Below are positions 1 through 64,000 of a stretch of DNA of 64,000 nucleotides, piece by piece. The stretch lies in assembly GCA_002633185.1 (NCBI GenBank), contig NWBM01000003.1:190732-254731 (forward strand). Reading direction: 5' to 3'. The stretch comes from Lachnospiraceae bacterium Phil5 (GTDB taxonomy: Bacteria; Bacillota; Clostridia; TANB77; CAG-508). The notes beneath the pieces were generated by a model. That model made no database searches, was not told the origin of the DNA, and was given only the letters and a program-made list of their open reading frames with translations. A program made the translations under genes and the position numbers. The number at the start of each line of letters is the position of its first letter. Positions within the stretch are counted from its first letter, which is position 1.

Positions 1-10297: not shown

Positions 10298-10304
10298 TTC
10301 GACA
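10298..10304 (-). promoter_or_regulatory. Candidate Spo0A box (TGTCGAA) upstream of VirB4-like cassette
   Basis: TTCGACA on plus strand; about 20 bp upstream of a TTGACA element reading toward the cassette. Confidence 0.4.
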
Positions 10305-10350
10305 TTATTCGCATTTTTATAATTAATAAATTTAATTATTTATAGTTAAT

Positions 10351-10386
10351 AAAAAAATTTGCGTCGGAAAAATCCAACGCAAATTT
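10351..10386 (-). terminator. Rho-independent terminator of the candidate ncRNA
   Basis: 13-bp stem with one G.U, followed by a U-tract on minus strand. Confidence 0.85.
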
Positions 10387-10751
10387 TAGTAAAGCTAATA
10401 TTAATCTTCAGCTAAAACTAATATATATAATTAATAACCTAATATACATTACTGTATAAATAAGCTATTTCACCACACATATTAATCAGTTGCTTGACTA
10501 TTAATACATAACTAATAGCTATATTCATCCACATGGGACTATTAATAACCACTAGGATATATAAGAATAATCGTAACTCGAATAAATTACCTATAATTTA
10601 ACCATAAATTATTATAGCTTACATACAAATAATTTACTCTTCATCTCTGCAAAATATAGACCTAAAATATTAAGCCTATATTTCACTTTGACCGAATATT
10701 AAAAATCTTTCAACTTTTAATACTCTTGGTTAAACTAATATTAACCTTACA
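10351..10751 (-). ncRNA. Candidate structured non-coding RNA, about 400 nt
   Basis: Minus-strand promoter TTGAAT-18-TATAAT (10787-10758), no ORF of 60 aa or more, series of hairpins, and a strong terminator AAATTTGCGTTGG-ATTTTT-CCGACGCAAATTT + U-tract at 10386-10351. Confidence 0.6.
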
Positions 10752-10788
10752 AAATTTATTATAATCATTTTAATTTTTTTTATTCAAA

Positions 10789-10850
10789 AATTTTTAGGGA
10801 CACCTCCAAAAAATATTTTTAAGATGTTTTTTGGAGGTGTCCCTAAAAAT
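10789..10850 (-). repeat. GGGACACCTCC family palindrome (full copy) immediately after gyrB stop
   Basis: AGGGACACCTCCAAAAAA...TTTTTTGGAGGTGTCCCT; probably also acts as gyrB terminator. Confidence 0.85.
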
Positions 10851-10851
10851 A

Positions 10852-12804
<1,953 letters not shown>

Positions 12805-13879
12805 CTATATCTTTTGATTAATTTTTCCACTTTTTACATTATATACTTTAAAATTTAAATTTTCAACATTTATTTTTTCAGTACATGTAATTATAACCTG
12901 TGTATCCCTAATATTTCTTAAAAAATTTATTCTTCTTTTTTCATCTAATTCAGACATAAAATCATCTAATAATAATATTGGATTTTCCCCTATTTCATCT
13001 TTTACAACTTGAAGCTCAGACATTTTTAAAGATAGAATTGCTGTTCTATGTTGACCTTGAGACCCATAAACATTTACTAAATTATTATTTATATAAATAT
13101 TAAAATCATCTCTATGAATTCCCTTAGTTGTATATCCTTTTAAAATATCTAATTTTTTATTATCTTTTAATTTTTTTAAAAATTCTTCTTTATTTGTAAA
13201 ATCTGAAATATATTCTATTTTAATATCTTCATTATTTTCTGTAATAATATTATGCACATTTTTTATTTTTTCTTTTAGTTTATTTATGAATTCAAATCTG
13301 TATTTAAAAACCCCTTCTGCATATTCTGAAATTTTTTCATCCCAGATTTCTAAAAGTTCATCAGATTTATTTTCAAATTTAATTTGTTTTAAATAATTAT
13401 TCCTTTGTTCTAAAGCTTTTAAATACATATTTAAAATATAAATATAATTTGGTCTAATTTGTCCAATAAAAATATCTAAAAATCTTCTTCTACCTGCTGG
13501 TCCATTTTTTAAAATACTAATATCATCTGGAGTAAAAATAACTATATGAATATTTCCTAAAAGATCACTTAATTTTTTTATTTTTACTCCATTTAAATAA
13601 ATATCTTTTTTTTCAGTTAAATCAATTTTTATTTTTCCATCTCTATCTGATTTTGAAAATTCTGCTTCAATTTTTGCAAAATCTTTATCGAATTTTATAA
13701 GTTCTTTATCTTTATTTGTTCTAAAAGACTTTCCGAATTGCTGTTAAAAAAATTGATTCTAATATATTTGTTTTTCCTTGGGCATTATCTCCATAAATTA
13801 CATTAATATTTTTATTAAATTCTAAATTTAATTCTTCATAATTCCTAAAATTCTGTAATTTCAAATTAGTTATCAACAT
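12805..13879 (-). pseudogene. recF: RecF, interrupted by a +1 frameshift near 13737
   Basis: N-terminal MLITNLKLQNFRNYEELNLEFNKNINVIYGDNAQGKTNILESIFLTA then frame change to FGKSFRTNKDKELIKF...; C-terminal LLLDDFMSELDEKRR. Only the C-terminal 207 aa appear in the ORF track. Confidence 0.85.
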
Positions 13880-13909
13880 ATTGTGCCTCATCTGTGGATA
13901 ACTCTTCCA

Positions 13910-15037
13910 CTAATCTTTCATTCTTATTGGTAAAATCATATAAATATAATCTCCAGCTGAATCAACTGGTCTAATAATACATGGTGAAATACTTGTTCCA
14001 AAATCTATAAACACTTCTTCATCATCAATTGCTCTAAATGCATCTAAAAAATATTTTGGATTAAATCCTGCTTCCAAATTTTTTCCTTCTGTTGAAACAT
14101 ACATTTCTTCTTTAGCATCACCAGTTTGATTTGTACATGAAATTATAACTTTTCCTATTTCAATAGAAACTTTTACTGGATATTTCTTTTCTTTTTCAAT
14201 ACTAGAAGAAGAAATTAAACTAATTCTTTCAAAACAATTTTGAATTGTATTTTTATTTACTCTTATTCTTGTTTCCCACATTTCTGGAATTACACTTGAA
14301 TAATTTAAAAATTCTCCATCTAATAATCTTGTTACTATTTTACAATTTTCCATTTCAAATAAAGCTTGATTTTTTGCAATTCCTATTTTAATAGTATCAA
14401 ATGAATCTAATAATATTTTATTTATTTCATTTAAAGTTCTTCCTGGTATAACTGCTGAAAAATTATTTGTTTTATTAGGAAGATATTTACTCTTCCATGC
14501 TAATCTAAATCCATCAACAGCAACTAAATTTAATTTATTTTCTTGTACTTCAAATAAACATCCTGTAAATATTGGTCTATTTTCTTCATTACTTACTGCA
14601 AATAAAGTTTTTCTTATCATTTCTTTTAAAGAATTTTGTTCTAAATCTATAGAATTTTCTATACTTATTTGTGGAAGCTCTGGAAATTCATTTGGATTCA
14701 TTGTTGCTAATTTATATAAAGAACCTTCACATTCAATTACTAATAAATTTTTTTCATTTAAATAAATTTTTATTTCAGTATCTGGTAATTTTCTTATAAT
14801 TTCACTAAACATTATAGCATTAACAACTGTAGCTCCTTGTTCTTCAACTTCTGCTTCTATAATATATTCTATTCCTATTTCTAAATCATAAGTTGTTAAT
14901 TTAACATCTTTATCATTTGTTTGAATAAGTATACCTTCTAATATAGGCATTGTTGTCTTAGAAGCTACCGCTTTAGTTACGGAATTAATAGCTTTAAGGA
15001 TTTTTTCTTTGTCACATACAATTTTCATTTCGTTCAT
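13910..15037 (-). CDS. dnaN: DNA polymerase III beta subunit (sliding clamp)
   Basis: 375 aa; MKIVCDKEKILKAINSVTKAVASKTTMPILEGILI; position next to dnaA. Confidence 0.97.
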   Translation of the reverse strand: MNEMKIVCDKEKILKAINSVTKAVASKTTMPILEGILIQTNDKDVKLTTYDLEIGIEYIIEAEVEEQGATVVNAIMFSEIIRKLPDTEIKIYLNEKNLLVIECEGSLYKLATMNPNEFPELPQISIENSIDLEQNSLKEMIRKTLFAVSNEENRPIFTGCLFEVQENKLNLVAVDGFRLAWKSKYLPNKTNNFSAVIPGRTLNEINKILLDSFDTIKIGIAKNQALFEMENCKIVTRLLDGEFLNYSSVIPEMWETRIRVNKNTIQNCFERISLISSSSIEKEKKYPVKVSIEIGKVIISCTNQTGDAKEEMYVSTEGKNLEAGFNPKYFLDAFRAIDDEEVFIDFGTSISPCIIRPVDSAGDYIYMILPIRMKD

Positions 15038-15063
15038 TCTCCTTTATAATTAGTTAATATATT

Positions 15064-15081
15064 TAGTAGTAGTAGTAGTAG
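15064..15081 (+). promoter_or_regulatory. DnaA-trio element (six TAG triplets), predicted unwinding site
   Basis: TAGTAGTAGTAGTAGTAG followed by GTGC and TGTGGATTC-TGTGGATAA boxes, in the 3'-GAT-5' orientation expected for DnaA-trios. Confidence 0.75.
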
Positions 15082-15329
15082 GTGCTGTGGATTCTGTGGA
15101 TAACTATGTGGATAACAGTTTTCCGTAGGGTTTGCGATGTGGATAATTTTGTGGATAACTTTGCAACTTATCCACAGTTGAAAATCGCTAACTGTGGATA
15201 ACTTACTTATCCACATGTTATCCACATGATTTCCACAGCCCACTGTGGATAAGTCATGTAACTACTGATACATAAGACTTTTAAAGAATTATTACTCTGA
15301 CAAATTTACGAACATTATTAGTAATTTGT

Positions 15330-15336
15330 TGTCGAA
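15330..15336 (+). promoter_or_regulatory. Candidate Spo0A box inside oriC
   Basis: TGTCGAA within the dnaA-dnaN intergenic region. Confidence 0.4.
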
Positions 15337-15406
15337 ATATGTTGGGAAGTGATAATTTAAGGTGTTCGCCTAAAGTTATCCACACCCCTGTGGATAACTT
15401 TGTGTA

Positions 15407-16756
15407 TTATTTGTCAGATAACAATATTGTTTGTATACTTTCTACAATTAATTTTGTATTTGCATTTTCTTTTACATCTTGTTCTATTTTCTTACATGCG
15501 TGCATAACTGTGGTATGATCTCTTTTACCAAAATCCTTACCAATTTGTGGTAAAGACATTTGTGCAACTTTTCTACATAAATACATAGCAATTTGTCTTG
15601 GAAAAGCAACATCATTACTTTTCTTTGATCCTCTTAAATCTTTAACATCAATATTAAAATATTTAGCCACTGTTTCTTGTACAAAATCAGCTGAAAATAC
15701 TTTTTCTTGTTGTGCAATAATATCATTAATTGCTTTTTCAGCCATTTCAACTGTAATTGGACTATTAGTTAAAGATGATTTTGCTATTAATTTATTTAAT
15801 GCACCTTCTAATTCTCTAATATTGGTATCTATTTTAGTTGCAATATTTGATAAAATTTCATCATCAATATTTATATTATCTAATTGAGCTTTCTTTCTTA
15901 ATATAGCTAAACGAGTTTCATAGTCTGGATTAGATATATCTGCAATAAGACCCCATTCGAATCTAGATTTAAGCCTGTCCTCTAATAATGGAATATCTTT
16001 TGGTGGCTTATCACTTGAAAGAATAATTTGTTTTCCGTTTTCATGTAATGCATTAAATGTATGGAAAAATTCTTCTTGCACACGCTCTTTTCCAGCAATA
16101 AATTGAATATCATCTATTAATAGAACATCAATATTTCTATATTTATTTCTGAATTGTTCATTGCTATTATCTTTAATAGAATTAATTAATTGATTAGTAA
16201 ATTTTTCAGAAGTTACATATAAAATATTATAATCTTTGTTCTTTCTTAATAATGCGTTTCCAACTGCGTGCATTAAGTGAGTTTTTCCTAATCCAACACC
16301 ACCATATAAAAACAATGGATTATAAGATGTAGCAGGTGCTTCTGCAACCGCTAATGCTGCTGCATGTGCAAATCTGTTATTGTTACCAACAACAAAAGTG
16401 TCAAATGTATATTTAGGATTCAAAGTTGGGTTTGATACTCCATACCCTTGATTTGAATTATTATCCACTTGACTATCTGCTTCTAATTCATCTTTTGAAA
16501 TTATTGAAATATTGCACGCTTTATTAGTAATAAAGTTAAATGTGTTTGTAAGCAAATCTCTATAACGAGAAATAATTGCTTCTTTCTGGAAACTAGAAGA
16601 AGCAACTAAAACTATATTACCGTTATCTGCGCTTTTTATTTCAAGATTCTTTATCCAAGTTTCATATGATATGGTTGTGGTTTCTTCTTTTAGAAGTTCT
16701 TTTGCTTTTGTTAATAGTTCATTTAGTTCGTTTTGCATCTTAATCATATCCTCCAA
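15407..16756 (-). CDS. dnaA: Chromosomal replication initiator protein DnaA
   Basis: 449 aa; NPLFLYGGVGLGKTHLMHAVGN, IDDIQFIAGKERVQEEFFHTFN, GKRDHTTVMHACKKI. Confidence 0.98.
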   Translation of the reverse strand: MEDMIKMQNELNELLTKAKELLKEETTTISYETWIKNLEIKSADNGNIVLVASSSFQKEAIISRYRDLLTNTFNFITNKACNISIISKDELEADSQVDNNSNQGYGVSNPTLNPKYTFDTFVVGNNNRFAHAAALAVAEAPATSYNPLFLYGGVGLGKTHLMHAVGNALLRKNKDYNILYVTSEKFTNQLINSIKDNSNEQFRNKYRNIDVLLIDDIQFIAGKERVQEEFFHTFNALHENGKQIILSSDKPPKDIPLLEDRLKSRFEWGLIADISNPDYETRLAILRKKAQLDNINIDDEILSNIATKIDTNIRELEGALNKLIAKSSLTNSPITVEMAEKAINDIIAQQEKVFSADFVQETVAKYFNIDVKDLRGSKKSNDVAFPRQIAMYLCRKVAQMSLPQIGKDFGKRDHTTVMHACKKIEQDVKENANTKLIVESIQTILLSDK

Positions 16757-16783
16757 ACACTTGAAATACCTAGGACTTGAAAG

Positions 16784-16835
16784 TTATCCACATAGTTATC
16801 CACATATGTTGATAAATTTCCACAACTGTGGATAA
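16784..16835. promoter_or_regulatory. oriC, upstream-of-dnaA DnaA-box cluster
   Basis: Perfect boxes starting at 16784, 16796 and 16827, giving a bipartite origin as in Bacillus. Confidence 0.9.
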
Positions 16836-17026
16836 CTTTTTTCGAAATCGTTACATTTTATGTTAAGATTTCGGCTGAAATATAGCAGTCCCTATTGTTT
16901 TGTTTATAATATCAAAAAACATATATAATAGTCAATAAATTTCTAAAAATAATTTTTCAAAAGAAGATTTGTTTTAGAATGTGTAAGAAAAAATTTTTTT
17001 ATTTCATTATAATAGAATTCGAACAA

Positions 17027-17033
17027 TGTCGAA
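17027..17033 (+). promoter_or_regulatory. Candidate Spo0A box between dnaA and rpmH
   Basis: TGTCGAA in the divergent intergenic region. Confidence 0.4.
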
Positions 17034-17104
17034 AAGTGTTTATTTTTCAACGTTTTTTAAAATTAATCTATTTAAAATCTTTATAATAAAAATTAAAATA
17101 TGTA

Positions 17105-17134
17105 TTGACATATAGTGAATGTATGATGTATAAT
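17105..17134 (+). promoter_or_regulatory. Predicted rpmH promoter
   Basis: TTGACA - 18 nt - TATAAT. Confidence 0.75.
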
Positions 17135-17262
17135 TGAAACGTTACTAAATGTTGTTAGTTACTACGGATATTTAAGTTTTAATTAAATTGGAAAATCTTT
17201 ATTCCAATGAAACTTTATATAAATTAACTTGAATGTTTAATAAAAAATAGGAGGTGCAAAAT

Positions 17263-17397
17263 ATGAAAAGAACTTTACAACCTAAAAATAGACAAAGAAT
17301 GAAAGAGCATGGTTTCTTTAAAAGAATGAGTACTAGATCTGGTAGAAATGTATTAAAGGCTAGACGTGCAAAAGGAAGAAAGAAAATCTGCGCATAA
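17263..17397 (+). CDS. rpmH: 50S ribosomal protein L34
   Basis: [44 protein letters not shown] (44 aa, below ORF-track cutoff); RBS AGGAGG. Confidence 0.97.
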
Positions 17398-17402
17398 AAA
17401 AT

Positions 17403-17430
17403 AGCCACATAAATATTCGTGGCTTTTTTT
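17403..17430 (+). terminator. Terminator/attenuator after rpmH
   Basis: AGCCAC...GTGGCT followed by TTTTTTT. Confidence 0.8.
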
Positions 17431-17461
17431 ATAATATTATTAATAATTAAAGAGTTGAAAA

Positions 17462-17815
17462 ATGAGAAAAATTAAGACTTTAAAAAAGAATTATGAATTT
17501 AAATATGTTTTGTCTAAAGGTACATATTATCGTGGGAAATATATTACAGTATATGTAAAAGGAAATAATGATAGTAAAAATGTTATTGGCATTGCTATTA
17601 ATACTAAGCTTGGAAAAGCAGTAAAACGTAATCATGCCAAAAGATTAGTAAGAGAAAACTTTAGATTATTAAAAGATAAAATTTCTCAAGGCTATAACAT
17701 AGTATTTTTATTAAATAAAAATGTAGAAATAAATAAATTAGAATTTTTTGATATTCAAAAAGACATGATAAATCTTTTTAACAAAGCAAATTTATTTGAA
17801 AAAGGGAAAATATGA
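17462..17815 (+). CDS. rnpA: Ribonuclease P protein component
   Basis: AVKRNHAKRLVRENFR motif; gene order. Confidence 0.95.
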   Translation: MRKIKTLKKNYEFKYVLSKGTYYRGKYITVYVKGNNDSKNVIGIAINTKLGKAVKRNHAKRLVRENFRLLKDKISQGYNIVFLLNKNVEINKLEFFDIQKDMINLFNKANLFEKGKI

Positions 17816-18030
17816 AAAAAATAATTATTTTTTTAATAAAGATTTATAAAAAAATAATTTCACCAATTGTTTCAGCTTGTGGAATACATTGCAAATATTA
17901 TCCAACATGTTCGGATTACATGGTACAAGCAGTTGAAAAATACGGTGTATTTAAAGGATGTTTTTTAGGAGTAAAAAGAATATTAAAATGCAATCCATTT
18001 TCTAAAGGTGGATATGATCCATTAAAATAA
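17812..18030 (+). CDS. yidD: Membrane protein insertion efficiency factor YidD
   Basis: YKKIISPIVSACGIHCKYYPTCSDYMVQAVEKYGVFKG. Confidence 0.95.
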   Translation: MKKIIIFLIKIYKKIISPIVSACGIHCKYYPTCSDYMVQAVEKYGVFKGCFLGVKRILKCNPFSKGGYDPLK

Positions 18031-18045
18031 TAAGGAGGAAAATAG

Positions 18046-18972
18046 ATGTTATCACCAATTTCTAATTTATTTGGTTACTTATTAAACTTCTTATATGAAT
18101 TAGTAAGTAACTATGGTATTGCAATAATATTATTTTCTGTTTTACTTAGAATAATTTTATTGCCAATAACTTTTAAACAACAAAAATCAATGGAGAAGAC
18201 TAACAAAATTCAAGGCGAGTTAAAATCTTTACAATTTAAATATAAAAATAATCCAGAAATGCTTAATAAAGAAACAATGGAATTGTATAAAAGAGAAAAG
18301 ATTTCGCCATTTAGTGGTTGTTTAAGTGCAATATTACAAATAATAATAATTTTAGCAGTATTTTATTTAGTAAGCCAACCACTTACATATATGAAAAAAG
18401 TTAAAGATAACAATGAATTAAATACAATTGTAGAAAATTATAAAGAACAAATAAAAAATGAATCATCAAAACAAAATTATGTTGAAATAGAAGTAATTTC
18501 AAGAATAGAAAAAGATTACAATAAAATCAAAGAACTATTATTACAAGAAAATGTAGAAAATAAAGAACAGTTAGAAAAAGAAAAAAATAATTATGAAAAA
18601 CTAAGAATTAACATGAATTTCTTAGGATTGGACTTAAGCAAAGTTCCAAAAAATAATTTAAAAGATTATAAAGTTTATATTATACCATTATTATATGTAA
18701 TTTCTTCATTTATCTCTATTAAATTATCTACAAATGCTCAAAATAAAAAGAAAGAAAAAGAAGAAGATAAGAAAGATGGAGATGAGCAATTAGATAGTAC
18801 AGAAGCTGTAGCTCAAATGGGAAAAAGTATGTCATATATAATGCCTATAATGACTCTTTCAATAGCATTTATTGCACCTTTAGGTTTAGCTTTATATTGG
18901 TTTGTAAGTAATGTTCTAATGATTTTAGAAAGATTAATTATAAAAAAAGTTGTAAGTGCTAAGGAGGGGTAA
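18046..18972 (+). CDS. yidC: YidC/OxaA membrane protein insertase
   Basis: LYELVSNYGIAIILFSVLLRIILLPITFKQQKSMEKTNKIQ; gene order. Confidence 0.95.
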   Translation: MLSPISNLFGYLLNFLYELVSNYGIAIILFSVLLRIILLPITFKQQKSMEKTNKIQGELKSLQFKYKNNPEMLNKETMELYKREKISPFSGCLSAILQIIIILAVFYLVSQPLTYMKKVKDNNELNTIVENYKEQIKNESSKQNYVEIEVISRIEKDYNKIKELLLQENVENKEQLEKEKNNYEKLRINMNFLGLDLSKVPKNNLKDYKVYIIPLLYVISSFISIKLSTNAQNKKKEKEEDKKDGDEQLDSTEAVAQMGKSMSYIMPIMTLSIAFIAPLGLALYWFVSNVLMILERLIIKKVVSAKEG

Positions 18973-18974
18973 AG

Positions 18975-19679
18975 ATGGCTACAAGTATTATTTCCCAAGG
19001 GAAAACAACAAATGAAGCAATTGAAAACGGTCTAAAACAATTAAATGTATCAAAAAATATGGTTGATATAAAAGTTTTAGAAAATACTGAAAAAAGAAGT
19101 TTCTTCGATATATTAGCACCTAGAGTTGTTAAAGTTGAGTTAACACTTAAAGAAGAGCCTAATTACAATAAAAAAATTGATAATCTTAATACTGAAAAAG
19201 AAGTTAAGATCATTGACGAGAAAGAATTAGAGGAATCTAAATCAAGAGTTAAGGAATTTTTAGACAATTTCTTGAACAATGTATCTGATAAAAAGTTTAA
19301 TTATGATATTGAAATAAGAGATCAAAATATTGAGGTTAATATTACTGGTGAGGATTCAGGATTATTAATTGGATATAGAGGAGATGTTTTAAATTCATTA
19401 CAAACAATATTATCTTCTATAGCAAATAAAAATACTGATTCAAAAATAAGAGTAATATTAGATATAGAAAATTACAGAAATAAAAGAAAAGAAACGCTAG
19501 AAAACTTAGCAATGAAAATAGCAAAAACAGTATCAAAATCAGGAAAATCTGTTACATTAGAACCAATGGGAGCATATGAAAGGAAAATTATACATAGCAA
19601 ATTACAAGATAATAAATACGTAACAACACATAGTATTGGAGAGGAACCAAATAGAAAGGTTGTTATTTCAAAAAAATAA
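18975..19679 (+). CDS. jag: Jag/KhpB RNA-binding protein
   Basis: Jag N-terminal domain, KH segment GEDSGLLIGYRGDVLNSLQ, R3H end. Confidence 0.93.
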   Translation: MATSIISQGKTTNEAIENGLKQLNVSKNMVDIKVLENTEKRSFFDILAPRVVKVELTLKEEPNYNKKIDNLNTEKEVKIIDEKELEESKSRVKEFLDNFLNNVSDKKFNYDIEIRDQNIEVNITGEDSGLLIGYRGDVLNSLQTILSSIANKNTDSKIRVILDIENYRNKRKETLENLAMKIAKTVSKSGKSVTLEPMGAYERKIIHSKLQDNKYVTTHSIGEEPNRKVVISKK

Positions 19680-19828
19680 TTAAATAAAAAAATCAGAAGT
19701 CAAAGTTCGGATTTTAGTTTAAAAATAAACTGATATCGTGCTTTGACTTTATTTTTTATAAATTAATTAAATACATAAATAGTTTAAAAATAGAAAGGGG
19801 GAATGCTGGAAATACCAGCAGTAAAAAA

Positions 19829-21205
19829 ATGGAAAATACAATCGCAGCAATATCTACGGCAACAGGCAATGGAGGAATTGGAATAATTAGATTAAGTGGA
19901 AAAAATAGCTTTGAAATTATAAAAAAAATATTTGTTCCATTCAAGGCGACCACTTTTGAGAAAAAAGGGTATATAATAAAGTATGGATATATCATAGATC
20001 CTACAAATAATCAAAAAATAGATGAAGTATTAGTATCATTTTTTGTGGCTCCTAAGAGTTACACAACAGAAGATATGTGTGAAATTAATTCACATGGAGG
20101 TACAATTGTATTAAGAAAAATATTAGAGTTGTGTTTAAAAAATGGTGCAGAGCTAGCCGAGCCAGGAGAGTTCACAAAAAGAGCTTTTTTAAATGGAAGG
20201 ATTGATTTAGCCCAAGCTGAATCTGTAATAGACTTAATTAATTCTAAATCAGAAAATGAGGCAAAAGCGTCAATTAACCAATTAGAAGGATATCTGTCTA
20301 ATAAAATTAAAAATATAAAAAATAAATTATTAGATATTATGGCAGACATTGAAGCTAATATTGATTATCCGGAATATGATATTGAAGATGTAACAAACAA
20401 TAAAATGCAAGTATGCCTAAATGAAATAAAAGATGAATTAATAAAACTTTCTAAAAGTTTTGAAAATGGAAAAATATTAAAAGAAGGAGTTAAAACAATT
20501 ATATTAGGAAAACCAAATGCTGGGAAATCATCTTTATTAAATACAATATTGAAAGAAGAAAGAGCTATTGTAAGTGAATATGCAGGAACTACAAGAGATA
20601 CAATAGAGGAGTTTGTTAATATAAAAGGTATTCCTTTAAAACTAATTGATACAGCAGGAATAAGAAAAACAGAAGATAAAATTGAAGAAATAGGTGTAAA
20701 TAGAGCATTAAAATTAGCAGAAGGCGCCGATTTAATTATTGCTATTTTTGATGCATCAAAAGATTTAGATGAAGAAGATTATGAAATATTAGAAATAATA
20801 AAAAATAAAAATTCAATTATATTATTAAATAAAATAGATATTGATGATATTCATTTAGAAAATAATGAGAAAATATGTAGCAGTTCAAATAATATTTTAA
20901 AAATATCTGCAAAAAATGGGGAAGGAATAGATGAACTATATGACTTAATTGAAAAAATGTATAGCAACAATGAGATTGATATGAATGATGGTGTTGTAAT
21001 TACAAATATCAGACATAAAAATCAAATAGATAAAGCTATAAATAGTGTTGAGGAAGCAATGAATTCAATAGAAAATAATTTTCCTATTGATATTATCAGT
21101 ATTCCAATAAAACAAATTTTAATAGATTTATCTGTAATAACAGGTGAAGATGTATCTGAAGACATAATTAATGAAATTTTTTCAAAATTTTGTCTTGGAA
21201 AATAA
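19829..21205 (+). CDS. mnmE: tRNA modification GTPase MnmE
   Basis: ENTIAAISTATGNGGIGIIRLSG; GKPNAGKSSLLN; C-terminal FCLGK. Confidence 0.97.
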   Translation: MENTIAAISTATGNGGIGIIRLSGKNSFEIIKKIFVPFKATTFEKKGYIIKYGYIIDPTNNQKIDEVLVSFFVAPKSYTTEDMCEINSHGGTIVLRKILELCLKNGAELAEPGEFTKRAFLNGRIDLAQAESVIDLINSKSENEAKASINQLEGYLSNKIKNIKNKLLDIMADIEANIDYPEYDIEDVTNNKMQVCLNEIKDELIKLSKSFENGKILKEGVKTIILGKPNAGKSSLLNTILKEERAIVSEYAGTTRDTIEEFVNIKGIPLKLIDTAGIRKTEDKIEEIGVNRALKLAEGADLIIAIFDASKDLDEEDYEILEIIKNKNSIILLNKIDIDDIHLENNEKICSSSNNILKISAKNGEGIDELYDLIEKMYSNNEIDMNDGVVITNIRHKNQIDKAINSVEEAMNSIENNFPIDIISIPIKQILIDLSVITGEDVSEDIINEIFSKFCLGK

Positions 21206-21419
21206 TTTTTTGATACATAAAATTTAAAAAAATAATTTTATTAAAAATATAATTAAGTCAAATTTATAAACTATACAAATGATATAAAAATGAAGCATGA
21301 AAATAAAAAATAAGACGGTTTAATATAAAAGAAATATAACATGTCACATAAGATTAAAAATTGAATAAAAAATCAAAATAAAAAGAAAATAAATTATGTA
21401 AACAAAAAGGAGTAAGATT

Positions 21420-23306
21420 ATGAGTTATAATGGAGGAAAATTTGATGTAGCAGTAATTGGGGCAGGACATGCAGGTTGCGAAGCTGCTTTAGCTGCAGCA
21501 AGAATGGGAATGAAAACATTATTATTTTCTATTAGTCTTGAAGCTTTAGCAAATATGCCATGTAATCCACATATTGGTGGAAGCTCAAAAGGACATTTAG
21601 TAAAAGAAATTGATTGCCTTGGAGGTGAAATGGGTAAGAATATTGATAAAACATTTATTCAATTACGTATGTTAAACACTTCTAAAGGACCTGCTGTGTA
21701 TTCACTAAGAGCACAAGCTGATAGAAAAATGTATCAAATGGAAATGAAACATACAATTGAAAAACAAGAAAATCTATATTTAAAACAAGCTGAAATAGTT
21801 GATATTAAAGTAGAAGATGGAAAAGTAAAAGCAATAGAAACAAACGTTGGAGCTATATATGATGTAGATTCTATAATTGTTGCAACAGGAACATATTTAA
21901 AAGGAAAAATACATATTGGTGAAGTTTCTTTTGAAAGTGGGCCAGATGGAGTATTCCCATCAGTTAAATTATCAGATTGTTTAAAGAATTTGGGAATTGA
22001 AATATTTAGATTTAAAACAGGTACACCAGCTAGAATTAATAGAAGAACAGTAGATTTTTCTAAGATGGAAATTCAAGAGGGAGATGATAAATTGTTACCA
22101 TTTTCTTTTGAAGATAAAATAGATCAAAACACTGAACAATTGCCATGTTATTTAACTTATACAAACAGTAAAACACATGAAATAATAAGAAAAAATCTAC
22201 ATAGATCTCCACTTTATTCTGGAAGAATAGAGGGTACAGGGCCAAGATATTGTCCATCAATTGAAGATAAAGTAGTAAGATTTGCTGATAAAGAAAGACA
22301 TCAAATATTTATTGAACCAATGGGAAGAAATACTGATGAAATGTATGTTCAAGGTATGAGTTCCTCTTTACCAGAAGATGTACAAATTGAAATGTATAGA
22401 TCTATTGCAGGCTTAGAGCATGTAGAGTTTACACGTCCTGCATATGCTATTGAATATGATTGCATTAATCCTGAAGAATTAAAGTTAAGTCTTGAGCATA
22501 AAACAATTGAAAATCTATTTTTTGCTGGTCAAATTAATGGTACATCTGGATATGAAGAAGCAGCCTCACAAGGCTTAATTGCAGGAATTAATGCTGCTCT
22601 TAAACTTAAAGGAAAAGATCCAGTCATATTAGATAGATCACAAGCATATATTGGTGTTTTAATTGATGATATTGTTACAAAAGGAACCAATGAACCATAC
22701 AGAATGATGACTTCTAGAGCTGAGTACAGGCTTTTATTAAGACAAGACAATACTGATTTAAGATTGACTGATATTGGACACGAAATTGGTTTGATTTCTG
22801 ATGAAAGATATAAGAATTTTTGTCAAAAAAGAGAAGATATTGCAAAAGAAATTGAGCGTTTAAAAACTACTACAATTAAACCAAGTGATAAGCTAAATGA
22901 AATACTGAAAAACAACGATTCTTCTACAGTATCAGGTGGTATCAAGCTTGTGGACTTGCTAAAAAGAACTGAATTAAACTATGAAAAATTAAAAGAAATT
23001 GATGTAAATAGACCAGAATTATCAGATGAAGTAATAGAAGAAGTTCAAATTCAAGTTAAATATGAAGGATATATAAAATTACAAGAAGCTCAAGTAGAGA
23101 AATTTAAAAAATTGGAAAATAAAAAGATACCACAAGATATAGTATATTCTGCAATTAAAGGATTACGCCTAGAGGCAAGACAAAAACTTGATAAGATTAA
23201 GCCATTATCAATAGGACAAGCATCAAGAATATCAGGCGTTTCACCTGCAGATGTAAATGTTTTATTAATATATATTGAACAAAATCGTAGCAAAAGTGAG
23301 GAATAA
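21420..23306 (+). CDS. mnmG: tRNA uridine-5-carboxymethylaminomethyl modification enzyme MnmG (GidA)
   Basis: [22 protein letters not shown]; 628 aa. Confidence 0.97.
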
Positions 23307-23309
23307 TAT

Positions 23310-24032
23310 ATGGAATTAAATGAATTTTCAGCTAAATTTAAAGATTTGGTTAAAACGTACCAATTAGATATATCAGATAAAGAAGCATTACAGTTTTTTA
23401 AATATATGAATTTGCTATTAGACTGGAACAATAAAATTAATTTAACTGCAATTACCGAACCAAATGAGGTAATTTTAAAGCATTTTGTTGATTCTTTAAC
23501 TATAAATAAGTATATAAAAGAAAATTCTAAAATCGTTGACGTAGGCACAGGAGCTGGTTTTCCGGGCCTTCCTGTCGCAATTTTAAGAGACGATGTTAGG
23601 GTTTTATTAGAAGATTCTTTAAATAAAAGGATATTGTTTTTGGATAATGTGTGTGATGAATTAGAATTAAATAATGTTAAAACAAGGCATGGAAGAGCTG
23701 AAGAAGTAGCACAAGATAAAGAATATAGAGAACAATTTGATTATGCTACTTCTAGAGCTGTTGCGTCTTTGAATATTTTATTGGAATATATGTTACCTTT
23801 TGTAAAAGTTGGGGGATATTGTATATGTATGAAAGGTTCAAATATTTCAGATGAAATCAAGGCTTCTAAAAAGGCATTAGAAGTCTTAGGTGGCGTTATT
23901 GAAAAAATAGATGAATTTCAATTGCCTAATTCAGATATAACTAGAAATATCATTCTAATTAAAAAGATAAAAAACACTCCAAACAAATTTCCAAGAAAAG
24001 CGGGTACTCCATCCAAGGATCCAATACAATAA
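23310..24032 (+). CDS. rsmG: 16S rRNA (guanine527-N7)-methyltransferase RsmG
   Basis: IVDVGTGAGFPGLPVAIL; gene order. Confidence 0.95.
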   Translation: MELNEFSAKFKDLVKTYQLDISDKEALQFFKYMNLLLDWNNKINLTAITEPNEVILKHFVDSLTINKYIKENSKIVDVGTGAGFPGLPVAILRDDVRVLLEDSLNKRILFLDNVCDELELNNVKTRHGRAEEVAQDKEYREQFDYATSRAVASLNILLEYMLPFVKVGGYCICMKGSNISDEIKASKKALEVLGGVIEKIDEFQLPNSDITRNIILIKKIKNTPNKFPRKAGTPSKDPIQ

Positions 24033-24241
24033 AAAGTAAAAAAATCCATACATAAAAAAATCTTCTTGTCAAGTATTTTCAAGTATTTTTTAAAAATGTT
24101 TCGTAAAGAACTTTTTGAAAAACATTTTTAAAAAACATTCCAAAAACATATTGACAAAAAATATGATTTGTGTATAGAAAAAATATTTAAAAAAATATCG
24201 AAAAAAATATAAAAATTTTCCATAATATGTAAATAAGTTTA

Positions 24242-24270
24242 TTGACATCCAATCAAAAATTTTATATTAT
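24242..24270 (+). promoter_or_regulatory. Predicted parAB promoter
   Basis: TTGACA - 17 nt - TATTAT. Confidence 0.7.
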
Positions 24271-24291
24271 ATTGTATATAATAAACAAAGG

Positions 24292-25089
24292 ATGGAGGTA
24301 AAAAAAGTGGGAAAAGTAATATCAGTAGCAAACCAAAAAGGTGGGGTTGGAAAGACTACAACAGCCGTTAATTTAAGCGCATCTCTAGCTAAAAAGAATA
24401 AACGTGTTTTATTAATAGATACAGATCCTCAAGGGAATGCAACAAGTGGTGTAGGTGTTGATAAATCAGTTCAATATTCAGTATATGATGTACTTGTTGA
24501 AGGCGTTGAAATTGAAAATACTATACAAAAAGCTGAAATGAAGAATTTGGATGTTTGTCCATCTAACATAAATCTTGCAGGTGCAGAGGTTCAATTAGTT
24601 TCTGTAAATGAAAGAGAATATAGACTAAAAGAAAAAATAGATAAAATAAAGGATCAATATGATTACATTATAATTGATTGTCCACCATCACTAGGAATTG
24701 TAACATTAAATGCGTTTACAGCTTCAGATAGTGTTTTAATACCAATTCAATGTGAATATTATGCATTGGAGGGATTAGGACAACTTATTAATACAATTAA
24801 TTTGGTAAAAAAGAGAATGAATAAGACCTTATCAATTGAAGGCGCATTATTAACTATGTATGATGCAAGAACAAACTTATCAAATCAAGTTGTAAAGGAA
24901 GTTAAAAATTATTTTGGAGATAAAGTTTATAAAACAGTTATCCCAAGGAACGTTAAATTAAGCGAAGCACCAAGCTATGGAATGCCTATTTGTATGTATG
25001 ATACAAGATCAAAAGGTGCAAAATGTTACGAAAAATTTGCCAAAGAATTATTAAAAATTAATGAAGGCAAAGCAAGACATATGAGATAG
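24292..25089 (+). CDS. parA: ParA/Soj chromosome partitioning ATPase (true start possibly GTG 24307)
   Basis: VISVANQKGGVGKTTTAVNLSASLA; GGAGG lies just upstream of GTG 24307. Confidence 0.96.
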   Translation: MEVKKVGKVISVANQKGGVGKTTTAVNLSASLAKKNKRVLLIDTDPQGNATSGVGVDKSVQYSVYDVLVEGVEIENTIQKAEMKNLDVCPSNINLAGAEVQLVSVNEREYRLKEKIDKIKDQYDYIIIDCPPSLGIVTLNAFTASDSVLIPIQCEYYALEGLGQLINTINLVKKRMNKTLSIEGALLTMYDARTNLSNQVVKEVKNYFGDKVYKTVIPRNVKLSEAPSYGMPICMYDTRSKGAKCYEKFAKELLKINEGKARHMR

Positions 25090-25104
25090 AAAAGGAGGAT
25101 AATT

Positions 25105-25971
25105 ATGGCTAAAATGACAGGTTTAGGAAAGGGTTTAGGAGCTTTATTTAATGATAATAATATATTAGATAACGACAACCAGGTTGACATAAAAGAAGGA
25201 GAAGAAATAGTACATAAATTAAAAGTAATAGATATAGAGCCAAACATAAATCAACCAAGAAGAAATTTTAATGATGAAAGTATTGATGAATTAGCGGAAT
25301 CTATTAAAAGATATGGCGTAATTCAACCAATTATTGTTACAAAGAAAGACAAATACTATGAAATAGTAGCAGGAGAAAGAAGATGGAGAGCATCTAAAAA
25401 AGCCGGTTTAGATGAAATTCCTTGTATTGTTAGAGATGATACAGAAAGAAAAAATAAAGAAATTGCATTAATAGAAAACATTCAAAGAGAGGACTTAAAT
25501 CCAATTGAAAAAGCAAGAGGATTTAGAGAATTAATAGATGAATATAATTTAACACAACAACAACTATCAGAAACATTGGGGATAGGAAGAAGCTCAATTG
25601 CAAATACATTAAGATTATTAAATCTAGATCCACGTGTTATGGACTTAACAATTCAAGGTCAATTAACAGAAACACATGCACGTGCATTATTAGGATATGA
25701 TAATCCCGATGAACAATACCAAGCGGCATTAAATGTTATTAAAAGAGGCCAAAATACAAAAGAGGTTGAAAAACAAGTAAATCCGCGTAAAAACTCAAAG
25801 CCAAGAGATCCAAAACGTGATGCAATAATATCAGATTTAGAAAATACATTCCAAGGATATTTTGGTACAAAAGTAAGATTAGAAGCAGGGAAGAGAAGTG
25901 GAAAAATAATTATTCAATACTCATCAAATGAAGATTTAGAAAGAATAATGGATTTAGTAAAAAATAGTTAA
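25105..25971 (+). CDS. parB: ParB/Spo0J centromere-binding protein
   Basis: IEPNINQPRRNFNDESIDELAESI, VAGERRWRASKKAG, HTH region. Confidence 0.96.
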   Translation: MAKMTGLGKGLGALFNDNNILDNDNQVDIKEGEEIVHKLKVIDIEPNINQPRRNFNDESIDELAESIKRYGVIQPIIVTKKDKYYEIVAGERRWRASKKAGLDEIPCIVRDDTERKNKEIALIENIQREDLNPIEKARGFRELIDEYNLTQQQLSETLGIGRSSIANTLRLLNLDPRVMDLTIQGQLTETHARALLGYDNPDEQYQAALNVIKRGQNTKEVEKQVNPRKNSKPRDPKRDAIISDLENTFQGYFGTKVRLEAGKRSGKIIIQYSSNEDLERIMDLVKNS

Positions 25972-26070
25972 TTAAAAGTGTTAAACTGTAGTAAAATTAA
26001 TAAAAAATCAATATTTTCTATTGACAAAGACTGAAGAAATGTGCTAATATATATTTGTTGCTAAACAAAC

Positions 26071-26162
<92 letters not shown>

Positions 26163-26255
26163 AACTTGCAAAAGAAAAAAGATAAATGTGCATGCAAGTT
26201 TGTACATTTATCTTTTATTTTTTTACAAATATTAAAAATTAAATTCAGCTAAAAT

Positions 26256-26347
26256 GGAGGATTACCCAAGTGGCTGAAGGGGACAGTTTGCTAAACTGTT
26301 AGGGTTCGTTAAGGGCCGCGAGGGTTCAAATCCCTCATCCTCCGCCA
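26256..26347 (+). tRNA. tRNA-Ser (anticodon GCT), CCA encoded
   Basis: GGAGGAT...ATCCTCC acceptor stem, TTGCTAA anticodon loop, long variable arm. Confidence 0.95.
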
Positions 26348-26382
26348 AAAAAAATTGCAATTTTTTAATTGCAATTTTTTTA
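26347..26382 (+). terminator. Terminator after tRNA-Ser(GCT)
   Basis: AAAAATTGCAATTTTTTAATTGCAATTTTTTT. Confidence 0.8.
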
Positions 26383-26415
26383 TTAAAATAATATTTTATA
26401 TATTTATTAAATTAT

Positions 26416-29400
26416 TTAATTATTTTTGAAATTATTATCCAAAGTATTTTTCAAATTATCTTTAGCAACAGTCATCATCAATTTAATTCTGTTAGTTTGA
26501 TTTGTTTCACTAGCTCCAGGGTCATAATCAATTGGAGTAATATTTGCATTAGGATATTTTGAACGAATAGTTTTAATTACACCTTTACCTACAACATGAT
26601 TTGGTAAACAAGCAAATGGCTGAACACAAACAATATTAGGTATTCCATGTTCAATATATTCAATCATTTCTGCAGTTAAAAACCATCCTTCTCCAGTTTG
26701 ATTTCCAATTGATAAAATATCTTTTACTTTATCTTCTAACTTCCATATATTACATGGAAGTAAATATCCTTTTTTAGATTTATTTAAAGCAATTATTTCA
26801 TCTTTTTCAATAATATCAATTAATTTAATAGCTGTTTTAAAAATGTTTGCTTTTAAATTTCCGGTTTTAATTAATTTATTAAATGTAATTTTATGAGTAC
26901 AAATAAATTTTAAAAATCCCATAAAATCAGGTAAAATTACTTCTGCACCTTCTTTTTCTAATTTATCAATAATATAATTATTACCAAAAGGATGATATTT
27001 AATTAATACTTCACCAACAATTCCTACTTTAGGTTTAGGGATAGATGTATCAATTTCAATTTTTTCAAAATCTTCAACCATATCATAAATACTCTTTTTA
27101 AATTCTTTCATTGATGATTTTTCAATTAATTTTTGACATTTTTCCATCCAATTAGCAAATACTTCATCTGTTTCTCCATAATTAACTTCATAAGCTCTAT
27201 TTTTTGAGGCTAATTTTTGAAGTAAATCAGCATATACACATACCTTTAAAAGTCTTTCAATTAAATGAAGAGTTATTTTAAATCCTGGCATTTTTTCCAT
27301 ACCAACAACATTAAATGAAAGAACTGGAACATTAGGGAAACCAGCATCTTTAAGAGCTTTTCTAATAAATCCAATATAATTTGTTGCCCTACATCCTCCA
27401 CCAGTTTGAGAGATAATTAATGCTGTTTTATTTACATCATATTTACCAGATTCAAGTGCTTCAATCATTTGACCTGCAACTAAGATAGAGGGATAACACG
27501 CATCATTATTGACATATTTTAAGCCTGTTTCAACAGTATTGCTTGTACATTCACGTAACACCTCAAAATTATATCCAGAAGCTTTTACGGCTGTCTCGAT
27601 TAATTCAAAATGTACAGGTGCCATCATTGGACACAAAATTGTATACTTATCTTTCATTTCTTTAGTAAATATTTTTCTCTTAACACTATAATCTCCATCG
27701 CCTTTTTCAAGTTTCGCAGCTAATCTTTTATTCATACTAGCAAGTAATGAACGAATACGGATTCTTACGGCTCCAAGGTTATTTACCTCATCAATTTTAA
27801 TAAGAGTATACATTTTTCCATAGCTAGATAAAATTTCTTCAACTTGATCTGTTGTAACAGCATCAACACCGCATCCAAAAGAATTAAGTTGAACAAGTTC
27901 GAGATTATCTGTTCTGCCAACAAAATCAGCGGCATTATATAATCTAGAATGATAAGTCCATTGATCAACAACTCGTAAAGGTTTTCTATTTGTTGTAAGA
28001 TGACAAACACTATCTTCTGTTAATACAGCAAGCCCTAGACTTGTAATTAATGTATCTATACCATGATTAATTTCTGGATCCATATGATATGGTCTTCCTG
28101 CTAAAACTATTCCATTAATATTATTATTTTTTAAATATTCTAGAGTTTCTTCGCCTTTTTTTCTAATATCATTCTTATAATTTTGATACTCTTTTTCAGC
28201 TTCCTTAGCTGCATATATTAATTCTTTTTTAGTAAAATTATATTGACTAAATTCAGGTAAATCTAATATTGTTGCAGCTAATTTTTTAGCATCAAATGGA
28301 AGAAAAGGATTTAAAAAATTAATACTTTTTTCGGTCAAATCTTCAACATTATTTTTTAAAACTTCAGGATAAGAAGTAACTATAGGGCAGTTATAGTGAT
28401 TATTTGAATCTTTATATTCCTTTCTAGAATACGGAATACATGGATAAAATATTGTTTTAATTCCGGAATTAATTAAACTAATAATATGTCCGTGTGAAAG
28501 TTTTGCAGGGTAACATACAGATTCAGATGGCATTGATTCAATACCCTTTTCATATGTTTTTCTATTACTTTTTTCAGAAATAATTACTCTGAAACCTAGG
28601 TTTGTTAAAAAAGTAAACCAAAAAGGATAATCTTCATACATGTTTAAAACCCTAGGGATTCCTATTGTTCCTCTCTTTGCATCTAAAGCCTGTAAAGGTT
28701 CATAATTAAAAGTTCTGTTATATTTATATTTAACTAAATTAGGTAATTCGGTTTTATTGTTTATTATTCCTTCACCTTTTTCACATCTATTTCCAGTAAT
28801 ACATTTACTTCCATCATTGAATTTATTTATAGTTAATAAACAATGATTTTCGCAACGTCCGCAACGAACATGAGATGTTTCTATTTTTAAATTATCTAAT
28901 TCATTTAATTTTAATATTTTAGAATGATATTCCATATCCATGTTTGATTCATATTGTTGTTTAGCAAGAAGGGCAATTCCATATGCACCCATTAATCCGG
29001 AAATATCTGGGCGAATTACATGTTTTTCAACAATTAATTCAAAAGCTCTTAAAACTGCATCATTATAGAATGTTCCACCTTGAACAACAATATTATCGCC
29101 TAATGAATTCATATCTCTAATTTTCATTACTTTTTGAATTGCATTTTTAATTACGGAATAAGAAAGTCCTGCAGAAATATCACCTACAGTATAACCTTCT
29201 TTTTGTGCTTGTTTTATTTTTGAGTTCATAAAAACAGTACATCTCGAACCTAAATCAACTGGATTTCTGGCTTCAATAGCAGAATTTACGAATTCATTTA
29301 TTGAAAGATTTAGGCTTTTAGCAAATGTTTCGATAAATGATCCACAACCAGAAGAACAAGCTTCATTTAACAAAATATTGTCTATTGTTCCGTTTTTTAT

Positions 29401-30690
29401 TTTTATATATTTCATGTCTTGTCCGCCAATATCAACAATACTTGTTACATTTGGCATAAACTCTTTAGCAGCAGTATAATGTGCTATTGTTTCAATTTCA
29501 TTTAAATCTATATTTAAACCTGTTTGAATTAATTTTTCACCATAACCTGTAACACCTGAATAGCGTATTACTGCAGTGTTAGGTAATTCTGAGTATAATT
29601 TTTTTAACATATTTATTACACTGTTTAAAGGATTACCTTCATTGCTTCCGTATAGTGAATATAATAATTTTCCGTTTTTATCAATTAAAACTAATTTTGT
29701 TGTTGTTGAACCAGCATCTATTCCAATATAACAATCTCCAGAATAAGTAGACAAATCTTCTTTATCTACAGTATTTTTGCTGTGTCTTAATTTAAAATCT
29801 TCATATTCTGCATCAATTGCAAATAAAGGGTTTAAAGGCATAGTTGTTTTATCATGCGAGTTTCGTAAAACATCAATTTTACTTGCTAATTTTTGTGGTG
29901 TAATTTTTGAATATTCTACGGAATCAAGGGCTGCTCCTTTTGCTACGAATAAATGAGCTTGATTTGGAACAATAACTTGATCATCTTTTAAATTTAATGT
30001 TTCAATAAACCTATTTCTTAATTCTGATAAATAATTTAATGGTCCACCCAAAAATGCAACATTACCTCTAATTGGCCTTCCGCAAGCTAATCCACTTACT
30101 GTTTGATTTACAACTGCCTGAAAAATTGATGCAGCAATATCTTCTTTTTCAGCACCCTCATTTAAAAGTGGTTGAATATCAGTTTTTGCAAAAACACCGC
30201 ATCTTGAAGCAATGGGATAAATTGTTTTATAATTTTTAGCTAATTCATTTAATCCGGCAGTATCTGTATCTAATAATGAAGCCATTTGATCTATAAAAGC
30301 ACCTGTACCACCTGCACAAGTTCCATTCATACGTTGTTCAATAAATTTATCAAAATAAATAATTTTTGCATCTTCTCCACCAAGTTCAATAACAACATCA
30401 GTTGATGGAATATATTTTTCTACAGATCGTTTACACGAAATTACTTCTTGTATAAATGGTAAATCTAAAAAATTAGCTGCAGACATTGCACCTGAACCTG
30501 TTAAAGCAATAGTGTAAACATTGTCTGGATATTTTTTAATCAAATCTTGTAAAACATTACAAATTGTATTTTTTGTATCTGAAAAGTGACGTTTATAGTC
30601 CTCATATAATATATCTAAATTTTCGTCTAAAACAACTATTTTAACAGTTGTTGAACCTACGTCAAGACCTATGTGTAATAAATTGTTCAT
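26416..30690 (-). CDS. 2-hydroxyacyl-CoA dehydratase activase-type protein (tandem BadF/BcrA ATPase domains plus HgdB-like region)
   Basis: 1424 aa; two GLDVGSTTVKIV / GIDAGSTTTKLVL ASKHA modules, NGTCAGGTGAFIDQMA, SSGCGSFIETFAKSL. Confidence 0.93.
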   Translation of the reverse strand: MNNLLHIGLDVGSTTVKIVVLDENLDILYEDYKRHFSDTKNTICNVLQDLIKKYPDNVYTIALTGSGAMSAANFLDLPFIQEVISCKRSVEKYIPSTDVVIELGGEDAKIIYFDKFIEQRMNGTCAGGTGAFIDQMASLLDTDTAGLNELAKNYKTIYPIASRCGVFAKTDIQPLLNEGAEKEDIAASIFQAVVNQTVSGLACGRPIRGNVAFLGGPLNYLSELRNRFIETLNLKDDQVIVPNQAHLFVAKGAALDSVEYSKITPQKLASKIDVLRNSHDKTTMPLNPLFAIDAEYEDFKLRHSKNTVDKEDLSTYSGDCYIGIDAGSTTTKLVLIDKNGKLLYSLYGSNEGNPLNSVINMLKKLYSELPNTAVIRYSGVTGYGEKLIQTGLNIDLNEIETIAHYTAAKEFMPNVTSIVDIGGQDMKYIKIKNGTIDNILLNEACSSGCGSFIETFAKSLNLSINEFVNSAIEARNPVDLGSRCTVFMNSKIKQAQKEGYTVGDISAGLSYSVIKNAIQKVMKIRDMNSLGDNIVVQGGTFYNDAVLRAFELIVEKHVIRPDISGLMGAYGIALLAKQQYESNMDMEYHSKILKLNELDNLKIETSHVRCGRCENHCLLTINKFNDGSKCITGNRCEKGEGIINNKTELPNLVKYKYNRTFNYEPLQALDAKRGTIGIPRVLNMYEDYPFWFTFLTNLGFRVIISEKSNRKTYEKGIESMPSESVCYPAKLSHGHIISLINSGIKTIFYPCIPYSRKEYKDSNNHYNCPIVTSYPEVLKNNVEDLTEKSINFLNPFLPFDAKKLAATILDLPEFSQYNFTKKELIYAAKEAEKEYQNYKNDIRKKGEETLEYLKNNNINGIVLAGRPYHMDPEINHGIDTLITSLGLAVLTEDSVCHLTTNRKPLRVVDQWTYHSRLYNAADFVGRTDNLELVQLNSFGCGVDAVTTDQVEEILSSYGKMYTLIKIDEVNNLGAVRIRIRSLLASMNKRLAAKLEKGDGDYSVKRKIFTKEMKDKYTILCPMMAPVHFELIETAVKASGYNFEVLRECTSNTVETGLKYVNNDACYPSILVAGQMIEALESGKYDVNKTALIISQTGGGCRATNYIGFIRKALKDAGFPNVPVLSFNVVGMEKMPGFKITLHLIERLLKVCVYADLLQKLASKNRAYEVNYGETDEVFANWMEKCQKLIEKSSMKEFKKSIYDMVEDFEKIEIDTSIPKPKVGIVGEVLIKYHPFGNNYIIDKLEKEGAEVILPDFMGFLKFICTHKITFNKLIKTGNLKANIFKTAIKLIDIIEKDEIIALNKSKKGYLLPCNIWKLEDKVKDILSIGNQTGEGWFLTAEMIEYIEHGIPNIVCVQPFACLPNHVVGKGVIKTIRSKYPNANITPIDYDPGASETNQTNRIKLMMTVAKDNLKNTLDNNFKNN

Positions 30691-30766
30691 GACTTAAGAT
30701 GAACCTCCTTAAAATGTATAAATTTCAAACCTTATTGTATCTTTAAATACAGATTTTGTCAAATAA

Positions 30767-30773
30767 TGTCGAA
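30767..30773 (+). promoter_or_regulatory. Candidate Spo0A box in divergent intergenic region
   Basis: AATAATGTCGAACATTATT (palindromic flanks) between the activase-type gene and the GerMN gene. Confidence 0.4.
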
Positions 30774-30864
30774 CATTATTAATAATAAAAAATTAATTAA
30801 AAAGTTCTAAATTGGACGTGTTGATAATAAAATAAATTAAGAGAAAAATAAGGAGATTAATAAT

Positions 30865-31434
30865 ATGAAAAAAATAAAAATTAATAAAAAAATAATTATT
30901 ATTTCTGCGGTAATTTTATTGGTAATATTATTAATAATTTTATGGTCATTCATTAATAGTGATGAAGAAGTTATAAATAATGTACAAGAAATAATTCCGG
31001 AAGAAGAAATAACAGATACACAATTAAGAAATACATCTATTTCTTTATATTTTATTAATAAAAATACAGGAGAAATTGAAGTAGAAAGCAGAATAATAGA
31101 TTCTAAAAAATTATTAGAAAATCCATATAAAGAATTATTAAATTTATGGATAAAAGGACCTAATAATGAATTATTAACAACAGGCTGTTCAAGAGAAATA
31201 AATATTAATAATATTGAAATAAATAAAAATTGTGCAATAATAGATTTTAATGAGAAATTCTTAGAAAAAATAAATAATGAAAATATAAATGAATTAAAAA
31301 TTATTTATTGCATTGTTGATACTCTTACTGAATTAACAGAAATTGATTCTGTAAAAATATTAATAAATGGAAAAGATAATATTTATTTTGGAAATATTAA
31401 TTTATCTGAGGAGTATTTTAAATTGGAAGAATAA
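30865..31434 (+). CDS. GerMN-domain lipoprotein/membrane protein
   Basis: N-terminal TM; SLYFINKNTGEIEVESRII...LLNLWIKGPNNELLTTGCSREI...IIDFNEKFL. Confidence 0.75.
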   Translation: MKKIKINKKIIIISAVILLVILLIILWSFINSDEEVINNVQEIIPEEEITDTQLRNTSISLYFINKNTGEIEVESRIIDSKKLLENPYKELLNLWIKGPNNELLTTGCSREININNIEINKNCAIIDFNEKFLEKINNENINELKIIYCIVDTLTELTEIDSVKILINGKDNIYFGNINLSEEYFKLEE

Positions 31435-31475
31435 TATTATTATTTTTTGAAAATTATAACTAAAATAAATAATAA

Positions 31476-31515
31476 AAAATCTTAAAATAATAATATATTA
31501 TTATTTTAAGATTTT
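31476..31515. terminator. 40-bp perfect palindrome with zero spacer (bidirectional terminator/cruciform)
   Basis: AAAATCTTAAAATAATAATA|TATTATTATTTTAAGATTTT. Confidence 0.8.
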
Positions 31516-31683
31516 ATATAATTTTATATAATTTTTAAATCTATTAAAATCACGTAAAAAAAATTCAACTTCAGAAAGAGATTTTAATGTATTTTCTTTT
31601 TTTTCTGAAAAAGTAAATTTATTTTTTTTGTTTTTTTTACAATTATTATAAATATTTTTATTCATAAATATTTTCACTTCCAA
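31501..31683 (-). CDS. Small hypothetical protein (uncertain)
   Basis: 60 codons, internal ATG preceded by TTGGAAGTG; fills an otherwise empty interval. Confidence 0.35.
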   Translation of the reverse strand: MEVKIFMNKNIYNNCKKNKKNKFTFSEKKENTLKSLSEVEFFLRDFNRFKNYIKLYKILK

Positions 31684-31772
31684 ATAAAAAATAATAAAAT
31701 TATTAAATAATCTTTAATTTTTTGCCATTTTATTATATAATATTAAATATTAAAAAAAAAGTTCCATAAGAG

Positions 31773-32516
31773 GTGATTAAAATTTTAAAAGAAAATGAAA
31801 GAATAGATGATTTACAAATAAATAATTATAAAATAATTCAAAATAAAAAAGGATTTTGTTTTGGAATAGATAGTGTAATTTTAGCGAATTTTGCATGTGA
31901 TATAAAAAACAACGCAAACGTAGTAGATTTAGGTACAGGAACAGGAATTATTGGTTTTCTATTATTAGCAAAAAAAAATATAAAAAAAATAACGGGAATA
32001 GAAATACAAGAAGAAGTTGCAGACATGGCAAATAGAAGTATAGAATTAAATAATTTAAAAAATAAGTTTAATATAATTAATTGTGATGTAAAAAATATTT
32101 TAAAATATATACCAAGAGACAGTTGTGATGTTGTAATTTCAAACCCACCATATAAAAAAATAAATACAGGTAGAAAAAGTTGCGATGAAAAAAATTTAAT
32201 TTCAAGACATGAAGTAATGGCAGATATATTTGATTTTATTAAAGCAAGTAAAGAAATATTAAAAGATAAAGGAACACTATATTTAGTACACAGACCAGAA
32301 AGATTATCAGACATAATGTACGCATTAAAAACAAATAAAATTGAACCTAAAAAAATTCAATTTGTTTATTCAAAAATAAATTCTGAAGAAGCAAAATTAG
32401 TATTAATTAAAGCTGTAAAAAATGGCGGCCAATTTTCTAAAGTAATTGCACCATTATATATTTATAAAGAAAATGGAGAATATACGGATGATATTTTAAA
32501 AATATATAATAAATAA
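31773..32516 (+). CDS. tRNA1(Val) (adenine37-N6)-methyltransferase-like (YfiC/TrmN6) class I MTase
   Basis: VVDLGTGTGIIGFLLLAKK; NPPYKK motif; GTG start with RBS. Confidence 0.85.
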   Translation: MIKILKENERIDDLQINNYKIIQNKKGFCFGIDSVILANFACDIKNNANVVDLGTGTGIIGFLLLAKKNIKKITGIEIQEEVADMANRSIELNNLKNKFNIINCDVKNILKYIPRDSCDVVISNPPYKKINTGRKSCDEKNLISRHEVMADIFDFIKASKEILKDKGTLYLVHRPERLSDIMYALKTNKIEPKKIQFVYSKINSEEAKLVLIKAVKNGGQFSKVIAPLYIYKENGEYTDDILKIYNK

Positions 32517-32527
32517 TAAAATTGAAT

Positions 32528-32641
32528 AAAAACAAAATTATTTATATTTCGTTTTGCTTACTGGCGCTGTATTTCTGTAGAAGACATGAAGCTTGGGGCG
32601 CCAAACTGCGCGCTTCACTACATATAAATAATTTTGTTTTT
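32528..32641. repeat. GC-rich 74-bp core flanked by perfect 20-bp inverted repeats
   Basis: AAAAACAAAATTATTTATAT (32528-32547) and ATATAAATAATTTTGTTTTT (32622-32641); core contains GGCGC/GCGCC and GAAGC/GCTTC pairs. Confidence 0.8.
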
Positions 32642-32690
32642 GGGGGACATTTCCCAAAATTATTTTTAATATAATTATAAAGGAGGAAAA

Positions 32691-33530
32691 ATGGAAAAAG
32701 GAAAATTATATTTAGTTGCAACACCAATTGGAAATTTAGATGATATAACTTATAGAGCAGTAGAAACATTAAAAAATGTAGACATTATTGCTGCAGAAGA
32801 TACAAGACATAGTTTAAAATTGTTAAATCATTTACAAATATCTAAACCATTAATTAGTTATCACAGACACAATGAAGATGTTAAAAGTGAATTATTAATT
32901 GAAAAAATATTAAATGGAGAGAATATCGCATTGATTACGGATGCAGGAACTCCAGCAATTTCAGATCCTGGAGAAGAAATTGTTAAAGAAGCAATAAAAA
33001 ATAAAATAAATATTATTCCAATACCAGGTGCATGTGCATTAATTAATGCATTAATTTGTTCTGGATTAAATACAAGGGAATTTGTTTTTTATGGATTTTT
33101 ACCATTAAATAAAAAATTAAGAAAAAATAAATTTGAAGAAATAAAAATAGAAAATAAAACAATAATATTATATGAAGCACCACATAAAATTAATAATACA
33201 CTCAAAGATATTTATGAAGAAATTGGTGATGTTAATATTGTTTTAGCAAGAGAATTAACAAAAATTCATGAAGAATTTATTAGGGGAAAAATAAGTGAAT
33301 TAATAAATAATTCATTTGAACAAAAAGGTGAAATAATAATTTTAATAGAAGGAAATGAAAAAAATAATTCAGGTGAGGAATTAAAAAATTTATTAAATAA
33401 TATGTCGCTTGATGAACATTACAAATATTATGAAAAACAAAATATTGAAAAAAAAGAAATAATTAAAAAAATTGCAAAAGATAGAGGAGTAAATAAAAAT
33501 GATATTTACATTAAATTTATTAATAAATAA
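32691..33530 (+). CDS. rsmI: 16S rRNA (cytidine1402-2'-O)-methyltransferase RsmI
   Basis: GKLYLVATPIGNLDDITYRAVETLKNVDIIAAEDTRHS. Confidence 0.95.
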   Translation: MEKGKLYLVATPIGNLDDITYRAVETLKNVDIIAAEDTRHSLKLLNHLQISKPLISYHRHNEDVKSELLIEKILNGENIALITDAGTPAISDPGEEIVKEAIKNKINIIPIPGACALINALICSGLNTREFVFYGFLPLNKKLRKNKFEEIKIENKTIILYEAPHKINNTLKDIYEEIGDVNIVLARELTKIHEEFIRGKISELINNSFEQKGEIIILIEGNEKNNSGEELKNLLNNMSLDEHYKYYEKQNIEKKEIIKKIAKDRGVNKNDIYIKFINK

Positions 33531-33575
33531 AAAAATAGTAATATTATTTTAAAAATAATATTACTATTTTTTTTA
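33531..33575. terminator. Bidirectional terminator
   Basis: AAAAAAATAGTAATATTATTTTAAAAATAATATTACTATTTTTTTT between convergent genes. Confidence 0.85.
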
Positions 33576-33824
33576 TTTTTTTAAGGTGTTAGACAATTTT
33601 TTTAAACATGAATTACAAATATTTTTATCTTTATATTCAATTAGATTTTTATTATTTCCACAAAAAATACAAGTAACTTCATATTTACTTAAAATAATAT
33701 TAGATCCATCAACATATATTTCTATTGGATCGCGTTCAGAAATATTGAATTTATTTCTGATTTCAATAGGAATAACAATTCTTCCCAATTCATCTAACCT
33801 TCTAACAATACCTGTTGATTTCAT
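33573..33824 (-). CDS. AbrB/SpoVT-type transition-state regulator
   Basis: MKSTGIVRRLDELGRIVIPIEIRNKFNISERDPIEIYVDG; C-terminal CxxC...CxxC. Confidence 0.92.
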   Translation of the reverse strand: MKSTGIVRRLDELGRIVIPIEIRNKFNISERDPIEIYVDGSNIILSKYEVTCIFCGNNKNLIEYKDKNICNSCLKKLSNTLKK

Positions 33825-33983
33825 ACTTTACTACCTCCAAAATTTAATACAGTATTATTTTATCACAAAAAAAGACAAATTACAACAAAAATTGATGTAA
33901 TTTCCAAAAAATGTAAATTAGTAAAGTAATAATAAAAAATAAATATGAATATAATTAAAAAGAATAAAATAGGAGAATAAAAA

Positions 33984-34562
33984 ATGCTAAATAAAATTTG
34001 GCCAGTATTTATAATTATTTCAATAATATATTCCTTTTTTTCTGGAAATATAGAAAATGTAAGTAATCAAATTTTTTCTTCAGCAAAATCTGCTGTTGAA
34101 TTAAGCATTACATTTTTTGGAACAATTTGTTTGTGGAATGGTATTATGCAAATTGCATTAAAAAGTAATATTATAGAAAAAATATCAAAAATTTTAGATC
34201 CTGTTATAAAAAAAATATTTCCAGAAATAAAAAATAATAAAAAAATAAAAAAAGAAATTTCAATGAATATTGTAGCAAATATTTTAGGATTAGGAAATGC
34301 TGCAACACCTTTAGGAATAAAAGCAATGGAAAGTCTGCAAGAAATAAATAAAGATAAAAAAACACTTTCTAATTCTATGATGTTATTTATAGTAATTAAC
34401 ACAGCGTCATTACAAATAATTCCAACAACTGTTATTGCAATTAGAAGTTCATTAAATTCAAAAAATCCAACATCAATTTTTTTTCCTATTTGGTGTGCAA
34501 GTATATGTTCTGTAATTACAGGTGTTTTTGTGACAAAAATATTAATTAAAAGGAAAAAATAA
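33984..34562 (+). CDS. spmA: Spore maturation protein A
   Basis: Nucleoside-recognition (Gate) domain sequence; adjacent to spmB. Confidence 0.88.
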   Translation: MLNKIWPVFIIISIIYSFFSGNIENVSNQIFSSAKSAVELSITFFGTICLWNGIMQIALKSNIIEKISKILDPVIKKIFPEIKNNKKIKKEISMNIVANILGLGNAATPLGIKAMESLQEINKDKKTLSNSMMLFIVINTASLQIIPTTVIAIRSSLNSKNPTSIFFPIWCASICSVITGVFVTKILIKRKK

Positions 34563-34565
34563 AAA

Positions 34566-35090
34566 ATGATATTTATTAATAATTTATCTATTTATGCAAT
34601 TCCAGTTTTTATTTTAATAATAGTGGGATATAGTTTTATAGAAAAAAATAATGTATTTGATAATTTTATTGAAGGTGCAAAAGAGGGAGGAAAAATTGTA
34701 ATTAATTTATTTCCAACTTTGCTGGGATTATTTATTGCTATTGGCGCATTGAGAGTATCTGGAATATTAGATTTATTAATAAATATTTTTTTCCCAATAT
34801 TAAAAATTTTTAATTTTCCAAAGGAAATAATGCCATTAGTTTTTTTAAGACCAATATCAGGAAGTGGTGCAATGGCAATAGCGACAGATATTATGAAAAA
34901 TTATGGCGTTGATACAAAAATAGGAAATATCGCATCTTCAGTAATGGGGTCAACAGAAACCACATTATATATAATTGCTATTTATACAAGTTGTGTGCAA
35001 ATAAAAAGAACAAGAGGAATAATAATTGCTGCACTTGCTGCTGATTTTGTTAGTATGATTGTTTCAATTATTGTTTGTAATTTTATGTAA
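34566..35090 (+). CDS. spmB: Spore maturation protein B
   Basis: FIEGAKEGGKIVINLFPTLLGLFIAIGALRVSG...RPISGSGAMAI. Confidence 0.9.
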   Translation: MIFINNLSIYAIPVFILIIVGYSFIEKNNVFDNFIEGAKEGGKIVINLFPTLLGLFIAIGALRVSGILDLLINIFFPILKIFNFPKEIMPLVFLRPISGSGAMAIATDIMKNYGVDTKIGNIASSVMGSTETTLYIIAIYTSCVQIKRTRGIIIAALAADFVSMIVSIIVCNFM

Positions 35091-35111
35091 TAATTTGTCG
35101 ATGGAAATTTC

Positions 35112-35140
35112 TTGACAATAAAAAATAACGGATGTAATAT
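35112..35140 (+). promoter_or_regulatory. Predicted sigma-A promoter reading into the 188-bp inverted-repeat element
   Basis: TTGACA - 17 nt - TAATAT; no downstream ORF on this strand. Confidence 0.75.
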
Positions 35141-35154
35141 ATTTTAAGATGAGG

Positions 35155-35342
35155 CATAAATAAAAAATTTTTAATTTTGTAGAGAAGTATAAAATTAATG
35201 CCCCATATTATAAGTCTTAAAAATTTCTAAAAAATTTAAATCAATTTATTAATTCTTCTTGTCTCCCCCAATAGACAAAAATAAATAAATATAATTTAAT
35301 ATTTTTATATTTCTCTGCAAAATTAAAAATTTTTTATTTATG
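35155..35342 (+). ncRNA. Candidate long-hairpin RNA / inverted-repeat element
   Basis: Arms 35155-35194 and 35303-35342 pair over 40 bp; the two mismatches are G.U pairs in plus-strand RNA; promoter directly upstream. Confidence 0.5.
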
Positions 35343-35816
35343 ATAATTTTCATTATTTAATATTTTAAATGCTCTATAAATTTGTTCTAATAAAAATACT
35401 CTAAATAATTGATGAGGAAAAGTCATTTTAGAAAATGAAATTAATTTATCAGATTTTTTTATAACATCTTCAGCTAATCCAAGAGAACCACCAATAATAA
35501 ATGTTATAGAGCTATTAAAATTTAAAGAAATATTTTCTATTTCTTTTGAAAAGTCTTCAGAAGAATATTGCTTTCCTTTTAAATCTAAACTAATTATATA
35601 TGTATCTTTTTTTAATTTAGAAATTATATTTAATCCTTCTTTTATTTTTACAGCTTCAATTTCTTTATCACTTGGATTATTTGGTATTTTTTCATCAATT
35701 AATTCTGTAATATTTAATAAACAATATTTAGAAAGTCGAGTACTATAATCTTCTATAGCATCCCTTAAATATGATTCTTTTATTTTTCCTACACATATTA
35801 TATCAATATGAACCAT
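35334..35816 (-). CDS. rlmH: 23S rRNA (pseudouridine1915-N3)-methyltransferase RlmH
   Basis: TFIIGGSLGLAEDVIKKSDKLISFSKMTFPHQLFRVFLLEQIYRAFKI. Confidence 0.96.
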   Translation of the reverse strand: MVHIDIICVGKIKESYLRDAIEDYSTRLSKYCLLNITELIDEKIPNNPSDKEIEAVKIKEGLNIISKLKKDTYIISLDLKGKQYSSEDFSKEIENISLNFNSSITFIIGGSLGLAEDVIKKSDKLISFSKMTFPHQLFRVFLLEQIYRAFKILNNENYHK

Positions 35817-35836
35817 TATAAAAACTCCTTATAAAA

Positions 35837-36625
35837 TTAAATAATATCAATAAATGGTGATGTATTAAATCTGCTTGCAATAGAAAGATTTATTTGATTA
35901 GTATTTTTATCATTAATAATTTCTTCCATTACAGTTTTATAAGCTAATTCTGGAAAATTATTTTCTTTACTTAAATGTCCAAGCATTGCGGTTTCTAGTC
36001 CATAATTCATTAAATGTGAAATTGTTTTACCAGCTAATTCATTTGAAAGATGCCCATTAGGACCAGAAATTCTTTCTTTTAATAAATATGGATATGATGA
36101 ACATTTTAAAATATTAGGATCATAATTTGATTCTAATAAAATAAATTTACTATTTTCAAGTGTGGAAATTATTTCTGGCGTAATATGACCTAAGTCTGTT
36201 GCAATACTTATTTTTTTATTATTATTAAAAATATTAAAGCCGCATGGATTTGCGGCATCATGTGGTGTAGAGAATGGATGTATTTCCAAATCTCCAATAA
36301 AAAAATTTTTTGTAAAATCAAAAAAATTAATGTTTTCTTGTTTTATTTTTTCTTTTTGATCAGAAAGTGCCTCAAAAGTTTCTTTATTAATATAAACAGG
36401 TAAATCATATTTTTTTGCAAGTGTCCCCAAGCTTTTTACATGATCTATATGTTCATGAGATATAAGAATACCATCTATACTTTTTATATCAACATCAATT
36501 TCTGAAAGTGAATTAACAATTTTTTTAGCACTTTCGCCACAGTCAATTAATATCTTTGTTTTATCTGTTTGAGCAAATAAACAATTACCAGAGCTTCCAC
36601 TAAATAAGCTACAAAATCTAAACAT
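35837..36625 (-). CDS. WalJ/YycJ-type metallo-beta-lactamase fold protein
   Basis: CSLFSGSSGNCLFAQTDKTKILIDCGES, ISHEHIDHVKSLG. Confidence 0.92.
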   Translation of the reverse strand: MFRFCSLFSGSSGNCLFAQTDKTKILIDCGESAKKIVNSLSEIDVDIKSIDGILISHEHIDHVKSLGTLAKKYDLPVYINKETFEALSDQKEKIKQENINFFDFTKNFFIGDLEIHPFSTPHDAANPCGFNIFNNNKKISIATDLGHITPEIISTLENSKFILLESNYDPNILKCSSYPYLLKERISGPNGHLSNELAGKTISHLMNYGLETAMLGHLSKENNFPELAYKTVMEEIINDKNTNQINLSIASRFNTSPFIDII

Positions 36626-36661
36626 TTTCTACTCCTCTTTTTAACATTTGTGGTTTAAAAT

Positions 36662-37921
36662 TTATTCATTAACACGTGTAATGTCTGCTCCTAAATTTCT
36701 AAATTTATCTTCAATATTTTCATATCCTCTATCTATATGTGATAAATTATATAATTCTGTAGTTCCCTCAGCTATAATACCTGCAATAATTAATGCAGCA
36801 CCAGCACGTAGATCTGTTGCATATACTGGAGCACCATATAGTTTTTCAACACCTTCAAATATTGCGGTTTTACCCTGAGCAGTTATTTTAGCTCCCATTT
36901 TATTTAATTCATTTGTATATTGAAATCTGGATTCCCAAATACTTTCATTAATAATACTTGTTCCATTAGCAATAGAAAGTGCAACACCCATTTGTGGTTG
37001 TAAATCCGTAGGGAAACCTGGATATGGTAATGTTTTTATATTTGCTTTTTGTGGTCTTTTGTTACACCAAACATGAAGAGTATCTCCATCTTCTTCAACA
37101 TTTCCGCCAATTTCTATTATTTTAGCAGTTAAACATTCCAAGTGCTTTGTTATACAATTTTTAATTAGTATATCTCCTTTAGAAGCTACGGCAGCAAGCA
37201 TAAAAGTTCCTGCTTCAATTTGATCAGGAACAACTGAATATGTAGCTCCACCTTTTAATTCTTTAACACCATTTACTTTTATTACATCAGTTCCTGCACC
37301 ACGAATATCTGCACCCATAGTGTTCAAAAAGTTTGCAACATCAACAATATGAGGTTCTTTGGCCGCATTATCAATTATTGTAGTTCCTTCTGCTAAAACA
37401 CTTGCAAGCATTACATTAATTGTTGCTCCGACAGAAACCATATCTAAATAAATAGATGTTCCAACTAATTTATCAGCTGATGCTTTGATTTTTCCATTAG
37501 AAACTTTTACGGTAGCTCCAAGTGCTTCAAATCCTTTAATATGTTGGTCTATAGGTCTTGATCCTAAATTACATCCACCTGGAGAGCCAACTTCTGCTTT
37601 TTTGCATCTTCCAAGTAATGAACCAATTAAATAATAAGATGCTCTAAATTTGCTTGTTAAACCAATAGGAGCTTGATGCTCACATACATTTGTTGTGTCT
37701 ATTGTAATTGTATTATTATCAATCCATTCTATTTTTGCACCTAATTTTGACAATATTTCACAAGAAAGTTTTACATCACTAATATTTGGTAAATTTTCAA
37801 TAGTACATTTTCCGTTTATAAGTAGAGCAGCTGGTAATATTGCTACTGCTGCGTTTTTTGCTCCGCTAATGGTTACTTCTCCTTTAAGAGGAGTACCACC
37901 TTTTATAACTAATTTTTCCAA
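36662..37921 (-). CDS. murA: UDP-N-acetylglucosamine 1-carboxyvinyltransferase
   Basis: VIKGGTPLKGEVTISGAKNAAVAILPAALL; LGRCKKAEVGSPGGCNLGSRPIDQH. Confidence 0.97.
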   Translation of the reverse strand: MEKLVIKGGTPLKGEVTISGAKNAAVAILPAALLINGKCTIENLPNISDVKLSCEILSKLGAKIEWIDNNTITIDTTNVCEHQAPIGLTSKFRASYYLIGSLLGRCKKAEVGSPGGCNLGSRPIDQHIKGFEALGATVKVSNGKIKASADKLVGTSIYLDMVSVGATINVMLASVLAEGTTIIDNAAKEPHIVDVANFLNTMGADIRGAGTDVIKVNGVKELKGGATYSVVPDQIEAGTFMLAAVASKGDILIKNCITKHLECLTAKIIEIGGNVEEDGDTLHVWCNKRPQKANIKTLPYPGFPTDLQPQMGVALSIANGTSIINESIWESRFQYTNELNKMGAKITAQGKTAIFEGVEKLYGAPVYATDLRAGAALIIAGIIAEGTTELYNLSHIDRGYENIEDKFRNLGADITRVNE

Positions 37922-38106
37922 AAGATTACCCCCTAATATATGTATATTATATACTAATGTATATATTAAATTTTATTATAAAAAATTAACCACTATAGTT
38001 TATAACATAAAAACAAATCTTTTACAATACAAAATTGAAAAATATTAATAGAATTAATAAAAAAATGGAAATTAAACCTCCCATTTTTTTAAAATAAATA
38101 ATAAAA

Positions 38107-38731
38107 TTAATTAAAACGTTTGTTGAAAAATTCAACTAATTTAAACTTGAAATTAAGTTCAGGGCTTGAAACATTGCTTATTAAAGCAAATTCTTCATTA
38201 GATATATTTTCTTTTAAATTTTCCTTTGATTCTGAAGGAACAATACCTGAGGAAACATCAACAAAACATAATGGAGGAAACATTACGCACCACCAGTTTT
38301 GACCGTTTTGCCTGTCCAATTTCAACTCTGAGCGCATCATAATAACCTGCAGGTAAAGAAATATCTCCATAATATTTAGTAGGAAAATAAAAATTTCCTA
38401 TATTAATTTTAACATCATAATTATAACCATTTTCTTGAATTGTTTTTTTAGCAATATCATAAAATTCATTTTCATGTTGTTTTGCAATTTCTATAGCTTC
38501 AGTTTTTGATATAGCATTTGATGTTAAAGAGTTCATATAATTAATTAAATTATCTCTAACAATATATTTAAGGTTTTGATCATCATCAGTATCACTGTTT
38601 GCTATTACATGTAATCTAAATACACCATTAGAAATATTTTCTGATACTGCAGATACGTATGATATTGCGGAAACTACAATAAATAGTGTTAATAATAAAA
38701 AAAGTATAAATAATTTTTTTAAATTTTTCAT
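38107..38731 (-). pseudogene. spoIIR: Stage II sporulation protein R, split by a frameshift near 38306-38309
   Basis: GVFRLHVIANSDTDDDQNLKYIVRD...FYFPTKYYGDISLPAGYYDALRVEIG in one frame, NGQNWWCVMFPPLCFVDVSSG in another. Confidence 0.85.
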
Positions 38732-38929
38732 AAATCCTCCTTAGTTACTAATAGTTATGTATAAATAGTAATTATTACATTTACAAAAATACAAAATAAA
38801 ATCTTTTATTAAAATTATTTACTAAAATAAAAAAAATATACACTATAGGAAAAAATTTTATAAAAAAATGAAAAAAATATCAAATAAAATCAAATAAAAT
38901 AATATTCAATAAAAAAATAAAAACAAAAA

Positions 38930-38948
38930 TGTCGAAAACTATGTCGAA
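38930..38948 (+). promoter_or_regulatory. Tandem candidate Spo0A boxes
   Basis: TGTCGAA at 38930-38936 and 38942-38948 in the intergenic region between spoIIR and the 39048 ORF. Confidence 0.55.
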
Positions 38949-38977
38949 ATAAGGGGAACGATTTATTTGTAATATTA

Positions 38978-39006
38978 TTGACATATTTGTAACGAATTGG
39001 TAAAAT
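38978..39006 (+). promoter_or_regulatory. Predicted promoter of the 39048 ORF
   Basis: TTGACA - 17 nt - TAAAAT. Confidence 0.7.
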
Positions 39007-39047
39007 TTTCCATATAAAGAATTTATAAAAAATTAGGAGGCGAAAAA

Positions 39048-39530
39048 ATGAAAAATGTGGAACAACTGAACATAAAAAAAATATGTAATTTTTATGTAAG
39101 TGATATACATTTATCTGTAATGTTATTACCATATATTAACAATGAGGTAAATGAGGATGTTGAAGTAACCACAATTTTTGAAAAACTAAGGAAAGAAGAT
39201 TTTGAAGAAATATTAAACAAATTAAATATAAAAAATAAAGATAAAATATTAAATATAAATTATTTAAATAAGGATAATTTTAATGAAAAAATAAAAATAT
39301 CAATTAAAAATAATAGAAAAAATACAATTATAATAGGTGGAAATAAACAATTTATTTCTAAAATAGATAATGAATTAATGCAAATTTTAAATTCAGAAAA
39401 CAATAATAATAATGAAATAAAAATAATTCATTGCTATGATGTAGAAGAAGTTTCAAATGATATGAAAAATATCACACAAAATTATGATGGAGTATTAAAT
39501 ACAATGGAAGCTTTAAGACATAGTTGTTAA
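39048..39530 (+). CDS. Hypothetical protein (160 aa)
   Basis: Good RBS (TTAGGAGG), own promoter; no family recognised. Confidence 0.75.
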   Translation: MKNVEQLNIKKICNFYVSDIHLSVMLLPYINNEVNEDVEVTTIFEKLRKEDFEEILNKLNIKNKDKILNINYLNKDNFNEKIKISIKNNRKNTIIIGGNKQFISKIDNELMQILNSENNNNNEIKIIHCYDVEEVSNDMKNITQNYDGVLNTMEALRHSC

Positions 39531-39620
39531 TTTAAAAATTTTAGTTGACTAAATAAATAAAATGGTATAATATAAAAAAATAGAAGAAAATTTTTACATA
39601 CTTTATGAAAGGAGCATTTT

Positions 39621-40865
39621 ATGGAAGAAAAATATCTAGCTGTGGAAGAATTGTTAAAAAAACATAACCAAGAGCAGTTATTAAAAAATTACGAAAGGAT
39701 GTCTGAAGAAGACAAGGCAAATTTTTTAGATCAAATTTTAACAATAGATTTAGATCAAATAAATGAATTATATGAAAGTACTAAAAAAGAAATAAATTTT
39801 GCAAACGATAAAATAGAACCAATTGACTATGTAGACAAATCTAATCTATCAGAAGAAGAATACAAAAAATATGAAGATTTAGGCACAGAAGCAATAAAAA
39901 ATGGAAAGTATGCTGTTGTAACAATGGCAGGTGGTCAAGGAACAAGACTTGGTCATGATGGGCCAAAAGGAACTTTCAAATTAGGGCTAAAAGAAGATAA
40001 ATCAATTTTCGAAATTCTTACAGATAGTTTAAAAAGAAATAATGAAAAATATGGTGTTATAATTCCATGGTATATAATGACAAGTAGAGAAAATAATGAT
40101 CAAACAGAACAATTTTTCAAAGATAATAATTATTTTGGATATGATAAAAGTTATATCACATTCTTTAAACAAGGCGAATTACCAATGTGTAGCGAAGATG
40201 GTAAATTAATAATAGATGAAAATAATCATATAAAAGAAGCAGCAGATGGACATGGCGGAATATTCGAATCTATGAGAAGAAATGGTATTATTTTCGATAT
40301 GGAAGTTCGTGGCATAGAATGGGCATTTATAGGACCAGTTGATAATGTATTGGTAAATATGGTTGATCCAATTTTGTTAGGAGTTGTGCTAGACAAAAAA
40401 GTTCAAGCCGGTGGAAAAAGTGTTGTAAAAGCATATCCAAAAGAAAAAGTTGGAGTATTTTGCAAAAGAAATGGAAAGCCGGGAGTTGTTGAATACACGG
40501 AAATTACAGACGAATTATCTGAAGCGACAAATGAAAATGGGGAATTAATATTTGCTGAATCGCATATAAACTGTAATTTATTTAATGTTAAGGCAATTAG
40601 TGAAATAAGTAAAAAAAGATTACCATATCATTGTGCACATAAAAAAGCAAAATATATGGATGAAAATGGAAATATAATTGTTCCTGAAAAACCAAATGCA
40701 TATAAATTTGAATCATTCATTTTTGATGCATTTGATATGTTAGATGGTATGGCAATTTTGAGGGTAAAAAGAGAAGAAGAATTTGCTCCAGTTAAAAATG
40801 CTGAAGGAAATGATAGCCCTGAAACTGCAAGAAAATTATATAAAGATTTTTATGGGGTTGAATAA
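39621..40865 (+). CDS. UDPGP-family nucleotidyltransferase (UTP-sugar-1-phosphate uridylyltransferase)
   Basis: VVTMAGGQGTRLGHDGPKGTFKL. Confidence 0.92.
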   Translation: MEEKYLAVEELLKKHNQEQLLKNYERMSEEDKANFLDQILTIDLDQINELYESTKKEINFANDKIEPIDYVDKSNLSEEEYKKYEDLGTEAIKNGKYAVVTMAGGQGTRLGHDGPKGTFKLGLKEDKSIFEILTDSLKRNNEKYGVIIPWYIMTSRENNDQTEQFFKDNNYFGYDKSYITFFKQGELPMCSEDGKLIIDENNHIKEAADGHGGIFESMRRNGIIFDMEVRGIEWAFIGPVDNVLVNMVDPILLGVVLDKKVQAGGKSVVKAYPKEKVGVFCKRNGKPGVVEYTEITDELSEATNENGELIFAESHINCNLFNVKAISEISKKRLPYHCAHKKAKYMDENGNIIVPEKPNAYKFESFIFDAFDMLDGMAILRVKREEEFAPVKNAEGNDSPETARKLYKDFYGVE

Positions 40866-40880
40866 TTAAAACAAATAAAA

Positions 40881-40912
40881 AAGGTCATTGCAAAAAAGCA
40901 ATGGCCTTTAAA
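40881..40912 (+). terminator. Rho-independent terminator
   Basis: AAGGTCATTGC-AAAAAA-GCAATGGCCTTT. Confidence 0.8.
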
Positions 40913-41019
40913 AATATCTTTTCTTTATAAGTATTTACAAAATAGTATAAAATTGTGTATAATATATTTTAGGGAGTAATAAAATACAATAAAAAATAAA
41001 ATAAAAAAGTGGGTATGTT

Positions 41020-42648
41020 ATGGAAAAAGTTGAAGAAAAAAAGTTAAAAAAAGAAAATATGGAAGAGACAAAAGTAATAGAAACAATCAGTGAAATAATT
41101 CCAAAGGAAAAGAATGTTGAAGATACAGAAAAAGAAACAATAAAAAAATCAGAAACTCAAATAATAAAAACAGATTCTGTTCCAGAAAATAAACCAATAA
41201 AAAAGAAAAAAACAAGAAAATTATTAATAATATTATTAATATTAACATTTTTATTTTTATTTGCGGTTATCTTCTCAACAATATTTAGTCTGTTAAATAT
41301 TAATAATAATAAAATAATGAGCGGAATAAATATAAATGGAATAGATATATCTAATTTAACTAAACAAGAAGCAATAAATCTGCTTAATAATAAAATAAAT
41401 AATAATGAAGAAAACTACATAACCGTAACAAGAAAAGGTATAACAGAAACAATTTGTTTAGATGAAATAGGTGCAAAATTTAAAGTTGAAGATGCTGTAA
41501 ATGATGCGTATAAAATTGGAAGAGAAGGAAATATTATAAAATGTAATTACGATATTTTATTTGCACAATTATTTAAAAAATCAATGCCTGCAGTTATGCA
41601 ATATGACTCAGAATTATTAAAGAAAAAAGTAGACGAAATAAGCTTAAAAATGCCAGATGTTGCATTAAATAGTTCGTATACAATAAAAGATGGAAATATC
41701 ATTATAAAAAATAGTACAGATGGAGTAAAAATTAAAGAAGAAGAATTCAAGCAAAAAACAATAGATGCATTTTCAAGTAATAACAAACAATTCGAAATAC
41801 CAGTTGAAAAAGCAGAAAAAGAAGAAATAGATATTAATAAAATACATGATGAAATATATAAAGAAGCAAAAGATGCTTACTACACAACAAACCCATATAA
41901 AGTATATAAAGAAGAAGAAGGATTAGATTTTGCAATAAGTATAGATGAAGCAAAGAAAATCTTAGCTGAAGAAAAAGAAGAATATTTAATACCTATAAAA
42001 GTACTAAAACCAAGTGTAACAGTAAAAAATTTAGATAGTGGAGCATTTCCAAATCTATTAGGAACATTTACAACATATTACGGAACAGGGGATTCAGGAA
42101 GATGTTATAACATATACTTGGCGGCTAAAAGTATAACAGAAACAGTTGTAATGCCAGGAGAAACGTTTTCATTTAATGATTTAATTGGAGAATGTTCGAC
42201 AAGAACAGGTTATAGAGAATCAACAATTTATTTAAATGGAAAACTTTCTAAAGGAATAGGCGGAGGAATTTGTCAAGCATCAACAACATTATACAATGCA
42301 GTATTAAGAGCAAACTTGGAAATAGTAGAAAGAAGAAATCACTCAATGAGTGTTACATATGTACCATTAGGTCATGATGCAATGGTTTCAATTGGGTCAT
42401 CAGATTTTAAATTTAAAAATAATAGAGAATATCCAATAAAAGTAGTTGCATCAACAGGAACTGGTAGTATAACTTGTCAAATATATGGATTAAAAACAGA
42501 TAATGAATATGAAGTTAAGCTAGACACAAAAGTAATTTCAAAAACAGCTGCAAAAACAAAAACTCAAACATATAAAGTGTTGTATCAAAATGGAAAAGAA
42601 GTATCTAGAACATTACTTTCAACAGATACATATAAAGCTCATCAATAA
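41020..42648 (+). CDS. VanW-like / peptidoglycan-binding-domain membrane protein
   Basis: N-terminal TM; VVMPGETFSFNDLIGECSTRTGYRESTIYLNGKLSKGIGGGICQASTTLYNAVLRANLEIVERRNHS. Confidence 0.9.
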   Translation: MEKVEEKKLKKENMEETKVIETISEIIPKEKNVEDTEKETIKKSETQIIKTDSVPENKPIKKKKTRKLLIILLILTFLFLFAVIFSTIFSLLNINNNKIMSGININGIDISNLTKQEAINLLNNKINNNEENYITVTRKGITETICLDEIGAKFKVEDAVNDAYKIGREGNIIKCNYDILFAQLFKKSMPAVMQYDSELLKKKVDEISLKMPDVALNSSYTIKDGNIIIKNSTDGVKIKEEEFKQKTIDAFSSNNKQFEIPVEKAEKEEIDINKIHDEIYKEAKDAYYTTNPYKVYKEEEGLDFAISIDEAKKILAEEKEEYLIPIKVLKPSVTVKNLDSGAFPNLLGTFTTYYGTGDSGRCYNIYLAAKSITETVVMPGETFSFNDLIGECSTRTGYRESTIYLNGKLSKGIGGGICQASTTLYNAVLRANLEIVERRNHSMSVTYVPLGHDAMVSIGSSDFKFKNNREYPIKVVASTGTGSITCQIYGLKTDNEYEVKLDTKVISKTAAKTKTQTYKVLYQNGKEVSRTLLSTDTYKAHQ

Positions 42649-42672
42649 TAGCATCAATAATTAAAAAGAAAA

Positions 42673-42717
42673 AAATAAATTGAAGTTAAAAAAATAAACT
42701 TCAATTTATTTTTTTTA
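42673..42717 (+). terminator. Rho-independent terminator
   Basis: AAATAAATTGAAGTT...AACTTCAATTTATTTTTTTT. Confidence 0.8.
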
Positions 42718-42769
42718 TTTTTGGAAAATATTTAATACTTGAGAATATAATTAATTTGGAGGTGTAAAA

Positions 42770-43672
42770 ATGGCGGAAGGTTATACATATCAAACAATGC
42801 AAGATAATATAAAAAGATTAAAAACAACATATCCATTTTTAGAAATAGGAAATATAGGATATAGTGTTTTAGGAAAGCAAATTCCAGTTATGAAAATAGG
42901 TAAAGGAGAAAAAGAGGTATTTTATAATGCATCATTTCACGCAAATGAATGGATTACAACATTAGTATTAATGCAATTTATAGAAGACTATGCTGCACAA
43001 TATGCCCTAAATGGAAAATTAGATTTATTTGATGCACGAAATATATATAATACCGTAAGCTTATATGTTGTACCAATGGTGAATCCAGACGGAGTAGATT
43101 TAGTCACAGGAGGTTTAAAAAGTGGGGAAAACCCTTACGAAAACGCACGAATAATTGCAAATAATTTTCCAAACATTCCATTTCCTAGTGGTTGGAAGGC
43201 AAACATAGATGGAGTAGATTTAAATTTGCAATTTCCAGCAGGGTGGAATCAAGCAAAAGAAATAAAATATTCACAAGGTTTTAACAAACCAGCGCCAAGA
43301 GACTACGTAGGTGAAGGACCACTTGTAGCAAGGGAAGCTCTAGCTGTATATAATTTTACTTTAGAGCATAATTTTAGACTAGTCATAGCATATCACACAC
43401 AAGGTCAAGAGATATATTGGAAATTTCAAAATTATAATCCACCACTTTCAGGATTTATAGGAAGGCAATTTAGCGAAGTAAGTGGATATAAACTAGCAGA
43501 AGTTCCATATAATTCAAGCTTTGCTGGATACAAGGATTGGTTCATTCAAAATTACAATAGACCTGGATACACAATTGAAGCCGGAATTGGAGAAAATCCG
43601 TTACCACTAGAACAATTTAGCAAAATATACAGTGACAACTTTGGAATATTAGTTTTAGGATTGGTTTTATAA
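42770..43672 (+). CDS. M14-family zinc carboxypeptidase (gamma-D-glutamyl-diaminopimelate peptidase-like)
   Basis: FHANEWITTLVLMQFIE, VPMVNPDGVDLV, NIDGVDLNLQFPAGW, YTIEAGIGENPLP. Confidence 0.9.
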   Translation: MAEGYTYQTMQDNIKRLKTTYPFLEIGNIGYSVLGKQIPVMKIGKGEKEVFYNASFHANEWITTLVLMQFIEDYAAQYALNGKLDLFDARNIYNTVSLYVVPMVNPDGVDLVTGGLKSGENPYENARIIANNFPNIPFPSGWKANIDGVDLNLQFPAGWNQAKEIKYSQGFNKPAPRDYVGEGPLVAREALAVYNFTLEHNFRLVIAYHTQGQEIYWKFQNYNPPLSGFIGRQFSEVSGYKLAEVPYNSSFAGYKDWFIQNYNRPGYTIEAGIGENPLPLEQFSKIYSDNFGILVLGLVL

Positions 43673-43684
43673 TTTTTTGGGAGA

Positions 43685-43735
43685 TTTTTTGGGACACCTC
43701 CAAAAAAAATATTTTTTGGAGGTGTCCCAAAAAAT
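43685..43735. repeat. GGGACACCTCC family palindrome (full copy) after M14 peptidase gene
   Basis: TTTTTTGGGACACCTCCAAAAAAAATATTTTTTGGAGGTGTCCCAAAAAAT. Confidence 0.9.
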
Positions 43736-43823
43736 CTATCAAAACACTTGTTAAAAAAAGCAATATTTGTTATTATACAAATGTAAAAAACATATAGATA
43801 AAAATATCAATCTATAAGAAAGG

Positions 43824-45551
43824 ATGGTAAATATGGAATACTTAGAAAAATACAATTATTGGCGCACAAGTGAAACATTCGATGAATCAACACGCCAGGA
43901 ATTGGAGAGGATCAAAGATGATGAAAATGAAATAAAAGAAAGGTTTTATAAAGACTTAGAATTTGGGACTGCAGGGCTTAGAGGAGTAATAGGTGCAGGA
44001 ACAAACAGAATGAATAAATACACAGTAACTAAAGCAACACAAGGACTAGCAAATTATATTATAAAAACAGGAAATCAAGATAAAGGTGTGGCAATAGGAT
44101 TTGATTCAAGACATTTTTCTCCAGAATTCAGCATGTGGGCTGCATTATGCTTAAATGCAAATGGGATTAAAACATATCGATTTGACACACTACGCCCAAC
44201 ACCAGTATTATCGTTCTCCGTAAGAGAATTAGGATGTATTGCCGGAATTGTAGTAACAGCAAGCCACAATCCGCCAGAATATAACGGATACAAAGTTTAT
44301 TGGCAAGACGGAGCGCAAATAGTTCCACCAGTTGATGGCGAAATAATTGCTGAAGTAAATGCAATAACTGATTACTCAGAAATAAAAATGATGGATTTAA
44401 ATGAAGCCATAGAAAAAGGATTATACAACGTAATTGGCGAAGAAATTGATACCAAATACATCAACACATTAAAAAAATTAGTACTAAATCCAGAAATAAT
44501 AAAAAATAATGCGAAAGACTTAAAAATTGTGTACACGCCACTACATGGAACAGGAAATATCCCAGTTCAAACAATTTTAAAAGAATTAGGATTTGAAAAT
44601 GTGTATGTAGTACCAGAGCAAGAACAACCTGATGGAGATTTTCCAACAGTAAGTTATCCAAATCCAGAAGATCCGAAAGCATTCGAGTTAGCGATAGCCT
44701 TAGCAAAAAATGTCGATGCAGATATCATTTTAGCAAATGATCCAGATGCAGATAGATTAGGAGTATTTGTAAAAAACGCAAAAACAGGCGATTATGAAAT
44801 GTTCACAGGAAACATGTCAGCATTATTTATAGCAGAATACGAACTATCGCAAAAGAAAGAAAAAGGATTATTACCAGAAAACGGCGCAATAATCACAACA
44901 ATAGTATCATCAGACTTAACAAAAGCAATGGCAAAAGAATATAACATGAAACTATTTGAAGTTCTTACAGGATTCAAATGGATAGGTGAAAAAATAAAAC
45001 AATTTGAACAATCAAATTCATATAAATATGTATTTGGATTCGAAGAAAGCTACGGATGTCTAGTTGGAACACATGCTCGTGACAAAGACGGAATAGTAGC
45101 AGTAATGGCAACATGTGAAGCTGCAGCATATTACAAATCAAAAGGAATAACATGTTTAGAACAAATGGAAAATATTTATAAAAAATACGGATATTACAAA
45201 GAAGGACAAATAGCACTAACATTCAAAGGAATAGAAGGCGCAGAAAAAATAAAAGAAATAATGGAAAAATTACGTAGCAATCCACCAACAGAATTAGCTG
45301 GATTAAAAGTATTAGAATTTAGAGATTATCAAACAAATATAGTAAAAGACTTACGCACAGGCGAAACACACGAAACAGGATTACCAAAATCAAACGTATT
45401 ATACTTTGATTTAGAAAACTCAAGCTGGTGTTGTGCAAGACCATCAGGTACAGAGCCTAAAATTAAATTTTATTGCGGAGTTTGCACAGATAGTGAAGAG
45501 AAATCAATTGAAAAACTTAATGCATTAAAAGAGCATTGGGGAAATATATAA
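43824..45551 (+). CDS. Phosphoglucomutase/phosphomannomutase family protein
   Basis: TAGLRGVIGAGTNRMN, IVVTASHNPPEYNGYKVYW, NDPDADRLGVF, RPSGTEPKIKFY. Confidence 0.96.
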   Translation: MVNMEYLEKYNYWRTSETFDESTRQELERIKDDENEIKERFYKDLEFGTAGLRGVIGAGTNRMNKYTVTKATQGLANYIIKTGNQDKGVAIGFDSRHFSPEFSMWAALCLNANGIKTYRFDTLRPTPVLSFSVRELGCIAGIVVTASHNPPEYNGYKVYWQDGAQIVPPVDGEIIAEVNAITDYSEIKMMDLNEAIEKGLYNVIGEEIDTKYINTLKKLVLNPEIIKNNAKDLKIVYTPLHGTGNIPVQTILKELGFENVYVVPEQEQPDGDFPTVSYPNPEDPKAFELAIALAKNVDADIILANDPDADRLGVFVKNAKTGDYEMFTGNMSALFIAEYELSQKKEKGLLPENGAIITTIVSSDLTKAMAKEYNMKLFEVLTGFKWIGEKIKQFEQSNSYKYVFGFEESYGCLVGTHARDKDGIVAVMATCEAAAYYKSKGITCLEQMENIYKKYGYYKEGQIALTFKGIEGAEKIKEIMEKLRSNPPTELAGLKVLEFRDYQTNIVKDLRTGETHETGLPKSNVLYFDLENSSWCCARPSGTEPKIKFYCGVCTDSEEKSIEKLNALKEHWGNI

Positions 45552-45553
45552 AT

Positions 45554-45605
45554 TTTTTTGAGTAGATTTTTTGGGACACCTCCAAAAACTCTACTCAAAA
45601 TTTTT
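45554..45605. repeat. GGGACACCTCC family copy (single arm) inside a GAGTAGA/TCTACTC hairpin
   Basis: TTTTTTTGAGTAGATTTTTTGGGACACCTCCAAAAACTCTACTCAAAATTTTT. Confidence 0.8.
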
Positions 45606-45705
45606 GCATAAAAAACCTTGTATAGGAAAAAATGTAATGATATAATTTGCGTATAAAACAATACGGAAACGAGGACGGTTCCGATTAAAGAAAGGAGAAT
45701 ATTAA

Positions 45706-47112
45706 ATGGCAGACGGAAAAGAGCTTAAAGAAAAACTATTCAACGAAAAGAAAGTTGGATGGGAAGGATTAACAGAAAAGCAAAGAAATGAAATATTCAA
45801 TTATTGTAACGGATATATGGGATTCCTAAATAAGGGAAAAACAGAAAGAGAAATTGTAAAAGAGTCTAGGGAACTTGCAGAAAAGAAAGGTTTTAAAGAT
45901 ATATCAAAATTTAAAACATTAAAACCAGGAGATAAAATTTACTATGTAAATAGAGATAAAAATCTATACTTAGCAGTAATTGGAAGCAATAATATAGAAG
46001 AAAATGGTCTTCATATTATTGGCGCACATGCAGATTCACCAAGATTAGACTTAAAGCCAAATCCATTATATGAAGAAGGTGGATTTGCATATTTAAAAAC
46101 ACACTATTATGGTGGAATTAAAAAATATCAATGGACAACAATTCCACTTGCAATACATGGTGTAGTTGTTAAACCAAATGGCGAAAAAATTGAAATATGC
46201 GTAGGAGAAGACGAAATTGATCCAATCTTCACAATAACAGATTTACTTCCACACTTGGCACAAGAACAAATGGAAAGAAAATTAAAAGAAGGAATTAAAG
46301 GGGAAGATTTAAATTTACTAATAGGTAGCATTCCTTATAATGACAAAGATGTATCAGAAAAAGTGAAATTAAATATTTTAAATATATTGAATCAAAAATA
46401 TGGAATAACAGAAGTAGACTTCTTAAGCTCAGAAATAGAATTAGTACCTGCATTTAAAGCACGTACACTTGGATTTGACAACAGCATGGTAGCAGCCTAT
46501 GGCCAAGATGATAAAATATGTGTATACACATCACTAACAGCAATATTAGAGGTCGAAAATCCTGCAAACACAGCAGTATGTATGATAGTAGACAAAGAAG
46601 AAATAGGAAGCATGGGAAATACAGGAATGGAATCACATGTGTTTGATACATTTATTTCAGAAATTCTTGACAAAATGGGAATAAACAAACCAAATCTACT
46701 AGACAAAGTATTTGTAAAATCAAAAATGTTATCAGCAGATGTAGATGCAGCATTTGATCCAATATACGCATCAGCTTCAGAAACAAATAACTCAGCATAT
46801 TTAGGAAGAGGAGTTGGAGTTAACAAATATACTGGCGCAAGAGGAAAATCAGGAGCATCAGATGCAAATGCTGAATTTGTAGCATGGGTTAGAAACTTGT
46901 TAGAAAAAAATAAAATAAACTATCAAATTTCAGAACTAGGAAAAGTTGATTTAGGCGGAGGCGGAACAATAGCTTACATTTTAGCAAACAAAGGAATGGA
47001 TGTAATAGACTGCGGAGTTCCAGTATTATCAATGCATGCGCCATATGAAGTAACAAGCAAATTTGATGTTTATCAAGCACACAAAATGTACAAAGCATTT
47101 TATCAAAAATAA
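45706..47112 (+). CDS. M18-family aminopeptidase
   Basis: IIGAHADSPRLDLKPNPLYE, DKEEIGSMGNTGMESH. Confidence 0.95.
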   Translation: MADGKELKEKLFNEKKVGWEGLTEKQRNEIFNYCNGYMGFLNKGKTEREIVKESRELAEKKGFKDISKFKTLKPGDKIYYVNRDKNLYLAVIGSNNIEENGLHIIGAHADSPRLDLKPNPLYEEGGFAYLKTHYYGGIKKYQWTTIPLAIHGVVVKPNGEKIEICVGEDEIDPIFTITDLLPHLAQEQMERKLKEGIKGEDLNLLIGSIPYNDKDVSEKVKLNILNILNQKYGITEVDFLSSEIELVPAFKARTLGFDNSMVAAYGQDDKICVYTSLTAILEVENPANTAVCMIVDKEEIGSMGNTGMESHVFDTFISEILDKMGINKPNLLDKVFVKSKMLSADVDAAFDPIYASASETNNSAYLGRGVGVNKYTGARGKSGASDANAEFVAWVRNLLEKNKINYQISELGKVDLGGGGTIAYILANKGMDVIDCGVPVLSMHAPYEVTSKFDVYQAHKMYKAFYQK

Positions 47113-47135
47113 AATAATATTTTCAAATTCTACAA

Positions 47136-47170
47136 AAGCCGAATAGTGCGAAAAAACTATTCGGCTATTG
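47136..47170 (+). terminator. Rho-independent terminator-like hairpin
   Basis: AGCCGAATAGT-GCGAAAAA-ACTATTCGGCT. Confidence 0.75.
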
Positions 47171-47192
47171 TAAAATAAGGAGGAAAAATACA

Positions 47193-47909
47193 TTGAAACA
47201 AAATAAATACATAAAAATCATAGTATCAATATTAGCATTAATATTAATACAGATGCTAAACATAAAAGTTTATGCAGCAAATTTAAACTTAAATATAGAC
47301 TTTAATGGAAAAGAAATTGAAATGGCATCTGAAACACCAGAAATGAAGTGGGAACTTAAAAACATTGCGCCGGGAAAATCGAATTCAACTACAATTATAA
47401 TAAATAGCATTGGAAACAAAGAAGTAAAAGCAGAATTTGCTACAGAAATTACAGATGGAAAAGAATATGAAGAATATTTAAATATGAAAATTACCAATTC
47501 AAAAAACAATGAAACAATATATGAAGGAAAATATAAAGAATTTACGAAGGTAGCTGAAAAAATATCAGCAAAAGAAACAAAATCGTATAACGTAATAGTA
47601 ACATTACCAGAAGGTACAGAAAATAAATTTGCAAATACAGGATGCACAATAAAATTCAACTTTACCGCAAAAGGAGAAAAAAATTCAATAGCAGTTGCAA
47701 ACCAACAGGAACAACAAGAACAAATGCAGACTCAACAAAATACGGTAGAGGTAGAGGAAGTTACAACAAACACAATAAAACAAATAAAAATAAGCCAATC
47801 ATACATAATATTTATTGTACTTGGAATATTGGTCGTGGTACTAGCTGTATTAATAATACTATTTATAAGAACAAGAAAATCTCCCCAAAAATCTACTCAA
47901 ACCTATTGA
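47193..47909 (+). CDS. Secreted/membrane-anchored surface protein (signal peptide + C-terminal TM)
   Basis: MKQNKYIKIIVSILALILIQMLNIKVYAANLNLN...; IIFIVLGILVVVLAVLIILFIRTRK. Confidence 0.8.
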   Translation: MKQNKYIKIIVSILALILIQMLNIKVYAANLNLNIDFNGKEIEMASETPEMKWELKNIAPGKSNSTTIIINSIGNKEVKAEFATEITDGKEYEEYLNMKITNSKNNETIYEGKYKEFTKVAEKISAKETKSYNVIVTLPEGTENKFANTGCTIKFNFTAKGEKNSIAVANQQEQQEQMQTQQNTVEVEEVTTNTIKQIKISQSYIIFIVLGILVVVLAVLIILFIRTRKSPQKSTQTY

Positions 47910-47971
47910 AAAATGAAGAAAAAGATGATATAGTGTTGAAAAAGCGTAAACTTAAAAAGGAGCGTGTATAC

Positions 47972-49489
47972 ATGAGTAAAGGAAAAAGATATAACGGAGA
48001 AAGAAAGTTGAACATTAAGAAAGTAATAGGTGTAATAGTAACAATTATTCTAATTATCGCATTTATAATAGGAATTAAGAAAATTCTAAAAGCAGACAAA
48101 AATGCAATGGCAACAAAGAACATAGAAATGGCATACTTCCCAGTATTTACAAACGGTAATTGGGGCGTAATAAATTCAAAAGGGGAAAAAGTAATAGAGC
48201 CTGCATATGCTGAAATGATAATGATACCAAACAAATCAAAGCCAGTATTTATATGCACGTATGATGTAAATTATGTGGATGGAAGTTATAAAACAAAAGC
48301 AATAAATGAAAAAAATGAAGAATTATTTACAGATTATGAAAATGTAAACACAATTCAAAACCATGATGCAAACAACAACTTATGGCTTGAAGAAGATGTA
48401 TTAAAAGTACAAAAAGAAGGAAAATACGGACTAATAAACCTAGACGGAAAACTAGTATTAAACTGCGAATATGATAGCATTACACCAATAAAAGGTGTAA
48501 AAAACAGTTTAATAATAAAAAAAGAAGGAAAAGTTGGACTTGCAAGTTCAAAAGGAACAGAAGTAATTCCTGCAGAATATGCTGAAATAACAGTATTAAC
48601 TGATGAATATGAAAATGGGTATTTAGTAAAAAATGCTGATGGAAAATTTGGAGTTATATCATCAGATGGAACTACAGACTTAGAATGCATATATGAAGAT
48701 ATAAAACACACAACAGATAGCGGAATGTATATAGTAAAAGAAAATGGAACATGGAAAGTTCGCCTAAAAGACGGAACAGCATGTCTAGAAGGAAAAGTAG
48801 ACAATGCAACAGAAATATATAGCGCAAATGTTGTAGTAAACAACAACGGAAAATACGGAATATACAACATAGAAACAGACTTAAAAATACCAGTAGAATA
48901 TGAATTTTTAGCACATACATTTGATGACAAATACATAGCTAAAAAAGAAGGAAAATTCGGAATAATAAACACAAGCAATGAAGTATTAGTACAATTTGAA
49001 TATGCAGATATAACATATAATAAACACACAGATTACTTAAAAGCAAAAACAGCACAAGGAGCATATTCATACATAACAAGAAACATGGAAGTAAAAGTAA
49101 CAGCAGGAGAAGAAACAATATTAAACGGATATATAAGCCTAAACATAAATGGCGAAACAAAATACTATGACTACAAATTAAACGAAAAATCAAACAAAGA
49201 CGTATACACATCAAACACACTATTCATAAAAAAAGAAAACGGAAAATACGGATTCGTAGACAAAAACGGAAAAACAGTAGTAGAATGCAAATACGAAGAC
49301 GCAAGAGAACAAAACGACTACGGTTGCAGTGCAGTAAAAGAAAACGGAAAATGGGGAGCAATAGACCAACATGGAAAAATAGTAGTTTCTCCAACATATA
49401 TACTAAAAGACGAAAACGAAATAGACTTCATCGGAAGATGGCACAGAACAGCAGATTTAAATGCAAATTACTATACAGATGCTGAGTAG
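47972..49489 (+). CDS. WG-repeat protein with N-terminal TM anchor
   Basis: AAAAAGGAG RBS then ATG 47972; repeated GxWGVIN.KGE..I...Y and GKYGLINLDGKLVL.CEYD motifs (ORF track start 47642 is upstream read-through). Confidence 0.88.
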   Translation: MSKGKRYNGERKLNIKKVIGVIVTIILIIAFIIGIKKILKADKNAMATKNIEMAYFPVFTNGNWGVINSKGEKVIEPAYAEMIMIPNKSKPVFICTYDVNYVDGSYKTKAINEKNEELFTDYENVNTIQNHDANNNLWLEEDVLKVQKEGKYGLINLDGKLVLNCEYDSITPIKGVKNSLIIKKEGKVGLASSKGTEVIPAEYAEITVLTDEYENGYLVKNADGKFGVISSDGTTDLECIYEDIKHTTDSGMYIVKENGTWKVRLKDGTACLEGKVDNATEIYSANVVVNNNGKYGIYNIETDLKIPVEYEFLAHTFDDKYIAKKEGKFGIINTSNEVLVQFEYADITYNKHTDYLKAKTAQGAYSYITRNMEVKVTAGEETILNGYISLNINGETKYYDYKLNEKSNKDVYTSNTLFIKKENGKYGFVDKNGKTVVECKYEDAREQNDYGCSAVKENGKWGAIDQHGKIVVSPTYILKDENEIDFIGRWHRTADLNANYYTDAE

Positions 49490-49518
49490 ATTTTTTGGGA
49501 CACCTCCAAAAAACATCT
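49484..49518. repeat. GGGACACCTCC family copy (single arm) overlapping the WG-repeat gene stop codon
   Basis: GAGTAGATTTTTTGGGACACCTCCAAAAAACATCT; TAG stop is within the repeat. Confidence 0.85.
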
Positions 49519-49596
49519 TGATTCGAAAAAGCTCGAAAAAAGTCAAACAAGTTTAACAAGTCAAAAAACAGTTTTGACAAAAATAGGCATAAACGG

Positions 49597-49658
49597 GGAC
49601 GGGGACAAAATGTTTCATTTTGACACATTTTTACCCCGTCCCCATTTGTGTCATTTTA
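49597..49658. repeat. GGGGACGG REP-like palindrome
   Basis: ACGGGGACGGGGACAAAATG...CATTTTTACCCCGTCCCCATTTGTGTCATTTT. Confidence 0.75.
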
Positions 49659-49850
49659 ATAATGTTACAAAAATGTAATGAAAAAGTAATAAAAGCAAGT
49701 TTTGCTTGGGAGATAAAGGAAAATCGAATAATATAAAAAAATAGATACTTGCAATAAATTTTATATAATGATAATGTTTGAAGTATAAAGCGGAGAACGC
49801 AAGTAGTTCTTTGCAAATCTATTTCTAAAGAAAAAGGAGGAAAAAAGTAC

Positions 49851-50456
49851 ATGAAGAAAAAGAAAACTATATTACTTATAGTAGTTGCATTATTGTTCAT
49901 CACAATTGTAATTGGTGGAATTACTGCTTACTTCACAAAAACAACAGAAACATTAAACAACGTTTTCACAATTGGTAGTATTAATATAGTATTAAACGAG
50001 CCAGCATGGAATGCCGCTAATGCAACAAATTTAGTTCCTGGAGATCAAGTTGATAAGGATCCAACTGTTACAAACACTGGATCAAACCCTGCCTATGTTT
50101 TTGTAAAAGTTACAATACCTAATTATTCTAATACAGATTTATTCTCATTAGATGGTATTGATACAACAGCATGGCAATTAATATCAGAAACTACATCAAA
50201 CAACGTATGTACACATGTATATGCATATGCAACAGGAAATACAGTTGCTAAATTAACAGCACTTAATCCAGCTGCTGCAGTTACATTATTTAACGATGTT
50301 ACATTAACATCAAACGAAACAGTAGCACAAGCAGCTTCAGATGCAGGAAACACAACCATTACAGTTACAGCATATGCTGTTCAAACGAATAATGTGGCTG
50401 ATGATGCAAACATTTCATCACAAGCAGATGTTTACGCGTTATTCTCTAATAGCTAA
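49851..50456 (+). CDS. TasA/CalY-like, SipW-dependent secreted protein
   Basis: TILLIVVALLFITIVIGGITAYFTKTTETLNNVFTIGSINIVLNEP...PGDQVDKDPTVTNTGSNPAYVFVKV. Confidence 0.88.
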   Translation: MKKKKTILLIVVALLFITIVIGGITAYFTKTTETLNNVFTIGSINIVLNEPAWNAANATNLVPGDQVDKDPTVTNTGSNPAYVFVKVTIPNYSNTDLFSLDGIDTTAWQLISETTSNNVCTHVYAYATGNTVAKLTALNPAAAVTLFNDVTLTSNETVAQAASDAGNTTITVTAYAVQTNNVADDANISSQADVYALFSNS

Positions 50457-50462
50457 TAAACA

Positions 50463-50491
50463 AAAAAAGCGACAATTAGTCGCTTTTTTTT
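50463..50491 (+). terminator. Rho-independent terminator
   Basis: AAAAGCGAC-AATTA-GTCGCTTTTTTTT. Confidence 0.85.
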
Positions 50492-50636
50492 ATAGTTGTA
50501 AAATTCTACTAAAAACGGCAGAAATATTACAGAAATATTACAAAAATATTAAAAAATCATGACATTTTAAAAAGTACTTGTAAAAAATTGTCGAAGGTGC
50601 TATTCTATGATTAGGACACGAATGAAAGGAAGAATT

Positions 50637-51230
50637 ATGGAAGAGAAAAAAGAACAAAAGAAGAATAATAAAGATATAAAGAAAATCTCAACTCAAGTAA
50701 TTGCCGCAATTCTATTCTTAGTAATTCTAATTGTAACGCTAATAACAATTGCATGTACAGTAAAAGCCTCTAATCTAGCCTTTCTAAGATACAAGTTCTA
50801 TATAATGAGGTCACAATCACAAACAAATATAGCATACCCAGGAGACCTAGTTATAGCCAAAAAGATGAGTGTAGACAAAATGAAAGTAGGAGACAGCATA
50901 GTTTATGGAGGTAAAAAATATTACTTTGCAGATTCAATAACTCAAGTAAAAAAAGCGAATACAATTACTAAAGTAATAGTTGCAGAAAAAGACGGAGTTA
51001 GATATCAGTTTTCTGAAGGTGACATCGAAGGAAAAGTAGTAAAAACAATACCTGAATTAGGAAATATAATTTCATTTTTAAGAACTCCTCTTGGAATGGT
51101 TATATTTATAATATTTACAATATGTGTTTTTGCATTGTTAAGAGTTTTACTATTAAAAGGAAAAGATGATGATGCAGATAACAACAAAAAACAGTACAAA
51201 CAGCAAACTAATTATAACAGTATAACATAG
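50637..51230 (+). CDS. Degenerate SipW/signal peptidase I-like protein
   Basis: LAFLRYKFYIMRSQSQTNIAYPGDLVIAKKMSVDKMKVGDSIVY followed by C-terminal TM; canonical SGSMEP, VHR and GDN boxes absent. RBS AAAGGAAG before ATG 50637. Confidence 0.7.
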   Translation: MEEKKEQKKNNKDIKKISTQVIAAILFLVILIVTLITIACTVKASNLAFLRYKFYIMRSQSQTNIAYPGDLVIAKKMSVDKMKVGDSIVYGGKKYYFADSITQVKKANTITKVIVAEKDGVRYQFSEGDIEGKVVKTIPELGNIISFLRTPLGMVIFIIFTICVFALLRVLLLKGKDDDADNNKKQYKQQTNYNSIT

Positions 51231-51301
51231 TTAATATTTAAAATATGTCATCATATTTTAATATTATATATATTCCTAAGATGAAAGGGGGGAAACTAAA
51301 G

Positions 51302-51958
51302 ATGGAAAACCAAAAGAAATCAAAAGGAATGACAGCTTTAGTTGTATTATTATTAATAGTTACTATAGCTGCATTAATATTAGCTACATATGCTTGGGCT
51401 AAATATACAAGTTCAGGAAATGGAACAGCTGTTGCTAATATCGCAAAATGGAATGTTACATTCAATGAGACTTCAGATGTAGTTATTACAACACAAACTC
51501 ACGTTGTTACTGGTAAAATAGCACCAGGTTCAAAAGGAACATTTGCAATTCAACCAAATGCAAATGATACAGAAGTATGCTTCACATATGAAGTAAAAGT
51601 TACAGCAGTTGACTTAGTTGATGGAAGTGGTAATGTTGTTACAACAGTTGGAGATAATGTTAGCGTAGCTGGATTTGCTTCTCACATAGTTTTAAGAGAA
51701 GGAAGTTCAAGTGGAACAGTTATGACTGTTAACAGTACAGCTTTAAATGGTGCATATAACTTAGATGGTCATAACAATGCTACAGGTGCTACAACAGACA
51801 CAACAACTATATACTGGGAGTGGAAATATGAAGATGACCCACAAACAGATGCATATGATGAGTTAGATACAGCTGTAGGACAAGCAGTAGCATCAGGAGA
51901 AATCGCTGGATTAAGATTTACATACACTGTAAAAGCTACTCAAGTTCAACCAGAATAA
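51302..51958 (+). CDS. TasA/CalY-like secreted protein
   Basis: GGGGGGAAAC RBS; ALVVLLLIVTIAALILATYAWAKYTSSGNGTAVANIAKWNVTFNE. Confidence 0.85.
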   Translation: MENQKKSKGMTALVVLLLIVTIAALILATYAWAKYTSSGNGTAVANIAKWNVTFNETSDVVITTQTHVVTGKIAPGSKGTFAIQPNANDTEVCFTYEVKVTAVDLVDGSGNVVTTVGDNVSVAGFASHIVLREGSSSGTVMTVNSTALNGAYNLDGHNNATGATTDTTTIYWEWKYEDDPQTDAYDELDTAVGQAVASGEIAGLRFTYTVKATQVQPE

Positions 51959-51974
51959 TTATTAACACATAATA

Positions 51975-52034
51975 CATGAGGGTTAGCCCTCATGAAAGAA
52001 TATATGAAAGATTATATTCTTTCATGAAGGCTAA
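51975..52034 (+). promoter_or_regulatory. Tandem hairpins with possible pseudoknot
   Basis: CATGAGGG-TTAG-CCCTCATG (51975-51994) sharing CATG with CATGAAAGAATATA...TATATTCTTTCATG (51991-52026); TTAGCC (51983-51988) complements GGCTAA (52029-52034). Confidence 0.6.
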
Positions 52035-52128
52035 TTTTAAAATATAAGCAAAAAATGTAACTAAAATATAAAAGCACAAAAGAAAATCTGCATTACAACC
52101 ATAATGCTAGAAAGGAAAACAAAAAGAT

Positions 52129-52860
52129 ATGAATGAAAAAGAAAAAAACTCAAAAAATTCAAACAACAATGAAACCAATCAATCACAAAAAAAACAAATT
52201 ATATATCTAATAATCATAGCTTTAATTCTAACATATATCTCACTATTTTTCATACATAACATTATAGACAGAGGTCAAATAAAAGACACCGAATCAGGTA
52301 CAATAAATTTTCCAAGCAAAATAGATGACAATGGTAATGAAATAATAGACAACGGAGGCAATAACAATGGAAACGGTAATAACGGTGATAACAATGGAGA
52401 CAACGGAAAAATAGTTGATAACAAAGATAGAATAAAAGTAAAACAATTTGGTACACAACCATTTGAAGAATTAAAGGAATTAGACATGTTCAGAAACTTC
52501 TATTTCCATGATGAAGCAATAATTGCACCAGGAGTTAAAGGTACATATAATTTCACAGTTGAAAACGATACAATACACGATTTCATTTACAACATCACAT
52601 TCACAGAAGAAAATCCATATAAAGTAAACATGGTATATAAAATAAAATTAAACGGAGAATACATTGTAGGAAGTGCAACAGAATGGAAGAGACATGAAGA
52701 TTTCACTAAATACGACTTACCACTAAACTCACCAAGAATAGATCTTTATGAGGTAGAGTGGAAATGGGAAGACACAGACTATGATACAGAAATAGGTGAA
52801 ACACCAGGTGCTTATTATAAAATGCATGTTAATGTACAAGCAACTAGAGTAGAAGAATAA
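52129..52860 (+). CDS. TasA-like surface protein with N-terminal TM and Asn/Gly-rich linker
   Basis: IIYLIIIALILTYISLFFIHNII...GGNNNGNGNNGDNNGDNG...EWKWEDTDYDTEIGETPGAYYKMHV, similar ending to the 51302 gene. Confidence 0.75.
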   Translation: MNEKEKNSKNSNNNETNQSQKKQIIYLIIIALILTYISLFFIHNIIDRGQIKDTESGTINFPSKIDDNGNEIIDNGGNNNGNGNNGDNNGDNGKIVDNKDRIKVKQFGTQPFEELKELDMFRNFYFHDEAIIAPGVKGTYNFTVENDTIHDFIYNITFTEENPYKVNMVYKIKLNGEYIVGSATEWKRHEDFTKYDLPLNSPRIDLYEVEWKWEDTDYDTEIGETPGAYYKMHVNVQATRVEE

Positions 52861-52876
52861 GGGAGGACATAAACTT

Positions 52877-53575
52877 ATGGATGAAAATAATGAAATTAAA
52901 AACGAAAATGAAAAAATTGAACAAGAAGTAAACAATAAAGTAGAAGCAAATGAAGTAAAAGAAAATCAAGAAATGCCAGAAATTAAAGAAGATGAATCAA
53001 AAGAAGTAAAAGAACAAAAAGAAATAAAAGAAGGAAACAATGCAAAAGAAAACGAAACAGCAAAAGCAAAAAAATCCAAAGGCATCTTCGGAAAAATAAT
53101 GTCAATACTAGGAAAAACCGTCGGAATAGCAATTATAGTAGCATTAATAATCATCACAGTTAGAGCGCTAGTATACAAAAAATACGACGTATTTGGCTAC
53201 AGATTTTACATGATAATGTCAGGAAGTATGGAACCAAACATCCACGTAGGAGACGCGATAATAGCAAAAGAAACCAACACAAAAGAACTAAAACAACAAG
53301 ACATAATAGCATTTGCACACAACAATGGAGCAGTAACAGTACACAGAATAATAAACGTATATACAGAAGAAAACAAAAAAATGTATGAAACAAAAGGAGA
53401 TAACAACAACACACCAGATGGACAATTAGTACAAGAACAAGATATTAAGGGAATTATAGTAGCAAAAATACCAAATGTAGGAACTGCGTTATTATTTATA
53501 CAAAAACACATATACATATTCATTTTAGTAGTCGTAATTATAATTTTAGCAATAATAGTTAGGAGGTTGATATAA
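52877..53575 (+). CDS. sipW: Signal peptidase I, SipW type
   Basis: FYMIMSGSMEPNIHVGDAII, GAVTVHRIINV, TKGDNNNTPDGQLV, C-terminal TM. Confidence 0.93.
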   Translation: MDENNEIKNENEKIEQEVNNKVEANEVKENQEMPEIKEDESKEVKEQKEIKEGNNAKENETAKAKKSKGIFGKIMSILGKTVGIAIIVALIIITVRALVYKKYDVFGYRFYMIMSGSMEPNIHVGDAIIAKETNTKELKQQDIIAFAHNNGAVTVHRIINVYTEENKKMYETKGDNNNTPDGQLVQEQDIKGIIVAKIPNVGTALLFIQKHIYIFILVVVIIILAIIVRRLI

Positions 53576-53576
53576 A

Positions 53577-54182
53577 ATGAATAACACTGAAGGTCAAAAT
53601 CAAAAAGAGAAAACATATAACAACAAATTCTTAGCAGTTTCAATAATAATATCAGTAATAATATTATTAGTATGTATATTCACATTTGCATACGCAAAAT
53701 ACGTATCAACAGTCCAAGGAAATGCCACAGCACAAGTTGCAAAAATGATATGTGAAATGAGTGCAGTAACAAGTGAAAAAAGCAGTACAATAATAAATCC
53801 ATATTGTACAGTAACAGTAAAAAACACAAAAACAGAAGGCGAAGGAGCAAATCAAACAACAAAAAGAACAGAAACAGGAGTACAATACACACTAGAAGTT
53901 ACACCAAAAGATGGAAGAGTACTACCAGAACACTACTGGGTACGAGTACAAGGACAAACAGAAACAATACTAGCACGCTCAACAGACACACTAGACGCAC
54001 AAAACAACGTAATAGCAAGAACAGCATCATTTCCAGCACAATACTTTGGAAACACACAAGACGAAACCGCAGTATATAAAGTAATATTCATAAACACAGG
54101 AGACGAAACAGATCCACTAAACAGTAGTGAACCATTAGAAAGAACAATAGATATACAATTAGTAGCAGTACAGAGACATTAA
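53577..54182 (+). CDS. TasA/CalY-like protein translationally adjacent to sipW
   Basis: FLAVSIIISVIILLVCIFTFAYAKYVSTVQGNATAQVAKMICEM; one base from sipW stop. Confidence 0.8.
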   Translation: MNNTEGQNQKEKTYNNKFLAVSIIISVIILLVCIFTFAYAKYVSTVQGNATAQVAKMICEMSAVTSEKSSTIINPYCTVTVKNTKTEGEGANQTTKRTETGVQYTLEVTPKDGRVLPEHYWVRVQGQTETILARSTDTLDAQNNVIARTASFPAQYFGNTQDETAVYKVIFINTGDETDPLNSSEPLERTIDIQLVAVQRH

Positions 54183-54211
54183 AATTTTTCGGGAGATTTT
54201 TTTGGGAAATT

Positions 54212-54237
54212 TTTTGGGACACCTCCAAAAAACATCT
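54212..54237. repeat. GGGACACCTCC family copy (single arm) downstream of TasA-like gene
   Basis: TTTTGGGACACCTCCAAAAAACATCT. Confidence 0.85.
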
Positions 54238-54262
54238 TAGGACAAATGGGGACGGAGTTAAA

Positions 54263-54320
54263 ATAAAAAAACGTAAAGTTTTACTTAATATGCTAAAAGT
54301 AAAACTTTACGTTTTTTATT
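54263..54320. terminator. Bidirectional terminator
   Basis: AATAAAAAAACGTAAAGTTTTACTT...AAGTAAAACTTTACGTTTTTTATT. Confidence 0.9.
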
Positions 54321-54345
54321 TAGAAATTTGATTTCTTCTTATATA

Positions 54346-55206
54346 TTAATCTTTTAAATTTTCAATTTCTTCTTTAGTTAAGCCAGTAATGTTAATTATT
54401 ATTTCAATATCTAGATTTTGCTCTAACATTTTCTTAGCAATTTTAATGTTTTGTTCTTTAGCACCTTCTGTTTTGCCTTGTTCAATGCCTTGTTCTAAAC
54501 CATGCTCATACATACTATCCATATCGAAATTATAATTCCATTCTGATTTTTCTCTAAATTTAGCACGCATTCTTTCTTCTTTATCTGCATTTATATATTC
54601 TAATTCATCTTCCGCTTTTTGAACATATTCGTTATCTATCATCTTTACCGCCTCTGTATTATCGTTTACGATAAATGTTAGCCACTCTTCCAACTTATTT
54701 GAAATTCGTTTGCATTTTTCTTTGAATTTTGGTAATTGTATGTAGTGAAATTCCATCTTATCTGTTAATAAAATATTTTCGTAATCTCTTTTTAATCTTG
54801 CGACCTCATGAAATGAGCCTTCTTCAAATATGTTATAGCATAAAAACCAGATTCCAATTGTTCTTTTTGCTTTTTTGAATTTTTCGTTTTTTTGTAAACT
54901 TTCATGAAATAGTCCAGAATCGTAGAATATAGATCTTTCTACAGTGTTCTTATAATCTTCAACTTGCATTTTCACATTCACATATGTATTGTCATTTAAT
55001 ATAGCTAACACATCTAGCACCGAGCCTCTACTTTTAATTGTTGCTTTGTCCAATGAATACTGCTTTACAAGCTCTATTTTCTTTATTTGAATATCTGGTA
55101 AAATTGCCTCTAACAAATCCTTTAACAATTCCCAATTTTTCTTATAGCCATATATACGGCTAAATACATAGTCGTTTGTTGGTTTATATGTTTTCTTTTC
55201 TTCCAT
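54346..55206 (-). CDS. Rpn/PD-(D/E)XK nuclease-family protein
   Basis: MEEKKTYKPTNDYVFSRIYGYKKNWELLKDLLEAIL...GSVLDVLAILNDNTYVNVKMQVED; C-terminal GLEQGIEQGKTEGAKEQNIKIAKKML. Confidence 0.85.
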   Translation of the reverse strand: MEEKKTYKPTNDYVFSRIYGYKKNWELLKDLLEAILPDIQIKKIELVKQYSLDKATIKSRGSVLDVLAILNDNTYVNVKMQVEDYKNTVERSIFYDSGLFHESLQKNEKFKKAKRTIGIWFLCYNIFEEGSFHEVARLKRDYENILLTDKMEFHYIQLPKFKEKCKRISNKLEEWLTFIVNDNTEAVKMIDNEYVQKAEDELEYINADKEERMRAKFREKSEWNYNFDMDSMYEHGLEQGIEQGKTEGAKEQNIKIAKKMLEQNLDIEIIINITGLTKEEIENLKD

Positions 55207-55599
55207 TTATCAACTCCTATTTTAGCATATTTAACCTGTTAGTTCAATATTTCCTTATAAATTTGTTTGGATTTTTTAGACTGTAGATACAAATTTATAA
55301 TTTGAATTAAAAAAATTTTGAATAAATTTTCTTGAACAAAATTTATTTGATTAGAATTTGTGAAATCAAATTTCTGAGAACAATAATATTGTCATATTGC
55401 ACTAAAGTCAAGGAAAATCGTACGTCATAATTCTACAATTTACAACAGATTTTTAAAAATCAGCATAACCCTACGCAAATAACAAATCTCCAAGTTTTTA
55501 ACCAAATAAATTACAATTATAATACAAAAATTTAAGCCAAATTTAAAGTTAAATTTTTAAAATTTTAAAAACATTTTTAAAGTTGTTTTTCAAAACTCG

Positions 55600-55650
55600 A
55601 AGATGTTTTTTGGAGGTGTCCCAAAAACTCTCCCAAAAACTCTACTTAAA
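55600..55650. repeat. GGGACACCTCC family copy (single arm, inverted)
   Basis: AGATGTTTTTTGGAGGTGTCCCAAAAACTCTCCCAAAAACTCTACTT. Confidence 0.8.
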
Positions 55651-55884
55651 TATTACAATTATATTACAAATTAAAAAAATAGAATATTACAAAATTGTAT
55701 CTAAAAAGTAATATAAATATAATATTCGATAAAACTAGAAAATCCGTAAAAAAGTTAGAATTTTGTAATATTTAGTAGTATTGAATCTTTTTTTGAATGT
55801 CTTTAGAATATATATATAATATGCGATTTAAGAAAAACAAAACAAACCGCATATCAAACAAAAGAGAGAAAGGAAGATTCAAGA

Positions 55885-58800
55885 ATGAAAGAGAATCCAA
55901 TGAATCAAAACAAAAACAAACAAATCAAATCGATTCTTGGTGTTGTTGCAATTGTAATAGCAATAATCGCAGCTACATTCGGTATGTCAAAATTCGTTTT
56001 GAACAGAAATTCTGAGAAAAAAGTGTATTTCTATGAATACCGTATCCAAGAAAGCGAAATCGTTGTAAAGAAAGGAGCAACAGTACTAAGTCAAGGCGAT
56101 TACACAGCAGGCCCTGTGGAAGTTACAATAACCGCGCAAAAGACTGGAATGAAAGTGCAATACAAACTGGGCAATGGCGAATGGACAGATTACCATACGC
56201 CTGTTTCTGTTGAGCATAACCAAACAATTCAAGCAAGGTATGTAGCAGCAGACCCAAGCACAGAGTTTACTGGGCCAGCAACTCCAAAAGTAATTGATAA
56301 CATAGCAGTTGCGAGAATTGGCCAAACAAATTATGAAACTCTGGCTGATGCCATAACCGCAGCGACAGCAAACACGCAAACAACAGTTGTTATGATTTCA
56401 GACACAACTGAAAACGTAACAGTACCTGCAAACAAAAACATTGTACTAGATCTTGCAGGAAAAGACGTTATAGCAGAAAGCTCTGCAACCCCAACAGTAA
56501 CTGTTGCAGGAACTCTTAACTTAATAAACACAGATGCAAACGGAGATGGAGAACTTTCATCTTCTAATGGTGATGCAATTAGCATCCAAAACGGAGCCTC
56601 TTTCACTATTGGAACTAATGATATAAATCAACAAACAAGCGAACCTAATGTTAGCACAACAAACCCAACAGTAACAGGTAATACAAACGGTGTAGTAGTA
56701 GAAACTGGAGGAACATTCAATTTCTATGATGGTGTAATTACAGCAACTGGAACACAAAGCACAAACAAAGCAATAAACGGAACTATTGCAAATGTAACAA
56801 CACCAACAAACTATCAAGTTGATATAGATACAACAAGCGGACACGAAGTAGCAACACTAGTTAGAAGCTACACAGTATCATTCAACACAAATGGAGGAAC
56901 ACCACAAACAATAGCAGATATAACAGTAATACCTGGAAAAGCATATAACTTCAACGGAGTATTCCCAACAGATCCTACAAAAGAAGGACACACATTCGCA
57001 GGATGGAAAGATACAAACAACAACACAATAACAGCATCAACAACAGTAGCAATCCAAAGCAACCACACGTTAACAGCAGCATGGACACCAAATCAATATA
57101 ATGTAACATATAATTATTTACCAGGACAAAAAGCACAAAATGATTCAACAACATCAGAAACAGTAGCAACAACATATAACACAAATGTGGATTTAACAAA
57201 AACAGCATATAAAGAAGGATATGATTTTGATGGATGGGCACTATCAACAGACCTTACAAACACAGTATTAAGTACATTAACAATGCCAGCAAATGCAATA
57301 ACATTAAATGCAGTTTATACAGATAGAACACCTCCAACAACAACAGCACCTACAGCATCAACAACAACAAATTCAATAATAGCAACATTTGCACAAACAG
57401 ATAATGGAAGTGGAATAGATAATACAACAATACAATATCAAATTGCCCCAGCACAAGACACAAATGGAGATCCGATAAGTGAAGAAAACGCAGTATGGGG
57501 AACATGGCAAACACCGACAACAGGAAGCGAAACAACATACACATTCACAGGACTAACAACAAACAGAGAATATTATATAAGAACATATGCAGAAGATAAC
57601 GCTGGAAACCAATCAACATCAGTAGCAGTAAAAGTTGCAACATCTCAAATAACAAATGGAACAATAGTACAACACAAAACAAATGCACAAGGAGCAATAG
57701 TTCCATTAAATACAGATTCATCAAACGATACAAACCAAATAAATACAGATTTATACATAGACCTAACACCAGCGCCAATAGGAACAACAACAGTAATAGT
57801 TACAAAACCAGACAGCACAACAACAATTCTAACAAGTGATGACACAATTCAAACAGTAACAGGAATGTATACATTAGAAGTAACAACAACAGATGGAATA
57901 AACACAGCAAGCAACACATACTACGTATTCGTAGATAAAACCAATCCAACAACAACACCACAAGTAACAAATACAACAACAAACTCTGTAACAATAGATG
58001 CACAAGCAACAGATGCACACAGTGGTGTAGACACAATAACTTATGTATTAAAAGATTCAAACAACAATGTAATAGATACAGTAACAAAAACATCAACAGA
58101 TAACGACAAAACAGCAACATTTACAGGATTAACAGACAACACAAATTACACAGTAGATATAACAGTAACAGATAAAGCAGGAAACACAAGTACAACAGTA
58201 ACACAAAATGTACACACCACCACATTAACAGCAGGAACAATAAGCTTCTCTGAAGCAACATCAGGAGATGTAATAAATCCTCAAACAAATCCAACAGCAG
58301 CACAATTAGCAGATGACACATTAAAAGTATGGTCAAATGAAGATATATTTGCAGACCTAACATCAGGAAACAATGGAACAACATCATACACAATAGAAAA
58401 AATAAGTGGAACACCATCTGAAAGTACACAAACAAAAACAGATGATTACACAATACCAACAACAGATGGAACTTACAAAATTACAGTAACAACAACAGAT
58501 GGAACAAATACTGAAACAAATATCTACTATATAAATATAGATAAAACAGCTCCAACAGCATCAGTTTCAACAAACGGAGGAAACTATGTAATAGAAGTTG
58601 GACAAACACAAACTACACTTTCAACAACAGTAACAGGAACAGACACAGTTACAGGAAGTGGAGTAAATTCATTAAGATATGCATGGACATATGGAAATGG
58701 AACACCAGCAGCAGGAGATTGGACAACATCAAGTAATGTATCACAAACTGCTGTGTCTTACACAGTACAAAACGGCGGAAACTACTACTTATGGGTAAAA

Positions 58801-61800
58801 GCAATAGATAAAGCAGGAAATGAATCAACAGTAATAGAAAAAACAGATGCATTCACAGTAGGCTACAGAGTTGAATACAACATGAACACAGGAACAGGAA
58901 GCATAGCTAGCCAAGTAAAAACACATGGAACAAATTTAACATTAAGCTCAACAATACCAACAAAAGAAGGATACGAATTCAAAGGATGGGCATCAAGCGC
59001 ATCAGCAACACCAAGCCAAGTAGAATATAACGCAGGTGGTGTATATACTACAGACGCACCAATAAGATTATATGCAGTATGGATGGAAAAAGTTGCAAGT
59101 TTATCAGTAACAAACCCAACAACACATGAAGAAACAATAACATATTATGATAGTGTTCAAGCAGCTATAACAGCAGCAAGCACAGATAGCTCTGCGGTTG
59201 TAACAGCATTAAAAAATGTAACAGAAACATTAAGCATAGCAGCAGGACAAACAATAACATTAAATACAGATGGACACACAATAACATCAACAGGAACAAC
59301 ATTAACAAACTATGGAACAGTAACATTAACAGGAAATGGAGAAATAGAAACAACATCTACAAGTTCAAGTGCATCTGCAATATCAAATGCAGGTACATTA
59401 AATGTAACAGCAGCAGAAGTAACAGCAGATAACACAACAGCAATTGCAAATACATCTACAGGAACAGTAAATGTAAGTGGAGGAACAGTAGAAGGAACAA
59501 CTTCAATTTCAAATGATGGAACATTAAATATAACAGCTGGAAGTGTAACAGGTGGAACGTCAGTTCTAAACAGTGGAGCAACAACTATAACAGGTGGAAC
59601 TGTAACAGGAACAACATATGGAATTAACAATACAAGCACAGGAACAATAGTTATAGGAGATAACGTAGCACCAGTTAGCACAACAGCACCAGTAATAATA
59701 GGTGGACAAAACGCAATAAATAACCAAGGAAATAATAGCAATATTTCATTCTATGATGGAATATTAAAAGGAGAAACAAGTGCAATCAGTTCATCAGATG
59801 CTCTAGCAAACATAGTAACACCAACAGGATACAGAGTAGTAACAGGAACAGAAAACACATATGAAACAGCATACTTAAGTAATGAATACACAGTAACAGC
59901 AAATGCAAATGGAGGAATAATTGCAACTACAACAGGATGGAATGTAGCAACAGGAGGAGCTACAGCAACTAAAACAGTAACATATGGAAATGCTTATGGA
60001 ACATTACCAACTCCAACAAAAACAGGATACACATTTGCTGGATGGCAAACAGCTGGAGCAGTAACAGTAACAGATCAAACAAATGTAACAACAGCAAATG
60101 ACCACACAATAACAGCTCAATGGACACCTAACACAGATACAGCATATACTGTTTACCACTACTTACAAAACGCAGAAGACAATAACTATACATTAGCACA
60201 AACAGATAACTTAACAGGAACAACAGATGCAACATTAACATTATCAACATTAACAAAAGCAAATACAACAAACATGCCAAGCACAACAGTTGTAAAAACA
60301 ACACTAGTTGCAGGTGCATCATCACCAGCAGAAACAACTACAACAATAGCGCCAGATGGAAGCACAGTTGTATATGTTTACTATGCAAGAAACGAATATA
60401 CATTAACAGTAACAGCAGGAACAAATACAGAAAATGCATCAGGTTCAGGAACATATAGATGGGGTAAATCAGTTGCAATTTCAGCAGATTTAGAAAATGT
60501 AACAGGATACACATACTCAAACTTCGCATGGGCACAAACATCAGGAAGTCCAACAATAGCAGATTCTACATTACAATCAACAACAGTAACAATGCCACAA
60601 GCAAATGCAGAGGTAACATCAACAGCAACAAGAACAGCAAACACATATACATTAACATTTGACACAGATGGAGGTTCATATGCTTCAGGCGTATCAAACC
60701 CATCAACATACACAGTAGAAGATGCAATAACATTAAATCCAGTATCAAAAACAGGATATAATTTTGTAGGATGGAAGTTAATCACATTAGATGGACAAAA
60801 TGTGAATAATGGCCCAGTAGTAAACGCAATTCCTGCAGGAACAACCGGAAACAGAACATATAAAGCACAATACACAAGTGGACAAGTAACTTACACAGTA
60901 AACCACATGTTACAAAATGCAAATGATAATAATTATACAAATATAGATACAGTGGCTGTAGCTGCATCAACAGGAGATACAGTAACTTTAGATAATACAC
61001 TAACAAGCACAATATCTGATGCAACATTAATAGCAAATGCTACATATTCATCAGCAACAGATGGAAATGGAAACACACCAGCATCTGTAACAGTTGCAGC
61101 AGATTCAAGCACAGTAGTATATGTATACTACACAAGAAATACATATGCATTAACATTAGTAGCAGGAAACAATGTAACAGCAGTATCAGGTTCAGGAACA
61201 TATAGATATGGTCAATCAGTATCAATTTTAGCAACATTAGAAAATTTACCAGGATACACATATACAAACTTTGCATGGACAACAACAGATGCTACAATAC
61301 TTGCAAATGTAGCATCAGCTTCAACAACATTAACAATGCCAGCAGCTGCAACAACTGTAACAGCTAGTCAAACAAGAACAGCAATAGATTACACAATAGA
61401 TTACACATTAAATAATGGAACAGTAACAGGAACAAATCCAACAACATACACAGTAGAAGATGCCGCAATAACATTAATAAATCCAACAAGAGCAGGCTAT
61501 ACATTTGATGGATGGACAGGAACAGATTTAAGTCAAGCAACAACAACAGTAACAATTCCAGCAGGAAGCACAGGAAATAGAAGCTACACAGCAAATTGGA
61601 CATTAGATACATACACAATTACATATACATTAAATGATGGAACAGTTGCAACACCAAACCCAACATCATACACAGTAGAAGATTCTGCAATAACATTAAA
61701 TAACCCAACCAAAACAGGATACACATTTGCAGGATGGACAGGAACAGATTTAGCACAAGCAACAACAACTGTAACAATTCCAGCAGGAAGCACAGGAAAT

Positions 61801-64000: not shown

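Follow-up and report, generated by a model that had tools for sequence, protein, structure and literature searches.

A structured RNA gene between gyrB and gyrA

The window, i.e. the whole stretch of 64,000 nucleotides that was analysed, contains a structured noncoding RNA gene on its minus strand, at positions ~10387-10751. The gene is ~365 nt long, or ~370-400 nt as a unit. It is located between gyrB (10852-12768) and a cassette of VirB4-like type that starts at 10236 and runs down to 5905, also on the minus strand. The cassette encodes a 198-aa protein, a TraG/VirB4-like ATPase, a MinD/ParA-like ATPase and a 242-aa protein. A Pfam search gave no confident match for two of the cassette proteins. 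On the minus strand, the interval between gyrB and the cassette shows a promoter-like site, no sizeable ORF and a strong terminator. The RNA body, from P1 to P1', covers 10388-10750. The intrinsic terminator, a hairpin plus a T-run, covers 10351-10387 of the same strand.

The RNA has a GC content of 24%. The minimum free energy of the window strand is -146 kcal/mol, compared with -79.4 +/- 5.5 kcal/mol in 100 dinucleotide shuffles (z = -12.2). The z-scores of homologues range from -5 to -13. In 68 homologues, the median sense-strand ORF inside the RNA is 37 aa long, and the RNA lengths are unconstrained modulo 3; a protein-coding reading was rejected on these grounds. A hairpin below -8 kcal/mol is found within 25 nt of P1' in 67 of the 68 homologues, showing that the terminator is conserved. 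Thus, the ~400-nt structured RNA without sizeable ORF proposed in the original prediction is borne out, together with its strong intrinsic terminator.

The usual gene order in relatives is gyrB-RNA-cassette-gyrA, with terminators separating the RNA and gyrB. In all 70 comparable loci (some genomes being counted twice), the RNA and gyrB converge, whereas the RNA and the cassette, where the latter is present, diverge. The window is the sole exception. Its RNA unit, 10340-10790, is inverted relative to the 70 comparable loci and is codirectional with both gyrB and the cassette. A palindromic repeat (10791-10851) is found on the gyrB side of the inverted unit.

Secondary structure

Analysis of 25 aligned homologues with RNAalifold (alignment A1) gave 108 consensus pairs. 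Covariation among homologues, which the original prediction had proposed as a check, is extensive. Two-sided compensatory changes are observed in 70 of the 108 pairs. In A1, 97.2% of the pair cells are standard, against a mean of 84.8% in shuffles and 36-43% when partners are slid by 1-3 columns. On each of five covariation measures, the A1 value is attained by none of 500 shuffles. This comparative evidence argues decisively for the predicted RNA fold. A covariance model (R1; 373 positions, 129 pairs) recovers divergent homologues left out of its building at 109-261 bits; the window sequence, which belongs to the seed, scores 319.7 bits.

The architecture comprises a long closing stem P1, three hairpins P2, P3 and P4, a branched P5 and a very long P6, the terminator lying outside. 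All elements are on the minus strand. P1 (18 bp; 5' strand 10733-10750, 3' strand 10389-10406) closes the whole fold; in A1, 7 of its 18 pairs show two-sided changes and 98% of its cells are paired. P2 is a 14-bp hairpin (10694-10725) with two-sided changes in 11 pairs. P3 (10649-10686) has 16 bp in the window, and 13 of its 14 consensus pairs show two-sided changes. P4/P4b (10580-10639; 16 + 7 bp) follows the R1 consensus, with two-sided changes in 5 of the 6 pairs at the base of P4. The P5/P5b/P5c hairpin (10496-10572), corresponding to helices 5-9 of A1, carries a conserved internal loop around UAGUCC...GGAUGAAU. Finally, the long P6a/P6/P6b hairpin (10410-10494; helices 10-12 of A1) is the most conserved part of the RNA and was used as the basis of a second model, R2.

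Six hairpins had been drawn in the original prediction. Three of them are conserved helices: the stem GAGTATTAAAA/TTTTAATATTC is P2, AAATATAGGC/GTCTATATTT is P3 and TATAC/GTATA is P6b. The three others, GGTTAA/TTAACC, TAAATTATT/AATAATTTA and CTATTA/TAATAG, join wrong partners in the covariation-supported structure, where their strands belong to P1, P4, P5 and the pseudoknot described below.

Tertiary elements

P6b is capped by a GNRA tetraloop, GUAA (10449-10452, minus strand). The loop was automatically scored as GNRA in 65 of the 68 homologues, and two of the three others read GUAA in the alignment. A 3-bp pseudoknot links J1/2 to J4/5 through the pairing of AAC (10729-10731, minus strand) with GUU (10575-10577, minus strand). 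In this pseudoknot, 88% of the cells are paired and 15 compensatory cells are observed, versus 2.6 in shuffles, with none of 2000 shuffles as high. It is by far the best such triple among unpaired segments. The alignment used (A3) was fitted to R1, which holds P1-P6 without the pseudoknot, so that the test is not biased by A3. The tetraloop and the covarying pseudoknot suggest a compact tertiary fold. Columns 302 and 479 of A3, which correspond to a J4/5-P5 position and to the J5/6 region, show strong non-Watson-Crick covariation (AG, UU, CA), perhaps reflecting a tertiary contact.

The promoter is of forespore type

The promoter, TTGAATA-N17-TATAATA (10757-10787, minus strand), has a -10 box ending ~6 nt before the RNA. 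Alignment of the 68 homologues at the RNA 5' end gives the consensus G[ACT]ATA-N17-[C/T]ATA[A/C]TA. In the -35 box, the G is found in 67 sequences and the A and T in all 68. The final A of the -10 box is present in 68 of 68 and the spacer is 17 nt long in 63. A G is found three bases upstream of the -10 box in 38 homologues. The -35 box is never TTGACA, and the -10 box usually begins with C and always ends with A. The site originally read as TTGAAT-18-TATAAT is therefore present, but the homologue consensus makes it a promoter of forespore sigma-G/F type, not an ordinary sigma-70 one.

The detailed B. subtilis consensus is GHATR-N17/18-CATNHTA. In C. difficile, sigma-F and sigma-G have similar consensus motifs, which are also close to their B. 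subtilis counterparts; sigma-F is marked by a G upstream of the -10 box and sigma-G by an A downstream, and spoVT bears both marks (PMC3789822). Of these marks, the RNA promoters show the sigma-G one in all 68 homologues and the sigma-F one in 38.

The RNA promoters were used to train a matrix, with which the regions upstream of other genes in the same genomes were scored. For spoVT, 11 of 26 upstream regions pass the threshold, and the pattern G[ACT]ATA-N17/18-A[TC]A[AC]TA is seen in nearly all of the 26. Sharing is weaker with gpr (4 of 23), and none of 163 upstream regions of housekeeping ORFs passes. Upstream of the sigma-F gene spoIIR, the sequence reads TGTATA-N17-AATA[AC]TT. An exact match between the SASP and RNA promoters, expected at first, was rejected: SASP promoters (AGTTTA-N17-ACATNATA) fail the matrix, having the same N17 spacing but a different -35 box. 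The sigma-G consensus is therefore not uniform in these genomes. The consensus and the matrix comparison make forespore-type transcription of the RNA, by sigma-G and possibly also sigma-F, well supported but unproved.

Distribution in the source family

Homologues were collected by searching 59 related genomes at the DNA level, named genomes through gyrB, and all loci with a profile. This yielded 68 distinct sequences, with a mean pairwise identity of ~70% and a P1-P1' core of 353-455 nt. In the DNA search, ~25 genomes of the source family had clear homologues, while four other families of the order had none. Carriers that bear a name, such as Candidatus Merdicola faecigallinarum, are uncultured gut Clostridia.

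The distribution was mapped with R2, the model of the P6 arm (85 nt). Of the 59 listed family genomes, 43 have exactly one copy each, leaving ~16 without the RNA under strict filters that can lose weak matches. R2 gave no match in any other family of the order, and when 293 genomes sampled across the class were scanned, the matches were confined to genomes of the source family. Outside this family, no copy was found in ~340 genomes from the order and the class.

Most relatives have sigG and SASP genes. RNA presence does not strictly follow sporulation genes: four genomes (G003, G006, G009 and G015) have no RNA though they keep sigG, spoVT and SASP genes. Such relatives indicate that the RNA is dispensable for sporulation. 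The source genome has interrupted reading frames for sigG, sigE and spoIIR (L238 718-1494 and 2432-3115; L235), and recF is split in the window (12805-13891). These interruptions reflect either assembly indels or a real decay of sporulation.

Comparison with known RNAs

An Rfam 15 scan at gathering score, a check also proposed in the original prediction, found no family in the RNA regions of the window and of three homologous loci (L021, L030 and L107). A relaxed scan of the window gave sub-threshold matches alone, mostly to two terminator-like hairpins, with nothing above chance, and a permissive scan of L107 gave nothing up to E = 5. RNase P, tmRNA, SRP, 6S, introns and riboswitches were rejected on this basis, in agreement with the absence of RNase P, tmRNA, SRP and 6S signatures noted originally. 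A phage or plasmid origin was also rejected, BLAST of phage and plasmid records giving no match to the RNA. No account of this family was met with in the papers searched.

The lack of an Rfam match, the covariation, the conserved promoter and terminator and the single-copy orthologues all support the original view of a novel, independently transcribed RNA. A structured noncoding RNA of ~370-400 nt is thus strongly supported as a candidate by sequence. We regard it as a new family among the large structured RNAs, set apart by its forespore-type promoter.

Few large structured RNAs are known from bacteria, and most have no known condition of action. The present RNA is smaller than OLE, ROOL and GOLLD. 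These are large, multi-helix noncoding RNAs with defined 3D folds (PMC12286853). The present RNA is likewise large, structured and multi-helix, but it differs in topology and has no phage match. Another structured clostridial noncoding RNA is the raiA motif RNA, of 205 nt, whose disruption affects sporulation according to a title cited in PMC12286853. The Rfam scans gave no match to raiA, OLE, ROOL or GOLLD, for whichever of these Rfam 15 includes.

Forespore RNAs offer further parallels. Bvs196, the S357/S547 homologue of Bacillus velezensis, is structured, terminator-ended, transcribed on its own and controlled by forespore sigma-F/sigma-G (PMC9147052). The present RNA resembles it as an independent transcription unit with a terminator and a forespore-type control, here predicted from the promoter. 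By description, Bvs196 differs in being restricted to Bacillus, 294 nt long and located between hinT and ecsA, whereas the present RNA has a multi-branched pseudoknotted fold and occupies the gyrB/gyrA locus. CsfG is a forespore sRNA under sigma-F and sigma-G, according to PMC8216469 and PMC9147052; the former describes C-rich regions like those of RoxS and FsrA. The present RNA differs from that description in that no C-rich unpaired region is evident in A1.

A survey of structured RNAs in the human microbiome (Fremin and Bhatt 2021) is similar to our work in approach and habitat and reports thousands of candidates, which are shorter, at 27-219 bp (PMC8040213). Fragments of the present RNA could be among them.

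A probable forespore RNA acting in trans

We think it probable that the gene encodes a forespore-transcribed, trans-acting, ornate folded RNA, most likely part of an RNA-protein particle. Sequence analysis established the structure and its conservation, the type of promoter, the single copy per genome and the synteny; forespore timing, trans action, a protein partner and a role in spore properties are what we infer. As the promoter comparison indicates, transcription would depend on a forespore sigma factor (sigma-G, probably some sigma-F) bound to RNA polymerase; the transcript would begin ~6 nt past the -10 box and end at the intrinsic terminator. According to the covariation, it would then fold into a closed multi-branched structure with stem P1, five arms P2-P6 and the J1/2-J4/5 pseudoknot. 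The GNRA loop would presumably dock elsewhere in the fold. Because of the orientation, the terminators and the single copy, the folded RNA is expected to act in trans in the developing spore, most likely as an RNP, rather than as the leader of a neighbouring gene.

The last of these steps has one main rival. Structured forespore RNAs have precedent in Bvs196 and CsfG, and the present RNA could likewise be a forespore regulatory sRNA working mainly by base-pairing to mRNAs. We consider this unlikely. The conserved parts are helices, junctions, the pseudoknot and the tetraloop, a pattern more suggestive of tertiary structure than of a free seed, and A1 is without a C-rich unpaired region of the CsfG/RoxS/FsrA kind.

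It is less probable still that the RNA is transcribed during growth under the housekeeping sigma factor, with no relation to sporulation. The window TATAAT is a perfect sigma-A -10 box, and the RNA is intact in a genome where the sigG frame is interrupted. However, the homologues carry the G[ACT]ATA -35 box with invariant A and T, and their -10 box always ends with A. Moreover, the RNA-promoter motif recurs at spoVT and at none of the 163 housekeeping ORFs.

It is very improbable that the RNA acts in cis, whether as leader or riboswitch for the VirB4-like cassette or by antisense regulation of gyrB. Such a role could be imagined from the window, where the RNA is upstream of the cassette and codirectional with it, and from other genomes, where it is convergent with gyrB. 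Yet the RNA points away from the cassette in 70 of 70 comparable loci and is therefore not its leader or riboswitch. Its own terminator precedes gyrB in 67 of 68 cases, and in the window a terminator lies between the RNA and the cassette. Orientation and terminators thus rule out both the leader and the antisense readings. Finally, although hairpins are easily drawn in a sequence with 24% GC, a chance AT-rich spacer or a decayed gene has a negligible probability, being refuted by the compensatory changes in 70 pairs and opposed by z = -12 against dinucleotide shuffles, the conserved promoter and terminator and the family-wide synteny.

If its transcript is confirmed, the forespore RNA would add a new RNA to those involved in sporulation. 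Its occurrence here suggests that ornate RNAs serve in the spore development of endospore formers other than Bacillus. Its promoter itself points to when and where to look, namely in the forespore. The new family is testable, since a model and a structure are now available for it along with 68 sequences.

The neighbouring cassette and other features of the locus

The cassette is found between gyrB and gyrA in nearly all sampled family members, with or without the RNA. It is more widespread than the RNA at this site, since 19 loci devoid of the RNA keep it, either between the two gyrase genes or on the downstream side of gyrB. Its original description as an orphan does not hold, since the gyrB-gyrA site is occupied in nearly all sampled members of the family. 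A Spo0A-box-like sequence, TGTCGAA, precedes the cassette in 40 of 48 loci (10298-10304 on the minus strand of the window). It is often in tandem, directly upstream of a TTGACA -35 box. These boxes suggest that the cassette is under sporulation control. One may then envisage, tentatively, an undescribed class of ornate RNAs whose synthesis is confined to the forespore and which are packaged in the spore, where they have a structural or RNP function; with the Spo0A-boxed cassette, it would form an origin-adjacent sporulation locus combining an RNA and a secretion ATPase. We hold this broader scheme to be possible but doubtful.

A dispersed intergenic repeat containing ACACCTCCAAAAA, partly as inverted pairs, has 19 near-matches in the window where 3.3 are expected. 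It is found at window positions 1661, 10800-10840, 43694-43725, 45576, 49500, 54219 and 55607, and also in L193 and L238. Close to gyrA, an ORF on the plus strand of the window (1647-3092) encodes a protein with a Dockerin type I domain, hinting at cellulosome-like polysaccharide use.
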